Shown here one piece after another: positions 1 through 64,000 of a stretch of 64,000 bases of DNA. The stretch's first letter is position 1. Each line of letters opens with the position of its first letter. Under the pieces are notes generated by a model. It was not told the DNA's origin. It saw only the letters and a program-made list of their open reading frames with translations, and did not search any database. The translations under genes and the position numbers were made by a program. Source of the DNA: Devosia riboflavina (GTDB lineage: Bacteria; Pseudomonadota; Alphaproteobacteria; Rhizobiales; Devosiaceae); the NCBI RefSeq assembly GCF_000743575.1, contig NZ_JQGC01000007.1:186001-250000 (forward strand), read 5' to 3'.

Positions 1-1550
1 TCATCAACAAACCAAGGCTGCTCATCGCCGACGAGCCGACGACGGCGCTCGATGTGACGACGCAGGCCAATATCCTGGATCTTCTCGGCGAGTTGCAGCG
101 CGAGACGGGCATGGGGGTGCTTTTCATCACCCATGATCTCGGGGTCGTTGCCGAAATCGCCGACGAAGTGGCGGTGATGTATCTGGGCAAGATTGTCGAG
201 CGGGCGCCGGTCAGGGAGCTGCTGGAGAACCCCAAGCATCCCTATACCAAGGGGCTGCTCGCCTCGATGCCGCGGCTCGATGGAGACTTCAAGGCACCGC
301 TGAAAGCCATTCCCGGCATGGTCCCGCCGCCAGCCTTGCGGCCGGCCGGTTGCTCGTTCCATCCGCGTTGTGAATGGGCGCGGAAAGACATGTGCGGGCA
401 TGTTGCCGTGCTCGAAACCGATCTGGGGCAGAACCATATGGTTGCCTGCCATGCCTATGGACCGCAGGCGCACAAGTTTTCGCGCGCCACCAGGACGGCC
501 GACCTTGCGGCTCCGGTGGCCGCGTCCAAGAAGGCGGCGGGAAAACCGCTGTTGAGTGTTCGCAACTTGCATAAGCACTTTGCCATTCGTGCGGGGTTCT
601 TTCAGCGCCAGGTGGGGGCAGTGCGGGCGGTCAACGACATTTCGCTCGACGTGTTTCCGGGCGAAACGCTGGGGCTCGTCGGCGAGAGCGGTTGTGGCAA
701 GTCGACCCTGGGGCAGACTCTCGTGGGGCTGCATCGGGCCGATAGTGGCGATGTTCAGTTCGCAGACATCGACGTGCGGGCGGCCAAGGGCGCCGAGGCA
801 AAGCAATTGCGGACCGATATCCGCATGGTGTTTCAGGACCCGACCGGGTCGCTCAATCCGCGTATGCGGGTGCGCGACATCATCGGGGAAGTGTTGCAGG
901 TCAATGGCAACCACAGTGCTGCCGAGATCGAGGAGAAGGTGCAAGGCCTGCTCTCGCGCGTCGGCCTCAGCCCCGACTATGCCGAGCGCTACCCGCATGC
1001 CTTTTCCGGCGGGCAGCGGCAGCGCATTGCCATAGCGCGGGCGCTGGCGTCCGACCCGAAGCTGGTGATCGCCGATGAGGCGGTGTCGGCGCTCGATGTT
1101 TCGGTGCAGACCCAGATCATCAACATGATGAAGGAGCTGCAGGCCGAACTAGGGCTGACCTATGTCTTTGTCAGCCACGACCTCGGCGTCATTGCCAATA
1201 TCAGCGACCGGGTGGCGGTGATGTATGCCGGGCGGATCGTGGAACTGGGCGAGACCGACCAGATTTTTCGCAATCCGCGGCACCCCTATACCGAGGCCTT
1301 GCTGGCGGCCATTCCTGGCCGCGGGGCGCGCAAGACGGGGGCGCGTATCCGGCTGACGGGGCATGTGCCGGATGCTGCAAAGCCGCTCGAGGGCTGTGCC
1401 TTTGCCGATCGCTGCCGTTATGTCACCGACGCCTGCCGGGTGAATGTGCCAGCATTGCGCGGAGAGGCGAACCACCTCGATGCGTGCCTGCGCTCGGAGG
1501 AACTGAAACTGCGGTCCGTATCCCAGACGGGGGCGCTGGTATCAGCGTGA
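1..1550 (+). CDS. Oligopeptide-type ABC transporter, fused double ATPase (5' end outside window)
   Basis: This energises a peptide/nickel-family ABC importer from the cytoplasmic face. The reading frame is open from base 3, so the start lies upstream. The visible part begins at the Walker B of the first ATPase ([13 protein letters not shown]) and continues through its H-loop (FITHDLGV) and the cysteine-containing oligopeptide C-terminal module ([10 protein letters not shown]). A complete second ATPase follows: Walker [10 protein letters not shown], signature [15 protein letters not shown], Walker [14 protein letters not shown], and a second C-terminal module ([14 protein letters not shown]). 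The second Walker B has DEA where DEP is usual, a tolerated variant. DppD-DppF fusions of this kind are common in Hyphomicrobiales. The permease and binding-protein genes should lie upstream, so the substrate cannot be inferred here. Confidence 0.93.
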
Positions 1551-1636
1551 CTTGAGGCGCGCTTCTCACAGAAATTCGCGATAATCGCTTTTCGCGGATC
1601 GCAAGATTACGCTTTTGGCCTTACCAACAGACGATC

Positions 1637-2776
1637 ATGTCGATCTGGCCCAGCGGTTTTCTGATGGCATTCAATCACCAAGAGCAGCGCGGGAGCGGCA
1701 CTTACGACTTGGACATTCCGGCCATGGCGGCGTCGATGCGGACCCGCCAGACCTTGGTGCTCGGCCTTGCCCTTTTCTTGCTTCTTGTGGCTTTTGTCGC
1801 CGCGATTTGCCTGGGGTCGACGGCGATACCACTGCAATCGGTAATCGGCGCTTTGAGCGGCCAGCTCGCCAACGGCAATCCGGATTTTGACATTGTATTG
1901 TCCATTCGTCTGCCGCGCGCCATCACGGCATGTCTCGCCGGGGCGGCGCTCAGCGTTGCGGGCCTGCAGATGCAGACGTTGATGCGCAATCCGCTGGCGG
2001 ATCCCTTCGTGCTTGGCATCACTTCGGGCGCGAGCCTGGGCGTGGCGCTGGTTGTCCTTGCCTCGGGCACCACCGTCGGGGCGTTTCTGTCGAGCGGCAT
2101 GGGTCTTGGCGGCGGTTTTGCCATTGTCGGGGCGGCCACGCTGGGTGGTCTCCTGGTGCTAGTGCCGGTGCTGGCGATTTCCGTGCGACTGCAAAATCCA
2201 TCCACCGTGCTGATCTTCGGATTGATGACGGGCTATGCCGTCTCGGCCTTTGTCACCTTGCTCGTGGCAGGGGCGCGGCCGGACCAGCTCGAGCGCTGGA
2301 TCGCCTGGGGTTTTGGCTCATTCAGTGCGGTGACCTGGACCGAGTTGCAGGTGCTGGCGCCTGTAGCGATGTTGGGCCTCGTGGTCGCCTGTGCCAGCAT
2401 CAAGCCGCTTAATGCGCTGCTGCTGGGCGAAAATTATGCGGGCTCCATGGGGCTTAATACCCGGGCGATGCGCCTTGTGACCATGGCGGTGGCGTCGATG
2501 CTCGCCGGTGCTGTGACGGCCTTTTGCGGACCCATTGGTTTTCTCGGCGTGGCCGTGCCGCATATGGCGCGGGCCATGCTCAAATCGTCGGACCATCGCG
2601 TCCTTGTGCCGGCGACGATCCTCTTGGGTGCGCTCATGGCGCTTCTGGCACAGCTTGTTTCGCTTCTCCCGACCAATCTTGGTGTGCTGCCCCTCAATGC
2701 TGTCACGGCGCTGATTGGCGCCCCGGTGGTTGTGTTTGTCATCCTGCGGTCGCGCAATGGGGTTTTTGCGGGATGA
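1637..2776 (+). CDS. FecCD/BtuC-family ABC permease
   Basis: This is the membrane-spanning subunit of a cobalamin or iron-chelate importer. The protein is hydrophobic throughout, with the family landmarks RLPRAITACLAGAALSVAG, NPLADPFVLGITSGASLG and, near the C-terminus, GPIGFLGVAVPHMAR. It would have about ten membrane helices, as in BtuC/FhuB halves. The start is uncertain: the first ATG (1637) gives a 29-residue polar leader, and ATGs at 1664, 1724 and 1736 also fit; 1724 or 1736 would match the usual family N-terminus better. The stop overlaps the ATPase start by ATGA. Because the next receptor gene has a cobalamin riboswitch, cobalamin or a precursor is a plausible substrate, but siderophore uptake is not excluded. 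Confidence 0.93.
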   Translation: MSIWPSGFLMAFNHQEQRGSGTYDLDIPAMAASMRTRQTLVLGLALFLLLVAFVAAICLGSTAIPLQSVIGALSGQLANGNPDFDIVLSIRLPRAITACLAGAALSVAGLQMQTLMRNPLADPFVLGITSGASLGVALVVLASGTTVGAFLSSGMGLGGGFAIVGAATLGGLLVLVPVLAISVRLQNPSTVLIFGLMTGYAVSAFVTLLVAGARPDQLERWIAWGFGSFSAVTWTELQVLAPVAMLGLVVACASIKPLNALLLGENYAGSMGLNTRAMRLVTMAVASMLAGAVTAFCGPIGFLGVAVPHMARAMLKSSDHRVLVPATILLGALMALLAQLVSLLPTNLGVLPLNAVTALIGAPVVVFVILRSRNGVFAG

Positions 2777-3801
2777 CTCCTTCTCTCAAAACCCATGATC
2801 TTGCCGTTGGCTATCGCAGCCGCGGCAAATCCCGGACCGTCCTGCGCGATATCAACGTGCAGGTTTCTCCGGGCGAACTCGTTTGCCTCCTCGGCGTCAA
2901 TGGTATCGGCAAATCCACCCTGATGCGGACACTGGCCCGGATGGAGCCGGCGCTGGGCGGGTCGGTTGCGATCAATGGTGCCGACATCACCCGCATGTCG
3001 CAATATGACCTTGCCCGCAATGTCGCCGTTGTGCTCACCGAGCGCGTTGCGGTCGGTTCCATGCCGGCTTTCAGGCTGGTCGAGCTGGGGCGTTACCCGC
3101 ATGTTGGCTGGTCGGGGCTTCTTTCCGAAGAGGATCGCGCAATCGTCCGCGACGCGGTCATTGCCGTCGGCGCGGAGCATCTGGCGCGTCGCGAGATCAA
3201 CGAACTTTCAGATGGCGAACGCCAGCGCATCATGATCGCAAGGGCGCTGGCCCAGCGGCCCGCCGTGCTGTTGCTCGATGAGCCTGCGGCGTTCCTTGAC
3301 GTATCGGCGCGCGTGGAAATTGTCGCTACCTTGCGGCGGCTGGCGCGGGAGCGGAATGTTGCAGTTGTTCTCTCGATCCATGATCTCGATCTGTCCTTGC
3401 GCATGGCCGATACGATCTGGCTGATCGATGGGGCAGGGCGGATGCATATCGGTGCGCCCGAAGATTTGCTTGCCGATGGCAGTATCAGTTCCGCTTTTTC
3501 GGGGCCCAATATTGCCTTTTCCGCTGGCGACCGTACGTTCAAAATTCGTGAGCATCCATACGGCAAGGCTTTTGTCGGCGGGACAGGCGAAGGCCTCGGC
3601 ATGGCTCGGACCGTGCTGGAGCGCGAAGGCTTCGAGATCACCCACGCTCCCGAAGGCGCGCAGCTGATGGTCACGATGAACGCTTCTGGTTGGGAGGCTC
3701 GGGGCAGACTGGGCACCAATCACGGTGCAAGCTTTGGCGAACTCGCCCGCTTCGTTCGCCAAGAAGCCGGCGCCACACTCCAGACGGAACCTCAGCCGTG
3801 A
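2773..3801 (+). CDS. FecE/BtuD-family ABC ATPase with C-terminal extension
   Basis: This is the ATP-hydrolysing subunit of the importer with the permease (ATGA overlap) and the binding protein (GTGA overlap). Walker A is GVNGIGKST (about residues 41-49), the signature is a degenerate LSDGERQRIMIARAL, Walker B is VLLLDEPAAFLDVS, and the H-loop is LSIHDLDLSL. The protein is 342 residues, roughly 80-90 longer than a minimal BtuD/FecE. The extra tail (from about residue 255, ISSAFSGPNIAFSAGDRTF) ends in a folded-looking segment with ARTVLEREGFEITHAPEG and probably forms a small regulatory domain. The start at 2773 replaces a longer upstream frame because it overlaps the permease stop exactly and begins the conserved N-terminus. 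Confidence 0.92.
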   Translation: MTPSLKTHDLAVGYRSRGKSRTVLRDINVQVSPGELVCLLGVNGIGKSTLMRTLARMEPALGGSVAINGADITRMSQYDLARNVAVVLTERVAVGSMPAFRLVELGRYPHVGWSGLLSEEDRAIVRDAVIAVGAEHLARREINELSDGERQRIMIARALAQRPAVLLLDEPAAFLDVSARVEIVATLRRLARERNVAVVLSIHDLDLSLRMADTIWLIDGAGRMHIGAPEDLLADGSISSAFSGPNIAFSAGDRTFKIREHPYGKAFVGGTGEGLGMARTVLEREGFEITHAPEGAQLMVTMNASGWEARGRLGTNHGASFGELARFVRQEAGATLQTEPQP

Positions 3802-4982
3802 TCAGTCGTCGTCTCGCCTTCGTCGCCGTTGCCCTGCTGACACTGACCTTGCCGGCCTCTGCGGCATTTGAGGCCAATGGCTGTGTCACCGGCTTCGAAC
3901 CAGGCATCGACTATTTTGCTGCGAAATCCAGCGTCGATTATGCGGAGAATTTTTCGGTCGCCTATTTTGACCACTACAAGGTGGTGACGGTCGAGCGGCC
4001 CACGCCCGGCGGGGCTAAGGAAAGCTACGTTCTCGTGCAATGCGGCACGCCCGAGCCGGAATTGGGCCCGGAGCTTGCCAAGGCGCCGCGCATCACCGTG
4101 CCGGTTCGTTCGCTCTTTTCCGGCAGCACGTCGCAAAGCCCGGCGCTGGTAGCCGTTGGCGGGGTGGACGCCGTGACCGGCGTAGCGCGGCGCGATTTTA
4201 TCGCTACGCCTGAACTGATCGAGCACATGCAACGGGCCGAGGTCGTCGAATACGAAACCTCGGGCGTGGTCAATGTCGAGGCTGTTGTCGCCGCGGCGCC
4301 GGATGTGTTCATGGCTGGCGGTGGCGGCGAACCGGAGGTTCAGCGCCTGGCTGTGGCCGGCGTGCCGGTGGTCAATTTTGCCGAATGGCAAGAGACCTCG
4401 CCGCTGGGGCGGGCCGAATGGGTCAAGTTTATGGGCTTGTTCTTCAATGCCGAGGACAAGGCGAACGCGACCTTTGCCGATGTGGTGGAGCGCTACGATA
4501 CGGCTTTGGCGCTGGTGGCCGATGTGCCTGAAAGCGATCGGCCGCTGGTGCTGAGCGGGCAGGCTTTCAACGGCGTGTTCTTTGCTGCTGGTGGGCAGTC
4601 CTTCATGGCCCGGCTGATTCATGATGCCGGCGGCCGCTATGTTTTTGCGGCTGACACCAGCACCGGTAGCTTCCAGATTCGCGATCTCGAACGACTGATC
4701 GCGGCGGCACGCGATGCAAAGGTCTGGATTCAGGCGTCCATTCACTATCAGACGCTCGCCGATATCGCGGCGGAAGATCCTCGCCTTGCAGCGCTGCCCG
4801 CGGCGCAATCGGGTCAGGTCTGGATACCTGATGCCCTCGAGGGACCCAATGGTGGCGTGCAGTTCTATGAACTAGGCAGCATGCGGCCGGACATGGTGCT
4901 GATGGACCTGATATCCATCCTCCATCCGGACAAGGCGCCGGGATATAGGCGCATCTTCAACCGCTCGATCGCGCTCGACTGA
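3798..4982 (+). CDS. Periplasmic binding protein of the cobalamin/iron-chelate ABC importer
   Basis: This would capture the ligand in the periplasm and deliver it to the two upstream subunits. A GTG start at 3798 overlaps the ATPase stop (GTGA) and gives a Sec signal peptide ending near LTLPASAA. The mature protein has the class III (FecB/BtuF) helical-backbone fold: NVEAVVAAAPDVFMAGG in lobe 1 and the VPVVNFAEWQETSPLGRAEWVKFMGLFF region leading into lobe 2. At 394 residues it is much longer than E. coli BtuF. The excess is N-terminal (about 90 residues around FEPGIDYFAAKSSVDYAENF), a pattern seen in some large COG0614 proteins. The ligand is inferred from context only. Confidence 0.87.
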   Translation: MISRRLAFVAVALLTLTLPASAAFEANGCVTGFEPGIDYFAAKSSVDYAENFSVAYFDHYKVVTVERPTPGGAKESYVLVQCGTPEPELGPELAKAPRITVPVRSLFSGSTSQSPALVAVGGVDAVTGVARRDFIATPELIEHMQRAEVVEYETSGVVNVEAVVAAAPDVFMAGGGGEPEVQRLAVAGVPVVNFAEWQETSPLGRAEWVKFMGLFFNAEDKANATFADVVERYDTALALVADVPESDRPLVLSGQAFNGVFFAAGGQSFMARLIHDAGGRYVFAADTSTGSFQIRDLERLIAAARDAKVWIQASIHYQTLADIAAEDPRLAALPAAQSGQVWIPDALEGPNGGVQFYELGSMRPDMVLMDLISILHPDKAPGYRRIFNRSIALD

Positions 4983-5011
4983 CATTTAAGTTTGTCGTGC
5001 TCTCGAACCAC

Positions 5012-5030
5012 AAAAGTGGTGTCCACTTTT
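5012..5030. terminator. Perfect inverted repeat after the binding-protein gene
   Basis: AAAAGTGG and CCACTTTT form a perfect 8-bp stem around TGT, 30 bases after the importer operon's last stop. The left arm follows CAC and the right arm ends in TTTT then GCTG, so it could act as a weak intrinsic terminator. It could equally be a dispersed repeat. Confidence 0.45.
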
Positions 5031-5071
5031 GCTGATCGCACTCCACGCACAAGGCCGCTGTTGAAACAGAT

Positions 5072-5087
5072 ATAAGGAAATCCTTAT
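5072..5087. promoter_or_regulatory. 16-bp perfect palindrome upstream of the riboswitch (candidate operator)
   Basis: ATAAGGA-AA-TCCTTAT is a perfect 7+2+7 palindrome. A TTGAAA (5061-5066) lies just upstream and TTATGT overlaps the palindrome's right arm 17 bases later, so the site could sit over the -10 region of the receptor promoter. No regulator is identified for it. Confidence 0.4.
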
Positions 5088-5128
5088 GTCGTTGACTCTT
5101 AATGGTGTCTTCACCATTGTCCTCTCGT

Positions 5129-5292
5129 CCATGGTCCCCGCGAGGGGATAATAGGGAAGCCGGTGGGGGAGAGATCCCCAGTCCGACGCTGCCCCCGCAA
5201 CTGTAAGCGGAGACGAAGCCTCTTTGTCCACTGGCCGGTTCGGCTGGGAAGGCGAGGTTTCGGTTCGATCCGCAAGCCAGGAGACCTGCCAT
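5129..5292 (+). ncRNA. Cobalamin (B12) riboswitch
   Basis: The aptamer shows the class's conserved blocks in order: ATGGTCCC at the start, AGGGAAGCCGGTG, the near-invariant CCCCCGCAACTGTAAGCGG, GTCCACTGG, TGGGAAGGC and the closing AGCCAGGAGACCTGCC. It lies about 210 bases ahead of the TonB receptor gene and in the same orientation. Adenosylcobalamin-type ligands would be expected to lower receptor expression. No T-tract terminator is visible between it and the start codon, so translational control is more likely. Boundaries are accurate to a few bases. Confidence 0.96.
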
Positions 5293-5347
5293 GGAAACGG
5301 AATCCATTTCAGGCTGATCGGGCGGATCGGCGAGAGGACCCAAATCG

Positions 5348-5386
5348 ATGACGACAAATCGCATCCGCTTTCTTTCGGGCCGCTGA
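5348..5386 (+). CDS. Possible 12-residue leader ORF between riboswitch and receptor gene
   Basis: An ATG at 5348 opens a 12-codon frame (MTTNRIRFLSGR) ending at TGA 5384-5386, preceded by GAGAGGA about 11 bases upstream. The rest of 5293-5502 holds no other recognisable feature. It could be a leader peptide, or chance in a GC-rich leader; the peptide matches no family I know. Confidence 0.2.
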   Translation: MTTNRIRFLSGR

Positions 5387-5502
5387 CCGCGGCGCCAGCG
5401 ACTCCACTCTTTCCAGTTTCTGCTCAGCCTCGCCCGCCATTGGCACATAGGTGCACTCGCTGGAGCCCACTGAGCAGCCCTCGCCGAAGAAGGCCCGTTA
5501 CT

Positions 5503-7398
5503 ATGCGTCTCAAGCCCCATGTTTCGTCCCTCGCTCTCCTTGCCGCCATGCTGGCGACGGCCCTGCCGGCCGCTGCGCAACAAACGACGCTCGACGTTCT
5601 CCGCATCACCGCCGCGGGCCTGACGCCGTTCGAGGAGCAGGAGATCGGGCGGTCTTATACGGTGATCGACAGCGAGACGCTTGAGGTGACGAAGGCTGCC
5701 TATGTGGCGGATGTGCTGCGGACCGTGCCGGGCTTTGCCGTATCCCAGATGGGCTCAAAGGGCGGCATGACGCAGGTTCGCGTGCGCGGCGCCGAGGGCA
5801 ACCACGTCCTCGTTTTGATCGATGGCGTTCCCGTCAGTGAGCACTCCACGGGCGAGTTCGATTTCGGGCGCCTGGCTGTTGCCAATATCGAGCGCATCGA
5901 AATCTTGCGCGGCCCCCAGAGCGCCTTCTGGGGCGCCAATGCAATGGCAGGCGTCATAAATATCGTCACCAAATCGGGTGGCTCCGATGGTCTCCATGGC
6001 AGCCTCGGCGCCGAGTTCGGAACCGACGGCACCAAGATGACTACGGGCTCGCTGGAATACGGCCAGGACAATTTCCAGGCCTCGGGTTCGCTCACGTTGC
6101 GCGATACCGATGGCTTCAACATTGCGGCGGTGGGCGACGAGCTCGATGGCGCCACGCATATCGACGCCAATGCGCGCTTCAAGGCCGATATCACGCCCTA
6201 CCTGACGCTCGACGGTACGGTGCGCTATGGGCGCCTCATTGCCGATACCGACGAGCAGGACGACTTCACCGGCATCGTGAAAGACGCGCTCTATCAATCC
6301 AAGGTCAACGAACTCTATGGCGCGACCGGACTGGGCTGGGTCAGTGAAGACGGCTTGTGGTTCCAGAATGCCCGCGTTAGCGCGAGTACGCTCGAGCGCC
6401 AGTCGACTGACCAATATGGCGAAGCCGTCAATACTGGCGACCGCTACAAGGCCACCTACCAGATCGGCCGTCACTTCGACACGCCCGGCTTCCTCGATGC
6501 CACCCACACCGTCACGCTCGGCTATGACCTGGTCCACGAGACGTTCCAGAAGCTCGTTCCGACTAAGCTCGACGTGCAGCGCCGGACCACGCATTCGCTG
6601 GTCGGTGAGTATCGCGGCACCTATCTCGATCAGATCTTCCTGACCGCGGCTCTGCGCCACGATTTCAACGACGCCTTCTCCGACGTCACCACGTATAGCG
6701 TCAGCGGCGCGTGGGAGATTCCCGATATCGGCACGCGCCTCCATGCTTCAGTAGGGACGGGCTCGACCAATCCGACCTTTATCGAGCAGTTCGGCTTCAC
6801 CCCGGCACTGTTTATCCCAAACCCGAACCTGCTCCCTGAAACCAGCTTTGGTTGGGACGTGGGTGTGCAGCAGTCCCTGCTCGACGGCATGGTCGTGCTC
6901 GATGCCACCTATTTCAATCAGACGCTCGAAAACGTCATCGCGACCGAAGGTTGGCCGCTCAGCACGGTGATCAACAGGACCGGTACCAGCACTCGCCAGG
7001 GTGTGGAACTGTCGGCCAGCGTCAACGTCTTCGAAGGCCTCACTGCCGGCGTGACCTATACCTATGTCGATGCCCGGCAACCCAACGGCACGCAGGAAAT
7101 CCGCCGCCCGCGGCATTCCGGCTCGGTCAACCTCGCATACACTTTCGCCGATATCCCGCTCACTCTGCACAGCGAAGTCGTTCTTACCGGTGAAAATCCA
7201 GATACTGATTTCGGCACGTTCTCGCGCGTGATGATCCCGGCCTATGCCGTGGTCAATGGCGGCTTCAACTATCAAGTCAGCGATCAGGTGGAGGTCTATG
7301 GCCGCGTGCATAACCTCTTCGATACCAAGTACCAAGAGGTCTACGGCTTCAACACGCAGGGCCGTACCTTCTACGCGGGCGCCCGCGCCAAGTTCTGA
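5503..7398 (+). CDS. btuB: TonB-dependent cobalamin receptor (BtuB-like)
   Basis: This outer-membrane gated barrel imports cobalamin (or a corrinoid) using TonB energy. A signal peptide (residues 1-25, ending ALPAAAQ) precedes a TonB-box-like LDVLRITA. A plug domain (about 45-155) follows with LRTVPGFAVSQMGSKGG, VRVRGAEGNHVLVLIDGVPV and the typical IERIEILRGPQSAFWGANAMAGVINIVTK. The rest is a beta-barrel ending in the outer-membrane signal GRTFYAGARAKF. The 631-residue length is normal for BtuB. The start at 5503 was chosen because it gives the signal peptide and has AAGAAGG upstream. The riboswitch upstream is the strongest evidence for a corrinoid ligand. Confidence 0.92.
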   Translation: MRLKPHVSSLALLAAMLATALPAAAQQTTLDVLRITAAGLTPFEEQEIGRSYTVIDSETLEVTKAAYVADVLRTVPGFAVSQMGSKGGMTQVRVRGAEGNHVLVLIDGVPVSEHSTGEFDFGRLAVANIERIEILRGPQSAFWGANAMAGVINIVTKSGGSDGLHGSLGAEFGTDGTKMTTGSLEYGQDNFQASGSLTLRDTDGFNIAAVGDELDGATHIDANARFKADITPYLTLDGTVRYGRLIADTDEQDDFTGIVKDALYQSKVNELYGATGLGWVSEDGLWFQNARVSASTLERQSTDQYGEAVNTGDRYKATYQIGRHFDTPGFLDATHTVTLGYDLVHETFQKLVPTKLDVQRRTTHSLVGEYRGTYLDQIFLTAALRHDFNDAFSDVTTYSVSGAWEIPDIGTRLHASVGTGSTNPTFIEQFGFTPALFIPNPNLLPETSFGWDVGVQQSLLDGMVVLDATYFNQTLENVIATEGWPLSTVINRTGTSTRQGVELSASVNVFEGLTAGVTYTYVDARQPNGTQEIRRPRHSGSVNLAYTFADIPLTLHSEVVLTGENPDTDFGTFSRVMIPAYAVVNGGFNYQVSDQVEVYGRVHNLFDTKYQEVYGFNTQGRTFYAGARAKF

Positions 7399-7404
7399 CC
7401 GGCG

Positions 7405-7422
7405 CCCCGGCTTGCGCCGGGG
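7405..7422 (+). terminator. GC-rich hairpin after the receptor gene
   Basis: CCCCGGC-TTGC-GCCGGGG is a perfect 7-bp stem starting six bases after the receptor stop. No T-tract follows, so it may protect the 3' end or be a short intergenic repeat rather than a full intrinsic terminator. Confidence 0.45.
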
Positions 7423-7563
7423 TGAAGACGGAACATAGCCGGCTCGAGACCCAGGTCTGCGCCGGCGGTATCTTCACGACCACCTCTCGCCGCACCATAT
7501 CTCGCTTGGCTTTCTTTTCGGGGCGTGCCCCGCTAAAAGGCCCTCAACACTTGCGAGGTAGTC

Positions 7564-8588
7564 ATGTCGGCAGTTGCTTCCCCCAGCCGCAAAGCTCTGG
7601 AGCGCCTGGCGCGCGAACGCATCCTTATTCTGGATGGCGCCATGGGTACGCAGATTCAGGGGCTTGGCCTGTCCGAGGACGACTTTGTCGGCCATGGCTC
7701 GGGCCATGCCTGCCGGCACCATTCCGATCATCCGCAGAAGGGCAATAACGACCTTCTGATTCTGACCCAGCCCGAGGCGATTGAAGAGATCCACTTCAAA
7801 TATGCCATGGCCGGCGCTGATATCGTCGAGACCAATACCTTTTCGGCGACCACCATTGCCCAGGCCGATTACGGCATGGAATCGGCGGTGCACGATCTCA
7901 ATGTCGAAGGCGCGCGCGTCGTGCGCCGGGCGCTCGATCGCGCCACGGCTATCGATGGCAAGCCGCGCTTCGTCGCTGGAGCCGTCGGCCCGACCAACCG
8001 CACGGCCTCGATCAGCCCCGATGTGAACAATCCCGGTTTTCGCGCTGTCACTTTCGAGGACCTTCGGAAGGCCTATTCGCAGCAGGTGAATGGCCTGATC
8101 GAAGGTGGCGCCGATGTCATTCTGATCGAAACGATCTTCGATACGCTCAATGCCAAGGCGGCGATCTTTGCCTGTGTTGAAGCGTTCGAAGCGCGGGGCG
8201 TGGCGCTGCCGATGATGATTTCGGGCACGATTACCGATGCCTCGGGTCGTACCTTGACCGGCCAGACGCCAACGGCCTTTTGGCATTCGGTAAAGCATTC
8301 GCGTCCCTTCACCATCGGGCTCAACTGCGCTCTGGGCGCCGAGGCCATGCGCCCGCACATGGCCGAAATCTCCAGCGTCGCCGACACTTTTACCTGCGCC
8401 TATCCCAATGCCGGTCTGCCCAATGCCTTCGGTCAATATGACGAAGGTCCGGAGGATACGGCCAAGCAGGTGGGTGAGTTCGCCAGGGAAGGCATCGTCA
8501 ACGTAGTCGGCGGCTGCTGCGGCACGACGCCGGATCATATCCGTGCCATCGCTGCGGCCGTTGCTGGCGTTACTCCGAGGCTCGTGCC

Positions 8589-8592
<4 letters not shown>
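7564..8592 (+). CDS. metH: B12-dependent methionine synthase, homocysteine-binding subunit (split MetH, N-terminal)
   Basis: This carries the homocysteine S-methyltransferase TIM barrel of cobalamin-dependent methionine synthase, which accepts the methyl group from methylcobalamin. It opens with the family signature [13 protein letters not shown] (about residues 20-32). The three zinc-ligand cysteines appear as FTIGLNC (about 258) and [14 protein letters not shown] (about 322-323). At 342 residues it ends exactly where the first module of full-length MetH ends. The start has GAGGTA upstream. The stop overlaps the GTG start of the next gene by four bases, so the two halves are translationally coupled and probably act as a complex. 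Confidence 0.95.
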
Positions 8593-11293
<2,701 letters not shown>

Positions 11294-11294
<1 letters not shown>

Positions 11295-11314
11295 GCGTTT
11301 TCAGGAAAAACGCT
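11294..11314. terminator. Hairpin at the convergent metH/adenosyltransferase junction
   Basis: AGCGTTTT and AAAACGCT form a perfect 8-bp stem around CAGGA, overlapping the stops of both convergent genes. The stem itself is A/T-rich with no external T-tract, so bidirectional termination is possible but not certain. Confidence 0.4.
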
Positions 11315-11837
11315 GGGGATTCCACGAGCGCTCCTGACCCTCGGCAGCAAGCCGGGCGCCAACGAAAAGCAGGTCCGACAGGCGGTTGAGATAGACCCGC
11401 CCATTGGCCGTGCGCTCTTCGTCGAGCGAAAGCAGCCGTCGCTCGGCGCGGCGACATACGGTCCGCGCCATGTGCATCGCGGCAACGGCGGACGAACCGC
11501 CGGGCAGGATGAATTCCTTCAATGGGGGCAGGTTGGCGTTCCAGGCGCTGACTGTCTGCTCGATCGCCTCAATGTGCGCCTCCGCCAGCACGGTATGACC
11601 GGGCAGGGAGAGGGCGCCGCCGAGATCGAAGAGATCGTGCTGGATCGACACCAGTTCTTCGCGGAGATGGGGCAGGGTTTGCTGGCTTTCGGCAAAGCCG
11701 ACAACGCTGTTGAGCTCATCCACCGTGCCGATGGCTTCGATCAGCGCGTCGTCTTTCCGCAGCCGCGAACCGTCGGAGAGGCCAGTCGTGCCGTCGTCGC
11801 CGGTACGCGTGACGATCTTCGAAAGCCGGTGTCCCAT
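11301..11837 (-). CDS. Cob(I)alamin adenosyltransferase, PduO type
   Basis: This transfers the adenosyl group of ATP to cob(I)alamin to make adenosylcobalamin in the cytoplasm. Family motifs are present in order: an N-terminal ATP-binding segment VTRTGDDGTTGLSDG (about residues 9-23), ILPGGSSAVAAMHMARTVCRRAERRL (about 109-134) and the C-terminal YLNRLSDLLFVGARL. The 178-residue length is normal. It converges on split metH six bases away and completes a cobalamin uptake-use neighbourhood with the riboswitch-controlled receptor. Translation may be influenced by the hairpin over its Shine-Dalgarno sequence. It is distinct from the CobA/BtuR-type enzyme. Confidence 0.94.
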   Translation of the reverse strand: MGHRLSKIVTRTGDDGTTGLSDGSRLRKDDALIEAIGTVDELNSVVGFAESQQTLPHLREELVSIQHDLFDLGGALSLPGHTVLAEAHIEAIEQTVSAWNANLPPLKEFILPGGSSAVAAMHMARTVCRRAERRLLSLDEERTANGRVYLNRLSDLLFVGARLAAEGQERSWNPQRFS

Positions 11838-11844
11838 TCAGTCC

Positions 11845-11874
11845 TCCAGTGGCGCGGCCTTGCGCTCCACTGGA
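11845..11874 (-). promoter_or_regulatory. Hairpin overlapping the adenosyltransferase Shine-Dalgarno
   Basis: TCCAGTGG (11845-11852) and CCACTGGA (11867-11874) pair perfectly across 14 bases that contain an inner GCGC/GCGC. In the minus-strand mRNA the 3' arm runs into GGAGGA, the presumed ribosome-binding site about 8 bases before the ATG, so folding would partly hide it. Confidence 0.45.
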
Positions 11875-11896
11875 CATACTTGGTCTCGCACTCGAT

Positions 11897-11924
11897 TGTC
11901 ACCCCGGGCTTGGTCGGGGTGACA
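11897..11924. repeat. Palindromic intergenic repeat (TGTCACCCC family)
   Basis: TGTCACCCC and GGGGTGACA form a perfect 9-bp stem around a 10-base spacer, between the adenosyltransferase and siderophore-binding genes. It resembles REP-like elements of this lineage and may also terminate the minus-strand siderophore-binding transcript reading away from it. Confidence 0.6.
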
Positions 11925-11937
11925 GCTCGTCGCGCCC

Positions 11938-12855
11938 TCAGCGCGTCGAAGGGATTTCGTAAATCTTCTCGATATCATCGAGCGCCAGATGGGCCGCCAT
12001 CACACCGCCGGCCGTCGCCCAGACGGTGTCGGACACACCATAGACGTGGTCGGCCTTTACGACATCGAGGTTCTGCCAGAGTGGCGATGCCATCCAGGCT
12101 TCTGCTTCCTTGGTCGCGCCGCCGTCGCCGGTTTCGTAACTGAAGTGCAGCAGGCGGTCGCCATCGAGATCGGGGATACGTTCGAGGGTGATCGGTTCGG
12201 CAAGGCCAGCCTTGTCCTGCGGTGCGGGGCGGCCGAAGCCGATATCGTGCAGGATGGAACCTGAGAAGCTGTCATTATTGTAGGCGTAGTTCTGGCCCGA
12301 GATGAAGCGCACCAGGCCAACCTTTTCGGCCGCGCGATCGCCGAGCGCTGCCTTGATCGCCGCGACGCGGTCCTCGTAGCCTTTGAGTACGGCGTCGCCT
12401 TCAGCGGTCTTGCCGACGGCTTCGGCATAGAAGGCGAGATTGTTGCGCCACTGACCGGTGATGTTTTCGACAAAGACGGTCGGCGCGATGGCGGAGAGTT
12501 GCTGGTAAATCTGTTCGTGGCGCTTCTTGTTGCCCAGGATCAGGTCGGGCTCGAGCGAGAGGATCACTTCGAGATTGGGGGCCAGTTCCTCGCCCACCAT
12601 GGTCGTATCCTTGAGCGCTTCAGCAACGTGGTCGAACCAGGGATCGGCATTGGCCGAGCGAACTGCGCCAACCGGCACGAGGCCGAGCGCGAGAAGATCC
12701 TCGGTCGCTTCATTGGTCAGGGCGACGATGCGCAGCGGCTGATCCGGAACCGTGGTGACACCCATGATATGGGTGATGTCGCGGGCAAAGGCGGGTGCCG
12801 CGAGCGCAAGGAGGAGAGGCACGCCAAGGAGCGCGAGAAGACGGCGAGAAATCAT
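11938..12855 (-). CDS. Periplasmic siderophore-binding protein (FecB/FhuD family), orphan
   Basis: This binds an iron chelate in the periplasm for an ABC importer. The signal peptide is MISRRLLALLGVPLLLALAAPAFA. The class III binding-protein fold is shown by PLRIVALTNEATEDLLALGLVPVG, the first-lobe LEVILSLEPDLILGNKKRHEQIYQQLSAIAPTV region, and the interlobe helix around YAEAVGKTAEGDAVLKGYEDRV. No permease or ATPase gene adjoins it, so it must work with subunits encoded elsewhere, or conceivably with the importer at 1637-4982. A TGA-N9-TCA box in its promoter points to iron control. The start at 12855 gives the intact signal peptide. Confidence 0.9.
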   Translation of the reverse strand: MISRRLLALLGVPLLLALAAPAFARDITHIMGVTTVPDQPLRIVALTNEATEDLLALGLVPVGAVRSANADPWFDHVAEALKDTTMVGEELAPNLEVILSLEPDLILGNKKRHEQIYQQLSAIAPTVFVENITGQWRNNLAFYAEAVGKTAEGDAVLKGYEDRVAAIKAALGDRAAEKVGLVRFISGQNYAYNNDSFSGSILHDIGFGRPAPQDKAGLAEPITLERIPDLDGDRLLHFSYETGDGGATKEAEAWMASPLWQNLDVVKADHVYGVSDTVWATAGGVMAAHLALDDIEKIYEIPSTR

Positions 12856-12870
12856 GACCGATCCATTTTA

Positions 12871-12885
12871 TGACTTGTATAGTCA
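12871..12885 (-). promoter_or_regulatory. Iron-responsive operator (IRO box, TGA-N9-TCA)
   Basis: TGACTTGTATAGTCA matches the rhizobial IRO consensus TGA-N9-TCA bound by RirA, and is embedded in a perfect ATGACT-N5-AGTCAT palindrome (12870-12886). It lies 15 bases upstream of the siderophore-binding gene's start. The family link is established knowledge; binding here is inferred. Confidence 0.65.
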
Positions 12886-13125
12886 TGTTTTATAATGCGC
12901 CGGTGCCACATCGAGTCAAGTCGTTGACGATGCCGACGGCGATTGTGATCGCGCTGTCACAGCGATGAGTACCATGCGCAAATCCTTAACGATCTCAAGA
13001 GAGACAGGCGTGCCGACATCGGAAGCCAGCATTTGGCGCGATCGCGTTAAACCTCTGTAGCGGATTGAAAAGTAGCGTTCCTCCACCGGTGGCGTCAGCA
13101 CCGGCATCATCATGTGGGGGACTTC

Positions 13126-13857
13126 ATGACAGGCTGCACTTGCAACACGACCCATGGGGCCGACTGCACGCATATCGAGCGGGACCAGCTCAGCGACCCG
13201 AACCGCCGGATGTTTATGGCCAGCGCCGTCGCTGCCGGCGCCGCGGCCACGTTCGGCTTTTCTCCGGTCTCGGCCGTTGCCGCCCCGTCCGACGACAAGA
13301 AGGTGTTCATGGAAGAGGCGACGCGCCTTGCCATCGAATCCGTCGAAAAGGGCTGGGGTGGCCCGTTCGGTGCGGTCATCGTCAAAGATGGAGAGATCAT
13401 CGGCCGCGGGCAGAACCGCGTACTGCTCACCGGCATTCCGGTCTTCCACGCCGAAATCACCGCCATCATCGATGCCTCGACCCGGCTCAATCCCAAGGCG
13501 CTGCTCGGCAGCGACTATGGCGCCGGCACGATCCTCGAAATGATCCCGCGCGAAGAGGGCTCGCCCGACCCGGTGCCCGAGCGCGCCAAGATGCTCAAGG
13601 GCTGTGAAATCTACATCAATGGCGCGCCATGCCCGATGTGTATGAGCGCCATCTATTGGTCGCGCATCGACCATTTGTATTTTGCCGCCAGCCTCAAGGA
13701 CACCAGCGCCATTGGCTTCGATGATGCGTTCCAATATGAGGATTTTGCCAAGCCATGGACCGAGCGCCGCATTGCGGTGACCGAGGGCTTTGAGCGCGAA
13801 ACCGGCTTGAAGGCCTATGAGGCCTGGATGAACAAGGCGGACCGGCATCCCTATTGA
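13126..13857 (+). CDS. Cytidine/deoxycytidylate-deaminase-fold protein with Tat-like leader
   Basis: The catalytic part is a zinc deaminase of the guanine/cytosine/tRNA-adenosine superfamily: HAE (residues 108-110) and PCPMC (168-172) supply the zinc ligands and catalytic glutamate. Closest in look to guanine-deaminase-like nucleoside deaminases. Unusually, it begins with a cysteine-rich MTGCTCNTTHGADCTH, then a twin-arginine-like stretch NRRMFMASAVAAGAAATFGF and AVAAP, which predicts export of a folded enzyme to the periplasm. An upstream GTG at 13114 is possible, but ATG 13126 has GGGGGA at the right distance. A strong terminator follows, so it is monocistronic. Substrate unknown. Confidence 0.85.
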   Translation: MTGCTCNTTHGADCTHIERDQLSDPNRRMFMASAVAAGAAATFGFSPVSAVAAPSDDKKVFMEEATRLAIESVEKGWGGPFGAVIVKDGEIIGRGQNRVLLTGIPVFHAEITAIIDASTRLNPKALLGSDYGAGTILEMIPREEGSPDPVPERAKMLKGCEIYINGAPCPMCMSAIYWSRIDHLYFAASLKDTSAIGFDDAFQYEDFAKPWTERRIAVTEGFERETGLKAYEAWMNKADRHPY

Positions 13858-13878
13858 GGGGTGGTTGCTCCAGATTGA

Positions 13879-13914
13879 CGCCGCCGCGAGGGGATCGCGG
13901 CGGCGTTTTTGTTT
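13879..13914 (+). terminator. Rho-independent terminator of the deaminase gene
   Basis: CGCCGCCGCG (13879-13888) pairs perfectly with CGCGGCGGCG (13896-13905) around a 7-base loop and is followed by TTTTTGTTT. Confidence 0.93.
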
Positions 13915-13940
13915 GGATCAAAACGCTCCCATTTCCACGA

Positions 13941-14007
13941 TGTCATTCCCGCGAAAGCGGGAACCCCTGTTTTGAAACGGAGGTCCCCGCTTTCGCGGGG
14001 ATGACAC
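13941..14007. repeat. Paired palindromic repeat (TCATTCCCGCGAAAGCGGGAA family)
   Basis: Two inverted half-elements, each a small hairpin (CCCGCGAAAGCGGG and CCCCGCTTTCGCGGGG), face each other across CCCTGTTTTGAAACGGAGG. Near-identical copies occur at 60149-60215 (paired) and 16889-16920 (single half). Confidence 0.85.
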
Positions 14008-14041
14008 AGTGAAAAGTAGATGGTTGGTGGCACGGGCAGAG

Positions 14042-14899
14042 CTACCCGAACACCCCTACCGGCACCCCGGGTGCATCCACGCGGAACTGCACGATTCCAT
14101 CGCGCTCGTCTTCGCGTGAATTGAGGCTCGTCACGAACACCGTCTTCATATCCGACCCGCCAAAGCATGGCATCGTTGGAAATTTCAGGGGCACGTCGAC
14201 CCAATCCAGCAGTTCCCCCGTTGCCGAAAAGCGATTGATGCGGCTCGCCGAGGGGCCGGCGGACCAATAGTTGCCCAGGATATCGCAGGCGCCGCCATCG
14301 GGCCTGCCATTGGCCTCGTCATTCTCGCGCAGCCGGCGACGATTGCTGACTGCGCCGGTCGCGCGATCGAAATCCCAGCAGTCGAGCCACATGCTGCCGC
14401 GTGAATCCGAATGGTAGAGCAGGGTCGCGTCAGCATTCCAGGCAAGGCCATTGGAAATGGCAATGCCCTCGGCAATCACCCGCACCTCCCCATTGGGCGC
14501 CACGCGATAGAGCTTGGCCGCAGGCGCATCGCGGGGGTCGGCATCCATGCTGCCGACCCAGAAGGCACCATCCGGCCCTACCTTGCCGTCATTGAGCCGC
14601 ATGTCGGACTTTTCGTGCTCGATCCGTGCGATCTGTTCCCGTGCGCCAGTGGCGGGATTGAATAGGATGATGTCATTGCGCAGAGCCACGACCAGCTTGC
14701 CGTTCCTCGCCAGCCCCAAGCTGGGCACCGGCTCGCCGAACGCCCAGACCGTGCGCGCCCCGGTGTCGATATCAAGCGCATGGATTGCTCCCGCCGGAAT
14801 ATCGCACCAGTAAAGGCGCCCTTTGGCCGCGTCCCAGACGGGGCTTTCGCCAACACCAAATCGTTCGTGGATGACCCAGTTCACTTCTGGCTGTGTCAT
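14042..14899 (-). CDS. SMP-30/gluconolactonase-family sugar lactonase
   Basis: This six-bladed propeller should hydrolyse an aldonate or aldarate lactone in the cytoplasm. Metal-site features are present: the N-terminal glutamate in GVGESPVWD (about residue 15-23), SNGLAWNADATLLYHSDS with the asparagine and aspartate ligands (about 150-170), and GRPDGGACDILGNYW. Length (285) is normal. The start at 14899 follows the conserved N-terminus; a longer frame would run into the GntR gene. It lies 7 bases after the GntR stop in one operon. Beside uronate dehydrogenase, the likely substrate is the glucaro- or galactarolactone that enzyme produces. Confidence 0.9.
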   Translation of the reverse strand: MTQPEVNWVIHERFGVGESPVWDAAKGRLYWCDIPAGAIHALDIDTGARTVWAFGEPVPSLGLARNGKLVVALRNDIILFNPATGAREQIARIEHEKSDMRLNDGKVGPDGAFWVGSMDADPRDAPAAKLYRVAPNGEVRVIAEGIAISNGLAWNADATLLYHSDSRGSMWLDCWDFDRATGAVSNRRRLRENDEANGRPDGGACDILGNYWSAGPSASRINRFSATGELLDWVDVPLKFPTMPCFGGSDMKTVFVTSLNSREDERDGIVQFRVDAPGVPVGVFG

Positions 14900-14906
14900 G
14901 GCGCTC

Positions 14907-15629
14907 TCAATGGCCGAGATCGTGGGCCAGACTCCACTCGCGATAGCGGCGGCGGCCGCCTTCGAGGTGCTGGCGCATGGCGAGGCGCGCCGCGTCGGGC
15001 TGGCGATCGCTGATGGCTTCAAAAATGCGACGGTGTTCGGTCTGGATGTTTTCCAGAAACTCGGCCTTGTCCTTTTCGTCGCTGAAACTGGCGCCCAGCG
15101 CCCGGCGCGGGATCAGTCTTTCGCCCATTTCATCGACGAAGAGACGGAAGCGGGAATTGTTGGTGGCGTCAGCGATGGCGCGGTGAAAGGCGCGGTCGGC
15201 GTCGGTCGCGAGGGTGTTGTCGGCCAGATGCCGGGCGAACTGGCTGAGCGCCTGTTCCATGCGGAGCAGATTGGTCTCGGTCCGGCGTTCGGCGGCAAGA
15301 CCTGCGGCCTCGATCTCGACGCTCATGCGGAATTCGATGAGGTCGAGCACATCGGCAATGTCCTGCGGCGCCTCCATGAACATGGAGCCTCCCAAAACCT
15401 TGGGCGGTTCGCTGACATAGACGCCGCTGCCGCGGAGCGAGCGCAGCCGGCCCTCGGCCTTGAGGCTGGCAATCGCCTCACGCACCACGGTGCGGCTCAC
15501 GTCGAACGTCTCGCAGAGCCTGTCGGCCGGCGGCAGCTTGTCGCCAGGCTTGAGGCCGCTATCGGTGATCAGGCGCACCAGCCCATCCTTGACGCGATCG
15601 GTCAGTCGCAGCGCTTCGATTTCAGCCAT
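14907..15629 (-). CDS. GntR-family regulator, FadR/FCD subfamily
   Basis: This probably represses the uronate genes until a pathway intermediate binds. The winged HTH is residues 5-70 (LKPGDKLPPADRLCETFDVSRTVVREAIASLKAEG and RGSGVYV). The all-helical FCD effector domain follows, with histidines in the metal-site pattern (DADRAFHRAIADATNN, TEHRRIFEAI, AMRQHLEGG). Length is 240. The start at 15629 (MAEIEALRLTD) is chosen over a long upstream frame because it begins the conserved HTH. It is divergent from the mannonate-dehydratase-like gene and heads the operon with the lactonase. Confidence 0.93.
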   Translation of the reverse strand: MAEIEALRLTDRVKDGLVRLITDSGLKPGDKLPPADRLCETFDVSRTVVREAIASLKAEGRLRSLRGSGVYVSEPPKVLGGSMFMEAPQDIADVLDLIEFRMSVEIEAAGLAAERRTETNLLRMEQALSQFARHLADNTLATDADRAFHRAIADATNNSRFRLFVDEMGERLIPRRALGASFSDEKDKAEFLENIQTEHRRIFEAISDRQPDAARLAMRQHLEGGRRRYREWSLAHDLGH

Positions 15630-15806
15630 TTTCCGCTTTCGCGTCCTCGATGATAACAGTCCGCTAGCACATTGCCGCGGAATGGGGGCTTCTCTCGCAT
15701 GCCATGCTGTGCCGGATTTGTCATCCTTCTCGTGCTGCGATCCTGCTGACGGCGAGAAAATGTCTCTGCCTGCGACCATGTTCGGCTTGTAGCACGCGCA
15801 GATTTT

Positions 15807-15821
15807 TCATACAACTTTGTA
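15807..15821. promoter_or_regulatory. Candidate GntR operator in the divergent uronate promoter
   Basis: TACAA-CT-TTGTA (15810-15821) is a perfect 12-bp palindrome 28 bases before the dehydratase start. The overlapping TCATACAA (15807-15814) recurs at 18062-18069 ahead of the uronate importer. FadR-type regulators often recognise TNGTNNNACNA-like sites, which this approximates. Confidence 0.4.
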
Positions 15822-15849
15822 GAAGTCATAACACTTGAGGAATTTCGGC

Positions 15850-16857
15850 ATGTATGTGGGCACCCAGCTAAGCGGGGAGAAATTCAACGAGGTGGGGGAT
15901 GCCCACTTGCGTCAGTTGGCGCAGCTTGGCCTGCGCCATGTCTGCGTCGATCCGGTGGGCAATCCGCATGATTGGACGCGCGAAGTTCTGGAGCGCCATA
16001 TCGAGCGGATTGAAGCTGCGGGCCTGGTGCTCGACATGGTGCAATTGCCCATGTCTTCGGCCGGCGTCGACAAGGTGAAGTCGCCTTCGATCGTGATGGG
16101 TCGCGATCCGGACCGCGAGCGTGAGGTCGACAGCATTTGCCGGCTGATCGAGACGCTTGGTGCGCTCGGTATCAAGGCGGCAAAGTACAATTTCAACATT
16201 CTGGGTATTCCGCGCACCCCATCCGAGCGCGGCCGCGGGGGTGCCATCATGTCCACCTTCCGGCACGACCAGACGACCGACGATGCCGTGCCCAGCAGCG
16301 CCGGCACCGTCAGTGCTGACGAGATGTGGGAGCGCATCACCTGGTTCCTCGAGCGCGTTGTGCCGGTGGCGGAGGCGAGCAAGGTGCGCCTTGCCTGTCA
16401 TCCCCACGATCCCCTGACCCGTCCGGGCTATCGCGGCATGGAAGAGCGCGTGCTGGGCTCGGCAGAGGGGCTCAAGAAATTCGTTTCGATCGTGGAAAGT
16501 CCTTATCACGGGCTCAATTTCTGCCAGGGCACGGTGGCCGAAAGTCTCGAAAATCCGCGTGAGGAAATCGGGGACATCATCCGCTGGTTCGGCGAGCGGA
16601 AGAAGATTTTCAACGTCCATTTCCGCAACATCAAGGGCGGTCGCTATTCCTTCACCGAGGAGTTTCCCGATGCCGGCGACATGGACATGGCAGCGAGCTT
16701 GAAGATCTACAAGGAAGTCGGCGTCGACTGCATGATCATGCCCGACCATGTGCCGCACATTGACGGCGAAGCGCCGTTCGAGACCGCCTTTGCTTTCTGC
16801 TATGGCTATATCATCGGCCTGTTCCAGGCCAATGGCTGGGATCCTTACGGGGCTTGA
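15850..16857 (+). CDS. Mannonate dehydratase-like protein (UxuA family)
   Basis: Members dehydrate D-mannonate to 2-keto-3-deoxygluconate in hexuronate breakdown. Features seen are a TIM-barrel pattern, YNFNILGIPRTP (the counterpart of UxuA's YNFMPVLDWTRT), RLACHPHDPLTRPGYRG, FCQGTVAES, FNVHFRNIKGGRYSF and MIMPDHVPHIDG; these histidine, cysteine and aspartate motifs match the metal site. The protein (335) is shorter than E. coli UxuA (about 394). ATG 15850 is preferred over a TTG at 15835 because GAGGA stands 8 bases upstream. It is divergent from the GntR gene. It could act on a related sugar acid. Confidence 0.85.
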   Translation: MYVGTQLSGEKFNEVGDAHLRQLAQLGLRHVCVDPVGNPHDWTREVLERHIERIEAAGLVLDMVQLPMSSAGVDKVKSPSIVMGRDPDREREVDSICRLIETLGALGIKAAKYNFNILGIPRTPSERGRGGAIMSTFRHDQTTDDAVPSSAGTVSADEMWERITWFLERVVPVAEASKVRLACHPHDPLTRPGYRGMEERVLGSAEGLKKFVSIVESPYHGLNFCQGTVAESLENPREEIGDIIRWFGERKKIFNVHFRNIKGGRYSFTEEFPDAGDMDMAASLKIYKEVGVDCMIMPDHVPHIDGEAPFETAFAFCYGYIIGLFQANGWDPYGA

Positions 16858-16888
16858 GCGCCTCGGATTCCAAATTCCACACCCACGG

Positions 16889-16920
16889 TGTCATTCCCGC
16901 GAAAGCGGGAATCTCTGTTT
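16889..16920. repeat. Single half of the TCATTCCCGCGAAAGCGGGAA repeat
   Basis: It shares TGTCATTCCCGCGAAAGCGGGAA with the paired elements at 13941 and 60149 but lacks the inverted second half. It sits between convergent genes. Confidence 0.75.
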
Positions 16921-16962
16921 CCGATCAATGAGATTGCCAAAATCTCGATGGGTTGCTGGGGA

Positions 16963-16999
16963 TGCAAACAAAAGGCCCGGATATTGCGATCCGGGCCTT
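16963..16999 (-). terminator. Rho-independent terminator of kdgD
   Basis: AAGGCCCGGAT (16972-16982) and ATCCGGGCCTT (16989-16999) form a perfect 11-bp stem. On the minus strand the stem is followed by TTGTTTG, so it stops transcription from kdgD, 24 bases past its stop. Confidence 0.85.
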
Positions 17000-17023
17000 C
17001 TCACGCAGGGAGGCGCGTGTGTC

Positions 17024-17932
17024 TCAGCGATTGGCGGCAATGAGTTGTGACAACTCCTCGCGTTCCTCGCCGGTCAGTTCCGTAAGCGGGCTGCGGACCT
17101 TGCCGGCGCTGCGGCCGACGATATCTGCGCCGGCCTTGACCATGGAAACGGCATAGCCGCGCTTGCGGTCGCGCAGTTCGATCAGCGGCAGGTAGAAATT
17201 CTTCAAGAGGTCTTCGATCGTCGCCGCATCGCGGGCGCGGACGGCCTTGTAAAAGCGCAGGGCTAGTTCGGGCACGAAGTTGAACACGGCCGATGAATAG
17301 GTGGTGACGCCCATTTCGAGATAGGGTTGGGCAAAGACCTCGGCCGTCGGCAGGCCTCCAACATGCACCAGGCGGTCGCCGATCAGGGTGGAGATCTTGA
17401 CCATCAGCTGCAGGTCGCCGATCCCGTCCTTGTAGCCGATGAGGTTGGGGCACATCTCGGTCAGCTTTGCGAGGGATTGCGGCGTCAGGCGCGTGTTGTC
17501 CCGCGCATAGTAGATGACGCCGATATCGACCGCGTCGCAGATGGCCTTCATATGGGCGATGATACCTTCCTGCTCGGCGAACATCAGATAATGCGGCAGG
17601 ACCAGAATGCCGGCGGCGCCGGCCTTTTCGGCGCGCTTGGCGAGCTCCACTGCCATGCGCGTGCCATAGCCGACGCCGGCCAAGACCGGCACGCCGGGCG
17701 CTGCATTGCTCACCGCGGTGCCGATGATGTCGTCATATTCGCCATCGTAGCCGATCGAGAAGAATTCGCCCGTGCCGCCGGCAGCAAAGAGGCCCGCCGA
17801 GTCATAGGAGGAAAGCCATTGCAGACGCTTGGCGTAGGACTTGCGGTCGAACTCGCCTGCTGCATCGAAGTCGGTCACCGGAAATGACAAGAGGCCCGAG
17901 CCGATCTTGGTTTTGAGTTCGTCGAAGTTCAC
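17024..17932 (-). CDS. kdgD: 5-dehydro-4-deoxyglucarate dehydratase
   Basis: This converts 5-keto-4-deoxyglucarate to 2,5-dioxopentanoate (alpha-ketoglutarate semialdehyde) and CO2. It belongs to the DapA/NAL class I aldolase fold: GLLSFPVTDFD (about 13-23), the substrate loop AAGGTGEFFSI (about 50-60), catalytic tyrosine in IGVIYYARDN (about 140) and the Schiff-base lysine in LIGYKDGIGD (about 166). Length (302) is normal. The start is GTG at 17932 with AGGAGA upstream. It is divergent from the importer's binding-protein gene. With uronate dehydrogenase and the lactonase it fits the oxidative hexuronate route. Confidence 0.94.
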   Translation of the reverse strand: MNFDELKTKIGSGLLSFPVTDFDAAGEFDRKSYAKRLQWLSSYDSAGLFAAGGTGEFFSIGYDGEYDDIIGTAVSNAAPGVPVLAGVGYGTRMAVELAKRAEKAGAAGILVLPHYLMFAEQEGIIAHMKAICDAVDIGVIYYARDNTRLTPQSLAKLTEMCPNLIGYKDGIGDLQLMVKISTLIGDRLVHVGGLPTAEVFAQPYLEMGVTTYSSAVFNFVPELALRFYKAVRARDAATIEDLLKNFYLPLIELRDRKRGYAVSMVKAGADIVGRSAGKVRSPLTELTGEEREELSQLIAANR

Positions 17933-18030
17933 GTCCGGTCTCCTGCGGCGACGATTAGTAATACTTCTTCCTGTATGCCTCGCTCCATAAGGGCTGTCAA
18001 CGGCGCCAATATGTGCAATCTGAAAAAGAA

Positions 18031-18070
18031 GTATGATTGATTATTGACATGACCATTGCAGTCATACAAA
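18031..18070 (+). promoter_or_regulatory. Promoter/operator region of the uronate importer
   Basis: TTGACA (18044-18049) stands 15 bases before TACAAA (18065-18070), a plausible but short-spaced sigma70 promoter. GTATGA (18031-18036) and TCATAC (18062-18067) form a dyad around it, and TCATACAA matches the site near the GntR gene. Confidence 0.4.
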
Positions 18071-18138
18071 AGTGCAGCCCTCAGCAATCGTCCGGAACGG
18101 TACATCCGCCGGCGAACTCAGTCTGACGGGAGGAAAAT

Positions 18139-20040
18139 TTGAAACATCTGAGGGTAGCCGCCCTGGCGGGAATCTCGTTTGCAGCGCTGGCGAGCGGTGC
18201 TGCATGGGCCCAGGAATATCAGCAGTCTCCGGCACTCGACGGTCTGGATTTGCCGTCGGTGGCAGAGCGCGTCGGCAGCGAGCCGCGCGTCGTCACTCCC
18301 GTTAGCGAAGTCGGAAAATATGGCGGCACGTTCCGCGGCGGCATGGTGGGCGGCAATGACCGCAACATGCTCTTCACCTATTTCGGCTACGAGCCGCTGC
18401 TCAGTTGGGATGCCGATTGGAGTGGCGAGGTATTTCCCAATATCGCCAGCGGCTATACGGCAAGCGAGGATAGTAAATCCTTCACCTTCACCCTGCGCGA
18501 AGGCATGAAGTGGTCCGATGGCAGCCCGTTCACGGCCGACGATATCGCCTTCTTCATCGAAGACGTCTTGCCTGACGAAAAACTCTTTCCCACCAAGCCG
18601 GGTTGGCTGACGGTCGAGGGTGAACTGCCGACGATTGCTGTGGCCTCGCCAACCGAGTTCACCATTTCCTGGACCAAGCCCAACGGCCTCTTCATCATCA
18701 ATGCCGCGAGCGTCTATGGCGTGCAGCTCGCGCTGCTGAACAAGGCCTATTGCAGCCAGTTCATGCCCAAATACAATCCGGATGCGGACGCCAATGCCAA
18801 GGCGGCAGGGGTTGCCGATTGGGCCGAGCACATGACCAATATGTGTGGCGTCGGCATCGAGAATATCCAGCGCTGGCGCAATCCCGAGCGCCCGACGCTC
18901 GAAGCCTGGCACATCACTGAGCCCTATGTGGCCGGCGCCACCCGCGTTTCGTTCGAGCGCAATCCCTATTACTGGAAGGTCGACACGGCCGGGAACCAGC
19001 TCCCCTATATCGACGGGCTCAGTATTTCGGTGAATGCCGAAGCGCAGACGCTGCTGCTCAGCGTTTTGGCCGGCGAAATCGATTATGAAGTGCGTCACAC
19101 AGCCAATACGGCGAACCTGCCGGTTCTGGCGGAAGGCACGGAAGCGGGTAATTTCTATATTTCCCCGCGCGAGTCCCGCGTCGGCAATTCGCTTGCCGTG
19201 TCGGTCAACCTCAACTCGCATGACCCGGTGAAGGCCGAGATTTTTGGCAACAAGGATTTCCGTGTTGCGCTCTCGCATGCACTTGATCGCGTTGCGATCA
19301 TCGATACCTTGTTCCTGGGGCAGGGGACGCCGCAGCAGGTGTCGCCGCGTGAGGGCACGCCGTTCTACAATGAGCGGCTTGCGACCCAATATCTCGAGTA
19401 TAATGTCGATGAGGCCAATCGCCTGCTCGACTCCATCGGTCTCGACAAGCGCGGTGGCAACGGTTTCCGCCTGGCGCCCGATGGCAGCCCGCTGGTGGTT
19501 AATGTCGCGGCGGTGACGGCGCTTGGCGCCAATGCCGATGCGGCTGAATTGCTGGTGCAATACTGGCAGGCGGTTGGCGTCGATGCGCGCTTCTCGGCGC
19601 AGGATCGTACACGGTTCTACGAAGAGAAGACCGCGAGCCAGCATGACATCGTCGTCTGGGGTGCCACCTCCGGCGGCATCGACGTCTTCATCGATCCGCG
19701 CGACTACTTCCCGTTCTCGACCGAGTCCAACTTCGCCGTCGATTGGGCAAAATACTATATCGGCGACGGCGGCACCGAGCCGCCCGATTACGTCAAGGAG
19801 CAATGGGCGCTTTACGACCAGATCAAGGGCACGTCGAACCCAGAAGAGCAGGCCGCGCTTTTCCAGCAATTGCTCGAAATCACGGCCGACCAGTTCTACC
19901 AGATCGGCATCAGCACGGCCATTCCGGGCCTTGCGGTCGTGTCCAATAATCTCGGCAATGTGCCGACGGACACGCCGACGGGCTGGATCCACCCCGATCC
20001 TGGCACGCTCAATACCGAGCAGTTCTACTTCAAGAACTAA
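18139..20040 (+). CDS. Family 5 (oligopeptide-type) extracellular solute-binding protein
   Basis: This is the periplasmic receptor of the downstream ABC importer. The signal peptide ends at ASGAAWAQ. The family 5 pattern is clear: FEPLLSWD-like GYEPLLSWDADW, FTFTLREGMKWSDGSPFTADDIAFF (about 115-140), and the long C-terminal lobe with FRVALSHALDRVAIIDTLFLGQG. Length (633) is typical. The start is an unusual TTG at 18139, chosen for a strong GGGAGGA five bases upstream and because it begins the signal peptide. The uronate enzymes on both sides suggest oligogalacturonides or uronates rather than peptides. That substrate is an inference. Confidence 0.92.
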   Translation: MKHLRVAALAGISFAALASGAAWAQEYQQSPALDGLDLPSVAERVGSEPRVVTPVSEVGKYGGTFRGGMVGGNDRNMLFTYFGYEPLLSWDADWSGEVFPNIASGYTASEDSKSFTFTLREGMKWSDGSPFTADDIAFFIEDVLPDEKLFPTKPGWLTVEGELPTIAVASPTEFTISWTKPNGLFIINAASVYGVQLALLNKAYCSQFMPKYNPDADANAKAAGVADWAEHMTNMCGVGIENIQRWRNPERPTLEAWHITEPYVAGATRVSFERNPYYWKVDTAGNQLPYIDGLSISVNAEAQTLLLSVLAGEIDYEVRHTANTANLPVLAEGTEAGNFYISPRESRVGNSLAVSVNLNSHDPVKAEIFGNKDFRVALSHALDRVAIIDTLFLGQGTPQQVSPREGTPFYNERLATQYLEYNVDEANRLLDSIGLDKRGGNGFRLAPDGSPLVVNVAAVTALGANADAAELLVQYWQAVGVDARFSAQDRTRFYEEKTASQHDIVVWGATSGGIDVFIDPRDYFPFSTESNFAVDWAKYYIGDGGTEPPDYVKEQWALYDQIKGTSNPEEQAALFQQLLEITADQFYQIGISTAIPGLAVVSNNLGNVPTDTPTGWIHPDPGTLNTEQFYFKN

Positions 20041-20053
20041 CCCTGCCTTCTCG

Positions 20054-20075
20054 CCCGGCCGGTTTTCCGGCCGGG
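20054..20075 (+). terminator. Strong hairpin between binding-protein and permease genes
   Basis: CCCGGCCGG-TTTT-CCGGCCGGG is a perfect 9-bp stem 13 bases after the binding-protein stop. With no long T-tract it probably stabilises the binding-protein mRNA and lowers read-through, giving the usual excess of receptor over membrane subunits. Confidence 0.6.
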
Positions 20076-20100
20076 TTCCTCGACCAAGGGATCGCTGCCC

Positions 20101-21084
20101 ATGCTGATCTTTATTCTCAAACGGGTTGCCGGGATGATCCCGGCCATGTTTGCGATCTCGATACTCGCCTTCACCGTCATCCAGTTGCCGCCGGGGGACT
20201 ATGTCTCAACCTATGCGGCCCAGATCGCCCAGACCGGCGAGGCCGTCGACAGCGCTGTGCTGGCTAATCTGCGCGAGCGCTATGGTCTCGGCGAAAACGT
20301 CGCCGTGCAATATTTCAAATGGATCGGCGGCATCGTCCGCGGCGATTTCGGCCAGAGTTTTGAGTGGAACCAGCCGGTGACCGAATTGGTCTGGGGCCGC
20401 ATGGGCATGACGGCGCTTATCTCCTTCCTGACGCTGATCACCATGTGGGCCGTTTCCCTGCCCATCGGCATCATCTCGGCGGTGCGGCAATATTCGGTCA
20501 TCGACTATCTGACGACGACCTTTGCCTTCCTCGCGACGGCCGTGCCGGAATTCCTCGTCGCCATCGTGCTCCTCTACATATCGACCATGTGGTTCGGGGT
20601 GTCGGTGGGCGGGCTCTTTTCCCCCGCCTTCGAGAATGCGCCATTCTCGCTGGCAAAAGTCCTGGATTTTCTGCAGCACGCCTGGATCCCCATTTTGGTC
20701 ATTGGCCTTGGCAGCACGGCGGCGCTGACGCGCATCATGCGCGCCAATTTGCTTGACGAGTTGCACAAGCCCTATGTCGAGGCCGCCCGCGCCAAGGGCT
20801 TGCCCGAAGGCCGGCTGGTGCTGACCTATCCGGTGCGCGTGGCGCTCAATCCCTTCATCTCCACCATTGGCTGGGTACTTCCGGCCCTTATTTCCGGCGA
20901 ACTCATCGTGTCCACCGTTCTCAACCTGCCCACGGCCGGGCCTCTGCTGCTGCAGGCGCTCAAGAGCCAGGACATGTACCTGGCCGGCGCCTTTATCCTG
21001 CTCACCGGTGGGCTGGTGCTCATCGGCACGCTGATCTCCGACATTCTCCTCGCCATTTCCGATCCGCGGATTCGTCTGTCATGA
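20101..21084 (+). CDS. DppB-type ABC permease
   Basis: This is the first membrane subunit of the importer. It has the DppB architecture: an N-terminal helix (LKRVAGMIPAMFAISILAFTVIQ), the periplasmic GDYVSTYAAQ segment, RYGLGENVAVQYFKWIGGIVRGDFGQSF, then a block of helices and the coupling-loop EAA motif (YVEAARAKGLPEGRLVLTYPVRVALNP). Length (327) is normal. It overlaps the next permease by four bases (ATGA), so the two are coupled. Confidence 0.94.
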   Translation: MLIFILKRVAGMIPAMFAISILAFTVIQLPPGDYVSTYAAQIAQTGEAVDSAVLANLRERYGLGENVAVQYFKWIGGIVRGDFGQSFEWNQPVTELVWGRMGMTALISFLTLITMWAVSLPIGIISAVRQYSVIDYLTTTFAFLATAVPEFLVAIVLLYISTMWFGVSVGGLFSPAFENAPFSLAKVLDFLQHAWIPILVIGLGSTAALTRIMRANLLDELHKPYVEAARAKGLPEGRLVLTYPVRVALNPFISTIGWVLPALISGELIVSTVLNLPTAGPLLLQALKSQDMYLAGAFILLTGGLVLIGTLISDILLAISDPRIRLS

Positions 21085-22232
21085 GCGCGCCCTTCGATAC
21101 AACCAAGGATGCGGAGCTTCTCGACCAGCAGGTGCATGCCGGCAGCCTTGTTGCTGCCAGCCAGTGGGCGCTGATCTGGCACAAGTTCAGCCGCCATCGC
21201 CTGGCCATGGTCGCGCTCGTCGTCGTAGTGTTGATCTATCTCGTGGCCGCTTTTGCCGAGTTTCTGGCGCCTTATGATCCCGGCAAATTCGATCCGCGTT
21301 ACACTTTCGCGCCGCCGCAGCAGATCCATCTCTTCCTGACGGATGAAGACGGCACGCGCTTTGCTCCGCATGTTCTTGGCTACAAGAGCCAGGTCGATCC
21401 CAAGAGCTTTCGACGCCTGTTCCAGCCTGATCCGGAAAAAGTCATTCCGATCGCCTTTTTCGTCGAGGGGCAGCCCTACAAGTTCTGGGGGATATGGGAG
21501 GCCAACCGGCACTTCCTCGGGCCCTTGGATAAGGCTGATCCCTTCTTCCTCATTGGTGGCGATCGGCTTGGTCGTGATCTTTTGAGCCGCACCATTCACG
21601 GTACGCGCATCTCCATGTCGATCGGCCTTGTGGGCGTGACGTTCTCGCTCATCATTGGCCTGATCCTGGGCGGCATTTCCGGCTATCGGGGCGGTCTTGT
21701 CGACCGGGTCATTCAGCGCGTTATCGAGTTTATCCGCTCGGTGCCGACCATTCCGCTGTGGCTTGGCCTTGCCGCTGCCATGCCCAAGGATTGGCCGCCG
21801 CTACAGGTCTATTTCGCCATCCTGATCATTCTCTCGCTGATCGGCTGGACCGAAATTGCCCGCGTCGTTCGTGGCCGCTTCCTCAGTCTTCGCCGCGAGG
21901 ATTTTGTCATCGCCGCGCGGCTCGATGGGGTCAGCGAATTCCGTCTCATCATGCGTCACATGATGCCTTCGCTCTACTCGCACATCATTGCCGCCATTAC
22001 GCTCGCCATTCCCAACATGATCCTTGCGGAAACGGCGCTGAGTTTCCTCGGCCTCGGCCTGCAGCCGCCCATCGTCAGTTGGGGCGTGCTGTTGCAGGAC
22101 GCGCAGAACCTGCGCGCCATCACCCAGGCACCGTGGCAGTTTGTGCCAGGGGTCTGCGTGGTCGTGGCGGTGCTGGCCCTCAATTTCCTCGGCGATGGCG
22201 TCCGCGACGCTGCCGACCCCTATGCCAAGTGA
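21081..22232 (+). CDS. DppC-type ABC permease
   Basis: This is the second membrane subunit, pairing with the DppB-type protein. A single N-terminal helix (MVALVVVVLIYLVAAFAEFLAPYDP) is followed by a long periplasmic insert (about residues 70-150). The helical core then contains LGRDLLSRTIHGTRISMSIGLVGV and the EAA loop (DFVIAARLDGVSEFRLIMRHMMPSLYSHI). At 383 residues it is longer than typical DppC (about 300); the extra length is the periplasmic insert, a pattern seen in several family 5-associated sugar or oligosaccharide importers. Confidence 0.94.
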   Translation: MSAPFDTTKDAELLDQQVHAGSLVAASQWALIWHKFSRHRLAMVALVVVVLIYLVAAFAEFLAPYDPGKFDPRYTFAPPQQIHLFLTDEDGTRFAPHVLGYKSQVDPKSFRRLFQPDPEKVIPIAFFVEGQPYKFWGIWEANRHFLGPLDKADPFFLIGGDRLGRDLLSRTIHGTRISMSIGLVGVTFSLIIGLILGGISGYRGGLVDRVIQRVIEFIRSVPTIPLWLGLAAAMPKDWPPLQVYFAILIILSLIGWTEIARVVRGRFLSLRREDFVIAARLDGVSEFRLIMRHMMPSLYSHIIAAITLAIPNMILAETALSFLGLGLQPPIVSWGVLLQDAQNLRAITQAPWQFVPGVCVVVAVLALNFLGDGVRDAADPYAK

Positions 22233-22239
22233 GCCGGTC

Positions 22240-23913
22240 ATGTCAGACGAAACCATTCTGAAAGTCCGCAATCTCTCGGTCGATTTCCCGATCCAGAAAT
22301 CCGTGGTCCACGCGGTCAAGCAAGTGAGCTTTGATCTCAAACGCGGCGAGACGCTCTGCGTCGTGGGGGAGAGCGGCTCGGGAAAATCGGTGACGGCCCG
22401 CGCCATTCTGCAATTGGTGGCGAAGCCTGGCGCCATCACCGGCGGGCAGATCCTGCTCAATACCGGCTCGGGCGAGGTCGATATCGTCAAACTCGGCAGC
22501 CGGGGCCTTGCCATCCGCGAAGTGCGCGGCCGGCGCATCGCCATGATCTTTCAGGAGCCGATGACGAGCCTCTCGCCGGTGCACACCATCGGCCACCAGA
22601 TCGTCGAAACCATTCTGCTGCACGAAAAGATCAGCAAGGAAGAGGCGCGCAAGCGCGCGGCGGCTCTCCTCGGCCGGGTGCGTATTCCCGAGCCGGAAAA
22701 AGCGCTCGACCGCTATTCCTTCGAATTTTCCGGGGGCATGCGGCAGCGGGCGATGATCGCCATGGCGCTTTCGTGCAATCCGGAAATCCTGATTGCCGAC
22801 GAGCCGACGACGGCGCTCGACGTCACGACCCAAGCCGAAATCCTGTCGCTGATCCGCGAATTGCAGCGCGATCGAGGCATGGCCGTGCTGTTCATCACCC
22901 ACGATATGGGCGTCGTCGCCCAGATTGCCGATCGTGTCATGGTCATGTTCCGAGGCGAGAAGGTGGAGGAGGCCGGTGTCTTCGATCTCTTCGAACGTCC
23001 GCAGCAGGCTTATACGCGGGCGCTGCTCGGCTCGGTGCTGAAACTTGAAACCCCGGCGCCGCGCCCCCCGCGTCCGGCGGCGGAAAAGCCGATCGCAAAA
23101 ATCGAAAACCTTGAGCTGCACTTTCCGCTCAATGCCGGCTTCATGGGGCGGCCCACCAACTATCTGAAGGCTATCGATGGGGTGAGCCTCACCATCAACC
23201 AAGGCGAGACGGTCGGCGTGGTGGGAGAATCCGGATCGGGCAAGACGACGCTGGGGCGCACGCTGTTGCGTGTCTATGATCCGACCGGGGGACAGGTGAT
23301 GTATTGGCCGAGCAATGGCGAGCCGGTCGATATCGCGACGCTCAACAAGGCCGGCATGAAGTCGCTTTATGGCGAGGTGCGCATGGTGTTTCAGGACCCG
23401 CATTCCTCGCTCAATCCGCGCATGACCATCTACCAGACCATTTCGGAGCCGCTTCGCACCAATACCGATATGACCGAGCGACAGATGATGGATCGCGTGT
23501 CCGAACTCCTGGCGCGCGTCGGCCTGCCGCCCGATATCGGCGACCGCTATCCACACGCCTTTTCGGGCGGGCAGCGGCAGCGCATTTCCATTGCCCGCGC
23601 GGTGGCCGTGCGGCCACGCCTCATCATTGCCGATGAGCCGACCTCGGCTCTGGACGTGTCGCTACGCCATCAGGTGCTCGATCTGATGCGCGACCTGCAG
23701 AACGAATATGGCCTATCTTACCTATTCATTTCTCACGATATTTCGGTCATCCGCTATTTCTGCGACCGGGTCGCGGTGATGAAGAACGGCAAGATAGTCG
23801 AGGTCGGAGACGTGGTGCAGATTTGCGAAAACCCGCAGCACGCCTATACGCAGAACCTGATCGGCGCGGTGCCGCGCCCAGATCCGCGCCTGCGCGCCGA
23901 CGCCCCGCAATAA
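22240..23913 (+). CDS. Fused double ABC ATPase of the uronate-cluster importer
   Basis: Two DppD/DppF-like ATPases in one chain power the importer. Domain 1 has Walker [11 protein letters not shown] (about 41-50), signature [15 protein letters not shown] and Walker [17 protein letters not shown]. Domain 2 has Walker [12 protein letters not shown] (about 328-338), signature [15 protein letters not shown] and Walker [15 protein letters not shown]. Each is followed by the family C-terminal tail, although the cysteine cluster seen in the protein at 1-1550 is missing. The start at 22240, 7 bases after the permease stop, is chosen over a longer frame inside the permease gene. Length is 557. Confidence 0.94.
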
Positions 23914-23923
23914 GGAAGGTTTC

Positions 23924-24721
23924 ATGTCCACTATTCTGCTGACCGGCGCTTCCGGAAGGCTGGGCACCCATATGCGTCGTTGGTTTGCCCAAAAGGGCAG
24001 GACGGTGCTGGCGACAGATATCAGGCCGGCGGAGGATGGTGGACCGATCGAGATCGTCGATCTTTCAGATCGCCCGGCGGTGGACCGGCTGATGGCGCGG
24101 GACATTTCGGGCGTGGTGCATCTCGGCGGCATGGCCAAGGAGGCGGGCTGGCAGACGGTGCTCGATGCCAATATCATCGGCAGCTACAATATCTTTGAAT
24201 CGGCCCGCAAGGCTGGGGTCAAGCGCGTCGTCTATGCCTCGACCTACCATGTCATCGGCATGTATCCGACGCCGGGCGATACGCCGCTCGACCTCGATGC
24301 GCCTTATCGCCCGGACTCGCTCTATGCCGTCTCGAAGGCCTTTGGCGAGACGCTGGGGCGGCTCTATTTCGACAAGTTTGGCATTGAATGCCTTGCCGTT
24401 CGCATCTGTACGGCCGGCGACCCCGGCACACCGCGAGAGGCGCGGCTGTGGATCAACCGCGATGACCTGGCGACCTTGATCGAGACCGGCCTCGATCAGC
24501 CCGACCTCGGCCATCGGATCGTCTACGGTATTTCAAACAATCCGCTGAAGATGATGGTCAATGAGCCTGATCCGGGGCTCGACTGGACACCGGCCCACGG
24601 CTCGGGCGAGTTGGGAAAGCCCGATCCGCTGGCGCCGCTCGATCAAACCGACCCGCGCAACCGTCTCCTCGGCGGGGCTTTTTCGACCTGGGGCCATCAG
24701 GACGATAAGTCGGACCTTTAG
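23924..24721 (+). CDS. udh: Uronate dehydrogenase
   Basis: This NAD-dependent short-chain/extended epimerase-fold enzyme oxidises galacturonate or glucuronate to the aldarolactone, the first step of the oxidative route. Seen: GASGRLGTHM (NAD-binding GxxGxxG, residues 8-17), the catalytic serine/threonine in VYASTYHVIG (about 103-112), and YAVSK (about 134-138). The 265-residue length equals characterised Agrobacterium and Pseudomonas Udh. It lies 10 bases after the importer ATPase in the same operon. Its stop overlaps the convergent MFS gene's stop. Confidence 0.92.
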   Translation: MSTILLTGASGRLGTHMRRWFAQKGRTVLATDIRPAEDGGPIEIVDLSDRPAVDRLMARDISGVVHLGGMAKEAGWQTVLDANIIGSYNIFESARKAGVKRVVYASTYHVIGMYPTPGDTPLDLDAPYRPDSLYAVSKAFGETLGRLYFDKFGIECLAVRICTAGDPGTPREARLWINRDDLATLIETGLDQPDLGHRIVYGISNNPLKMMVNEPDPGLDWTPAHGSGELGKPDPLAPLDQTDPRNRLLGGAFSTWGHQDDKSDL

Positions 24722-26142
24722 TGGGCGGCAAAGCTTGAGCTGACGTCCTGCGGCCGGACCATGCTGACCATGTGCCAGGCAGCCACCAGAGCCAGCACTG
24801 CAGTAGCGACGCCCAGCGCGTAGACTGGAACGATAGCGAGTTTGACCGCGCCGGCGGACGCGGCCGCCGCCATGCCGCCCGAATTGGCGGCAACCCCGGC
24901 AAGCGCGGCCCCGATTGCATTGCCGGCCGATTGCGTCGTCGGGATCAGACCCGAGGCACGGTCGCGCTCTTCGTCACTAGCGGCTTCCATGACGGTGAGG
25001 TTGAGATAGCCATTGTGCAGGCCAAAGCCTGAGCCGATGACCAATTGGCCGATGATTACCACGACGACCTGATCGATCTGTAGCCCCGCCAGCACGAGCA
25101 CCAGCCCCAGGCCGATCATGCCGGGCCCGAGGCGGATGAGCGTCTTGCGGGTTTCCTTGCTGCGCACATTGGCGACGGTGATAGCCGAGAAACTCCAGGC
25201 GACGGCGAGCACAGCGGCGAGGGCGCCGGCAGAAGCGGGCTTGTAGCCCCAGATTTCCTGCACCACGAGCACGAGATAGACGGCTGATCCGGCGCCGGCG
25301 ACATTTATCAGCAGAACGACCCAAAGCCCGGTGCCGACTACGGAAATTGGGCGGAAGGCATCGCGGGGCATCAGGCGCTCTTCGGCTCGGCCGTCCATCC
25401 ACACGGCGGCCACGAGCAAGGCGGCAGCGACGACCAGCAAGGCTCCCGCCGGTAGCGGCGCTGCAAGAGCGGCGAGGGCCACAAGCATGATCGCTGCGCC
25501 GATGGTGAAGAGACGTAATCCCGGGAAGCGGGCGATGACGCGGTCGTCGGGTGAGTGGGCCGGCACCTTGATGACGACCATAGAAGCAAAGAGCAGAACC
25601 AGCGGTACATTGACCAGGAAGGCGGCACGCCAGGAGACCATTTCGGTGAGAATCCCGGCAGCCGCGGGGCCGCCGAAGGCTGCGATAGCCCAGATCATTG
25701 CCTGCAAGCCGAACACTTTAGGCACAAGGCGCGAGGGGAAAAGCTCTGGAATGAGCGCAAAGCAGATGGCCGAGACCACGCCTTCGCCAAGGCCCTGAAG
25801 CGCGCGGCCGACAAGCACCTGCGGCATGGACGTGGCGGTCGCGGCAATGACCGTACCAAGAAGAAAGACGCCTGCGGAAACCAGCAGAGCGGTGCGCGCG
25901 CCAAGGCGCTGCTTGAGGAGTGCAGCGCCGGAGCCGCCGACAATGGCGAAGACGAGGAAAAGCGTTAGCGCCCAGGAAATCAGCGCTACGCCACCCAGTT
26001 CCTGCACGGCTGTCGGCAGGGAAATTGAGGCGAGGAAGGCGTTGAAGGCGAGAAGCGCTACGCCGAGGCACAGGATCAGCGTCACGGTCGCATAGCGCGG
26101 CGTGAAAATTTCGGCCCAGCGGCCTTCTACTGAATCTGACAT
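24718..26142 (-). CDS. MFS transporter (multidrug-type)
   Basis: This is an inner-membrane major-facilitator permease with about 12-14 helices. Motifs include the early GGVALISWALTLFLVFAIVGG helix, the motif-A-like KQRLGARTALLVSAGVFLLGTV, ALQGLGEGVVSAICFALIPELFP and GGPAAAGILTEMVSWRAAFLVNVP (motif C region). The start at 26142 has GGAGG upstream. The 474-residue length suits DHA1/DHA2 efflux proteins, but substrate cannot be read from sequence. It is 126 bases downstream of the HbpS-like gene on the same strand and may share its transcript. Confidence 0.88.
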   Translation of the reverse strand: MSDSVEGRWAEIFTPRYATVTLILCLGVALLAFNAFLASISLPTAVQELGGVALISWALTLFLVFAIVGGSGAALLKQRLGARTALLVSAGVFLLGTVIAATATSMPQVLVGRALQGLGEGVVSAICFALIPELFPSRLVPKVFGLQAMIWAIAAFGGPAAAGILTEMVSWRAAFLVNVPLVLLFASMVVIKVPAHSPDDRVIARFPGLRLFTIGAAIMLVALAALAAPLPAGALLVVAAALLVAAVWMDGRAEERLMPRDAFRPISVVGTGLWVVLLINVAGAGSAVYLVLVVQEIWGYKPASAGALAAVLAVAWSFSAITVANVRSKETRKTLIRLGPGMIGLGLVLVLAGLQIDQVVVVIIGQLVIGSGFGLHNGYLNLTVMEAASDEERDRASGLIPTTQSAGNAIGAALAGVAANSGGMAAAASAGAVKLAIVPVYALGVATAVLALVAAWHMVSMVRPQDVSSSFAAH

Positions 26143-26268
26143 ATCGCCTCCAATTTTCCAAGCAATCACTTGTTTAATTCAAGTCGCCAGGGAAGGCAAT
26201 CAAATGTGCAGGTCGCCTGAAAATTGTGCAGGGATAAGGGGGGCGAGCCATGGCCGCCCTCTTTGCGC

Positions 26269-26751
26269 TTATTCAGCGCCAATGGCAGTGAGGCCAGCGC
26301 GGGCGCAATCAGCGTCCAGACCGCCATTGGGGGCGCCGCCCACGCCGATGCCGCCGACCAGGGCTTCGCCGATCCGGATCGGCAGGCCGCCGGCCTGAAT
26401 GACGAAGCGGGCATCCATGTCGCGCAGGCCGTTATTGTTCGGGTTCGCGGCGATGAAATCGGCGAGCTCACCGGCATCGCGGCCGAGGGCGGCGGCGGTA
26501 AAAGCCTTGCCTTCGGCGCTGCTGCCGGTGTGCGGGCCGGACATGTCGGCCTTGAGGAGAACCTTGGTCGCTCCATCACGGCCCACCACGGCGACGGAGA
26601 CGTTGTAGCCGCCGGCGGCGCAGGCTTCGATTGCGGCCAGGGCGGCCGAGGTCGCAAGGTCGAGCGGCAGGTAGGGTGCGGTCGGCAGGTCCTGGGCGAA
26701 AGCGGCGGTGGGGGCCAGCAGCATGGCGGTCAGTGCGAGGGAGCGAAGCAT
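26269..26751 (-). CDS. Secreted HbpS/GlcG-family (DUF336) protein
   Basis: This small alpha-beta protein has a clear signal peptide (MLRSLALTAMLLAPTAAFA). The body has the family patterns LDLATSAALAAIEACAAGGYNVSVAVVGRDG (about 31-60), TGSSAEGKAFTAAALG, GGLPIRIGEALVGGIGVGGAPNGG and a C-terminal DADCARAGL. Relatives include the heme-binding sensor partner HbpS of Streptomyces and GlcG of the glycolate locus. Here it is 89 bases downstream of a response regulator and its kinase, with no glycolate genes near. That suggests a periplasmic sensor accessory role, by analogy with HbpS-SenS-SenR. Heme binding is unproven. Confidence 0.87.
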   Translation of the reverse strand: MLRSLALTAMLLAPTAAFAQDLPTAPYLPLDLATSAALAAIEACAAGGYNVSVAVVGRDGATKVLLKADMSGPHTGSSAEGKAFTAAALGRDAGELADFIAANPNNNGLRDMDARFVIQAGGLPIRIGEALVGGIGVGGAPNGGLDADCARAGLTAIGAE

Positions 26752-26840
26752 GGTGATTTCCTCTCTGTTGGTGATGAGGAAATCCTAGTTGCCGTGCGGG
26801 CTGCGATGAATCGGTAGGGTTGGCGCCGGTCTCGGTAGAA

Positions 26841-27449
26841 CTACCGAGTGTCTTGCCCTTCGAGCCAGAGCCGGGTCATTTCGGCCTGCGAGGTCGTGCC
26901 CAGCTTGAGGCCGATGGCGGCGCGGTGGGTGTCGACGGTACGCGGGGAGAGGCCGAGACCTTCGGCAATCTCGCGCGTCGAAAATCCCTGGGCAATGCGG
27001 TCGAGGACTTCCGTCTCGCGCGGGGTCAGGGCCGAAAGAAGTGCCTGCGTTTCGGCCCGCAGTGCTTTGGCGCCAAGGCTGCGGTCAAGAATGTGCTGGG
27101 CGCGCTGGATGGCATCTATGAGATCCTGCTCGTCGACGGGCTTTGAGAGAAAGTCGACGGCGCCATTTCTGAAGGCGCGGCGGCAGGCTTCGATATCGCC
27201 GTGGCCGGAAATGACGATGGTGGGCCAGTCGATGCCCTGGGCCAGCAATTGTTCCTGCAATTTGAGCCCGCTGATGGCGGGCATGCGGATATCGAGGATC
27301 AGGCAGCCGGGTTCGAGCCGGGATAATTGGCCGAGAAATGCAGAGGGGTCTCCAAAGCCTTTCACGCTGAGCCCGATGGTGGAAAGCAGCAGGCTCAGCG
27401 CGTTGCGCACGGCCTCGTCGTCATCGATGAGATAAACGGGTTGGGTCAT
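26841..27449 (-). CDS. FixJ-type response regulator (receiver plus LuxR HTH)
   Basis: Phosphotransfer from the adjacent kinase should activate DNA binding. The receiver (1-120) has the acidic pair IDDDEAV, phospho-acceptor Asp53 in LILDIRMP, the threonine/serine VISGHGD and Lys103-region LSKPVDEQDL. The LuxR/FixJ HTH (about 138-200) is LTPRETEVLDRIAQGFSTREIAEGLGLSPRTVDTHRA. Length is 202. The start overlaps the kinase stop by four bases (ATGA), so the pair is co-translated. Likely targets are its own operon, the HbpS-like gene or the MFS gene, but no binding site was recognised. Confidence 0.93.
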   Translation of the reverse strand: MTQPVYLIDDDEAVRNALSLLLSTIGLSVKGFGDPSAFLGQLSRLEPGCLILDIRMPAISGLKLQEQLLAQGIDWPTIVISGHGDIEACRRAFRNGAVDFLSKPVDEQDLIDAIQRAQHILDRSLGAKALRAETQALLSALTPRETEVLDRIAQGFSTREIAEGLGLSPRTVDTHRAAIGLKLGTTSQAEMTRLWLEGQDTR

Positions 27450-28948
27450 TTTGTGTCTCCCCCGGGCGCGAGAGGCAGCGTCACGCGGAAGAGCGCGCCG
27501 CGATCCTGCGGGATATAGGCGATCTCACCACCGGCTCGTTCTACGAGTCTTTGGCTGAGCGCCAATCCCAGACCCGTGCCCTCGGGGCGCGTGGTGGTGA
27601 AGGGCGTAAACAGTTTCGGCACGAGTTCAGTGGGAACGCCGGGGCCGTTGTCGGCGATATCGAGGCGAACCGCGCCGCCGGCCTCCATGAGCTCGATCCG
27701 GACTTCTCGTGGCTCGGACTGCTCGGAGACGGCCTCGAGAGCATTGCGCAGCAGGTTGAAAATCACCTGTTCCAGCTCGACCGGGTCGGCGAGGACGCTG
27801 ACCGGCCTCGTGGAAAGGCGGGGTTGCAGGGTGACGGCGCGTTGAGCCGCTTCGCTGCCGAGCAGGGTCATCACTGAACGGACTGCGGCACCGAGATCGA
27901 CTGGCGCTGGCGGGGCACGTTGCGGACGCGACCAGTTGCGTAGACGCTCGAGAATGTCGGCGGCACGGCGGGCCTGCCCCACCGTGTCATCAAGCACTTT
28001 GCCGAGGGCTGCATTGTCCTGCCGGGCGAGGAGGTGCTTTCCGGCCTGCGCCTGGGAGAGAATGGCTGTCAGCGGCTGGGTCAGTTCGTGGGCCATGCCG
28101 CTCGCCATTTCGCCCATGGCGTTGACGCGGGCGGCGTGGGCGAGGCGGGACTCCATATCGCTGAGTTCGGCGCGGCGCTCGGCAAGGCGGGCGCGGGTGC
28201 GCTGTTGCATGAGGGTTGTGCCGATAGCGGCCAGAAGGCCGGCGCCGATGATAATGGCTGCCAGCCGATCGAGCGGCAGCAACTGACCGAGGCTGACCGG
28301 CATGGCTGCTTCGAGCAGCAGTGGCTGCGTGGCGCTGCCGAGGCGGCGAGAAAATTGCGGCGCGGCGGGCATCTCGGCGGGACCGAAGACCACCTGTCCA
28401 TCCGGCATGGTCAGGCGCAGGGTCGCATTGCCATTGCGCCAGAATGCTGCATCGGAGGCGAGCAATTGCGCGACATCGACGGCAAGCATCAATCCGTCCC
28501 GCGCCGCATCGTTGTTTGGGCTGCGCTTGACCATAAGGTAGTGGCCGGGGCGCTCGGGCGCGGTGAGGAGGGCGGTCTGGCCAGTCGAAGCTGCCGCTGC
28601 TGCCTTGATCGCTTCGGCGAGGTTGGGTTCCAGCGGCCCCGTGCCGGCCATTGGCGCCATACCATCAAGCGGCATGAGCTGGATTTCGTCGATGCGTGGA
28701 TAGAAGCGCAGGATCGTCGTGGCGACTTCGAGGAAGGCGCTGCTGTCGGTCTTGTCCGCCTGGGCGATGGCGGAGAGCGCTGTCAGATGAGCATCATGCT
28801 GGTCGGCGCGTTGTGCGGCTTCAGCGGCCAGGGTCGAGCCGGCCTGTTCCAGCTCGCCGAGCAGGGTCACCTGGCGATAAGAGCCGAGGCCTGCCGTGCC
28901 GAGCAGGGCCAGTCCCACCCACCAGATCCAAAACCACTTCATCCGCAC
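27446..28948 (-). CDS. Sensor histidine kinase with periplasmic domain
   Basis: This membrane kinase partners the overlapping response regulator. Helix 1 (about 5-25) and helix 2 (about 228-246) flank a periplasmic sensor of about 200 residues. After a short coiled coil (RTRARLAERRAELSDMESRLAHAARVNAMGEM) comes the phospho-acceptor His287 in GMAHELTQPLTAIL, the HELxQP type of FixL/DctB kinases. The ATPase domain has NLLRNALEAV (N box), DNGPGVP (G1) and GTGLGLALSQRLVE (G2). The start is GTG at 28948 or ATG at 28942, with no decisive ribosome site. The periplasmic HbpS-like neighbour is a candidate ligand-sensing partner. Confidence 0.92.
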   Translation of the reverse strand: MRMKWFWIWWVGLALLGTAGLGSYRQVTLLGELEQAGSTLAAEAAQRADQHDAHLTALSAIAQADKTDSSAFLEVATTILRFYPRIDEIQLMPLDGMAPMAGTGPLEPNLAEAIKAAAAASTGQTALLTAPERPGHYLMVKRSPNNDAARDGLMLAVDVAQLLASDAAFWRNGNATLRLTMPDGQVVFGPAEMPAAPQFSRRLGSATQPLLLEAAMPVSLGQLLPLDRLAAIIIGAGLLAAIGTTLMQQRTRARLAERRAELSDMESRLAHAARVNAMGEMASGMAHELTQPLTAILSQAQAGKHLLARQDNAALGKVLDDTVGQARRAADILERLRNWSRPQRAPPAPVDLGAAVRSVMTLLGSEAAQRAVTLQPRLSTRPVSVLADPVELEQVIFNLLRNALEAVSEQSEPREVRIELMEAGGAVRLDIADNGPGVPTELVPKLFTPFTTTRPEGTGLGLALSQRLVERAGGEIAYIPQDRGALFRVTLPLAPGGDTK

Positions 28949-29022
28949 GGCATGCCAGCGTTCAACATGCCGCCATCAATGGCTCAATCTGCCCCCTCGC
29001 GGCAAGATCAATCGCCTTATGG

Positions 29023-30450
29023 TCAGGCCGTGGCCCGCAATTGCGCCTCGGTGGGCAGGCGCAAGGCTGAGCCAATGCCGAGGATGATGGGGCAGTCGAG
29101 ATCGAGCTTCTTGGACTCTTCCGCGGCATCGCGCAGGCAGGTGTGAATGATGTTTTGGCTGGGACGGCTGACATTGGAGGCGAAGACCACCGGCGTGTCG
29201 TGAGCAAGGCCGGCAGCGAGAAGGCGAGCCACCAGTTCACCCGAAGTGCGGCCGGCCATATAGTAGAGGTGGGTCGTCGATTTGTCAGCGAGGGCGGTCC
29301 AATCGAGATTGACCGGCAGTTTGCCGTCGCGGCTATGGGCGGTGACGAAGCGGACGGACTGGGCGCAATCGCGGTGGGTCAGCGAGAGTTTCAGTTCCGA
29401 GGCCAATGCAAGGGCGGTGGTGATGCCGGGAACGACGTCCACAGGAATACCAGCGCGGTTGAGTTCGGCGATTTCCTCGCCGGCCCGGCCGAAGATCATC
29501 GGGTCGCCGGATTTGAGACGCACCACATGGCGGCCTGCCTTGGCGAGGGTGATCATGGTCCGATTGATATCTTCCTGCCTGCAGCTATCGCGGCCGCCGC
29601 GTTTGCCGACGAGAATGCGCTTGGCCTCGCGCCGCGCCAGTTCGAGCACGTCGTCGGAAACGAGATCGTCGAAGAGGATGACGTCGGCTGCTTGCAGCGC
29701 GCGCATGGCTTTGAGGGTGAGATACTCGGCGTCGCCGGGGCCGGCGCCGACAAGGGTGACCCGACCGCCGTCGGTGCCTTTGGCTGCCTCGATCCAGTTT
29801 TCGAGTTCGGCTTCTTCGGCAGGCGTATGGAAGGCTTTTTCGGCGAGTCGCTGCCAGAAGTGGCGGCGTTCCGGGCCGGGATCAAGCAGGCTCGTGGCGC
29901 GGGTGCGGATGTGGCGGGCAAGGCCGGCCCAATCGGTTAGGCTTTTGGGCAGCATGGCTTCCACCCGCTGGCGCACGGCCTGGCCGAGAATGGGCGCAGC
30001 GCCTGAGGTCGAAATGCCTACGACCAGCGGCGAGCGATTGACGATGGAGCCGAACTGGAAATCGCAGAAGGCCGGCTTGTCGATGACATTGACAGGGACG
30101 CCGAAGCGACGCGCTGCGCCGGCGAAATGGGCGGCCTCGTCTTCGTCCTCGCAGTCGCCGACTGCCATGGCATAGCCGGTCCAAGCTATGACGGTCCAAT
30201 GGCCATTGAGAAGAGTTACTTGCCCGGACGTTGCAAGGCCTCGCATCTCTTCGGAAAGTTCACTTTCGGGCGCGGCGACTTCGACCGTGGCGCCGGTTGC
30301 CGCCAACAGCTCGGCTTTCCAGGCTGCCGCTTCCGAGCCACCGGCAAGCAGAACGCGCTTGCCGGTGAGGGTGTAAAAGACCGGAAGGGTCGAGAGGGCA
30401 GCAAGGCGCGGACGCTGTGCTTCACCCGGCTGGCGCGTGACGATGTGCAT
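29023..30450 (-). CDS. cysG: Siroheme synthase (CysG: precorrin-2 dehydrogenase/ferrochelatase and SUMT)
   Basis: This makes siroheme for nitrite reductase from uroporphyrinogen III. The N-terminal part (about 20-160) is the dehydrogenase/chelatase, with LLAGGSEAAAWKAELL in place of the usual GGGxVAxRK nucleotide motif and FGSIVNRSPLVVGISTSGAAPIL. The C-terminal part (about 225-470) is the SAM-dependent methyltransferase: VTLVGAGPGDAEYLTLKAMRAL, the GKRGGRDSCRQEDIN region, and RLKSGDPMIFGRAGEEI. The start at 30450 is chosen over a longer frame because it begins the conserved core. It is the last gene of the nir operon, 22 bases after the transporter gene. Confidence 0.95.
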   Translation of the reverse strand: MHIVTRQPGEAQRPRLAALSTLPVFYTLTGKRVLLAGGSEAAAWKAELLAATGATVEVAAPESELSEEMRGLATSGQVTLLNGHWTVIAWTGYAMAVGDCEDEDEAAHFAGAARRFGVPVNVIDKPAFCDFQFGSIVNRSPLVVGISTSGAAPILGQAVRQRVEAMLPKSLTDWAGLARHIRTRATSLLDPGPERRHFWQRLAEKAFHTPAEEAELENWIEAAKGTDGGRVTLVGAGPGDAEYLTLKAMRALQAADVILFDDLVSDDVLELARREAKRILVGKRGGRDSCRQEDINRTMITLAKAGRHVVRLKSGDPMIFGRAGEEIAELNRAGIPVDVVPGITTALALASELKLSLTHRDCAQSVRFVTAHSRDGKLPVNLDWTALADKSTTHLYYMAGRTSGELVARLLAAGLAHDTPVVFASNVSRPSQNIIHTCLRDAAEESKKLDLDCPIILGIGSALRLPTEAQLRATA

Positions 30451-30472
30451 CTCCCGGTCTCCTTGTTCGTGG

Positions 30473-31336
30473 TTATTCGGCCGCGACGGGGCTGGCGCCG
30501 ACTTCGCGCACGGCGCCGACGGTCGAGGGCTTCTTGCGCGAGGGGGCGGTGCGGCTGTGGGTGGCGTAGAGGGTGAGGCCGACAAAGGTCAGGCCGCCGA
30601 CGAGATTGCCGACAACGGTGGGGATCTCGTTCCAGACCATGTAGTCCCAGAAGGAAAACTGGCCGCCGAGCAAGATGCCCGAGGGGAAGAGGAACATGTT
30701 CACGATGGAATGCTCAAAACCCATGTAGAAAAAGAGCATGATGGGCATCCACATGCCCAGAACCTTGCCGGTGACCGAATTGGACATCATGGCGGCGACG
30801 ACGCCGGTCGAGACCATCCAGTTGCAGAGCACGCCGCGGATGAAGAGCGTCAGCATGCCGGCAGCGCCATGGGCGGCATAGCCGAGGGTGCGGCCTTCAC
30901 CGATATGGCCGATGCGTTCGCCCACGGCGTCGGGCGCCTGGGTGAAACCGAAGGTGACGACCACGGCCATCATCAGCGCCACGGTGAGGGCGCCGGCAAA
31001 ATTGCCGGCAAAGACGAGACCCCAATTGCGCAACACACCGCCTATGGTCACGCCGGGGCGCTTGTCGATGAGGGCGAGAGGCACGAGAGTGAAGACGCCG
31101 GTGAGGAGGTCAAAGCCCATGAGATAGAGGAGGCAGAAGCCGACGGGGAAGAGGATGGCCCCGGCAAGCGGCTGGCCGGTCTGTACGCTGATGGTGATAG
31201 CGAAGGCAGCGGCGAGGGCCAGGATGGCACCGGCCATGAATGCGCGGATCAGCGTGTCCCTGGTGGACATGAAGACCTTTGCCTCGCCGGCGTCGATCAT
31301 CTTCTTGATGAAGTCGGTGGGGGCGACGTAGTCCAT
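30473..31336 (-). CDS. Formate/nitrite transporter family channel
   Basis: This pentameric FNT channel should move nitrite across the inner membrane. About six helices are seen, with the family's first signature region (FMAGAILALAAAFAITISVQTG), LMGFDLLTGVFTLVPLALIDKR, GNFAGALTVALMMAV and GVLCNWMVSTGVVAAMMSNSVTGK, and the GFEHSIVNMF signature with its histidine. Length is 287 after starting at 31336, preceded by AGGAGAG. A charged C-terminal tail (SRTAPSRKKPST) follows. It lies between nirD and cysG, so nitrite is the likely substrate (NirC-like). Confidence 0.92.
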   Translation of the reverse strand: MDYVAPTDFIKKMIDAGEAKVFMSTRDTLIRAFMAGAILALAAAFAITISVQTGQPLAGAILFPVGFCLLYLMGFDLLTGVFTLVPLALIDKRPGVTIGGVLRNWGLVFAGNFAGALTVALMMAVVVTFGFTQAPDAVGERIGHIGEGRTLGYAAHGAAGMLTLFIRGVLCNWMVSTGVVAAMMSNSVTGKVLGMWMPIMLFFYMGFEHSIVNMFLFPSGILLGGQFSFWDYMVWNEIPTVVGNLVGGLTFVGLTLYATHSRTAPSRKKPSTVGAVREVGASPVAAE

Positions 31337-31377
31337 TTTACTCTCCTGAAGGTCGATGGTGTGTCGAGGGAAGGGTT

Positions 31378-31719
31378 TCAGGCGGCCGTGGCCGCGGCGA
31401 AGCTGTGCGCATCGATGAGGATGCGGTCCTGGTGGAGGCGGAGCGGATAGGTCCGCACCGCGCCCTTGTCGGCGCCTTGGGCGGTGCCGGTTTCGAGTGA
31501 GAAAACCCAGTTGTGAAGCGGGCAGGTGACCTGTGCGCCATGGACGATGCCCTGGCTCAGGGGGCCGCCTTTGTGCGGGCACTGGTCGTCGATGGCGAAA
31601 ACCCTGTCATCGGCAGTGCGAAAGACGGCGATCTTGCCGAGCGGCGTCTTGATGCAGCGGGCGCCGCGGCGGGGAACGTCTTCGAGGCACCCGATATCGA
31701 CCCAATCGTTCATGGCCAT
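31378..31719 (-). CDS. nirD: Assimilatory nitrite reductase small subunit
   Basis: This Rieske-type [2Fe-2S] subunit works with NirB to reduce nitrite to ammonium with NAD(P)H. The cluster ligands are in CPHKGGPLSQG (about 48-58) and CPLHNWVFSLETG (about 67-79), the C-x-H ... C-x2-H pattern. Length is 113, normal for NirD. The start at 31719 overlaps the nirB stop (TGATG), indicating coupled translation. A second in-frame ATG at 31713 is also possible. Confidence 0.95.
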   Translation of the reverse strand: MAMNDWVDIGCLEDVPRRGARCIKTPLGKIAVFRTADDRVFAIDDQCPHKGGPLSQGIVHGAQVTCPLHNWVFSLETGTAQGADKGAVRTYPLRLHQDRILIDAHSFAAATAA

Positions 31720-34166
31720 CACTCCGCTGCCTGCAACATCTGGAAATCGGCCATGGCCGCGAATTCGTGGGCGTCGCGGCCGTTGACGCGCTCTTCCCAG
31801 GGATCGACCTGGGCGAATTTCTGCGAATAGACGAAGCGCTCGAAGAGCTGGCGGCGCTTGGCCAGGTCCTCGACCACATTGACCTTGATCGAGTCCGAGC
31901 CGACGCGCTTGGCCCATTTGTAGATGCGCTCGAGGTAGCGGCCCTGCTCGCGATAGAGCTGGGTCAGGGCGGCGATGATCTCCATCGCCTCGTCCTCGGT
32001 CTTGGCATGGCAGAGGACTTCCGTGCCCTTGATGTCGAGGCCGGCGGCGCCGCCGAAGTGGATTTCGTAACCGGAGTCGACGCAGATCACGCCGATGTCT
32101 TTGCAGGTTGCCTCGGCGCAATTGCGTGGGCAGCCGGAGACGGCGAGTTTCAGTTTCGCCGGGGTCCAGGAGCCCCACATGAACTTTTCGATGCGCACGC
32201 CAAGGCCCGTCGAATCCTGCGTGCCGAAGCGGCACCAGTCCGAACCGACACATGTCTTTACCGTGCGCAGACCTTTGGCATAGGCGGCGCCCGACATCAT
32301 GCCGGCCTTGTTGAGATCGGCCCAGACGGCGGGCAGGTCTTCCTTCTTGATGCCCAAAAGATCGATGCGCTGACCGCCAGTCACCTTGATGGTGGGGACG
32401 TCAAACTTGTCGGCGACATCGGCGATGGCGCGTAGCTCGTTGGCGGTGGTGAGGCCGCCGAACATGCGCGGTACCACCGAATAGGTGCCGTCCTTCTGGA
32501 TATTGGCGTGGACGCGTTCATTGATGAAGCGCGACTGGCCGTCGTCCTCATATTCGCCGGGCCAGTTGGCAACGAGATAGTAGTTGAGAGCCGGGCGGCA
32601 CTTGGCGCAGCCGCATGAGGTTTTCCAGCCCAGTTCCTGCATCACGGCGGGGATGGATTTCAGCTCCTGCGCCACGATCAGGCGGCGCACTTCGTCGTGG
32701 CCCAGCTCGGTGCAATTGCACATGGGCTGGATGGCGGCGGGATTGTACTTATCGCCCAATGTCGCCATCAGCAGCTTTTCGACGAGGCCGGTGCAGGAGC
32801 CGCAGGAGGCCGAGGCCTTGGTATGGGCGCGAACGTCGTCGAGCGAGGTCAGGCCCTTGGAGGTGATGGCATTGGCAATGGTGCCCTTGCAGACGCCACT
32901 GCAGCCGCAGATTTCGGCTTCGGCGGGGAGGGCTGCAACGGCGGCAAGCGGGTCGGCAGACGCACCGCCGCCGTAGCTCTGGCCGTAGATCAGGGTGTCG
33001 CGCATGGGCGCGATGTCAGTGCCGCGCTTCAAGAGGTCGAAGAACCATGACCCATCGGCGGTATCGCCATAGAGCACGGCGCCGAGAACGCGATTGTCCT
33101 TGAGGACGACGCGCTTGTAGACCCCGGCCGTGGCGTCCCGCAGCACGATCTCTTCGCGGTCGTCGGCCTCGGCAAAATCACCGGCGGAATAGAGGCTTAC
33201 ACCGGTTACCTTGAGTTGCGTGGCGGTCTGCACCGGCTTGAAGGTGGCCTCCGTGCCGGTCAGGGTCTTGGCGGCGACCTTGGCCATGTCATAGAGGGGC
33301 GCGACGAGGCCGTAGACGGCGCCCTTGTGCTCGACGCATTCGCCCAGCGCGAGAATGTCGGAGTCGGAGGTCACCATGGCATCATCGACGACGATACCGC
33401 GATTGATCTCGATGCCGGCGTCGGTTGCGAGGCGCGTTTCCGGGCGAATGCCCGCGGCCATGACCACGAGGTCGGCGGGGTAGATGGTGCCATCATCGAG
33501 CGCTACGGCTTCGACGCGGTCAGTCCCGAGGATGGCCTTGGTCTGCGCCTTGCAATGAACTTTTATGCCCCGACCTTCCAACTCGCGGCGCAGCAGATAG
33601 CCGGCGGCAGCGTCGAGCTGGCGCTCCATCAGGTGACCGGAGAGGTGGAGAACGACGACTTCCATGCCGCGCCCGCGCAGGGCTGCGGCGGCTTCGAGGC
33701 CCAAGAGGCCGCCGCCGATGACCACGGCTTTCGCATCGGGTTTGTCGGCCATTGAAACCATGGCTTCGACATCGTCGAGATCGCGGAAGGCGCGCACACC
33801 CGGCAGGTAGCGACCGGCGATGGGGAGGATGAAGGGGGCGGAGCCGGTGGCGATGACCAGCCGGTCATAGGGTGTCTCGACGCCATCGGCAAAGACGGTT
33901 TTGGCCGCGCGGTCGATTTTGGTCACCGTCTGGCCGAAGCGGCAGCGCACATTGTTGGCGGCGTACCAGTCGGCATCGTGGGTGACGATGTCTTCATAGC
34001 GCTTTTCGCCGGCGAGAACCGGCGAGAGCATGATGCGGTTGTAGTTACCGCGCGGTTCGGCACCGAACAGGGTGACGTCGTAGCGACCGGGTTCGGCTTC
34101 GAAGAGATGTTCCAGCATGCGGCCCGAGGCCATGCCAGCACCGATGATGACGAGTTTTTCGGCCAT
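31719..34166 (-). CDS. nirB: Assimilatory nitrite reductase large subunit
   Basis: This cytoplasmic flavo-siroheme enzyme reduces nitrite to ammonia. In order it has an N-terminal FAD fold (LVIIGAGMASGRMLEHLF), an NAD-binding fold (AVVIGGGLLGLEAAAAL), two BFD-like [2Fe-2S] segments (CGCSGVCKGTIANAI, and CNCTELGHDEVRRLI leading to CGCAKCRPAL), and the siroheme/[4Fe-4S] domain with TCVGSDWCRFGTQDSTG and SGCPRNCAEATCKDIG. Length (815) is normal. The start at 34166 follows GGGAAGAAC. It heads nirB-nirD-FNT-cysG behind a leader with a terminator hairpin, so expression is likely controlled by NasT antitermination. Confidence 0.96.
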   Translation of the reverse strand: MAEKLVIIGAGMASGRMLEHLFEAEPGRYDVTLFGAEPRGNYNRIMLSPVLAGEKRYEDIVTHDADWYAANNVRCRFGQTVTKIDRAAKTVFADGVETPYDRLVIATGSAPFILPIAGRYLPGVRAFRDLDDVEAMVSMADKPDAKAVVIGGGLLGLEAAAALRGRGMEVVVLHLSGHLMERQLDAAAGYLLRRELEGRGIKVHCKAQTKAILGTDRVEAVALDDGTIYPADLVVMAAGIRPETRLATDAGIEINRGIVVDDAMVTSDSDILALGECVEHKGAVYGLVAPLYDMAKVAAKTLTGTEATFKPVQTATQLKVTGVSLYSAGDFAEADDREEIVLRDATAGVYKRVVLKDNRVLGAVLYGDTADGSWFFDLLKRGTDIAPMRDTLIYGQSYGGGASADPLAAVAALPAEAEICGCSGVCKGTIANAITSKGLTSLDDVRAHTKASASCGSCTGLVEKLLMATLGDKYNPAAIQPMCNCTELGHDEVRRLIVAQELKSIPAVMQELGWKTSCGCAKCRPALNYYLVANWPGEYEDDGQSRFINERVHANIQKDGTYSVVPRMFGGLTTANELRAIADVADKFDVPTIKVTGGQRIDLLGIKKEDLPAVWADLNKAGMMSGAAYAKGLRTVKTCVGSDWCRFGTQDSTGLGVRIEKFMWGSWTPAKLKLAVSGCPRNCAEATCKDIGVICVDSGYEIHFGGAAGLDIKGTEVLCHAKTEDEAMEIIAALTQLYREQGRYLERIYKWAKRVGSDSIKVNVVEDLAKRRQLFERFVYSQKFAQVDPWEERVNGRDAHEFAAMADFQMLQAAE

Positions 34167-34175
34167 GTTCTTCCC

Positions 34176-34243
34176 AAAACGAAAACGCCGCCAACCAGCA
34201 GGGACCTCGTCGCAAGACGAAGGCTCTGAAGGTTGGCGGCGTT
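34176..34243 (-). terminator. Attenuator (leader terminator) upstream of nirB
   Basis: AACGCCGCCAACC and GGTTGGCGGCGTT (34184-34196 and 34231-34243) form a perfect 13-bp stem, with a smaller TCGTC/GACGA hairpin inside. On the minus strand the stem runs into TTCGTTTT, 10-17 bases before the nirB start. A terminator immediately before the first gene implies regulated read-through. Confidence 0.85.
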
Positions 34244-34403
34244 GCCAATATGTGGCGCCCATCGTTGGACGCCGGAATTTCAATGCGCCGAGGCGCTTGG
34301 GAGTATCCTTGCAGGAAGCGTGCCAAACGGCCGTGCGCAGTAAAATCCGAGGTTGCTCAGGACTTTACGCGGCGCGCCTCAGCAATTGATTCATCGACTT
34401 AAT

Positions 34404-34417
34404 GTGCTGCTTTGCAC
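34404..34417 (-). promoter_or_regulatory. ANTAR-type hexaloop hairpin in the nirB leader
   Basis: On the minus strand GTGC-AAAGCA-GCAC forms a 4-bp stem with a six-base loop having A at position 1 and G at position 4, the consensus recognised by ANTAR proteins such as NasR/NasT. It lies upstream of the leader terminator. A second clear hexaloop of the usual pair was not found by eye. Confidence 0.55.
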
Positions 34418-34446
34418 GGCAGTTCGGCGTTCTGCTCATATTTTGA

Positions 34447-35670
34447 TCATGAGCCGCGTTGTGCCGCGATATAGGCATCGAGCGTGTCGGGATCAAAATC
34501 CGTCCCGTCGAAGAAGCCATCCGGCCCCAAGGTCAGGTGTCCGCCGATGGCGCCAACTTCGGTCGGTTCACGCAAGGCGCCTTCAATCTTGCTGCTGGCG
34601 CCCGGCACGGGCATGCCCATGCCGGAAAGGGCGGCTCGATAAAGATCGGGCCGATAGCTGGCTGCAGCTTTCTGCGCGTTTTGCGGCTTATGGGCCACCT
34701 GGCCCCAGCGCACCATCTGCGAATAGAACCAGAGGGCGTGGCTCACCCAAGGGAAGTTGGCGGCGCGGGAATAGGGCACGAAGAAATCCGGCATGAACCG
34801 TTCGACGCCCGGCTCGAATTGCAGTTTTCCGGTCACGGCGCGCAGGATGAGATCGGCGTCTATACCCAGCCGATCCTCGCGGGCCAGCATGGCGGCGAGG
34901 GCCATGTGGTTGGCCGGGTCTTCGCACCAGCGCGCGGCGCGGGTTGCGGCGCGCAGCAGGGCGGCGAGCTGTTCGGGAAAGCGCTCGGCCCATTGCAGGC
35001 GCGTGCCCAACACCTTGTCCGGGCTCATCTGCCAGATCTGGCCCTTAGTGGTGACAATCCGACCGACGCCGCGCGCCACGGCGACCGAGCCGAAGGGTTC
35101 ACCGACGCAAAATCCGTCGGTGCGCTTGGCCGCGAGCGCATCGGCCTGCAAAGGCGGGGGCACGATGACGATGTCGACGTCGCGGTCCGGGTCGATCCCT
35201 GAAGCGGCCAGCCAATAGCGCAAGGCATAGTTATGGGCGCTTTCGGGATGCACCACGGCGAGGCGCAGGTGTGGCTCGCCGGAGCGCGCACGATCCGCGA
35301 TGACTTTTCGGAGGGCCGCACCAACAGGGCCGGGCGCGCCGTCCTCGGGTGCGCCGGCCTCTGCCATTTTATCCCAGATGGCGTTGGACATGGTGATGGC
35401 AGCGCCGCCGAGACCGAGCGCCATGGGGGCAATCACCGCCGCGTCGAGCGGGGTCAGGCCGAGATTGGCACTGAGGGGCATGGGTCCGAGCATATGGGCC
35501 ACGTCGAGATGGCCGATGGCGACGCGGTCGCGAATATTGGCCCAGGAGGTCTCGCGCACGAGGTTGAGGTGCAGGCCCTCGCTCTCGGCAAAGCCGAATT
35601 CTTCGGCGGCGAGCAGCACCGCGCTATCGAGCAGGGGCACATATCCGGCTGATATCTGCGTCAGGCCCAT
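34447..35670 (-). CDS. nasS: Nitrate/nitrite sensor NasS (NrtA-like)
   Basis: In known systems NasS binds nitrate or nitrite and holds or releases the antiterminator NasT. The protein is an NrtA/CmpA-like periplasmic-binding fold without a signal peptide (it begins MGLTQISAGYVPLLDSAVLL), consistent with a cytoplasmic sensor. Family segments include LDVAHMLGPMPLSANLGLTP, NYALRYWLAASGIDPDRDV, DGFCVGEPFG and FFVPYSRAANFPWVSHALWF. Length is 407. The start at 35670 has no fused extension and follows nasT by 16 bases. It ends 280 bases before nirB. Confidence 0.93.
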   Translation of the reverse strand: MGLTQISAGYVPLLDSAVLLAAEEFGFAESEGLHLNLVRETSWANIRDRVAIGHLDVAHMLGPMPLSANLGLTPLDAAVIAPMALGLGGAAITMSNAIWDKMAEAGAPEDGAPGPVGAALRKVIADRARSGEPHLRLAVVHPESAHNYALRYWLAASGIDPDRDVDIVIVPPPLQADALAAKRTDGFCVGEPFGSVAVARGVGRIVTTKGQIWQMSPDKVLGTRLQWAERFPEQLAALLRAATRAARWCEDPANHMALAAMLAREDRLGIDADLILRAVTGKLQFEPGVERFMPDFFVPYSRAANFPWVSHALWFYSQMVRWGQVAHKPQNAQKAAASYRPDLYRAALSGMGMPVPGASSKIEGALREPTEVGAIGGHLTLGPDGFFDGTDFDPDTLDAYIAAQRGS

Positions 35671-35686
35671 GAGCAAAAATCCTTCT

Positions 35687-36274
35687 TCATGGTCCCAAAA
35701 GCTCCGCGGCCGTGACGACCGCCTGGGCAATTTCGACGATCTTGCGGTTCTGGTTCATGGCGGTGGTCCGCAGCAACGCATAGGCGGCATCTTCGGAAAG
35801 GCCGCGCGATGTCATCAGAATACCCTTGGCCTTGTCGATGACCTTGCGCCCCTGCAATTCGGAGCGGGCGGCTTCTAGTTCATCGCGCAGCCGCGAAAAG
35901 GCGCGAAAACGGACGATGGCCATGTCGAGGATTGGCTTGATGCGGTCCTTGCGTAGCCCGTCCACCACATAGGCGGAAACGCCGGCATCGACCGCCGCCT
36001 CGATTTCGGCAGGGTCGGATTTGTCGACGAACATGGCGATCGGTCGCTTGATGGTGCGGCTCAGGGCGAAGAAATGCTCCAGCACGTCGCGATTGGGATT
36101 TTCGAGGTCGATGATGACCACATCGGGCGCGATCTCGCCGATGCGCTGCGCGACATCCTCGATATCGGTAATGACGCGCACCGAAGCATGGCCGGCCTCG
36201 CGCAGCCCGGCCTCGATGATCGAGGCGCGGATCGCGTTGTCGTCAATCACCAGAATCGAAAGCGACTCTGTCAT
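35687..36274 (-). CDS. nasT: ANTAR-domain antiterminator NasT
   Basis: NasT binds leader RNA and allows transcription through the terminator before nitrate/nitrite genes when NasS releases it. A pseudo-receiver (1-120; LVIDDNAIRASII, VVIIDLENPNRDVL) is joined by a helical linker to the ANTAR domain (about 130-192), with the typical GRKVIDKAKGILMTSRGLSEDAAYALLRTTAMNQNRKIVEIAQ. Length (195) is standard. The start at 36274 (MTESLSILVIDD) begins the receiver fold. It is upstream of nasS in one operon, and its presumed RNA target is the nirB leader. Confidence 0.95.
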   Translation of the reverse strand: MTESLSILVIDDNAIRASIIEAGLREAGHASVRVITDIEDVAQRIGEIAPDVVIIDLENPNRDVLEHFFALSRTIKRPIAMFVDKSDPAEIEAAVDAGVSAYVVDGLRKDRIKPILDMAIVRFRAFSRLRDELEAARSELQGRKVIDKAKGILMTSRGLSEDAAYALLRTTAMNQNRKIVEIAQAVVTAAELLGP

Positions 36275-36303
36275 GGACCTCAACTGCAAGGATGTCGGCG
36301 GCT

Positions 36304-36320
36304 CAGTCACTGCATGACTG
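36304..36320. promoter_or_regulatory. Small dyad upstream of nasT
   Basis: CAGTCA-CTGCA-TGACTG is a perfect 6+5+6 inverted repeat, 29 bases before the nasT start and 36 bases from the ribokinase stop. It could be an operator or a weak hairpin; no regulator is suggested by sequence. Confidence 0.25.
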
Positions 36321-36355
36321 GTGGGCCGCTGTCTACTTCCTTTGCGGCAGGGGGG

Positions 36356-37252
36356 CTATGCCATTTGGATCGCGTCGACCTCGGCTTTGGTGGGAATGGC
36401 CGGTTGCGCGCCGGCACTGCAGCAGGCGAGGCTTCCGGCAATGGCGGCGCGCTGCATGGCCTCTTCGAGCGATAGGCCGGCATCGAGCCCGGCGGCGAGA
36501 TAGCCGCAAAAAGTATCGCCTGCGCCAACCGTGTCGACCGGTTCGACCCGGTGAGCCGGTACGGAAAAACGGCCTTGCGGGGTTCGCGCATAGGCGCCTT
36601 CCGGCCCGAGCGTGACGACAATGGTGCGTCCGGTTCTTTGCACCCAAGCGGTCGCGGCGGCGTCAAGGTCGGTTATGGGGCGGCCCGTCAGGAACGAAAA
36701 TTCGGTCTCGTTGGCGACGACAATATCGGCCAGCGGCGCGAGATCGGCTGTGTCGGCAAGGAAAGGGGCAGTGTTGAGCACACTGCGGGCACCCTTGCTG
36801 CGCGCGATTTCGAGCGCCCGGCGGGTCGCCGCCTGTGGTATTTCCTGTTGCACCAGCAGCGTATCACTTGCCGTCAGGTTCCCGAGATGCCGGTCGGCAT
36901 CGGTGGCACTGATCGTGCCATTGGCGCCGGGCAGCACGGCGATGACGTTTTCGCCAGCGGCATCGACGAAGATCATGGCAATGCCAGTGGCGGTTTCGGC
37001 TTTGCTGAGGCCCGAAAGGTCGACGCCACTATCCTTCAGAAGATGCAGCGCCATCTCGGCAAAGGCATCGTCGCCGACTGCCGAAACGTGCCGAACCTCG
37101 GCGCCCGCACGGCGCGCCGCGAGGGCCTGATTGGCACCCTTGCCACCCGGCGCCATGGAAAAGGTGCCGCCTGCGACCGTCTCGCCGGGCCGCGGCAGGC
37201 GCGTCACCGTGCCGACCTGATCGAGATTGGTGGAGCCGAAAACGGTGATCAT
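36356..37252 (-). CDS. rbsK: Ribokinase (PfkB family)
   Basis: This phosphorylates ribose or a similar sugar with ATP. PfkB features: N-terminal GSTNLDQVGTVTRLPRPGETV, PGGKGANQALAARRAGAEV (residues about 35-53), NETEFSFLTG, and the second signature DTVGAGDTFCGYLAAGL with catalytic aspartate (about 250). Length is 298. Its start overlaps the riboflavin kinase stop by ATGA, so it is translated with a flavin gene. That pairing is unusual: it may phosphorylate a ribose-containing product released by the pathway, or simply be a hitchhiker. No ribose transporter is adjacent. Confidence 0.93.
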   Translation of the reverse strand: MITVFGSTNLDQVGTVTRLPRPGETVAGGTFSMAPGGKGANQALAARRAGAEVRHVSAVGDDAFAEMALHLLKDSGVDLSGLSKAETATGIAMIFVDAAGENVIAVLPGANGTISATDADRHLGNLTASDTLLVQQEIPQAATRRALEIARSKGARSVLNTAPFLADTADLAPLADIVVANETEFSFLTGRPITDLDAAATAWVQRTGRTIVVTLGPEGAYARTPQGRFSVPAHRVEPVDTVGAGDTFCGYLAAGLDAGLSLEEAMQRAAIAGSLACCSAGAQPAIPTKAEVDAIQMA

Positions 37253-37692
37253 GGCAGAAGTCCAGTCAGGGCATGGTGTGCAAGCATGGCGCGCGATTGG
37301 GCAACGTCGCGCTCGGTCTGCCCGGTGAGGTCGTCGAGCCCGGAAAAGCGGCGCATGTCGCGCAGCCTGGTCAAAAGGCAGATGTTCAGTTCGTGGCCAT
37401 AGAGCGTGCCGTCGAAGTCATGGATGTAGATTTCGACCCGTCGCTCCTTCACGTCGTCAAAGGTGGGGTTGTTGCCCACGCTCGCCGTGGCGCCATGGTG
37501 CGTCGTTTGGCCCGGAAGCCAGACGATGCAGGAATAGACCCCATCCGGCGGCAGCTCTACGCCCGGCGCTATTGAGAGATTGGCCGTGGGGAAACCAAGC
37601 TTGCGGCCGCGCTTGTCGCCATGGATGACGCAGCCGGAAAGTCTGATCCCCAATGTCCCGGGGCCGAAATCAGGATGCCCGGGACAGTCCAA
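37249..37692 (-). CDS. Stand-alone riboflavin kinase domain protein
   Basis: This would phosphorylate riboflavin to FMN. The whole recognisable sequence is a riboflavin kinase barrel: SGCVIHGDKRGRKLGFPTANLSI with the ATP/flavin loop and PTAN, GVYSCIVWLPG, ATASVGNNPTFDD, VEIYIHDFDGTLYG and LTRLRDMRRFSGLDDL. The FAD synthetase half of normal bacterial RibF is missing. There is no good ATG: TTG at 37692 overlaps the flavin reductase end by about 23 bases, and TTG at 37653 would start just after it. Either start is uncertain. A frameshifted fusion with the reductase is an alternative. Context implies FMN supply. Confidence 0.8.
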   Translation of the reverse strand: MDCPGHPDFGPGTLGIRLSGCVIHGDKRGRKLGFPTANLSIAPGVELPPDGVYSCIVWLPGQTTHHGATASVGNNPTFDDVKERRVEIYIHDFDGTLYGHELNICLLTRLRDMRRFSGLDDLTGQTERDVAQSRAMLAHHALTGLLP

Positions 37693-38158
37693 GATACTGG
37701 CTCTGGTGGAAGACGAGGGGGCGAATGTCGGGGAAAAGCGTCGTGTTCCTGATTTCGAACAGGATGATTTCATGGTCGCCACCCGAGAGCCTGTCGGCAA
37801 TGGTGCAATCGAGCCAAAGCGTGGCGCCGGGAATGAAGCGGGCGGTTTCCTCGCCTGATTCCAGCGCCACATCACGAAAACGGTCGCCATTGCGGGATGA
37901 AAGCTGCCGGGACAGCGGCTCCTGATCGGCGCCCAGAATGCTGAGGCCGATGCGGGGCAGGGCATTGAGTTTGGGCCAGGTGCTCGATTGGCGGGCAATG
38001 CAGACCGAAACCAGCGGCGGTTCCAGCGAAACGGTGCTGAACGAATTGACTGCCATGCCGACCGGCTCGTTTCCATTGTGTCCGCACATGGCGACAACGC
38101 CAGTTGGAAACAGCGAAAATGCCCGCCGCAGGGCCAGGTTTGCCTCCGCGCTATTCAA
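37670..38158 (-). CDS. Flavin reductase (NADH:FMN oxidoreductase, DIM6/NTAB family)
   Basis: This supplies reduced FMN to a two-component monooxygenase. The split-barrel family pattern is seen: LRRAFSLFPTGVVAMCGHNGNEPVGMAVNSFSTVSLEPPLVSVCI (about 10-55), GLSILGADQEPLSRQLS, and the C-terminal GDHEIILFEIRNT. Length is 162, standard for the reductase component. The start is TTG at 38158, with AGGAGG eight bases upstream; this is convincing despite the rare codon. It is first in the operon reductase - riboflavin kinase - ribokinase, divergent from the PadR regulator, and 730 bases from the monooxygenase gene. Confidence 0.92.
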   Translation of the reverse strand: MNSAEANLALRRAFSLFPTGVVAMCGHNGNEPVGMAVNSFSTVSLEPPLVSVCIARQSSTWPKLNALPRIGLSILGADQEPLSRQLSSRNGDRFRDVALESGEETARFIPGATLWLDCTIADRLSGGDHEIILFEIRNTTLFPDIRPLVFHQSQYLGLSRAS

Positions 38159-38173
38159 GATTTCCTCCTCGAG

Positions 38174-38190
38174 TAGTCAATTTTGAATAT
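38174..38190 (+). promoter_or_regulatory. Shared 17-bp promoter motif, copy 1
   Basis: TAGTCAATTTTGAATAT lies in the divergent reductase/PadR promoter. The minus strand at 43089-43105 carries TAGTCAATTTTGATTAT, identical at 16 of 17 positions, ahead of the importer. A common operator, possibly for the PadR protein, is inferred. Confidence 0.6.
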
Positions 38191-38259
38191 TTGAAATGAA
38201 GCTATGTCATTTGCTAGGGAATGACAAGAAATTTGCCGAGGGGAAGGCACCAGAAAACC

Positions 38260-38859
38260 ATGTCCAACATCACCCGCCTCGTTGTTTTGGGCGCCGTGCG
38301 CCAGTTCGAGCCCGTGCACGGCTACTTCCTCCGTCGCGAGCTGATGACCTGGCATGTGGACGAATGGGCGAACATCCAGCCCGGCTCGATCTACAATGCG
38401 CTGAAGTCGCTCAAGCAGGACGGCTATATCGAGGAAGCGGGCACGGAAGCAGCCGGCAAGCGGCCCGAGCGCACCATTTATCGCACCACGCCGCAGGGCG
38501 TCGTCGAGCTGATGCGCATGCTCCGCCAGACCCTCTGGACTGTCGAAACTTTCGATACCAAACCCACCATGGCGCTGACCTCGTTCATGTTTCTCCTCAG
38601 TCGCTCGGAAGTGGTGGCGGCGCTGAAATTCCGCATGACCGAGATCGACGCAAAGATTGCTAGCAACGGTTTTGACATTGCCGATGTCGGTCATTCGACA
38701 ACGACGCCTGCCTATGTGCGCGAGATCTTCGAGCTGTCCTCGCTGCGCCTACGCGCCGAGCAGGAATGGGTAAAAGGGCTCTTCGAACGGATCACGGCTG
38801 GCAATTATGTCTTTGCCGGCGATCCGGGTTCGCGCGTCGAACCGGTCGAGCAGAAGTAG
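38260..38859 (+). CDS. PadR-family transcriptional regulator
   Basis: This is probably a ligand-responsive repressor of the flavin/monooxygenase genes. The winged HTH is in residues 1-80: TRLVVLGAVRQFEPVHGYFLRREL and IQPGSIYNALKSLKQDGYIEE, followed by the typical PadR wing KRPERTIYRTTPQG. The C-terminal half (ELMRMLRQTLWT to EQEWVKGLFERI) is the helical dimerisation part. Length is 199. The start at 38260 is chosen for GGGAAGG upstream and for the family N-terminus; an ATG at 38221 is possible. It is divergent from the reductase operon and convergent with the monooxygenase. Confidence 0.93.
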   Translation: MSNITRLVVLGAVRQFEPVHGYFLRRELMTWHVDEWANIQPGSIYNALKSLKQDGYIEEAGTEAAGKRPERTIYRTTPQGVVELMRMLRQTLWTVETFDTKPTMALTSFMFLLSRSEVVAALKFRMTEIDAKIASNGFDIADVGHSTTTPAYVREIFELSSLRLRAEQEWVKGLFERITAGNYVFAGDPGSRVEPVEQK

Positions 38860-38883
38860 GCCGCCGGATTTCCCGGCGGCCTA
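38857..38883. terminator. Bidirectional hairpin between padR and the monooxygenase gene
   Basis: TAGGCCGCCGG-ATTTC-CCGGCGGCCTA is a perfect 11-bp stem. The left arm begins with the padR stop codon and the right arm ends 5 bases before the monooxygenase stop, so it serves convergent transcripts. No long T-tract follows in either direction. Confidence 0.7.
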
Positions 38884-38887
38884 GTCC

Positions 38888-40234
38888 TTAGAGCGTGCGA
38901 TACCCGGCGCCCGGATGGTCGGCGCTCAGGATCGGGCTCGGCGTGCCGACAAGGCGTTCGCGTAGCGTATCGCCTTCATAGTCCGAAGCAGCGACGCCGC
39001 GGGCGCGTAGGATCGGCATCACCTGTTCGACGAAATCCTTGGTGGAGGCCGGCTGGATCAGCGGCGTGAACAGGAAGCCATCGATGTCGGTCTTTTCGGC
39101 GAGATCGATCATGATGTCGGCGATGTCTTCGGGCGTACCGACATAGGGATTGGTGCGAACGCCATGGGCGTGCCAATCCTTGAGCACTTCGCCAACCGTT
39201 TTGTCGCCGAAGCGCGCGATCTGGGTCTGCGAGAGTTCGGTATGGAGATCGCTCATCTTGGTCGCGGGATCAAAGGATGAGAGATCGAGGCCGGTGAACC
39301 AGGCATAGGAGGCGACGGCCACTTCGGGGGTCTGGGCGTCGAGCAGTTCCTGATGCTTGCGGCGGGCTTCTTCCTTGGTCGGTGCGACGACGCAGGAGAA
39401 AGCGCTCATCAGCTTGATCGAATTGGGGTCGCGACCATTGGCGACTGCTTCGTCGCGGATGGATTTGACCTGGCCCGCCAGCTTTTCGGCCGTGCCGCCG
39501 CCGAGGAAAATGCATTCGCCATGCTTGCCGCCGAACTGCTTGCCGCGATCCGACGAACCTGCCTGGAAGAGCACCGGCGTGCCTTGGGGCGAATAGGATG
39601 AATTGCCGAAGCCGTGCGAGCGGAAATAGGGCCCGTCATGAGAAATGCGGTGCACCTTGTCCGGATTGGCGTAGCGACCAGCCTTGTTGCGCTCCAGCGC
39701 GTCGCGTTCCCAGGCGCCCTCAAAGAGCTTGTAGACGAGCTCCATGAAATCGTCGGCCATGTTGTAGCGCTCGTCATGGGCCACCATGGGCACGCCAAAA
39801 GCGGCGACGGCGGTTTCGGCTGTGCCCGTCGTCACCACGTTCCAGCCGATGCGGCCCTTGGAAAGGTGGTCGAGGCTCTGCATGCGGCGGGCGAAGGCAT
39901 AGGGCTGCTCGAGGAGGGTCGAGCCGGTCATGACAATGCCGAGCTTTTCAGTCGAAGCGATGATGGCAGCGCCGACAATGGCGGGGTCGAGGCGCGGCAG
40001 GTCGAGGCCTTCGGTGTCGCAGATGTCCGGGCGCGTTCCCTTCACATCGGCCCAACCCCAGGCGTCGGCGAGGAACAGGAAGTCGAGCTTGGCGTCCTCG
40101 CACATTTTTGCGACATCGACCCAATAGTCGAGCGTATCGAAATTGTGCCGCTCGCTGTCAGGGTGGCGCCAGGTGGACGTGCCGGAGTCATTGGTCTGGG
40201 CGTTTTCAAACAGCCCAAAGCGCAGCTTCTTCAT
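38888..40234 (-). CDS. FMN-dependent monooxygenase, NtaA/SnaA/DszA family
   Basis: This bacterial-luciferase-fold enzyme oxidises an organic substrate with O2 and reduced FMN. N-terminal MKKLRFGLFENAQ, FDTLDYWVDVAKMCEDAKLDFLFLADA (about 32-60), LSKGRIGWNVVTTGTAETAVAAFG (about 124-147) and PVLFQAGSSDRGKQF (about 232) match the family, which includes sulfone, aminopolycarboxylate and pristinamycin oxygenases. Length is 448. It is downstream of importer subunits with a 39-base gap and probably last in their operon. The reductase on the next transcript is the likely FMNH2 source. Substrate not determinable. Confidence 0.92.
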   Translation of the reverse strand: MKKLRFGLFENAQTNDSGTSTWRHPDSERHNFDTLDYWVDVAKMCEDAKLDFLFLADAWGWADVKGTRPDICDTEGLDLPRLDPAIVGAAIIASTEKLGIVMTGSTLLEQPYAFARRMQSLDHLSKGRIGWNVVTTGTAETAVAAFGVPMVAHDERYNMADDFMELVYKLFEGAWERDALERNKAGRYANPDKVHRISHDGPYFRSHGFGNSSYSPQGTPVLFQAGSSDRGKQFGGKHGECIFLGGGTAEKLAGQVKSIRDEAVANGRDPNSIKLMSAFSCVVAPTKEEARRKHQELLDAQTPEVAVASYAWFTGLDLSSFDPATKMSDLHTELSQTQIARFGDKTVGEVLKDWHAHGVRTNPYVGTPEDIADIMIDLAEKTDIDGFLFTPLIQPASTKDFVEQVMPILRARGVAASDYEGDTLRERLVGTPSPILSADHPGAGYRTL

Positions 40235-40273
40235 CGTAATGTCTTTCGTAATTGTATGTGGGTGTCGGGCGCC

Positions 40274-41092
40274 TCAGCGCCCGATCACATCCGCGTCGCT
40301 CCACCAGAGGACACGCTTGCGCAGAAGGGCCAGCAGCGACACCAGCACCACGCCGAGAAGGCAGAGGAGGGCAATGCTCGCCCAGGTGACGGGCAGGTCG
40401 GCCTGCGCCGCAGAAATGGTAACCAGGGAGCCGAGGCCCGCCTGCTGACCGGCCGCCACGAATTCGGCGACGGCGGCACCAACCACAGCCAGCGGCATGG
40501 CGATACGGAGCCCCGCAAAGACGAAGGGCATGCAGCCGGGCAGTCTCAGATCACGAAACGTTTCCCAACGACTGGCATGGAGCGTCTTGAAGACGTCGAG
40601 TGCCTTCTGGTCGACATCGCGCAGGCCGGCCAGCGAATTGACCAGCATGGGGAAGAAGACTACGAGCCCGGTGACGATGTACTTTGGCAGCATGCCGAAG
40701 CCGAAGGCAACGACCAGAGCCGGGGCAATGGCGACGACCGGGGTGACCATGATCACAACGATCAGCGGCATGATCGCCTTTTCGATGATCGGCAGTTCGG
40801 ACATGGCCACGGCGAGGAGGAAGCCGAAGAGAATGCCCGCGCCGGCGCCGATGACGATTTCCTGGCAGGTTACCAGCATATTGGCCCAGTACATATGCGG
40901 GTCGCCGGCCATGCTGTTGCCGATGGATTCCAGCGTGGGCAGCACATAGGGATTGTTCAGCGCCACGACCTGCCAGAGCACGGCGACCACGACGAAGGTT
41001 ATGGCGGGCGGCAGCCAGTCGCCTGCGAGGCGCGCCATGGGCGAGGCGGTCTTTGCCTTGGGGGCGACGTCGGCTGCGATCGAACTAGACAT
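40274..41092 (-). CDS. SsuC/TauC-type ABC permease
   Basis: This is the membrane subunit of a nitrate/sulfonate/taurine-type importer. The hydrophobic core has the family patterns MLVTCQEIVIGAGAGILFGFLLAVAMSELP, VVIMVTPVVAIAPALVVAFGFG and the coupling-loop region LHASRWETFRDLRLPGCMPFVFAGLRIAMPLAVVG. Length is 272, normal. It overlaps the ATPase by 8 bases. The monooxygenase and flavin reductase around it suggest an aromatic or organosulfur substrate, which is inferred from context only. Confidence 0.93.
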   Translation of the reverse strand: MSSSIAADVAPKAKTASPMARLAGDWLPPAITFVVVAVLWQVVALNNPYVLPTLESIGNSMAGDPHMYWANMLVTCQEIVIGAGAGILFGFLLAVAMSELPIIEKAIMPLIVVIMVTPVVAIAPALVVAFGFGMLPKYIVTGLVVFFPMLVNSLAGLRDVDQKALDVFKTLHASRWETFRDLRLPGCMPFVFAGLRIAMPLAVVGAAVAEFVAAGQQAGLGSLVTISAAQADLPVTWASIALLCLLGVVLVSLLALLRKRVLWWSDADVIGR

Positions 41093-41921
41093 GGGCAGCC
41101 TCCATCACCTTGCGCAGGGCGTTGCGGACATAACCTTCGAGATCGCGGAAGGCGTCGGTGGCATAAAGTGCTTCATTGCGCGGCCGGGGCAGGTCGACGT
41201 CGATGATTTCGGCGATGCGGCCGGGATGGGCCGCCATCAGCACGATGCGGTCGGACAGGATGATGGCTTCGGGCACCGAATGGGTGACGAAGAGCACCGA
41301 TTTCTGGTTCGATTGCCAGAAATCGAGCAGGCCCATGCGCTGCTGGTCGCGGTTCATTTCGTCGAGCGCGGAGAACGGCTCGTCCATGAGCAGGATTTCG
41401 GGATCGAACACGAAGGCGCGGGCAATGGCGGCGCGCTGCTGCATGCCCCCCGAAAGCTGGGCGGGATAGCGGTCGATCGCCTTGCCGAGGCCAAAATTGG
41501 TCAGGATTTCCTTGGGATCACGTAGCTTGCGCCCGGCATTGGCGCCCGGATTGATGGAGATAGGCAGGCTGACATTGTCGAGAATGGTGCGCCAGGGCAG
41601 CAGGGCCGGCGATTGCGGCACAAGGCCGATGGCCTTTTCGCGCGAGGCCTCGCGCGCCGACTTGCCATTGATCGACACCTTGCCGCCATCGGCATCCGAT
41701 AGGCCGGCGACCACCTTGAGCAGGGTGGACTTGCCGCAGCCCGACGGGCCGATCAGCGAGACAAATTCGCCCTTGCGGATGGTGAGCGAGACGCCGTTGA
41801 GCACGGTGACACGGGCTTCGTCCGGGCCGAAGCTCTTGGTGATATTGGCGACCTCTACCCCGGCCTCGCCGGGGTATCGATCACTGGATGCTTGAGCAGG
41901 TGCAGACATTGTCCGGTTCAC
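41085..41921 (-). CDS. SsuB/TauB-type ABC ATPase
   Basis: This energises the importer. It has Walker [10 protein letters not shown] (about 59-67), Q-loop LVPQSPALLPWRTILDNV, signature LSGGMQQRAAIARAF, Walker B ILLMDEPFSALDEMNR and H-loop VTHSVPEAI, all typical of the nitrate/sulfonate class. Length is 278. It overlaps the binding-protein gene by four bases and the permease by eight, so the three subunits form one coupled operon. Confidence 0.95.
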   Translation of the reverse strand: MNRTMSAPAQASSDRYPGEAGVEVANITKSFGPDEARVTVLNGVSLTIRKGEFVSLIGPSGCGKSTLLKVVAGLSDADGGKVSINGKSAREASREKAIGLVPQSPALLPWRTILDNVSLPISINPGANAGRKLRDPKEILTNFGLGKAIDRYPAQLSGGMQQRAAIARAFVFDPEILLMDEPFSALDEMNRDQQRMGLLDFWQSNQKSVLFVTHSVPEAIILSDRIVLMAAHPGRIAEIIDVDLPRPRNEALYATDAFRDLEGYVRNALRKVMEAAHV

Positions 41922-43036
41922 TTTTCCGGCCAGATCAGCTTGCCGTCCTGATAGAGCGAGGCAACGAGATCAGGATCCATCATGGCTTCGATGGCGGGCG
42001 GGTTCTTCAGCCCGCCGAACTTCTGGGCCATGTCATATTCGCTCTGCCAGCCGGCGACGGTCTGCACGCCCGGAGGCCCAAAGGTGCTCGAACGCACCCA
42101 TTCGGATTCGACGCCCCAGGTGCGGGCCTGCTGCTCACGCGGGAAGGCTGAGCCCTGATTGTTGTCGGCGGCAAGCTGGCTGATCATGTCGACGCACTTT
42201 TCTTCCTCGGCGAGGCAGAATTCGAGCGCCTTGAGGCTCGCGCGCATGAAGTCGGCAGCGGCCTCGCGATGCTCGGCGAGGAACTTGCTGTTCACTTCCA
42301 TGACGTTGTAGGTGCCCGGCAGCCCGAGATCGGACGGCAGGAATTCACTGAAGGGCAGGTTCATGGCCTTGAGCGTCTGGGGCTGGTTTGAGGCATAGCC
42401 GACAATGGCATCGACCTGGCCGCGGGTGACGACCGTGGGGTCGTAGTTCGTCATCTTGATCAGTTCGACCTTGGAGACATCGACGCCGGCGGCATCGAGC
42501 ATGGCAAGAGCGATGGGGGTGATGTTGATGAAGTAGCCGAGGCGCTTGCCTTCGAGATCCTTCAAACTCTTCACCGCTTCATTGGCAAAGATCGAGAAGG
42601 GCGACGTGCTGCCATAGGTGGCGACGGCGGTCAGGTTTCGGCTATTGGCGGCGGCCAGCATGACGTCGGAGGCCGAACCGAGCGCAGTGAACTGGGCCTG
42701 GCCGGACGAAACCAGCAATTGGCCATTGCCGCCGGCGGCGTTGATTTCGACCGTGAGGCAGAGGGCATCGAAATAGCCCAGTTCCTTGGCGAGGAACACA
42801 TCCACCTGGCCGGCGCTGGCCGAATAGCCGTAACCGGAAATGTAGGTGATCGTGCCCGCGGCCTTGTTGCGATCGCACTCTTCCTGGGAGACGAGTACGT
42901 TTTCCGGGAGTTCGTCGGCAGCGCGCGCCACCTGGGCCGAGAAACCGGCCATGGCGAGGGCGATCATGGCGGTGCCCGAGAAAAGACGGCCGAGCGAGGA
43001 CGTACCCCGCCCATGGGGTGTAGGTCTAAGCGACAA
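41918..43036 (-). CDS. NMT1/SsuA-like periplasmic binding protein
   Basis: This is the substrate receptor of the importer. After a leader with a hydrophobic stretch (LFSGTAMIALAMAGFSAQVARAADEL) the mature protein has the NMT1/THI5-like pattern: GQVDVFLAKELGYFDALCLTVEINAAGGNGQLLVSSGQAQF, KSLKDLEGKRLGYF and TRGQVDAIVGYASNQP. A TTG start at 43036 with AGGGAGG five bases upstream is preferred; GTG 43054 and ATG 43096 are in frame, but the last lies within the promoter motif. Length is 372 from the TTG. The substrate may be a sulfonate, nitrile or aromatic amide. Confidence 0.88.
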   Translation of the reverse strand: MSLRPTPHGRGTSSLGRLFSGTAMIALAMAGFSAQVARAADELPENVLVSQEECDRNKAAGTITYISGYGYSASAGQVDVFLAKELGYFDALCLTVEINAAGGNGQLLVSSGQAQFTALGSASDVMLAAANSRNLTAVATYGSTSPFSIFANEAVKSLKDLEGKRLGYFINITPIALAMLDAAGVDVSKVELIKMTNYDPTVVTRGQVDAIVGYASNQPQTLKAMNLPFSEFLPSDLGLPGTYNVMEVNSKFLAEHREAAADFMRASLKALEFCLAEEEKCVDMISQLAADNNQGSAFPREQQARTWGVESEWVRSSTFGPPGVQTVAGWQSEYDMAQKFGGLKNPPAIEAMMDPDLVASLYQDGKLIWPEK

Positions 43037-43088
43037 GAAAACCTCCCTAGTCACGTCCCATTCCTCCAACGGGACGCACATTCCTAGC

Positions 43089-43105
43089 ATAATCAAAATT
43101 GACTA
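43089..43105 (-). promoter_or_regulatory. Shared 17-bp promoter motif, copy 2
   Basis: On the minus strand TAGTCAATTTTGATTAT, one mismatch from the copy at 38174-38190, stands about 50 bases before the preferred binding-protein start. This ties the importer/monooxygenase operon and the flavin operon to one regulator. Confidence 0.6.
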
Positions 43106-43209
43106 TGCAAACTTTTCTTATTTGGCACGCTCAGGGGGATAGGAGGGAAGCTAGGCGAAAAGTCGAGGAGGACCGCTCTGTACGCGCTTTCACGACTGCA
43201 CTCTTGATT

Positions 43210-43237
43210 TGCTATCATCTGCGCCAAAATGATAGCA
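43210..43237. promoter_or_regulatory. Operator of the VapBC-type operon
   Basis: TGCTATCAT (43210-43218) and ATGATAGCA (43229-43237) form a perfect 9-bp inverted repeat around a 10-base spacer, 30 bases before the antitoxin start. This is the expected spacing for autoregulation by a ribbon-helix-helix antitoxin-toxin complex. Confidence 0.75.
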
Positions 43238-43266
43238 TAGTTGTCGCTTGAATGGAGTTGTAGCTA

Positions 43267-43521
43267 ATGCCTGCCGTTACCATTCGTAACCTTTCAGAAG
43301 AGGCCCATCGCGCTCTCAAGGCGCGCGCGGCCGGACATGGCCGCAGCGCGGAAGCGGAGATGCGCAATATTCTGGAAGCGGCGGTTCGGCCTGCAGACCG
43401 CGTCCGTATCGGCTCGGCGCTTTCAGCATTGAGCCAGAATGCGGGCCTGACCAATGCCGACTTCGAGGCGGTGGAGCTGAACCGAGACAAAATGCCGGCC
43501 CTGCCGCTGAGCTTTGAATGA
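43267..43521 (+). CDS. Antitoxin of a VapBC/FitAB-type pair
   Basis: This 84-residue protein has the FitA-like ribbon-helix-helix N-terminus: VTIRNLSEEAHRALKARAAGHGRSAEAEMRNILEAAV (about 4-40). The C-terminal segment (ADFEAVELNRDKMPALPLSFE) would wrap the toxin. It should bind the dyad upstream and neutralise the PIN toxin, whose start overlaps its stop by ATGA. The ordinary start at 43267 follows GGAGTTG. Confidence 0.92.
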   Translation: MPAVTIRNLSEEAHRALKARAAGHGRSAEAEMRNILEAAVRPADRVRIGSALSALSQNAGLTNADFEAVELNRDKMPALPLSFE

Positions 43522-43940
43522 TCCTGCTCGATACCAATGTTGTTTCCGAGGGCATGAAGCCCCAGCCCGACCCGGCCGTGCGCGACTGGCTTGATGCCCA
43601 GGCCGCGGAAACGCTCTATCTTTCGAGCGTTACGGTGGCGGAACTGCTGTACGGCATCGGGGTCTTGCCGGATGGGCAGCGCAAGACAAGGCTCACTGCG
43701 GCGGTCGAAGGCCTGATTGGTCTGTTTGAAGGCCGCATCCTCGCCTTCGACTCTGACGCAGCACGGCGCTATGCGGATATCGCGGTCGCCGCGCGCAGGG
43801 CGGGGAGGGGCTTTCCAACGCCCGATGGCTACATCGCAGCCATGGCCGTCGCTCACGGTTTTGCGGTTGCGACCCGCGATGCCAGCGCCTTTGCGGCTGC
43901 CGACGTTCCAACGATCGATCCCTGGAAAACCGGCGCCTAG
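43518..43940 (+). CDS. PIN-domain toxin of a VapBC/FitAB-type pair
   Basis: This putative ribonuclease is held inactive by the upstream antitoxin. The PIN acidic residues are visible: Asp5 in LDTNVVSE, Glu in TVAELLYG (about 42), Asp in FPTPDGYIAA (about 103) and the final Asp in ATRDASAF (about 121). Length is 140. It is encoded immediately after, and overlapping, the antitoxin. Its stop overlaps that of the convergent HAD gene by four bases. Chromosomal toxin-antitoxin pairs of this kind are common, and no mobile-element genes flank it. Confidence 0.93.
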   Translation: MILLDTNVVSEGMKPQPDPAVRDWLDAQAAETLYLSSVTVAELLYGIGVLPDGQRKTRLTAAVEGLIGLFEGRILAFDSDAARRYADIAVAARRAGRGFPTPDGYIAAMAVAHGFAVATRDASAFAAADVPTIDPWKTGA

Positions 43941-44710
43941 CCTCTGGCGGCGAGGAGCGCCTTGGCGATGTCGACGAAGCCGCGTCCGGCAATGTCGGCC
44001 GAAATCCAACGCGGTTTGATGGGCAGGTCGTCGAGCACCGGCAGGATATTGGCGACCCCAAAGGTTTTGCTCAAAAAGGCGAACATTGGTGCGTCATTGC
44101 GGGAGTCTCCCGCAAAAGAAACCTGTCGCGCCAACTCTTCATCGCCCAGACCCCAGCGGCGCAGCAGGCGTTCGCTCATGGTGCGCTTGTTGTAGTCGCC
44201 GATCCAGGTGTTGATGTGAACCGAGCTGATCGCCACAGTGCCGCCAAGTGCGCGGATTTCTGTCGCCAGCGCATCGACTTCCGCGCGTGGGTAGCCGACG
44301 ATATCGACGGCGACATCGGCGAGACGAAAATGCTGGTCGTGAGCAAGATGAAAGCGACCAACGAGGAGGGGAGCGACGGAAGCGAGATGCTTGCGCTGCC
44401 GTTCGCTCTGTAGCGCCTCGTCTTCCCAATATTCGACCTCGACCCGATTGTGCCGGGCCGTCATGACAAAGGCGCCACTCTCGCCGATGGCGGCGGCTAC
44501 GGGCCATGCGCGCACAATATGCTCGCACCAGCCGGCCGAGCCGCCCGTCACAGTCACGACGGCGATCCCGGCTTTCTCGAGGTCCCAGAGAGCCTGATAG
44601 GTTTCGGGCAGCAAGCGGCCGTCGGTGGTCAGGGTGTCGTCGATGTCGGTGAGGAGATAGCTGACATCGCGCAGGTCTTCGGGTGCGGGCGCAGGACCGA
44701 TAAAACTCAT
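43937..44710 (-). CDS. HAD-superfamily phosphatase (type IIB), ugp operon
   Basis: This is a Mg-dependent phosphatase of the Cof/mannosyl-3-phosphoglycerate-phosphatase-like class: nucleophile motif LLTDIDDTLTTDGR (about 18-31), TVTGGSAGWC (motif II region), Lys in YNKRTMSERLL, and GDSRNDAPMFAFL (motif IV). Length is 257. The start at 44710 overlaps the DeoR stop (ATGA-type), so it is the last gene of the ugp operon. A glycerol-phosphate or sugar-phosphate substrate is suggested by the neighbours but not shown by sequence. Confidence 0.85.
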   Translation of the reverse strand: MSFIGPAPAPEDLRDVSYLLTDIDDTLTTDGRLLPETYQALWDLEKAGIAVVTVTGGSAGWCEHIVRAWPVAAAIGESGAFVMTARHNRVEVEYWEDEALQSERQRKHLASVAPLLVGRFHLAHDQHFRLADVAVDIVGYPRAEVDALATEIRALGGTVAISSVHINTWIGDYNKRTMSERLLRRWGLGDEELARQVSFAGDSRNDAPMFAFLSKTFGVANILPVLDDLPIKPRWISADIAGRGFVDIAKALLAARG

Positions 44711-45480
44711 TCGGTGTCTCCGCCGCAAATCTCCACCTCGATCCCTGCGCTTTCAAAGGCCGCGACCACCCGTTTGTCATTGGGCAGCGCGTCGGTGAAA
44801 AAGCTGGTGATGGCGGCGAAGGGGGCCACGCGCACCGAGGCATCGCGCGACCATTTGCTGACATCGGCGGCGAGGAATTTGGTTCTCGCATTGTCGAGCA
44901 GTTTCATGGTGAGCTGGGCTTCGCTGTAGCTGAAATCCAGAATGCCCTTTTCCGGGTCAAGCGCACCAGCCCCGACCACGGCGTGGGAAGCATAGAATTT
45001 TTCGAAGAAATTGAGCGCGTCGGGTCCGACGACGTCGCGGTCATTGTGGCGCAGGAGGCCGCCGGTCATGTGCACTTCGACCTGCGGGGTTTCCGACAGG
45101 GTGAGAGCGACATCGATATTATTAGTGACGACACGCAGCTCCTGGTGATCGCGCAGCGCTTCGGCAACGAATTGCACAGTGCTGCCGATGCCCATGAAGA
45201 CGGTCGAGCCGGCCGGGATTGCGGCGGCGATTCGCCGGGCAATCCGCTGCTTGGCCATGCTGTTGAGCGCGGCACGGGCATTGACCGAGATATTGCGGGC
45301 GCCAACGGGTATGTCGACGCCGCCATGGAAACGCCGCGCGTAACCGAGATCACAAAGCGCGTTGATGTCGCGCCTTATGGTCTGGGTGGTCACGTCATAG
45401 CGGGCCGCCAGGGGCTCGATATATTGAGCGCCCTCGGTTTCGATCAGGCTCAGGATTTCGCGTTGCCGATGCGACAGCAT
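44707..45480 (-). CDS. DeoR/GlpR-family transcriptional regulator
   Basis: Likely the local repressor of glycerol-phosphate uptake, responding to a phosphorylated sugar. The N-terminal HTH is MLSHRQREILSLIETEGAQYIEPLAARYDVTTQTIRRDINALCDLGYARRFHGG, the DeoR signature. The effector domain (80-250) has the family's NNIDVALTLSE, MTGGLLRHNDRDVVGP and GILDFSYSEAQLTMKLLDNARTKFLAADVSKW. Length is 257. It lies 17 bases after the glycerophosphodiesterase gene. The TGTTCA-N2-TGAACA palindromes upstream of ugpB and the phosphate transporter resemble GlpR sites and are its best candidate targets. Confidence 0.93.
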   Translation of the reverse strand: MLSHRQREILSLIETEGAQYIEPLAARYDVTTQTIRRDINALCDLGYARRFHGGVDIPVGARNISVNARAALNSMAKQRIARRIAAAIPAGSTVFMGIGSTVQFVAEALRDHQELRVVTNNIDVALTLSETPQVEVHMTGGLLRHNDRDVVGPDALNFFEKFYASHAVVGAGALDPEKGILDFSYSEAQLTMKLLDNARTKFLAADVSKWSRDASVRVAPFAAITSFFTDALPNDKRVVAAFESAGIEVEICGGDTE

Positions 45481-45497
45481 TTGGCCGACAGCCTCTA

Positions 45498-46244
45498 CTA
45501 TCCCAAAAACAGCTTGGGATTGTCAGTGATGACCCCGGTGAGGCCCGCGCCCCAGAATGAGACCAGCTCTATGGGGTTGTTGCAGGTCCAGGCACGCACC
45601 TTGATACCGCTTTTGCTGGTTTCTTCCAGCATGCCGATGCTCAGCGCCTTGTAATGCATGTGAATGGTCGTTGCCGGAATGGCTTTCAGCTTTTCGGCCC
45701 AGTCTTCTGGCGGTCGGCCCCAGAGCATGGCCATTTCGAGATCGGGCTCGAGCGCATGCATGGCTTTGAGCGCCTCGGGATCGAAGCTCGAAATCATGAT
45801 TTGGGTATTCGGCCCGCGCTTGTTGATATCCGCCTGCACGGCACGCACCAATTGGTCGAGCGACTTGTGGTGCTTGTGCTGCTTGATTTCGACATTGGCG
45901 CTGAGCCCGAATTCGCCAAGCGCCTTGATGACTTCGGCCAAAGTCGGCAGGCGCTCGCCGGCATATTTTGTATCAAACCAGGCACCGGCGTCGAGCTTTG
46001 CGATGTCGGCATGGCTAAGCGCGCCAAGCGAGCCCATGCCCGAGGTCGTGCGGTCGACGCTGTCGTCGTGAATGACGACAAGCGTATCATCGGCAAGCAA
46101 AGCGACATCAAGCTCGACCCAGCGCGCGCCCTGTTCGGCGGCAGCCCGGAAGGCGGCGATGGTATTTTCGGGCGCAATGGCGGATGCGCCGCGATGGGCC
46201 TGCACTTCGTCCCTTGTGGGACCGGTATCGGATGGAATGGTCAT
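45498..46244 (-). CDS. ugpQ: Cytoplasmic glycerophosphodiester phosphodiesterase (UgpQ-like)
   Basis: This hydrolyses imported glycerophosphodiesters to glycerol-3-phosphate and an alcohol. GDPD landmarks: AHRGASAIAPENTIAAF (catalytic histidine, residues about 17-33), VELDVALLADDTLVVIHDDSVDRTTSGMG with the second histidine (about 43-70) and ANVEIK (metal glutamate, about 116). Length is 248 with no signal peptide, matching UgpQ rather than periplasmic GlpQ. It is 44 bases after ugpC. Confidence 0.94.
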   Translation of the reverse strand: MTIPSDTGPTRDEVQAHRGASAIAPENTIAAFRAAAEQGARWVELDVALLADDTLVVIHDDSVDRTTSGMGSLGALSHADIAKLDAGAWFDTKYAGERLPTLAEVIKALGEFGLSANVEIKQHKHHKSLDQLVRAVQADINKRGPNTQIMISSFDPEALKAMHALEPDLEMAMLWGRPPEDWAEKLKAIPATTIHMHYKALSIGMLEETSKSGIKVRAWTCNNPIELVSFWGAGLTGVITDNPKLFLG

Positions 46245-46288
46245 GACGCGTCTTTGCTCTTGGCCCGCAAGCCACTAAGTCGGTTCTG

Positions 46289-47353
46289 TTACGGATTCGC
46301 GACAGCGGTGTCGGTGCGACGACCGCTTTCACGGTTGAATGGGTGCAAGTCCGCTGGACGCGCATAGAGTGTCACCGCGGCGCCTTCGGCAATATCGGGC
46401 CGGCCGGGCACGCTGAGAATGACCGCCTGGTTCGAGCCGGTCAGCCGCACATGGAGATGGCTTTCTCCACCGATGGGTTCGAGCAGTTCCACCGATGCCG
46501 CGAGGGCAAGATTTTGGCCGGTTGGCTGGTCCAGAACCAGTTGATCTGGTCGGATACCAATGACGTCAGTCCCATCGGGCAGGTTCAAGCCCTCAAAGCC
46601 CGGTGCACCGGCAATGCTCTCCAGCGAAAGCAGGTTCATCGGCGGAGAGCCGATGAAGCCGGCGACGAACAAGGTCGCCGGGCGGTCATAAACTTCAGTG
46701 GGCGTGCCGAGCTGCTCCACCAGACCATTATTCATCACCACCAACCGATCAGCGAGAGTCATGGCTTCGAGCTGATCGTGGGTCACATAAAGGCTCGTGG
46801 TCTTGAGCCGTCTTTGCAACTTGCGGATTTCTACCCGCATCTGCACGCGCAGCTTGGCGTCGAGATTGGATAGTGGCTCGTCAAAGAGGAAGGCGGCCGG
46901 TTCGCGCACGATGGCGCGGCCCATGGCCACGCGCTGACGCTGACCGCCCGAAAGCTGGCGAGGCTTTCGGTCCAGCATGGGCCCGATCTCCAGAATATCG
47001 GCCGCTTCCTTGACGCGGCGGTCGATCTCTTCGCGCGGCGTACCGCGGTTCTTCAGGCCATATTCGAGGTTTTGCCGCACCGTCATGTGGGGGTAGAGCG
47101 CATAGTTCTGGAATACCATGGCGATGTCGCGCTCGGCGGGCTCGGCCTTTACGACATCGCGGCCGGCGATCTCGATGCGGCCGGACGTGACCGATTCAAG
47201 CCCCGCCACCATGCGCAGCAGCGTCGATTTTCCGCAGCCGGAAGGTCCGACGAGCACGATGAGTTCGCCGTCTTTGACCGAGAGATTGATGCCTTTGACG
47301 GCCGGAACGGAGCCGTAATTCTTTTTGAGGTCAACCAGGTTGATCGTGGCCAT
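46289..47353 (-). CDS. ugpC: sn-Glycerol-3-phosphate ABC importer ATPase
   Basis: This is the MalK-type ATPase of the Ugp importer. It has Walker [11 protein letters not shown] (about 36-45), Q-loop [15 protein letters not shown], signature [16 protein letters not shown], Walker [19 protein letters not shown] and H-loop VTHDQLEAM. The C-terminal TOBE domain includes [24 protein letters not shown] and [14 protein letters not shown]. Length (354) is normal. It lies 3 bases after ugpE. Confidence 0.93.
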
Positions 47354-47356
47354 GGC

Positions 47357-48205
47357 TTATTTCTCCGTTTCCACGAGGCCTTTGACGAACAGGCGCTGCA
47401 TGAAGATGACTACGAGGACGGGGGGCAGCATGGCCAGCATCACGGCGGCCATCACCAGGTGCCATTGCGGCTCGCCATCGGCCGTGGCGGCCAGGCGCTT
47501 GATGCCCATGACGACGGTGTAATAGCGGCTGTCGGTGGTAACGAGCAGCGGCCAGAGATATTGCACCCATCCATAGATGAAGAGAATGACGAAGAGCGCC
47601 GCGATATTGGTGCGCGAGAGCGGCAGCAGGATATCGCGGAAGAATTTGAGCGGCCCGGCCCCGTCGACGCGCGCGGCCTCCATCAGTTCATCGGGAATGG
47701 TCAGGAAGAACTGGCGGAAGAGGAAAGTTGCCGTCGCCGAAGCGATGAGCGGCAGGGTGAGGCCAACATAGGAATTCAGCAGGCCCAGATCCGCCACCAC
47801 CTTGAAAGTGGGGATGATGCGCACTTCCACCGGTAGCATCAGGGTTATGAAAATGATCCAGAACGCCAGCAGCCGGAACGGGAACTTGAAAAAGACGATC
47901 GCATAGGCCGAGAGCAGCGAGATAGCGATCTTGCCCACGGCGATGATGATGGCGATGACAAGCGAGTTGCCCAGCATGATCCAAAGCGGGGGGGCGCCGG
48001 CTGTGGAGATGCCTTCGGTCAACATCAGGCGATAGTTTTCGATCAGATTGGGTCCGGGTAGCAGCGGCACAAGACCGCTCAGGAAGTCGCCATTGCCATG
48101 TGTTGAGGCAACGAAGGCGAGATAGACCGGAAACACCACGATGACGACGCCGACGATCAGCACCAGATGGGTGAGGAAGCTGAGGAAGGGGCGATTTTCA
48201 ACCAT
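47357..48205 (-). CDS. ugpE: sn-Glycerol-3-phosphate ABC importer permease UgpE
   Basis: This is the second membrane subunit of the Ugp importer. It has about six helices, with the N-terminal LTHLVLIVGVVIVVFPVYLAFVAST and the EAA coupling loop around DELMEAARVDGAGPLKFFRDILLPLSRTNIAAL. Length is 282. The start at 48205 (MVENRPFLSF) fits UgpE; a very long upstream frame covers ugpA out of frame and was ignored. It lies 11 bases from ugpA and 3 from ugpC. Confidence 0.92.
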   Translation of the reverse strand: MVENRPFLSFLTHLVLIVGVVIVVFPVYLAFVASTHGNGDFLSGLVPLLPGPNLIENYRLMLTEGISTAGAPPLWIMLGNSLVIAIIIAVGKIAISLLSAYAIVFFKFPFRLLAFWIIFITLMLPVEVRIIPTFKVVADLGLLNSYVGLTLPLIASATATFLFRQFFLTIPDELMEAARVDGAGPLKFFRDILLPLSRTNIAALFVILFIYGWVQYLWPLLVTTDSRYYTVVMGIKRLAATADGEPQWHLVMAAVMLAMLPPVLVVIFMQRLFVKGLVETEK

Positions 48206-48216
48206 TTTGCGCGCTC

Positions 48217-49101
48217 CTAATACTGCACGCGCCGCTCGATATAGCGGAACTGGATGGCGGTGAGGGCGATGACGATCAGCATCAGCACGACTGACTGGGC
48301 GGCAGAAGAGCCGATGTTCAGCCCAAGGAACCCGTCGGCATAGACCTTGTAGACGAGGATATTGGTCGCCTGGGCCGGGCCGCCCGAGGTCGTTGCGTCG
48401 ATGATGCCGAAAGTGTCGAACATGGCGTAATTGATGTTGACGATGAGGAGGAAGAAGGTCGTGGGCGAGAGCAGCGGGAAGACGATGGTCCAGAACCGCT
48501 TGAAGGGCCCAGCGCCATCGATGGCTGCTGCCTCGGTGAGGGATTGCGGCACCGATTGCAGGCCCGCCACGAAGAACAGGAAATTGTAGGAAATCTGCTT
48601 CCAGCTCGCCGCGATGATGACGAGCAGCATGGCGTGGCTGCCATCGATCCGGTGGTTCCAGTTGATCCCGAGGCCGCGCAGCAGATAGGGCGCAATGCCG
48701 ATCGAGGGGTTGAACATGAACCACCACAGAATGCCCACGACGACAGGCGCGACGGCATAGGGCCAGACCAGCAGCGTCGTATAGAGCCGGTTGGTGCGCA
48801 GCACGCGGTTGACCGAAACGGCGAGGAGCAGCGACACGCTCATGGCCAGGAGCGTCACCGACACAGCGAATACGGCCGTCTTGCCGACGGAATTGAGATA
48901 GGTGGGGTCGGCAAAAAGTCGCTTGTAATTGTCGAACCAGATGAAGGTCGTCTTGAACCCGAAGGGGTCTTCGCGCTCGAAGGACGATTTGACCGCCTGC
49001 ACGGCAGGCCAGATGAAAAAGATCAGCGTCACGGCAAGCTGCGGGGCCAGGAGCAGATAAGGCAGCAGCTTGTTTGGAAAAATGGTGCGCTTGGTTTGCA
49101 T
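48217..49101 (-). CDS. ugpA: sn-Glycerol-3-phosphate ABC importer permease UgpA
   Basis: This is the first membrane subunit. It has the short N-terminus [38 protein letters not shown] characteristic of Ugp[26 protein letters not shown], and the EAA loop [31 protein letters not shown]. Length is 294. An 82-base gap with a hairpin separates it from the binding-protein gene upstream. Confidence 0.93.
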
Positions 49102-49143
49102 GGGCCGAACTCCCCCAGAGGCCGAATGTCACTATGCCGGTTG

Positions 49144-49174
49144 GACCGCCCCAGCCTGTCCGGCCGGGGCGATC
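49144..49174 (-). terminator. Hairpin between ugpB and ugpA
   Basis: GACCGCCCC (49144-49152) and GGGGCGATC (49166-49174) pair as a 9-bp stem with one G-U. It probably limits read-through or shields the ugpB 3' end, giving more binding protein than permease. Confidence 0.5.
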
Positions 49175-49183
49175 CGGGGAGGA

Positions 49184-50509
49184 TCAGCTATTGGCGGCTT
49201 CGAAGTCGCGCAGGATCTGGTTGCCGCGCTCGACAGCAGCATCGAGCGCTTCCTTGGCCGACTTGCTGCCGGCGAGAAGGGCTTCGAATTCTTCGTCGAC
49301 CACGGTACGGATTTGGGTCAGGTTGCCGAAGCGAACACCCTTGGAATTGGCCGTCGGCGTGCCGCGGGTGATCTGGTTGATGGCGACATCCGACCCCGGA
49401 TTGGCTTCATAATAGCCCTGTTCCTTACCCAGCTCGTAGGCAGCGTTGGTGACCGGCAGGTAGCCGGTGAACTGGTGCCATCCTGCCTGGATTTCCGGGC
49501 TCGAGAGATAGGTGAAGAACTGGGCCACGCCCTTATAGACTTCCGGATCCTTGCCATTGAGGGCCCAGAGCGTCGCGCCGCCGATGATCGAATTCTTGGG
49601 ATCGGTGGTCACGTCGTCATAATAGGGCAGGGGCGCGAAGCCGACCTCGAAATCCTTGGCATTGTTGATCACGCCAGCGCGCGAGGCCGAGGAGTTCATG
49701 TAGATGGCGCATTCCTGCGAATAGAATTTCGGCGGAGCGTCGGCGCCACCAACCGGGCCGCCATATTCGAACAGACCCTCATCGGCCCATTTCTTCAGGT
49801 TTTCCCAGTGCTTGGTCTGTACTTCGCCATTGAAGGTAAATTCGGTGCCGAGGCCGCCGAAGCCGTTTTCCAGCGTGCCGTAGGGCTGGTCGTGGATGGC
49901 CGAGAGATTTTCGAGCTGGATCCAGCTCACCCAGCCGGTAGTGAAGCCGCAGGGAGCGGCGCCCGATTCAACGATCTTTTTTGAGAATTCTTCGACTTCG
50001 GCCCAGGTCTTGGGCGCTGTTTCGCGGTCGAGACCGGCTTTTTCGAAAACGTCCTTGTTGTAATACATGATGGGCGTCGACGAATTGAACGGCATGGACA
50101 GGATGTTGCCGTCTGTATCCGAATAATAGCCCGTCACGGGAGCCAGGAAACCCGACGGGTCCCACGGTTCGCCATTGTCGGCCATGAGCTGGTAGACCGG
50201 ATAGACGGCGCCCTTGGCGGCCATCATGGTGCCGGTGCCCACTTCGAAAACCTGTACGATGGCCGGCTGTTCATTCGCGCGGAAGGCGGCGATGGCGGCG
50301 GTCAGGGTTTCGGGATAGCTGCCCTTATAGGTCGGGATGACCTTGAACTCGGTTTGGCTGGCATTAAAGCCGTTGGCGATTTCCTCGAGCTTCTTGCCGA
50401 GCTCGGCGTCCATGGCATGCCACCATGCAATCTCGGTCTGTGCAGCGACCGGGGCGGCCGAAAGAACGGCAGCCAGGCCCGCAGACAGGAACAAAACGTT
50501 CTTGAACAT
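49184..50509 (-). CDS. ugpB: sn-Glycerol-3-phosphate periplasmic binding protein UgpB
   Basis: This captures glycerol-3-phosphate and glycerophosphodiesters in the periplasm. The signal peptide is MFKNVLFLSAGLAAVLSAAPVAAQ. The mature sequence starts TEIAWWHAMDAELGKKLEEIANGFN, a UgpB hallmark, with PAIVQVFEVGTGTMMAAKGAVYPV and SMPFNSSTPIMYYNKDVFEKAGLD. The C-terminal region ends EALDAAVERGNQILRDFE. Length is 441. The start at 50509 has GGGAG upstream. It is first in the operon ugpB-A-E-C-Q-deoR-HAD. Confidence 0.94.
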   Translation of the reverse strand: MFKNVLFLSAGLAAVLSAAPVAAQTEIAWWHAMDAELGKKLEEIANGFNASQTEFKVIPTYKGSYPETLTAAIAAFRANEQPAIVQVFEVGTGTMMAAKGAVYPVYQLMADNGEPWDPSGFLAPVTGYYSDTDGNILSMPFNSSTPIMYYNKDVFEKAGLDRETAPKTWAEVEEFSKKIVESGAAPCGFTTGWVSWIQLENLSAIHDQPYGTLENGFGGLGTEFTFNGEVQTKHWENLKKWADEGLFEYGGPVGGADAPPKFYSQECAIYMNSSASRAGVINNAKDFEVGFAPLPYYDDVTTDPKNSIIGGATLWALNGKDPEVYKGVAQFFTYLSSPEIQAGWHQFTGYLPVTNAAYELGKEQGYYEANPGSDVAINQITRGTPTANSKGVRFGNLTQIRTVVDEEFEALLAGSKSAKEALDAAVERGNQILRDFEAANS

Positions 50510-50596
50510 TCTCACTCCCTTTATGTTTTGGCCGAGGCCTCCCCGCCTCGTGCTGTCCGAATTGGTAACAGCGGAACGCGCGTTTGCAACAGAAAA

Positions 50597-50612
50597 ATGT
50601 TCAAATGAACAT
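50597..50612. promoter_or_regulatory. Palindrome upstream of ugpB (candidate DeoR operator)
   Basis: ATGTTCA-AA-TGAACAT is a perfect 16-bp palindrome 88 bases before the ugpB start. It resembles GlpR operators (ATGTTCG...CGAACAT), and a related TGTTCA-TG-TGAACA lies at 50740-50753. Confidence 0.6.
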
Positions 50613-50739
50613 TTTGGATGGCGCGAATGATCAAGGTTGCATCGCAAACTGGTCCAAATTGCTTGATATCATTGGCTATGGACAATTTTTCTGATCACCA
50701 GATTTTGCACCCGATTGCATCGAGCTGTTGCGCCTCAAC

Positions 50740-50753
50740 TGTTCATGTGAACA
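50740..50753. promoter_or_regulatory. Second TGTTCA/TGAACA palindrome, upstream of the phosphate transporter
   Basis: TGTTCA-TG-TGAACA is a perfect 14-bp palindrome 41 bases before the Na/Pi transporter start. It matches the core of the site at 50597-50612, so one regulator may serve both divergent operons. Confidence 0.55.
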
Positions 50754-50793
50754 TGATGGCGACTCGAAACAGAGCACGGGTAGGGGAGGCCTG

Positions 50794-52458
50794 ATGTACT
50801 TCATCATCGTCCATCTGATGGCGGCCATCGTTCTCCTGCTCTGGGCCGTGCGCATGGTGCGAACGGCGGTGGAACGGGCCTATTCCGCCCAGCTCAAGCG
50901 CACCTTGGCTCATGCCGAGCGCAGCGCGCTTTCCGCCGCGACGGTCGGTACCGGCATGGCCGTGGCGCTGCAAAGTTCGACCGCAGTGGCCGCGCTGGCT
51001 TCCAGCTTCGCCTCGGGTGGACTTCTGGCGGGTAGCACGGGCCTGGCGCTGATGCTCGGCGCCTATTTCGGTTCTGCCCTCGTTGCCAGCGTTCTCTCTT
51101 TCGATCTGACGCTGCTCACCGCGCCGCTGATCATTTTGGGCGGCACGCTGTTCCTAAGAGCCAATGATCGGCAGATGAAACAGCTCGGCCGCATGATCCT
51201 TGGCGTCGCCTTCGTGCTGCTTTCACTTGAAATGGTGTCCGAGGCGACCGCGCCCTGGCGCGACAGCGAAGTTCTGGCCATGGCCATCGACTATCTGCGC
51301 GGCGACCCCTGGACCGGCTTTTTCGTTGCGGCCATCATCACCTGGCTCTCCTATTCCTCCGTCGCCAGCGTCCTCGTTATCATCACATTCGGTACGGCGG
51401 GCGTGATCCCCTTCGAGGTGGCGGCTGCCCTTGTGCTCGGCGCAAATCTGGGCGGCACGCTGATTGCCTTCGGCATGACCCGTGGCGCCGATGTGCGGGC
51501 CCGACGCATAGCGCTTGGAGCGCTGCTGTTCCGCGGTGGCGCGGCTATCGTCTGTCTGATCGTTATCGAGATTCTGCAGGTCCATACTCTGGGCCTGCCG
51601 GGCAATGTCGGCCAGCAGGCAAGCCTTTTTCACTCCGCCTTCAACTTTGCTGTCATGATCCTGGGGCTGCCGCTGGTCGGTCCTGCCTCGCGCCTCCTCG
51701 AGCGCTTTGTCGGCGAAAGTGCTGCTGACGAGACGGCCGATCTCGCCCGTCTCCGGCGGCCGGCTCTTGCTACGGCCAGCCATGGCAATGTTGACGCGGC
51801 CCTTGCCAGCGCCACGCGCGAACTCTTGCGCATGAGCGAAATGGTGGAGGTGATGCTACAGCCGGCGATGGAAATCCTGAGGGGCGGCGATAAGACAGCC
51901 ATCCGCCGGGTCAAGGCGTTGGAGCCCGAAGTCGACCGCGCCAATGCCTCGATCAAGCTTTTCCTTTCCCAACTCGACTGGGACAAGATGGATGAGGGTC
52001 AAGTGAGCCGCGCGTCCGACCTCAGTACCTTCGCCATTGGGCTCGAGCAGGCCGGCGACATCATCGCGCGACAATTGCTGCGGGTCGCCGATCAGCTCTC
52101 CGAGCGTCATCTCACCTTTTCGCCGCAAGGCTGGGAGGAGTTGCAGGATCTGCATGTCAGGGTTTTGGGCAATCTGCAGCTCGCGCTCAATGTCCTTGTC
52201 TCCGAAGACATCGAATCCGCGCGTCAGCTCGTCGCCGAAAAGGACGCCATAGGTGTTCTGGAGCGCTCCAGCATGAACCAGCATTTTGCGCGCCTGCGCA
52301 AAGGCGACCCAAACAGTTTTGAGACCAGCGAGCTGCACCTGCAGACGGTGCGGTCGCTCCGTCACATCAATTCGCTGCTGTGCGGGGTCGCCTATTCGAT
52401 CCTGAGCGAGCAGGGCGAACTGCTCGGCTCAAAGCTTGCGAGAAGTCCGGGCCAATAA
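50794..52458 (+). CDS. Na/Pi cotransporter family protein with PhoU-like C-terminal domain
   Basis: This probably imports inorganic phosphate with sodium. The first half (about 1-330) is membrane-embedded with the QSS repeat motif VALQSSTAVAALASSFASGGLL (about 70-91); the second repeat is WLSYSSVASVLVIITFGTAGVIP, where the glutamine of QSS is replaced by tyrosine. The C-terminal part (about 350-550) is helical and PhoU-like (ELLRMSEMVEVMLQPAMEIL, LEQAGDIIARQLL). Length is 554. The start at 50794 has AGGGGAGG upstream. It is divergent from the ugp operon, a phosphate-related neighbour. Confidence 0.9.
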   Translation: MYFIIVHLMAAIVLLLWAVRMVRTAVERAYSAQLKRTLAHAERSALSAATVGTGMAVALQSSTAVAALASSFASGGLLAGSTGLALMLGAYFGSALVASVLSFDLTLLTAPLIILGGTLFLRANDRQMKQLGRMILGVAFVLLSLEMVSEATAPWRDSEVLAMAIDYLRGDPWTGFFVAAIITWLSYSSVASVLVIITFGTAGVIPFEVAAALVLGANLGGTLIAFGMTRGADVRARRIALGALLFRGGAAIVCLIVIEILQVHTLGLPGNVGQQASLFHSAFNFAVMILGLPLVGPASRLLERFVGESAADETADLARLRRPALATASHGNVDAALASATRELLRMSEMVEVMLQPAMEILRGGDKTAIRRVKALEPEVDRANASIKLFLSQLDWDKMDEGQVSRASDLSTFAIGLEQAGDIIARQLLRVADQLSERHLTFSPQGWEELQDLHVRVLGNLQLALNVLVSEDIESARQLVAEKDAIGVLERSSMNQHFARLRKGDPNSFETSELHLQTVRSLRHINSLLCGVAYSILSEQGELLGSKLARSPGQ

Positions 52459-52560
52459 GGCGCCGGGGCGAGGACGGTTTCGAGTTTGGCCGGAGACTAT
52501 CTCGCTCACGCTGAAATCCTGGCGCACCGCTAAAGCAAATATTCGCGCAAGATTTGTTCG

Positions 52561-53043
52561 TTAAAGCGCGATCGCCCGCGGCTGGCCCATCTGGGAAAGC
52601 GTCACGCGGCCGGCCGCCAGGTTGGCGAGAAAGCGCGAAAGATCTGGTTCGTGGGCGGCTTCCGCCGCTTCGTTCGGTGACATCCAGCGGCGCTGGCGCT
52701 GGCCTTTTTCTTTCCAGTCTTTGCGCTCGCGCGTGACTTCGAGCGGGAAGATCACGGCCTGGCCGGGCGTGCTCGATCCATCACTGAAAAGCTTGGAATA
52801 GCGATAGGAGCCAACGGCCTGCGCGTCGACACGGCCTTCGACGCCGGCTTCTTCGAGGGCTTCCTGGCGGGCCGAGTCGGCCTCGCTAAGGCCCTTCATC
52901 GGCCAGCCCTTGGGCAGCATCCATTTGCCATTGGTGCGCGAAGTGATGAGCAATACCGAAATCGAGCCGTCATCCTCCCGCCGCCATGGCAAAGCGGCGA
53001 CCTGGTGGCACAGAGCAGAACGGGCGGGCGCGGTATTCGCCAT
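52561..53043 (-). CDS. Nudix hydrolase
   Basis: This hydrolyses a nucleoside diphosphate-X compound. The Nudix region is LPKGWPMKGLSEADSARQEALEEAGVEG (about 43-70), with the REUXEE core here QEALEEAG (arginine replaced by glutamine) and the catalytic glutamates kept. The KGWPMKG form is common in Hyphomicrobiales Nudix proteins related to diadenosine and diphosphoinositol phosphohydrolases. Length is 160. Substrate cannot be read from sequence. It is transcribed away from the TetR gene and stands alone. Confidence 0.9.
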   Translation of the reverse strand: MANTAPARSALCHQVAALPWRREDDGSISVLLITSRTNGKWMLPKGWPMKGLSEADSARQEALEEAGVEGRVDAQAVGSYRYSKLFSDGSSTPGQAVIFPLEVTRERKDWKEKGQRQRRWMSPNEAAEAAHEPDLSRFLANLAAGRVTLSQMGQPRAIAL

Positions 53044-53246
53044 GAAGGTTCCCAGAACGGCATCGACTCATACTCAAATAGAGTGCGCCGCATTGCGGGA
53101 AAAGGCAATGCACACGTGTTCAATTTGTACGTTTGTGACGCATTTGCGCCTCTGGGGTGGCTTTCGGTGCCTTAGTGACCGCGTGCGCATAAGATCCGCT
53201 CGGTCGAGTACGGAACCCCCAATCCGTCAGCCTCAAAATTCAACTA

Positions 53247-53313
53247 GAGCAATTGCTCCAAATTTGCTTGACGCCAGATATCGTGCGTTCTATTTGGTCT
53301 GGAGTAAATACTC
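53247..53313. promoter_or_regulatory. Palindromes in the TetR promoter region
   Basis: GAGCAATTGCTC (53247-53258) is a perfect 12-bp palindrome, and GAGTA-AA-TACTC (53302-53313) is another, 14 bases before the TetR start. The first is repeated identically at 53370-53381 inside the TetR reading frame, where it encodes EQLL. Either could be the TetR operator. Confidence 0.4.
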
Positions 53314-53327
53314 TAAACGGTGTCGTT

Positions 53328-53939
53328 ATGGCTGAGAAACCGCGGAAAACGGGTCGACAGGGAACGCGCGAGCAATTGCTCGATGTGGCCCTGGCGCTCT
53401 TCAATGAACGGGGCAGCGCAGATGTCACCACCAATCAGATCGCCGAGGCGGCTGGCCGCAGTCCCGGCAATCTTTATTATCACTTTCGCGATCGCGAAGA
53501 GATCGTCCGCAACCTCTTTAGCCGGCTCGTTGGCCGCTGGGCGGAAGTCTATGCGTTGCCAGAGGGCAGGGCGCCCGATCTCAGTGATATCGAACGCATG
53601 CTTGCCGGCAACTTCGCCGCCCTTTGGGAATATCGCTTCATCTATCGCGACCTGCCGACGCTACTGCACCGCGACGAAATCTTCCGCCGCGCCTATGCCG
53701 AAACCCGCGCTGCCGGCTTTGCCAACTTTCGGAAGCTTCTCGCCTATTTCGCCGAGGCGGGGCTGATCCATCCGCCGGCATCGGGCGAGGACGCCGAAGA
53801 GCTTGCGAGCCTCTTGTGGCTCATCGGCGACTACTGGCTGCCCTTCGTGGAAGCAGGCAATGACGACTTGACCAAACAAAAGCTCGAACAAGGCATTGCG
53901 CTCTTCCGGCGCGTGCTCAAACCCTATCTCAGGACATAA
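53328..53939 (+). CDS. TetR-family transcriptional regulator
   Basis: This is a repressor of the TetR class. The HTH is in residues 14-60: REQLLDVALALFNERGSADVTTNQIAEAAGRSPGNLYYHFRDREEIVRNLF. The C-terminal ligand domain has the TetR_C pattern FAALWEYRFIYRDLPTLLHRDEIFRRAYAETRAAG. Length is 203. The start at 53328 begins the natural N-terminus (MAEKPRKTGRQGTREQLL), downstream of the palindromes. It is 5 bases from the membrane protein gene, which it probably regulates. Confidence 0.93.
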   Translation: MAEKPRKTGRQGTREQLLDVALALFNERGSADVTTNQIAEAAGRSPGNLYYHFRDREEIVRNLFSRLVGRWAEVYALPEGRAPDLSDIERMLAGNFAALWEYRFIYRDLPTLLHRDEIFRRAYAETRAAGFANFRKLLAYFAEAGLIHPPASGEDAEELASLLWLIGDYWLPFVEAGNDDLTKQKLEQGIALFRRVLKPYLRT

Positions 53940-53944
53940 CCGAA

Positions 53945-54595
53945 ATGACCACGCTTCAGCGTTTTACCGGGCTCGCGATGATCGCGGTGCCCGTGATGTT
54001 CATGGCCGCCTTTACGGCCCTGCAAATGACTTTCGACTATCCCGGCATCCTACGCCAACCGGCAAGCGAGATTCTGGCTGGCTTCAGCGCCGGCGGAGCA
54101 GGGCTGCTTGCTCTGTGGTATGTCTTCATGCTCTCCGCCCTGGCCTTTATTCCGGTCGGCGTGCTGAGCGGCCTGTGGCTCTGGGAACGCAATCAGGCGG
54201 CGGCCGCCTTTGCCGCGACTTTCGGCATTCTGGCCGGGCTCGTGCAAGGAATGGGGCTGTTGCGCTGGGTTATCCTGGTGCCGAGTCTGGCGCAAGACTC
54301 TGCTGATCCGGCGGTTACGCAAGCCGTCTTCGATGCCTTCCATCTCTATGCTGGTGCCGGCATAGGCGAGCATTTTGGCTATCTCTTCACCGCGCTCTGG
54401 ACCATTTCGGTCGCCGCTGCGCTCTGGCATTCGCATCGCCTGGTCGCCGGGATCGGCACGGTTCTCGCCCTCGGTGTGCTCGCCGGCATGGTAGAGCCTT
54501 TTGGGTTTGCCTTGGCCGGGATTATCAATGCGGCTGCCTATACGCTCTGGGCCGTGTGGCTAGTCGCGCTCGGCATCATCATCCTGCGCGAATGA
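53945..54595 (+). CDS. Integral membrane protein, DUF4386-like
   Basis: This 216-residue protein has about six hydrophobic segments (for example GLAMIAVPVMFMAAFTAL, LLALWYVFMLSALAFIPVGVLSGLWLW, AAFAATFGILAGLVQGMGLLRWVILVPSLA, and a C-terminal IINAAAYTLWAVWLVALGIIIL). Conserved features such as GAGIGEHFGYLFTALWT point to the DUF4386 group. Function is unknown. It follows the TetR gene by 5 bases, so it is likely the regulator's target and possibly an efflux or stress protein. Confidence 0.8.
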   Translation: MTTLQRFTGLAMIAVPVMFMAAFTALQMTFDYPGILRQPASEILAGFSAGGAGLLALWYVFMLSALAFIPVGVLSGLWLWERNQAAAAFAATFGILAGLVQGMGLLRWVILVPSLAQDSADPAVTQAVFDAFHLYAGAGIGEHFGYLFTALWTISVAAALWHSHRLVAGIGTVLALGVLAGMVEPFGFALAGIINAAAYTLWAVWLVALGIIILRE

Positions 54596-54676
54596 TCATT
54601 CAGGGCTTTTTCCATCGATCGCGCTTGCGGCCTTGCCCCCCTTGGCCATATCGCTAGAGGCAAAAGGTGACGACAC

Positions 54677-55630
54677 ATGGCTGCGCGACAAGAGAACACT
54701 GCGACCCGGCTTGACGATGCCGCCCGCGCCGGCTGGCTCTACTATGTCGCGGGCAATACGCAGGAAGAGATCGCCGCCAAGATGGGCATTTCGCGCCAGT
54801 CGGCGCAGCGGCTCGTCTCGCTCTCGGTCAGCGAGGGCCTGATCAAGGTTCGTCTCGACCACCCCATTGGCCGTTGCATGGATCTTGGTGCGCGCCTCAA
54901 ATCGCGTTTTGCGCTCGATCTTGTGGAGGTGGTGCCCTCTGATCCTGCGAGCGACTCCACGACGATCGGGGTTGCCGAGGCCGGTGCCGCCGAGATCGAG
55001 CGCTGGCTGGTGCGGCCTGAGCCAATCACCATGGCCATCGGTACCGGCCGGACGCTGAAAGCGGCGATCGAGCAGATCCAACCCATGGAATGCCCACAGC
55101 ACAAAGTCGTGTCGCTCACCGGCAATATCGCGCCAGATGGTTCGGCTGCCTTCTACAACGTCATTTTCAACGTCGCGGATACGGTGAAAGCCCGCAGCTT
55201 TCCCATGCCCCTGCCGGTTATCGCTTCCTCCGCGGCCGAGCGCGAAATGCTGCACCGGCAGCCAATGATCAAGGCGACGGTAGCTCTCGCCGCCGAGGCC
55301 AATGTCACCTTTGTGGGTATCGGCGATCTCGGCCCCAAGGCGCCGCTCTTGCTCGACAATTTCATTTCCGAAGCCGACCACAAAATGCTGCAAAAGGCCA
55401 ATGCGGTGGGGGAAATCTGCGGCTGGTGCTTTGATGCCGAAGGGAGGCTCATCGAGGGCCTTATCAATGATCGCGTGGCCTCGGCGCCCATTCCGTCGCG
55501 TGAATCGAGCCTCGTCGTCGGCCTCGCCATGGGGCGTCACAAAGCTCCGGCCATCCGCGCCGCACTCAATCGGCGCCTCGTCAACGGCGTCATTACCGAC
55601 GAACGCACGGCCGAGTCGCTGCTGGCTTAG
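54677..55630 (+). CDS. SorC-family sugar-binding transcriptional regulator
   Basis: This probably controls the polyol operon downstream. The HTH (about 16-60) is AGWLYYVAGNTQEEIAAKMGISRQSAQRLVSLSVSEGLI. The rest is the sugar-binding domain of the SorC/DeoR-like clan: AIGTGRTLKAAIEQI, VSLTGNIAPDG, SFPMPLPVIASSAAEREML, VTFVGIGDLG and VVGLAMGRHKAPAIRAAL. Length is 317. The operator it may bind is the strong inverted repeat at 55752-55795. It faces the same way as the transporter genes, 191 bases upstream. Confidence 0.94.
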   Translation: MAARQENTATRLDDAARAGWLYYVAGNTQEEIAAKMGISRQSAQRLVSLSVSEGLIKVRLDHPIGRCMDLGARLKSRFALDLVEVVPSDPASDSTTIGVAEAGAAEIERWLVRPEPITMAIGTGRTLKAAIEQIQPMECPQHKVVSLTGNIAPDGSAAFYNVIFNVADTVKARSFPMPLPVIASSAAEREMLHRQPMIKATVALAAEANVTFVGIGDLGPKAPLLLDNFISEADHKMLQKANAVGEICGWCFDAEGRLIEGLINDRVASAPIPSRESSLVVGLAMGRHKAPAIRAALNRRLVNGVITDERTAESLLA

Positions 55631-55751
55631 AGACTGAGCAATCGCCCGGCACAATTGCATTTTGCTTAAGCCTTGTCGGTACTGGCTTTCCTGAATTCTC
55701 CCTAATGTGAGGTACGTGCCGCACGATGTCGACACGTTCCCCCTATTGACA

Positions 55752-55795
55752 TATTTGCTCCGTCAGTGAACATTTGCTCATGAACGGAGCAAATA
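55752..55795. promoter_or_regulatory. SorC operator/promoter of the polyol operon
   Basis: TATTTGCTCCGT (55752-55763) and ACGGAGCAAATA (55784-55795) form a perfect 12-bp inverted repeat across 20 bases. ATTTGCTC recurs as a third half-site at 55772-55779, 19 bases after the first. TTGACA (55746-55751) abuts the left arm, so binding would cover the promoter. Confidence 0.65.
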
Positions 55796-55821
55796 CCCGC
55801 TTCGTCCTTGGGAGGACTTCA

Positions 55822-57132
55822 ATGAAACTGACACCCCTTTTCGTGGGCGCGATGACGCTTGCCCTCATTGGCTCGGCCTCGGCGCAGACGCTGACCATCG
55901 CAACCGTGAACAATGGCGACATGATCCGCATGCAGGGTCTGTCCAGTGCTTTCACCGAAGAAACCGGCATCGAGCTCAACTGGGTCGTGCTGGAAGAAAA
56001 TACGCTACGCCAGAACGTCACGACCGACATCGCGACCAATGGCGGTCAGTACGACATCATGACCATCGGCACCTATGAAGCGCCGATCTGGGCCAAGCAG
56101 GGCTGGCTGAAGCCGCTCGATGGCCTTGCTGCCGATGCTGAATACGATGTCGATGACCTGCTCCCCGCCATCCGCGGCGGCCTCTCGGTCGATGGCAAGC
56201 TCTATGCGGCCCCGTTCTACGGCGAGAGCTCCTTCATCATGTATCGCACCGACCTGATGGAGAAAGCCGGCCTCACCATGCCGGAAGCCCCGACCTGGGA
56301 ATTCATCGGCGAAGCAGCCCGCGCCATGACCGATCGAGCCAACGACATCAACGGCATCTGCCTCCGTGGCAAGGCCGGCTGGGGCGAAAACATGGCCTTC
56401 CTCACGGCGATGTCCAACTCCTTCGGCGCCCGTTGGTTCGACGAAAACTGGAAGCCGCAGTTCGATTCCGAGCAGTGGAAGAACACGCTCGATACCTATC
56501 TCTCGCTGATGGCCGATGCCGGCCCGGCCGGTGCCTCTTCCAATGGTTTCAATGAAAATCTGACCCTCTTCCAGCAGGGCAAGTGCGGCATGTGGATCGA
56601 CGCTACCGTCGCCGCATCCTTCGTCACCAACCCCAATGACTCGACCGTCGCCGATAAGGTTGGTTTCGCCCAGGCACCGGACAACGGCCTTGGCAAGCGC
56701 GGCAACTGGCTCTGGGCCTGGTCCCTCGCCATCCCGGCATCGTCGCAGAATGCCGAGGCTGCCGAGCAGTTCATTAACTGGGCGACCAGCAAGGATTACC
56801 TCGCCACCGTTGCTGAAAAGGAAGGCTGGGCCAACGTTCCCCCGGGCACCCGTACCTCGCTCTACGAAAACCCGGACTACCAAGCCGCTGCGCCTTTCGC
56901 CGCCATGACCCTGGCGTCGATCAATTCGGCTGACCCGAACAATCCGACTGTCGATCCCGTGCCCTATGTCGGTGTGCAGTTCGTGGCCATTCCCGAGTTT
57001 GCCGGTATCGGCACCAATGTTGGCCAGCTCTTCTCTGCCGCTCTTGCCGGCCAGATGTCGGCTGCCGACGCCCTGGCCCAGGCCCAGGACGCAACCACGC
57101 GCGATATGACCCGCGCTGGTTACATCAAGTAG
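55822..57132 (+). CDS. smoE: Polyol (sorbitol/mannitol) ABC importer binding protein
   Basis: This periplasmic receptor matches the Rhodobacter SmoE/Agrobacterium MtlE type. Signal peptide MKLTPLFVGAMTLALIGSASAQ is followed by TLTIATVNNGDMIRMQGLSSAFTEETGIELNWVVLEENTLRQNVTTDIATNGGQYDIMTIG, the family opening, and TYEAPIWAKQGWLKPL. Length is 436. The start at 55822 has GGGAGG upstream. The full importer, dehydrogenase and kinase follow in one operon, with a hairpin after this gene. Confidence 0.93.
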   Translation: MKLTPLFVGAMTLALIGSASAQTLTIATVNNGDMIRMQGLSSAFTEETGIELNWVVLEENTLRQNVTTDIATNGGQYDIMTIGTYEAPIWAKQGWLKPLDGLAADAEYDVDDLLPAIRGGLSVDGKLYAAPFYGESSFIMYRTDLMEKAGLTMPEAPTWEFIGEAARAMTDRANDINGICLRGKAGWGENMAFLTAMSNSFGARWFDENWKPQFDSEQWKNTLDTYLSLMADAGPAGASSNGFNENLTLFQQGKCGMWIDATVAASFVTNPNDSTVADKVGFAQAPDNGLGKRGNWLWAWSLAIPASSQNAEAAEQFINWATSKDYLATVAEKEGWANVPPGTRTSLYENPDYQAAAPFAAMTLASINSADPNNPTVDPVPYVGVQFVAIPEFAGIGTNVGQLFSAALAGQMSAADALAQAQDATTRDMTRAGYIK

Positions 57133-57146
57133 ACCTCCCGACGACT

Positions 57147-57190
57147 GCCGCCCGACCGATTGATCCCCTCTATCGGCCGGGCGGATTTTT
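57147..57190 (+). terminator. Attenuator-like hairpin after smoE
   Basis: CCGCCCG-A-CCGAT (57148-57160) pairs with ATCGG-C-CGGGCGG (57172-57184), with one mismatch, and ends in ATTTTT. The partial terminator should give more binding protein than permease from one promoter. Confidence 0.75.
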
Positions 57191-57208
57191 CCACCAATTT
57201 TCCGAAGA

Positions 57209-57297
57209 CCTCATGGTGAGCCTGTCGAACCACGAGGTCGGGCATGCAGAAGACCGAGTGCCACGCCCTCGCCCTTCGACAAGCTCAGGATGAGGTC
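57209..57297. repeat. Inverted intergenic repeat (CTCATGGTGAGCCTGTCGAA family)
   Basis: The left part (57209-57237, TCATGGTGAGCCTGTCGAAC) is an imperfect inverse of the right part (57265-57296, CTTCGACAAGCTCAGGATGA). It is a widespread alphaproteobacterial intergenic element and here lies in the leader of the first permease gene. Confidence 0.75.
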
Positions 57298-57327
57298 TAC
57301 TGGAACTTCCTTCGCCGCGAGGAAAGA

Positions 57328-58200
57328 ATGGCCACCAAACAAACTCGCGCCTTGGCGCGCACCATGATGGCGCCGGCTGTCGTAGTGCTCTTCATCTGGA
57401 TGATCGTGCCACTGGTCATGACCCTGTGGTTCTCGTTCCAGAACTATAGCCTCATCAATCCGATGATGACGGGCTTCGCCGGCTGGGCCAACTATGTCTA
57501 TGTCATCGGTGACCCGAGCTTCACCCAGTCGCTGATCAATACCTTGCTGCTGGTTGGCGGTGTGCTTGTCATCACCATCGTCGGCGGCACCTTCCTCGCG
57601 CTGCTTCTCGATCAGCCGATCTGGGGGCAGGGGATCCTGCGTATCCTCGTCATCTCCCCCTTCTTCGTCATGCCGCCCGTTGCGGCGCTGATCTGGAAGA
57701 ACGGCTTCATGCATCCGGGCTACGGCATGCTCGGGCACCTCTGGAAATTCTTCGGCCTGCAGCCGGTCGATTGGTTCAACCAATATCCGCTGTTTTCGGT
57801 CATCGTCATCGTCGCCTGGCAGTGGCTGCCTTTCGCGACACTGATCCTGCTCACGGCTCTGCAGTCGCTCTCGGAAGAGCAGCGCGAAGCTGCTGAAATG
57901 GATGGCGCCAATGCGGTCAACCGCTTCCGCTACATCATCCTGCCGCACATGGCGCGGGCGATCACCATCGTCATCCTGATCCAGACGATCTTCCTCCTCG
58001 GCATCTTTGCCGAAATCCGTGTCACAACCGGCGGCGGCCCCGGCTATGCCTCGACCAATATCGCCTTCCTCGTTTTCCGCACCGGTATCCTCAGCAACGA
58101 CATCGGCGCTGGTTCAGCGGGTGGTGTGGTGGCCGTCATCATCGCCAATATCGTCGCCATCTTCCTGATGCGCGCCGTCGGCAAGAACCTCGACGCTTAG
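57328..58200 (+). CDS. smoF: Polyol ABC importer permease SmoF
   Basis: This is the first membrane subunit. It has six helices, with VVVLFIWMIVPLVMTLWFSFQNYSLINPMMTGFAGWANYVYVI near the start and the EAA loop QSLSEEQREAAEMDGANAVNRFRYIILPHMARAI. Length is 290. The start at 57328 (MATKQTRALAR) has GAGGAAAG upstream; a longer frame runs back through the intergenic repeat and is not expected to be translated. It lies 13 bases before smoG. Confidence 0.93.
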   Translation: MATKQTRALARTMMAPAVVVLFIWMIVPLVMTLWFSFQNYSLINPMMTGFAGWANYVYVIGDPSFTQSLINTLLLVGGVLVITIVGGTFLALLLDQPIWGQGILRILVISPFFVMPPVAALIWKNGFMHPGYGMLGHLWKFFGLQPVDWFNQYPLFSVIVIVAWQWLPFATLILLTALQSLSEEQREAAEMDGANAVNRFRYIILPHMARAITIVILIQTIFLLGIFAEIRVTTGGGPGYASTNIAFLVFRTGILSNDIGAGSAGGVVAVIIANIVAIFLMRAVGKNLDA

Positions 58201-58213
58201 GGAGAACGGAACC

Positions 58214-59044
58214 ATGGCCCGCCGCGTCTCGACTTCCACCAAAGTTGGCTTCACCGTCCTCGCCTGGGCGGTGGCCCTGCTGATCTTCTCGCCGATCCTC
58301 TGGACCGTGCTGACCGCCTTCAAGACCGAGGCTGAAGCCATCGCCGCCCAGCCGACCTTCTTCCCGCAGAATTTTACGCTCGAGAATTTCGGCGCCGTCC
58401 AGGATCGGTCGGACTATTTCAAGCACGCGATCAACTCGATCATCGTGTCCTTTGGCTCCACTATTCTGGGCCTGATCATCGCCATCCCCGCCGCCTGGTC
58501 CATGGCGTTTGCGCCGTCGAAGCGCACCAAGGACATCCTGATGTGGATGCTCTCCACCAAGATGATGCCGGCCGTCGGTGTCCTGATCCCGATCTACCTG
58601 ATCTTCCGCGACCTGAGGCTGCTCGACACCGTGCATGGCCTGACGTTGATCATGACCCTGATCAACCTGCCGATCATCGTCTGGATGCTCTACACCTATT
58701 TCAAGGAAATCCCGGTCGATATCCTCGAAGCCGCCCGCATGGATGGCGCCGAGCTTTGGAACGAAATCGTCCACGTTCTCGTGCCCATGGCCGTGCCTGG
58801 CATCGCCTCGACCCTCTTGCTCAACGTCATTCTCGCCTGGAACGAAGCCTTCTGGACGATCACGCTGACCTCGGGCCGCGCCGGTACCTTGACCGCCTTC
58901 ATCTCATCCTTCTCGTCGCCGCAGGGCTTGTTCCTCGCAAAACTCTCCGCCGCCTCGCTCCTCGCCATTGCCCCGATCCTGCTGCTCGGCTGGTTTAGCC
59001 AGAAACAGCTTGTCCGCGGCCTGACGTTTGGCGCAGTGAAGTAA
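58214..59044 (+). CDS. smoG: Polyol ABC importer permease SmoG
   Basis: This is the second membrane subunit. N-terminal VGFTVLAWAVALLIFSPILWTVLTAFKTEAEAI is the SmoG/MtlG opening; LIPIYLIFRDLRLLDTVHGLTLIMTLINLPIIVWMLYTYFKEIPVDILEAARMDGAELWNEI contains the EAA loop. Length is 276. GGAGAACGG precedes its start. Confidence 0.94.
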   Translation: MARRVSTSTKVGFTVLAWAVALLIFSPILWTVLTAFKTEAEAIAAQPTFFPQNFTLENFGAVQDRSDYFKHAINSIIVSFGSTILGLIIAIPAAWSMAFAPSKRTKDILMWMLSTKMMPAVGVLIPIYLIFRDLRLLDTVHGLTLIMTLINLPIIVWMLYTYFKEIPVDILEAARMDGAELWNEIVHVLVPMAVPGIASTLLLNVILAWNEAFWTITLTSGRAGTLTAFISSFSSPQGLFLAKLSAASLLAIAPILLLGWFSQKQLVRGLTFGAVK

Positions 59045-59056
59045 AAGGACCAAAAA

Positions 59057-60055
59057 ATGGGTTCCATCACCCTCGAACACGTCAACAAGTCCTTCGGTGA
59101 AGTCGAGATCATTCCCGACATTTCGCTCGATATCCGCGACGGCGAATTCGTCGTCTTCGTCGGCCCTTCTGGCTGCGGCAAGTCCACGCTGCTCCGCCTG
59201 ATCGCCGGACTCGAAGACACGACTTCGGGCACAATTCTGCTCGATGGGCAGGACGTCACCGATGCGCCACCCGCCCGGCGCGGCCTCGCTATGGTCTTTC
59301 AATCCTACGCGCTCTACCCGCATATGAGCGTCAGGGACAACATCGCCTTCCCGCTGAAAATGGCAAAACTCCCGCAGGACGTGATCGACCAGAAGGTCGA
59401 CTATGCCGCGCGCACCCTGAACCTTGCCTCGTATCTCGACCGTCGTCCGCGCGCCCTGTCCGGCGGCCAACGCCAGCGTGTCGCCATCGGCCGCGCTATC
59501 GTGCGCGAACCCAAGGCCTTCCTTTTCGACGAACCCTTGTCCAACCTCGATGCCGCTCTTCGCGTCAACATGCGTCTCGAAATCACCGAACTGCACCAGC
59601 AGCTCAAGACGACCATGATCTACGTGACCCACGACCAGGTCGAAGCCATGACCATGGCCGACCGCATCGTGGTGCTCAATGCCGGTAATGTCGAACAGTT
59701 TGGCTCGCCACTCGATCTCTACAAGAAGCCCGCCAACCGCTTCGTCGCCGGCTTCATCGGCTCGCCCAAGATGAACTTCGTCGATGGCCCCGAGGCCGCC
59801 AAACACAATGCCCATTCCATCGGCGTGCGCCCCGAGCACTTCAAGCTTTCGACCACCGAAGGCGCCTGGAAGGGCACGGTGGGCGTCGCCGAACAGCTCG
59901 GCTCCGACACCTTCCTCCACGTCCAGACCGATGGCCTCGGCCTCATGACGATCCGCACCGACGGCGATCAGACTTTTAGGCACGGCGACGTGGTCTGGCT
60001 TACGCCCGACCCCACCCGCATCTACAAGTTCGATGCTGCAGGCAAGGCGATCTGA
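59057..60055 (+). CDS. smoK: Polyol ABC importer ATPase SmoK
   Basis: This is the MalK-type ATPase. It has Walker [11 protein letters not shown] (about 35-44), Q-loop [15 protein letters not shown], signature [16 protein letters not shown], Walker [19 protein letters not shown] and H-loop VTHDQVEAM. The TOBE-containing tail includes [22 protein letters not shown] and [13 protein letters not shown]. Length is 332. It ends 175 bases before the dehydrogenase gene, with palindromic repeats between. Confidence 0.94.
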
Positions 60056-60084
60056 TTATGCGCGACGCTGCCCCCTTCGTCGTC

Positions 60085-60107
60085 ATTACCGGGCTTGTCC
60101 CGGTAAT
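60085..60107. repeat. Palindromic repeat (ATTACCGGG family)
   Basis: ATTACCGGG-CTTGT-CCCGGTAAT is a perfect 9-bp stem after smoK. It belongs to the intergenic palindrome group also seen at 11897 and may moderate transcription into the dehydrogenase gene. Confidence 0.75.
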
Positions 60108-60148
60108 CCATCTGGCGGCAAGTTGCGGTGCCGTTTCCCTTCCACCGG

Positions 60149-60215
60149 GTCATTCCCGCGAAAGCGGGAACCCCTGTTTTCCTTCAACGGAGGTTCCCGC
60201 TTTCGCGGGAATGAC
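60149..60215. repeat. Paired palindromic repeat, second full copy of the 13941 element
   Basis: GTCATTCCCGCGAAAGCGGG and CCCGCTTTCGCGGGAATGAC face each other across CCTGTTTTCCTTCAACGGAG. It is almost identical to 13941-14007 and ends 15 bases before the dehydrogenase start. Confidence 0.85.
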
Positions 60216-60230
60216 TCCGGGACTTAAGCC

Positions 60231-61706
60231 ATGACCACCAAGCTCTCCGCCGCCAATCTCGACGCCATCACATCCGCCGCGGTCCCACATTACCGCCGCG
60301 CCGATCTCACTCCGGGCATCGTCCATTTCGGCGTGGGCAATTTTCATCGCGCGCATCAGGCCGTCTATCTCGACGCGCTGTTCAATCTGGGCGAGGGCCG
60401 CGACTGGGCCCTTATCGGTGCCGGCGTGCGCGAGACCGACGAGGCCATGCGCCAGAAGCTCATGGGTCAGGATTTACTAACGACCGTGGTCGAGCAGGAG
60501 GCTGACTCGAGCTCTGCTCACGTCACCGGCGTGATGATCGACTATCTAGAACCCGGCGATAGTGCAGCCATCATCGCCAAGCTCGCCGACCCGGCCATCC
60601 GCATCGTCTCACTGACGATCACCGAGGGCGGCTACTATATCGACCCGGCGAGCCAGAAGTTCGATCCCAAGCATCCTGACATCGCCTATGACGCTAAGCA
60701 TTTTGACGCGCCTAAAACTGCCTTCGGCCTCATCCTCGCCGGCCTCGTTGCGCGGAAAAACGCCGGCCTGCAGCCATTCACCGTCATGAGCTGCGACAAC
60801 ATTCCGGGCAATGGCCACGTCACTGAAAACGCCGTCGCCGGCCTCGCCGCCCTCATCGATCCCGCGCTCGCCGCCTGGGTGAAATCCTCGGTCGCTTTCC
60901 CGAATGGCATGGTCGATCGCATCACCCCCGCGACCTCCGATCGCGAGAAGAAACTCCTCGCCGACAATTTTGGTATCGACGACGCCTGGCCGGTCTTCTG
61001 CGAAAACTTCAAGCAGTGGGTGCTCGAAGACAATTTCCCCGCCGGTCGTCCGGCCCTGGAAAAGGTCGGGGTGCAGTTCGTTAGCGATGTTGCGCCCTAT
61101 GAGCATATGAAGATCCGTATCCTCAATGGCGGCCACGCGACCATCGCCTATCCGGCCGGCTTGATGGATATCCACTTCGTCCATGAGGCGATGGAAAATC
61201 CGCTCGTCGCCGCATTCCTCAAAAAGGTCGAGACCGAAGAGATCATTCCGGTCGTGCCGCCGGTGCCCGATACCAACCTCAATGACTATCTCGCGCTCTG
61301 CGAAAAGCGCTTCGCCAATCCCAAGATCGGCGACACCATTCGGCGTCTGTGCCTCGATGGCTCCAATCGCCAACCGAAGTTTATCATTCCCTCGGCCTTG
61401 GATAGGGTCAACGCTAACAGTCTGCTAACCGGACTGGCACTTGTGAGCGCCCTTTGGTGTCGCTATTGCTACGGCGCGACCGACAGCGGCGCGGTGATCG
61501 AACCGAATGATCCGAACTGGGATCGCCTCACGGCCCAATCGAAGAAAGCCAAGGAAAATCCGGCCGCCTGGCTCGAAATGAGCGACATTTACGGCGAGCT
61601 TGCCAGGGCCCCAACCTTCATCGCCGCCTTCACCAAGTCCTTGAATTCTCTGTGGACGCAGGGGACTAAGGCCACGCTCGAAGCTTATCTCGCTGATCGA
61701 CTTTAG
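60231..61706 (+). CDS. mtlK: Mannitol 2-dehydrogenase-family polyol dehydrogenase
   Basis: This oxidises mannitol (and often arabitol or sorbitol) to the ketose with NAD in the cytoplasm. Long-chain polyol dehydrogenase signatures are IVHFGVGNFHRAHQAVY (about 30-46), VMSCDNIPGNG (about 185), and the catalytic lysine region HMKIRILNGGHATIAYP (about 290-306). Length (491) matches bacterial MtlK/MtlD of this family. It is in the SorC-regulated operon downstream of the importer and 80 bases before the kinase. The D-fructose versus D-xylulose/ribulose product decides how the FGGY kinase fits. Confidence 0.94.
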   Translation: MTTKLSAANLDAITSAAVPHYRRADLTPGIVHFGVGNFHRAHQAVYLDALFNLGEGRDWALIGAGVRETDEAMRQKLMGQDLLTTVVEQEADSSSAHVTGVMIDYLEPGDSAAIIAKLADPAIRIVSLTITEGGYYIDPASQKFDPKHPDIAYDAKHFDAPKTAFGLILAGLVARKNAGLQPFTVMSCDNIPGNGHVTENAVAGLAALIDPALAAWVKSSVAFPNGMVDRITPATSDREKKLLADNFGIDDAWPVFCENFKQWVLEDNFPAGRPALEKVGVQFVSDVAPYEHMKIRILNGGHATIAYPAGLMDIHFVHEAMENPLVAAFLKKVETEEIIPVVPPVPDTNLNDYLALCEKRFANPKIGDTIRRLCLDGSNRQPKFIIPSALDRVNANSLLTGLALVSALWCRYCYGATDSGAVIEPNDPNWDRLTAQSKKAKENPAAWLEMSDIYGELARAPTFIAAFTKSLNSLWTQGTKATLEAYLADRL

Positions 61707-61786
61707 CGAGATGGCTCGGGCGTGGCCCCTAGCTCATCGCCACGCCTTCCGCTAAGGTCCCGCCGGGACCGAGAAGAGAGGGCGGC

Positions 61787-63373
61787 GTGTCGCAAAACCT
61801 CCTGGTGGGAGTGGATGTAGGAACCGGCAGTGCCCGGGCCGGCGTATTCACGCGTGATGGCAAACTATTGGGCCGCCACGAAAATCCGATCCTGATGCGG
61901 CGCACGGACGCCAACTTTGCTGAGCATGACAGCGAGGATATTTGGTCCGCCGTCTGCCTCGCCGTCCGCGCCGCCATGGCCGAAGCCAATGCCGACCCCG
62001 CCGATGTCGTCGGCATCGGCTTCGACGCCACTTGTTCCCTCGTCGTCCGCGATGCCCAAGGCGCTCCCGTCACCGTCTCGAAAGACGGAGAAGATCGTTG
62101 GGATACAATAGTTTGGCTCGATCACCGGGCGCTCGAAGAGGCCGATGAATGCACCCGCACGGGCCATGAAGTGCTCCATTATGCCGGCGGCGTCATGTCC
62201 CCGGAAATGGAAGTGCCCAAGCTCATGTGGCTCAAGCGTAATCTGCCCAAAAGTTGGGCCCGCGCTGGCCAGATGTTTGATCTTGCTGATTTTTTATCCT
62301 GGAAAGCCACTGGCTCGCTCGCGCGGTCGCAGTCGACCCTGACCTGCAAATGGACCTATCTCGGCCACCGCACCCCCGGCTGGCAGCGGGACTTTCTGGA
62401 ACTGATCGGCCTCGGCGATCTAGTTGAAAAGGCTGCGCTTCCTGACGTAGCGAGCCCTGTCGGCGATGACCTAGGTCCGCTGACCGAAGCCGCCGCCGCC
62501 CAGCTCGGCCTCACCACCAATTGCCATGTCGGTGCGGGTCTCATCGACGCCCATGCCGGGGCGCTTGGTGTCCTCGGCGCTTTCGCGCCTCACGTCGACA
62601 CAATCGACCGCCATCTAGCGCTGATTGCCGGAACATCGAGCTGTGTCATGGCTTTATCGGCAGAAGATCGCCCGACGACCGGCGTTTGGGGGCCGTATTT
62701 CGGCGCCGTATTGCCGGGAGTCTGGCTCAATGAGGGTGGTCAGTCGGCAACTGGGGCACTGCTCGATCATATCATCCGCTGGCATGGGGCGGGGGGTGAG
62801 CCGACGCGCGAGAGGCACCTGGCGATTTGTCGTCGGGTCATGGAATTGCGCGAGGTTGAGGGACTCTCCCTCGCTAATCGCTTGCATGTATTGCCAGATT
62901 TCCATGGCAATCGGTCGCCGTTGGGCGATCCGTTTGCGCTCGGCGTGATTTCGGGGCTGACGCTCGACAGCGATTTCGACTCGCTCTGCCGTCTCTATTG
63001 GCGCACCTGCGTTTCGATTGCGCTGGGTGTTCGGCATATTCTTGAGACGCTGAACACGCGTGGTTATGCGATCGATACGCTCCACATCACCGGCGGGCAC
63101 ACGAAAAATCCTTTGCTGATAGAGCTTTACGCCGACGCCACCGGCTGTACGGTGGTGGAGCCTTCGACGCCGGATGCGACCCTTTTGGGTATGGCCATGG
63201 TGGCGGCGAATGCGGCGGGAATCTATTCGAGCCTCGATCAAGCCTGCCTTGCCATGCAGCAGGGTGGCACGTCGCGGGCGCCGAATGCGGCGGCGCGGGG
63301 GCAGTTTGATCGGGATTATCGGATTTTCCTGGAAATGCTGAAGCAGCGGCAGGCCATCGACGCGATGGACTAA
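61787..63373 (+). CDS. FGGY-family carbohydrate kinase (pentulokinase/ribulokinase-like)
   Basis: This ATP-dependent kinase probably phosphorylates the ketose made by the dehydrogenase. It has the FGGY N-terminal GVDVGTGSARAGVFTRDGKLLG (about 6-27), ADVVGIGFDATCSLVV, IDAHAGALGVLGAF, LIAGTSSCVM and ITGGHTKNPLLIELYADATGCTVV (about 425-448). The sequence most resembles the D-ribulokinase/YpCarbK-like group rather than xylulokinase or glycerol kinase. Length is 528. The start is GTG at 61787 with GAGAGGG upstream. Its stop overlaps that of the convergent LacI gene. Confidence 0.9.
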   Translation: MSQNLLVGVDVGTGSARAGVFTRDGKLLGRHENPILMRRTDANFAEHDSEDIWSAVCLAVRAAMAEANADPADVVGIGFDATCSLVVRDAQGAPVTVSKDGEDRWDTIVWLDHRALEEADECTRTGHEVLHYAGGVMSPEMEVPKLMWLKRNLPKSWARAGQMFDLADFLSWKATGSLARSQSTLTCKWTYLGHRTPGWQRDFLELIGLGDLVEKAALPDVASPVGDDLGPLTEAAAAQLGLTTNCHVGAGLIDAHAGALGVLGAFAPHVDTIDRHLALIAGTSSCVMALSAEDRPTTGVWGPYFGAVLPGVWLNEGGQSATGALLDHIIRWHGAGGEPTRERHLAICRRVMELREVEGLSLANRLHVLPDFHGNRSPLGDPFALGVISGLTLDSDFDSLCRLYWRTCVSIALGVRHILETLNTRGYAIDTLHITGGHTKNPLLIELYADATGCTVVEPSTPDATLLGMAMVAANAAGIYSSLDQACLAMQQGGTSRAPNAAARGQFDRDYRIFLEMLKQRQAIDAMD

Positions 63374-64000
63374 ATCCGGCGGCAGGAGTTTCCCGGGACG
63401 AATTTCGGTGCAAGAACAAAGTCTTGCGGGGGCTCGCTAGCGGCATGGGGATCGGTGATCCGGTGCAGCAGGCGGCGAGCGATGATGTTGCCGAGCTGGA
63501 GTGTGTCCTGCACCACCATGGTGATGCGCGGGGTGATGACGCTGCTCCATTGCACGTTATCGATCATGGCCAGAGAGATGTCATCCGGGCACGAAAACCC
63601 CAGCTCTTGCATGGCTTGGAGTGCCGCTAATGCTACCGCATTGTTAGCACCGAGAATGGCCGTTGGCCGTTCTGGTTGAATGAGGAGACGCATGGCGGCT
63701 TCGTAGCCGGCAGAGCGGGTGAATTGGCCGTCCACGACGTAGTTGGGGTTCACCTCTACCCCGGCGCTAGCCATGGTTTCGACGAAGCCGCGATAGCGTT
63801 CGGACGCGGTGTGCATGTGCTGCGGACCGGCGATGAAGGCGATGCGGCGGTGGCCGAGTTGCAGGAGGTGTTCTGTGAGCATGGCGCCGGCGAGGAAGTT
63901 ATCGGAGCCGACGAAGTCGCGCTCTATGCCGGCGACCTTCTGGTCGAAGCAGACCATCGGGACTTTGATGGACTCCACGAAATTCACATAGTCGGGGCCG
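63370..64000 (-). CDS. LacI-family regulator, truncated by window end
   Basis: Only the effector domain and C-terminus are present; the frame is open to base 64000 and reads GPDYVNFVESIKVP before the first in-frame start, so the HTH lies outside. Seen: PMVCFDQKVAGIERDFVGSDNFLAGAMLTEHLLQLGHRRIAFIAGP, the classic LacI region, then ERYRGFVETMASAGV and a C-terminal SVITPRITMVVQDTLQLGNIIARRLLHRI. It may regulate a neighbouring sugar operon beyond the window. It converges with, and overlaps, the FGGY kinase. Confidence 0.92.
   Translation of the reverse strand, partial: GPDYVNFVESIKVPMVCFDQKVAGIERDFVGSDNFLAGAMLTEHLLQLGHRRIAFIAGPQHMHTASERYRGFVETMASAGVEVNPNYVVDGQFTRSAGYEAAMRLLIQPERPTAILGANNAVALAALQAMQELGFSCPDDISLAMIDNVQWSSVITPRITMVVQDTLQLGNIIARRLLHRITDPHAASEPPQDFVLAPKFVPGNSCRRI

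What the first reader, a model, noticed from the sequence alone, without database searches (positions are those of the whole stretch)
37249..38158. Flavin reductase, stand-alone riboflavin kinase and ribokinase in one coupled operon
The reductase (TTG start with AGGAGG) is followed by a protein that is only the riboflavin-kinase half of RibF, then a ribokinase coupled by ATGA. Beside them lie an FMN-dependent monooxygenase and an SsuABC-type importer. This looks like a dedicated FMN-supply module for a two-component monooxygenase, with FMN made and reduced locally. Monofunctional riboflavin kinase is unusual in bacteria, and the ribokinase partner is unexplained. A programmed or accidental frameshift joining reductase and kinase is the main alternative.
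Basis: partly seen in the sequence, partly recalled or inferred. Interest (0 to 1): 0.68.

Follow-up and report, generated by a model that had tools for sequence, protein, structure and literature searches.

The report
Vitamin B2-degrading operon of Devosia riboflavina
These genes let a soil bacterium split vitamin B2 (riboflavin) into lumichrome and the sugar ribose; this is an already published pathway, very probably in this very species, so the arrangement is explained rather than new.

Summary
Flavin reductase (TTG start, AGGAGG), a riboflavin kinase without a FAD-synthetase half, and an ATGA-coupled ribokinase are there. But the neighbouring "FMN-dependent monooxygenase" is riboflavin lyase RcaE (825 bits over 447 residues to PDB 5w48; next PDB match 306). 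Verdict: already known. A frameshift fusion is not supported: in 28 of 28 loci with an adjacent kinase the reductase has its own stop, and the kinase frame is +0, +1 or +2. A full RibF is encoded elsewhere. Small and apparently new: the palindrome TCAA-N2-TTGA lies before the importer in 33 of 34 loci and beside the divergent PadR gene in 22 of 34 (56 sites in 17 kb against 3 in 531 kb), a candidate PadR operator shared by two phyla.

The parts
41918..43054 (-). ABC importer substrate-binding protein (NMT1 type), candidate riboflavin-binding protein
   Evidence: PF09084 E 2.1e-32; best PDB relative 3ix1, a pyrimidine-binding protein (ThiY by recall), 52 bits; next to RcaE in 34 of 34 loci. The GTG start at 43054 behind GGAGG is my inference; the longest frame starts at 43096.
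41085..41921 (-). ABC importer ATPase
   Evidence: PF00005; 34 of 34 loci
40274..41092 (-). ABC importer permease
   Evidence: PF00528; 34 of 34 loci
38888..40234 (-). RcaE, riboflavin lyase/monooxygenase
   Evidence: 825 bits to PDB 5w48 Riboflavin Lyase over residues 1-447
38221..38859 (+). divergent PadR-family regulator
   Evidence: PF03551 E 2.4e-12; divergent between lyase and reductase in 34 of 34 loci
38177..38186 (.). palindrome TCAA-N2-TTGA, candidate PadR operator before the reductase
43093..43102 (.). palindrome TCAA-N2-TTGA, candidate PadR operator before the importer
37670..38158 (-). flavin reductase (RcaB type), supplying FMNH2
   Evidence: PF01613 E 1.6e-31
37249..37692 (-). 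stand-alone riboflavin kinase (RcaA type); TTG start inside the reductase gene is inferred
   Evidence: PF01687 E 6e-35; TTG at offset -23 in the window and 6 Devosia loci, ATG at the same offset in 2 Agromyces loci
36356..37252 (-). ribokinase (RcaD type), ATGA overlap with the kinase
   Evidence: PF00294 E 2.1e-64; TIGR02152 ribokinase 284.7 bits, just under the 299.65 cut-off; best PDB match a ribokinase, 1gqt, 177 bits

Best explanation
This is the riboflavin catabolic (rca-type) cluster, very probably of Devosia riboflavina itself. The ABC importer brings in riboflavin (inferred). The stand-alone kinase turns part of it into FMN, the flavin reductase makes FMNH2, and RcaE uses FMNH2 and O2 to cut riboflavin into lumichrome and ribose (in print for the homologues, inferred here from sequence). 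The ribokinase makes ribose 5-phosphate, and lumichrome is left over, since no ring-hydroxylating dioxygenase of the Lum type was found in the genome (inferred). The divergent PadR protein probably represses the importer-lyase and reductase-kinase-ribokinase units through TCAA-N2-TTGA sites until flavin is present (inferred).
For: Lyase: 825 bits to Riboflavin Lyase against 306 for the next PDB match. Importer, lyase, divergent PadR and reductase occur together in 34 of 34 loci from Devosiaceae and actinobacteria, with the kinase beside the reductase in 28 of 34. The ribokinase sits in two different positions (after the kinase in 2 loci, between lyase and PadR in 14, the latter 37-41% identical to the window's), which suggests independent recruitment to the same task. 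Genome of 5,052,234 bases in 113 contigs equals the values given for D. riboflavina IFO13584 in PMC6981132 (passages). Riboflavin cleavage in D. riboflavina and M. maritypicum is stated in PMC12934955 (passages); the M. maritypicum reaction in PMC12746152 (Introduction and Discussion).
Against: No biochemistry was done here. The two primary papers (Xu 2016, Kanazawa 2018) were not held, so the gene-by-gene match to the published clusters could not be read off. The importer's substrate rests on neighbourhood alone. The ribokinase is just below NCBI's curated cut-off, and in 18 of 34 loci no ribokinase was found in the DNA fetched around the lyase (that DNA is short in L004, L006 and L051-L068). 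Six of 34 loci have no kinase beside the reductase. PMC4183881 gives 5.3 Mb, not 5.05 Mb, for the same strain, with the same 113 contigs (whole text).
Confidence: 0.97

Rival explanations
1. A dedicated FMN-supply module for a monooxygenase with some other substrate (sulfonate, dimethyl sulfide, nitrilotriacetate and the like).
For: The lyase lies in the NtaA/DmoA subfamily TIGR03860, and the importer in the sulfonate/nitrate type.
Against: The match to riboflavin lyase (825 bits) is far above the alkane (306), dimethyl-sulfide (292), hexachlorobenzene (255), dibenzothiophene (219), YtnJ (214), NTA (200) and EDTA (168) enzymes. It would not explain the ribokinase.
Confidence: 0.02
2. Reductase and kinase are one product joined by a programmed or accidental frameshift.
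For: The window's kinase frame overlaps the reductase with no ATG or GTG within 60 bases of the junction, only TTG at -23 and +16; its junction TCC TGA T resembles a known +1 shift site (recalled). In 2 Leifsonia loci (L018, L019) only a CTG was found near the junction.
Against: In 28 of 28 loci with an adjacent kinase the reductase ends at its own stop, and the kinase frame relative to it is +0 in 5, +1 in 12 and +2 in 11, so no single shift would serve. A start codon lies at the same offset, -23, in 7 Devosia loci (TTG) and 2 Agromyces loci (ATG). The TTG is made by the uncommon Leu codon CTT (74 of 1125 Leu codons); three Devosiaceae with a similar reductase end but other kinase starts (L009, L051, L052) have CTC, CTG, CTC there.
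Confidence: 0.03
3. The main role is to make lumichrome as a signal rather than to eat ribose. (Does not exclude the best explanation.)
For: PMC12746152 raises this (Discussion read); no lumichrome-degrading Rieske dioxygenase was found in G000 (PF00848).
Against: An importer in 34 of 34 loci and a ribokinase in 16 of 34 point to use of the ribose.
Confidence: 0.2

Closest known systems
rca cluster of Microbacterium maritypicum G10 (Xu 2016; not held, cited)
   Same: Lyase 825 bits to PDB 5w48 (that this chain is the M. maritypicum enzyme is recalled). Kinase, reductase, ribokinase and lyase as RcaA, RcaB, RcaD, RcaE are recalled.
   Different: Gene order could not be compared, as the paper is not held. 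In the actinobacterial loci seen here the ribokinase, where found, lies between lyase and PadR, not after the kinase.
Riboflavin monooxygenase of Devosia riboflavina (Kanazawa 2018; not held, citing passages)
   Same: Same species by assembly size and contig number. The abstract as I recall it names clustered monooxygenase, flavin reductase, ribokinase and flavokinase, induced by riboflavin.
   Different: No difference could be tested, the paper not being held. I do not recall a PadR operator or the kinase start being described there.
RibXY riboflavin importer (PMC4418817, passages)
   Same: Permease and substrate-binding protein of the sulfonate/nitrate/taurine importer type.
   Different: RibXY orthologues were accepted there by an FMN riboswitch; none was found in this window at gathering score. 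No sequence comparison with RibY was made.
RibF, bifunctional riboflavin kinase/FAD synthetase
   Same: Same kinase domain PF01687.
   Different: No FAD_syn half; 36% identical to the genome's own RibF kinase domain, against 43-59% to the cluster kinases other than those of L003 and L004 (80% and 71%).
RibR, stand-alone riboflavin kinase of Bacillus subtilis (recalled)
   Same: Monofunctional bacterial kinase near FMN-dependent monooxygenases.
   Different: Sulfur-related operon; not compared here.

Membership tests
Riboflavin catabolic (rca) cluster | RcaE riboflavin lyase | tested here: met
   825 bits, residues 1-447, to 5w48
Riboflavin catabolic (rca) cluster | Flavin reductase, riboflavin kinase and ribokinase in the cluster | tested here: met
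   PF01613, PF01687, PF00294; ribokinase TIGR02152 284.7 bits, slightly below its 299.65 cut-off
Riboflavin catabolic (rca) cluster | Lumichrome and ribose formed from riboflavin | not testable with these tools
   Enzyme assay needed; cleavage reported for D. riboflavina and M. maritypicum (passage)
Stand-alone riboflavin kinase | Flavokinase domain without FAD synthetase half, and a full RibF elsewhere | tested here: met
RibXY(Z) riboflavin importer | FMN riboswitch upstream | tested here: not met
   Rfam scan of the window at gathering score gave one match, a cobalamin riboswitch
RibXY(Z) riboflavin importer | Riboflavin transport | not testable with these tools
   Called only a candidate riboflavin importer, from neighbourhood
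Programmed frameshift fusion of reductase and kinase | Conserved frame offset and no separate start | tested here: not met
   Frames +0/+1/+2 in 5/12/11 of 28 loci; start at -23 shared by 9. L018 and L019 have only CTG near the junction.
Complete lumichrome (lum) degradation | Rieske dioxygenase alpha subunit (LumC), taken to be PF00848 | tested here: not met
   No match in G000; 1 of 14 genomes (Nocardioides astragali) has one, best fitting glycine betaine monooxygenase GbcA (below cut-off) with GbcB-, SHMT- and SoxB-type neighbours

The most novel reading that the evidence does not exclude
A flavin-responsive PadR repressor, kept with the cluster across Devosiaceae and Actinomycetota, binds TCAA-N2-TTGA palindromes before the importer-lyase and reductase-kinase units, so that one regulator gates import, cofactor supply and destruction of vitamin B2.
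Probability: 0.72. Interest if true: 0.35.

Novelty: already known. Interest (0 to 1): 0.2.

Why it matters
It removes a puzzle: the stand-alone kinase and unexplained ribokinase are the cofactor-supply and ribose-salvage arms of vitamin B2 breakdown, very probably in the organism named for it. The survey adds a testable regulator-operator pair shared by two phyla, a conserved non-ATG kinase start nested in the reductase gene, and RcaE relatives in two Roseobacter-group MAGs where the other cluster genes were not found.

Tried and rejected
FMN supply for another monooxygenase: rejected on the score gap. Frameshift fusion: not supported. Hidden FAD-synthetase half: the DNA upstream of the kinase encodes the reductase, and RibF is elsewhere. 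FMN riboswitch control: the only match in the window was a cobalamin riboswitch. A genome holding both rca and lum genes: PF00848 searched in 14 genomes, G000 and those of 13 of the 17 loci (not L004, L008, L011, L016); the single match, in Nocardioides astragali, fits GbcA best, with GbcB-, formaldehyde dehydrogenase-, SHMT- and SoxB-type neighbours, so it is not lum. That LumC belongs to PF00848 is assumed. A PadR regulator with riboflavin and lumichrome in print: 4 papers listed, by title none about such a regulator (listing only).

Operator, results against it: a first, looser motif AANTTGACTA has 6 copies in G000, 2 in the cluster, and its reversed control has 20, so it is not specific genome-wide. 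TAGTCAANNTTGA has 3 copies, 2 of them in the cluster; its control has 2. TCAANNTTGA has 2 matches in the window, and 10 of 100 shuffles had as many; the case rests on their place and on the 34 loci. The motif was found by eye in the same regions in which it was then counted, and the loci are related. Controls: spacer 1, 0 inside and 5 outside; spacer 3, 0 and 0; AACTNNAGTT, 0 and 3; GACTNNAGTC, 0 and 2. In 12 of 34 loci it is missing from the divergent region, and in L055 from both regions.

Errors of mine: the kinase start list used a wrong frame for some loci and was replaced. Survey counts may be low, as at most 4 candidates a genome were scored there.

Rows left out of the 34-locus counts: L015 and L016 (only the lyase matched; L016 is a 3.7 kb contig), L001, L002, L020-L032, L036-L050 (short or repeat fetches of genomes already counted or refetched), L033-L035.

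Full report
Observation. The three genes are real and as described. The reductase (37670-38158, -) starts at TTG behind AGGAGG. The kinase frame ends at 37249 and has PF01687 (E 6e-35) but no FAD_syn match. The ribokinase (36356-37252) overlaps the kinase stop as ATGA. Upstream lie a PadR gene on the other strand, a luciferase-like monooxygenase and a three-gene ABC importer.

Identity. The monooxygenase matches PDB 5w48, Riboflavin Lyase, with 825 bits over residues 1-447; the next PDB matches are an alkane monooxygenase (306) and dimethyl-sulfide monooxygenase (292). Lyase, flavin reductase, riboflavin kinase and ribokinase are the set of the riboflavin catabolic cluster of Microbacterium maritypicum. 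PMC12746152 (Introduction, part 1 of 2 of Methods and Results, and Discussion read) says that five genes including RcaE turn riboflavin into ribose and lumichrome. The assignments of RcaA, RcaB and RcaD to kinase, reductase and ribokinase are recalled from Xu et al. 2016, which was not held.

Organism. G000 has 5,052,234 bases in 113 contigs. PMC6981132 lists D. riboflavina IFO13584 with 5,052,234 and 113 (passage); PMC4183881 (whole text) gives 113 contigs but 5.3 Mb. So the window is very probably from D. riboflavina. PMC12934955 (passages) states that the only characterized bacterial pathways from riboflavin to lumichrome are from M. maritypicum and D. riboflavina, citing Kanazawa et al. 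[quoted passage not shown] I recall its abstract as naming clustered monooxygenase, flavin reductase, ribokinase and flavokinase, induced by riboflavin.

Conservation. At E <= 1e-150, RcaE relatives were found in 13 of 136 genomes of the window's family, G000 included; in 14 of 398 sampled from the family of Leifsonia shinshuensis, that genome included; and in 1 of 341 of the family of Nocardioides astragali, which is that genome itself. The ribokinase lies after the kinase in 2 and between lyase and PadR in 14; in 18 none was found in the DNA fetched, at most 8 kb from the lyase start and less in L004, L006 and L051-L068. In the lyase tree a branch with support 100/98 puts ten Devosiaceae rows with the 21 actinobacterial ones and leaves the other three (L053-L055) with the two Roseobacter-group rows, so the Devosiaceae lyases are not one group. 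Patchy presence across two phyla suggests horizontal transfer; this is inference. PMC12934955 reports the cluster as specific to Actinomycetota and Devosia (passage); L015 and L016 are lyase relatives (62%) outside these, without the other genes found.

Kinase and fusion. The genome has a separate full RibF with FAD_syn and Flavokinase. The cluster kinase is 36% identical to that RibF's kinase domain, 80% and 71% to the kinases of L003 and L004, and 43-59% to those of the other loci, across two phyla. In 28 of 28 loci with an adjacent kinase the reductase ends at its own stop; the kinase frame relative to it is +0 in 5, +1 in 12 and +2 in 11. The only start codon near the junction shared by the window and L003-L008 is a TTG 23 bases before the end of the reductase stop; two Agromyces loci have ATG at that offset. 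The window has a second TTG at +16. The shared TTG is formed by the Leu codon CTT, which makes up 74 of 1125 Leu codons in five genes of these seven loci, the junction codons included; L009, L051 and L052, with other kinase starts, have CTC, CTG and CTC there. 7 of 7 against 0 of 3 gives 1/120 by my arithmetic, but the loci share ancestry. In L018 and L019 no ATG, GTG or TTG lies near the junction, only CTG in a CTGA overlap; this remains unexplained.

Regulation. TCAA-N2-TTGA occurs 56 times in the 17,084 bases of the PadR-reductase and importer-upstream regions of the 34 loci and 3 times in the other 531,307 bases; it is upstream of the importer in 33 of 34 and in the divergent region in 22 of 34. 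Four controls (spacers 1 and 3, two scrambled palindromes) gave 0 inside. In the window its only two copies are at 38177-38186 and 43093-43102, a number that 10 of 100 shuffles reached. The longer form TAGTCAANNTTGA occurs 3 times in G000, 2 of them here, its reversed control twice; the looser AANTTGACTA is not specific genome-wide. That PadR binds the palindrome, and that flavin is the ligand, is inference.

Fate of lumichrome. PF00848 has no match in G000 nor in 12 of the 13 other genomes searched; the one match, in N. astragali, fits glycine betaine monooxygenase best. This agrees with the statement in PMC12746152 that no strain has rcaE colocalized with lum genes.

Verdict. Known system, very probably in its known organism; interest low. 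The regulator-operator pair and the nested TTG start are small additions. For the regulator one print search was made; none was made for the start, and the two primary papers could not be read.

Noticed in passing
38177-38186 and 43093-43102; 34 loci: Palindrome TCAA-N2-TTGA, candidate PadR operator: 56 sites in 17 kb of regulatory DNA against 3 in 531 kb.
   Followed up: partly
L018, L019 reductase-kinase junction: Leifsonia kinases have no ATG, GTG or TTG near the junction, only CTG in a CTGA overlap where the Leifsonia loci L010 and L011 have ATGA; possible CTG start.
   Followed up: no
L015:8004-9365, L016:2253-3593: RcaE relatives (62% identity) in Octadecabacter and Planktomarina MAGs, other cluster genes not found; L015's neighbours include an FMO-like flavoprotein and a class II aldolase.
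   Followed up: partly
L060, L062-L066: Six actinobacterial clusters have no kinase found beside the reductase.
   Followed up: no
5115-5307 (+): Cobalamin riboswitch, 129 bits.
   Followed up: no
34447-36310 (-): NMT1_2 protein and ANTAR response regulator (NasS/NasT-like by recall) directly after the ribokinase; the same order in L003.
   Followed up: no
43518-43940 (+): PIN-domain protein (PF01850), VapC-like toxin candidate just beyond the importer.
   Followed up: no
G000:C5:67996-68008: The only other copy of TAGTCAANNTTGA in the genome; its neighbours were not looked at.
   Followed up: no
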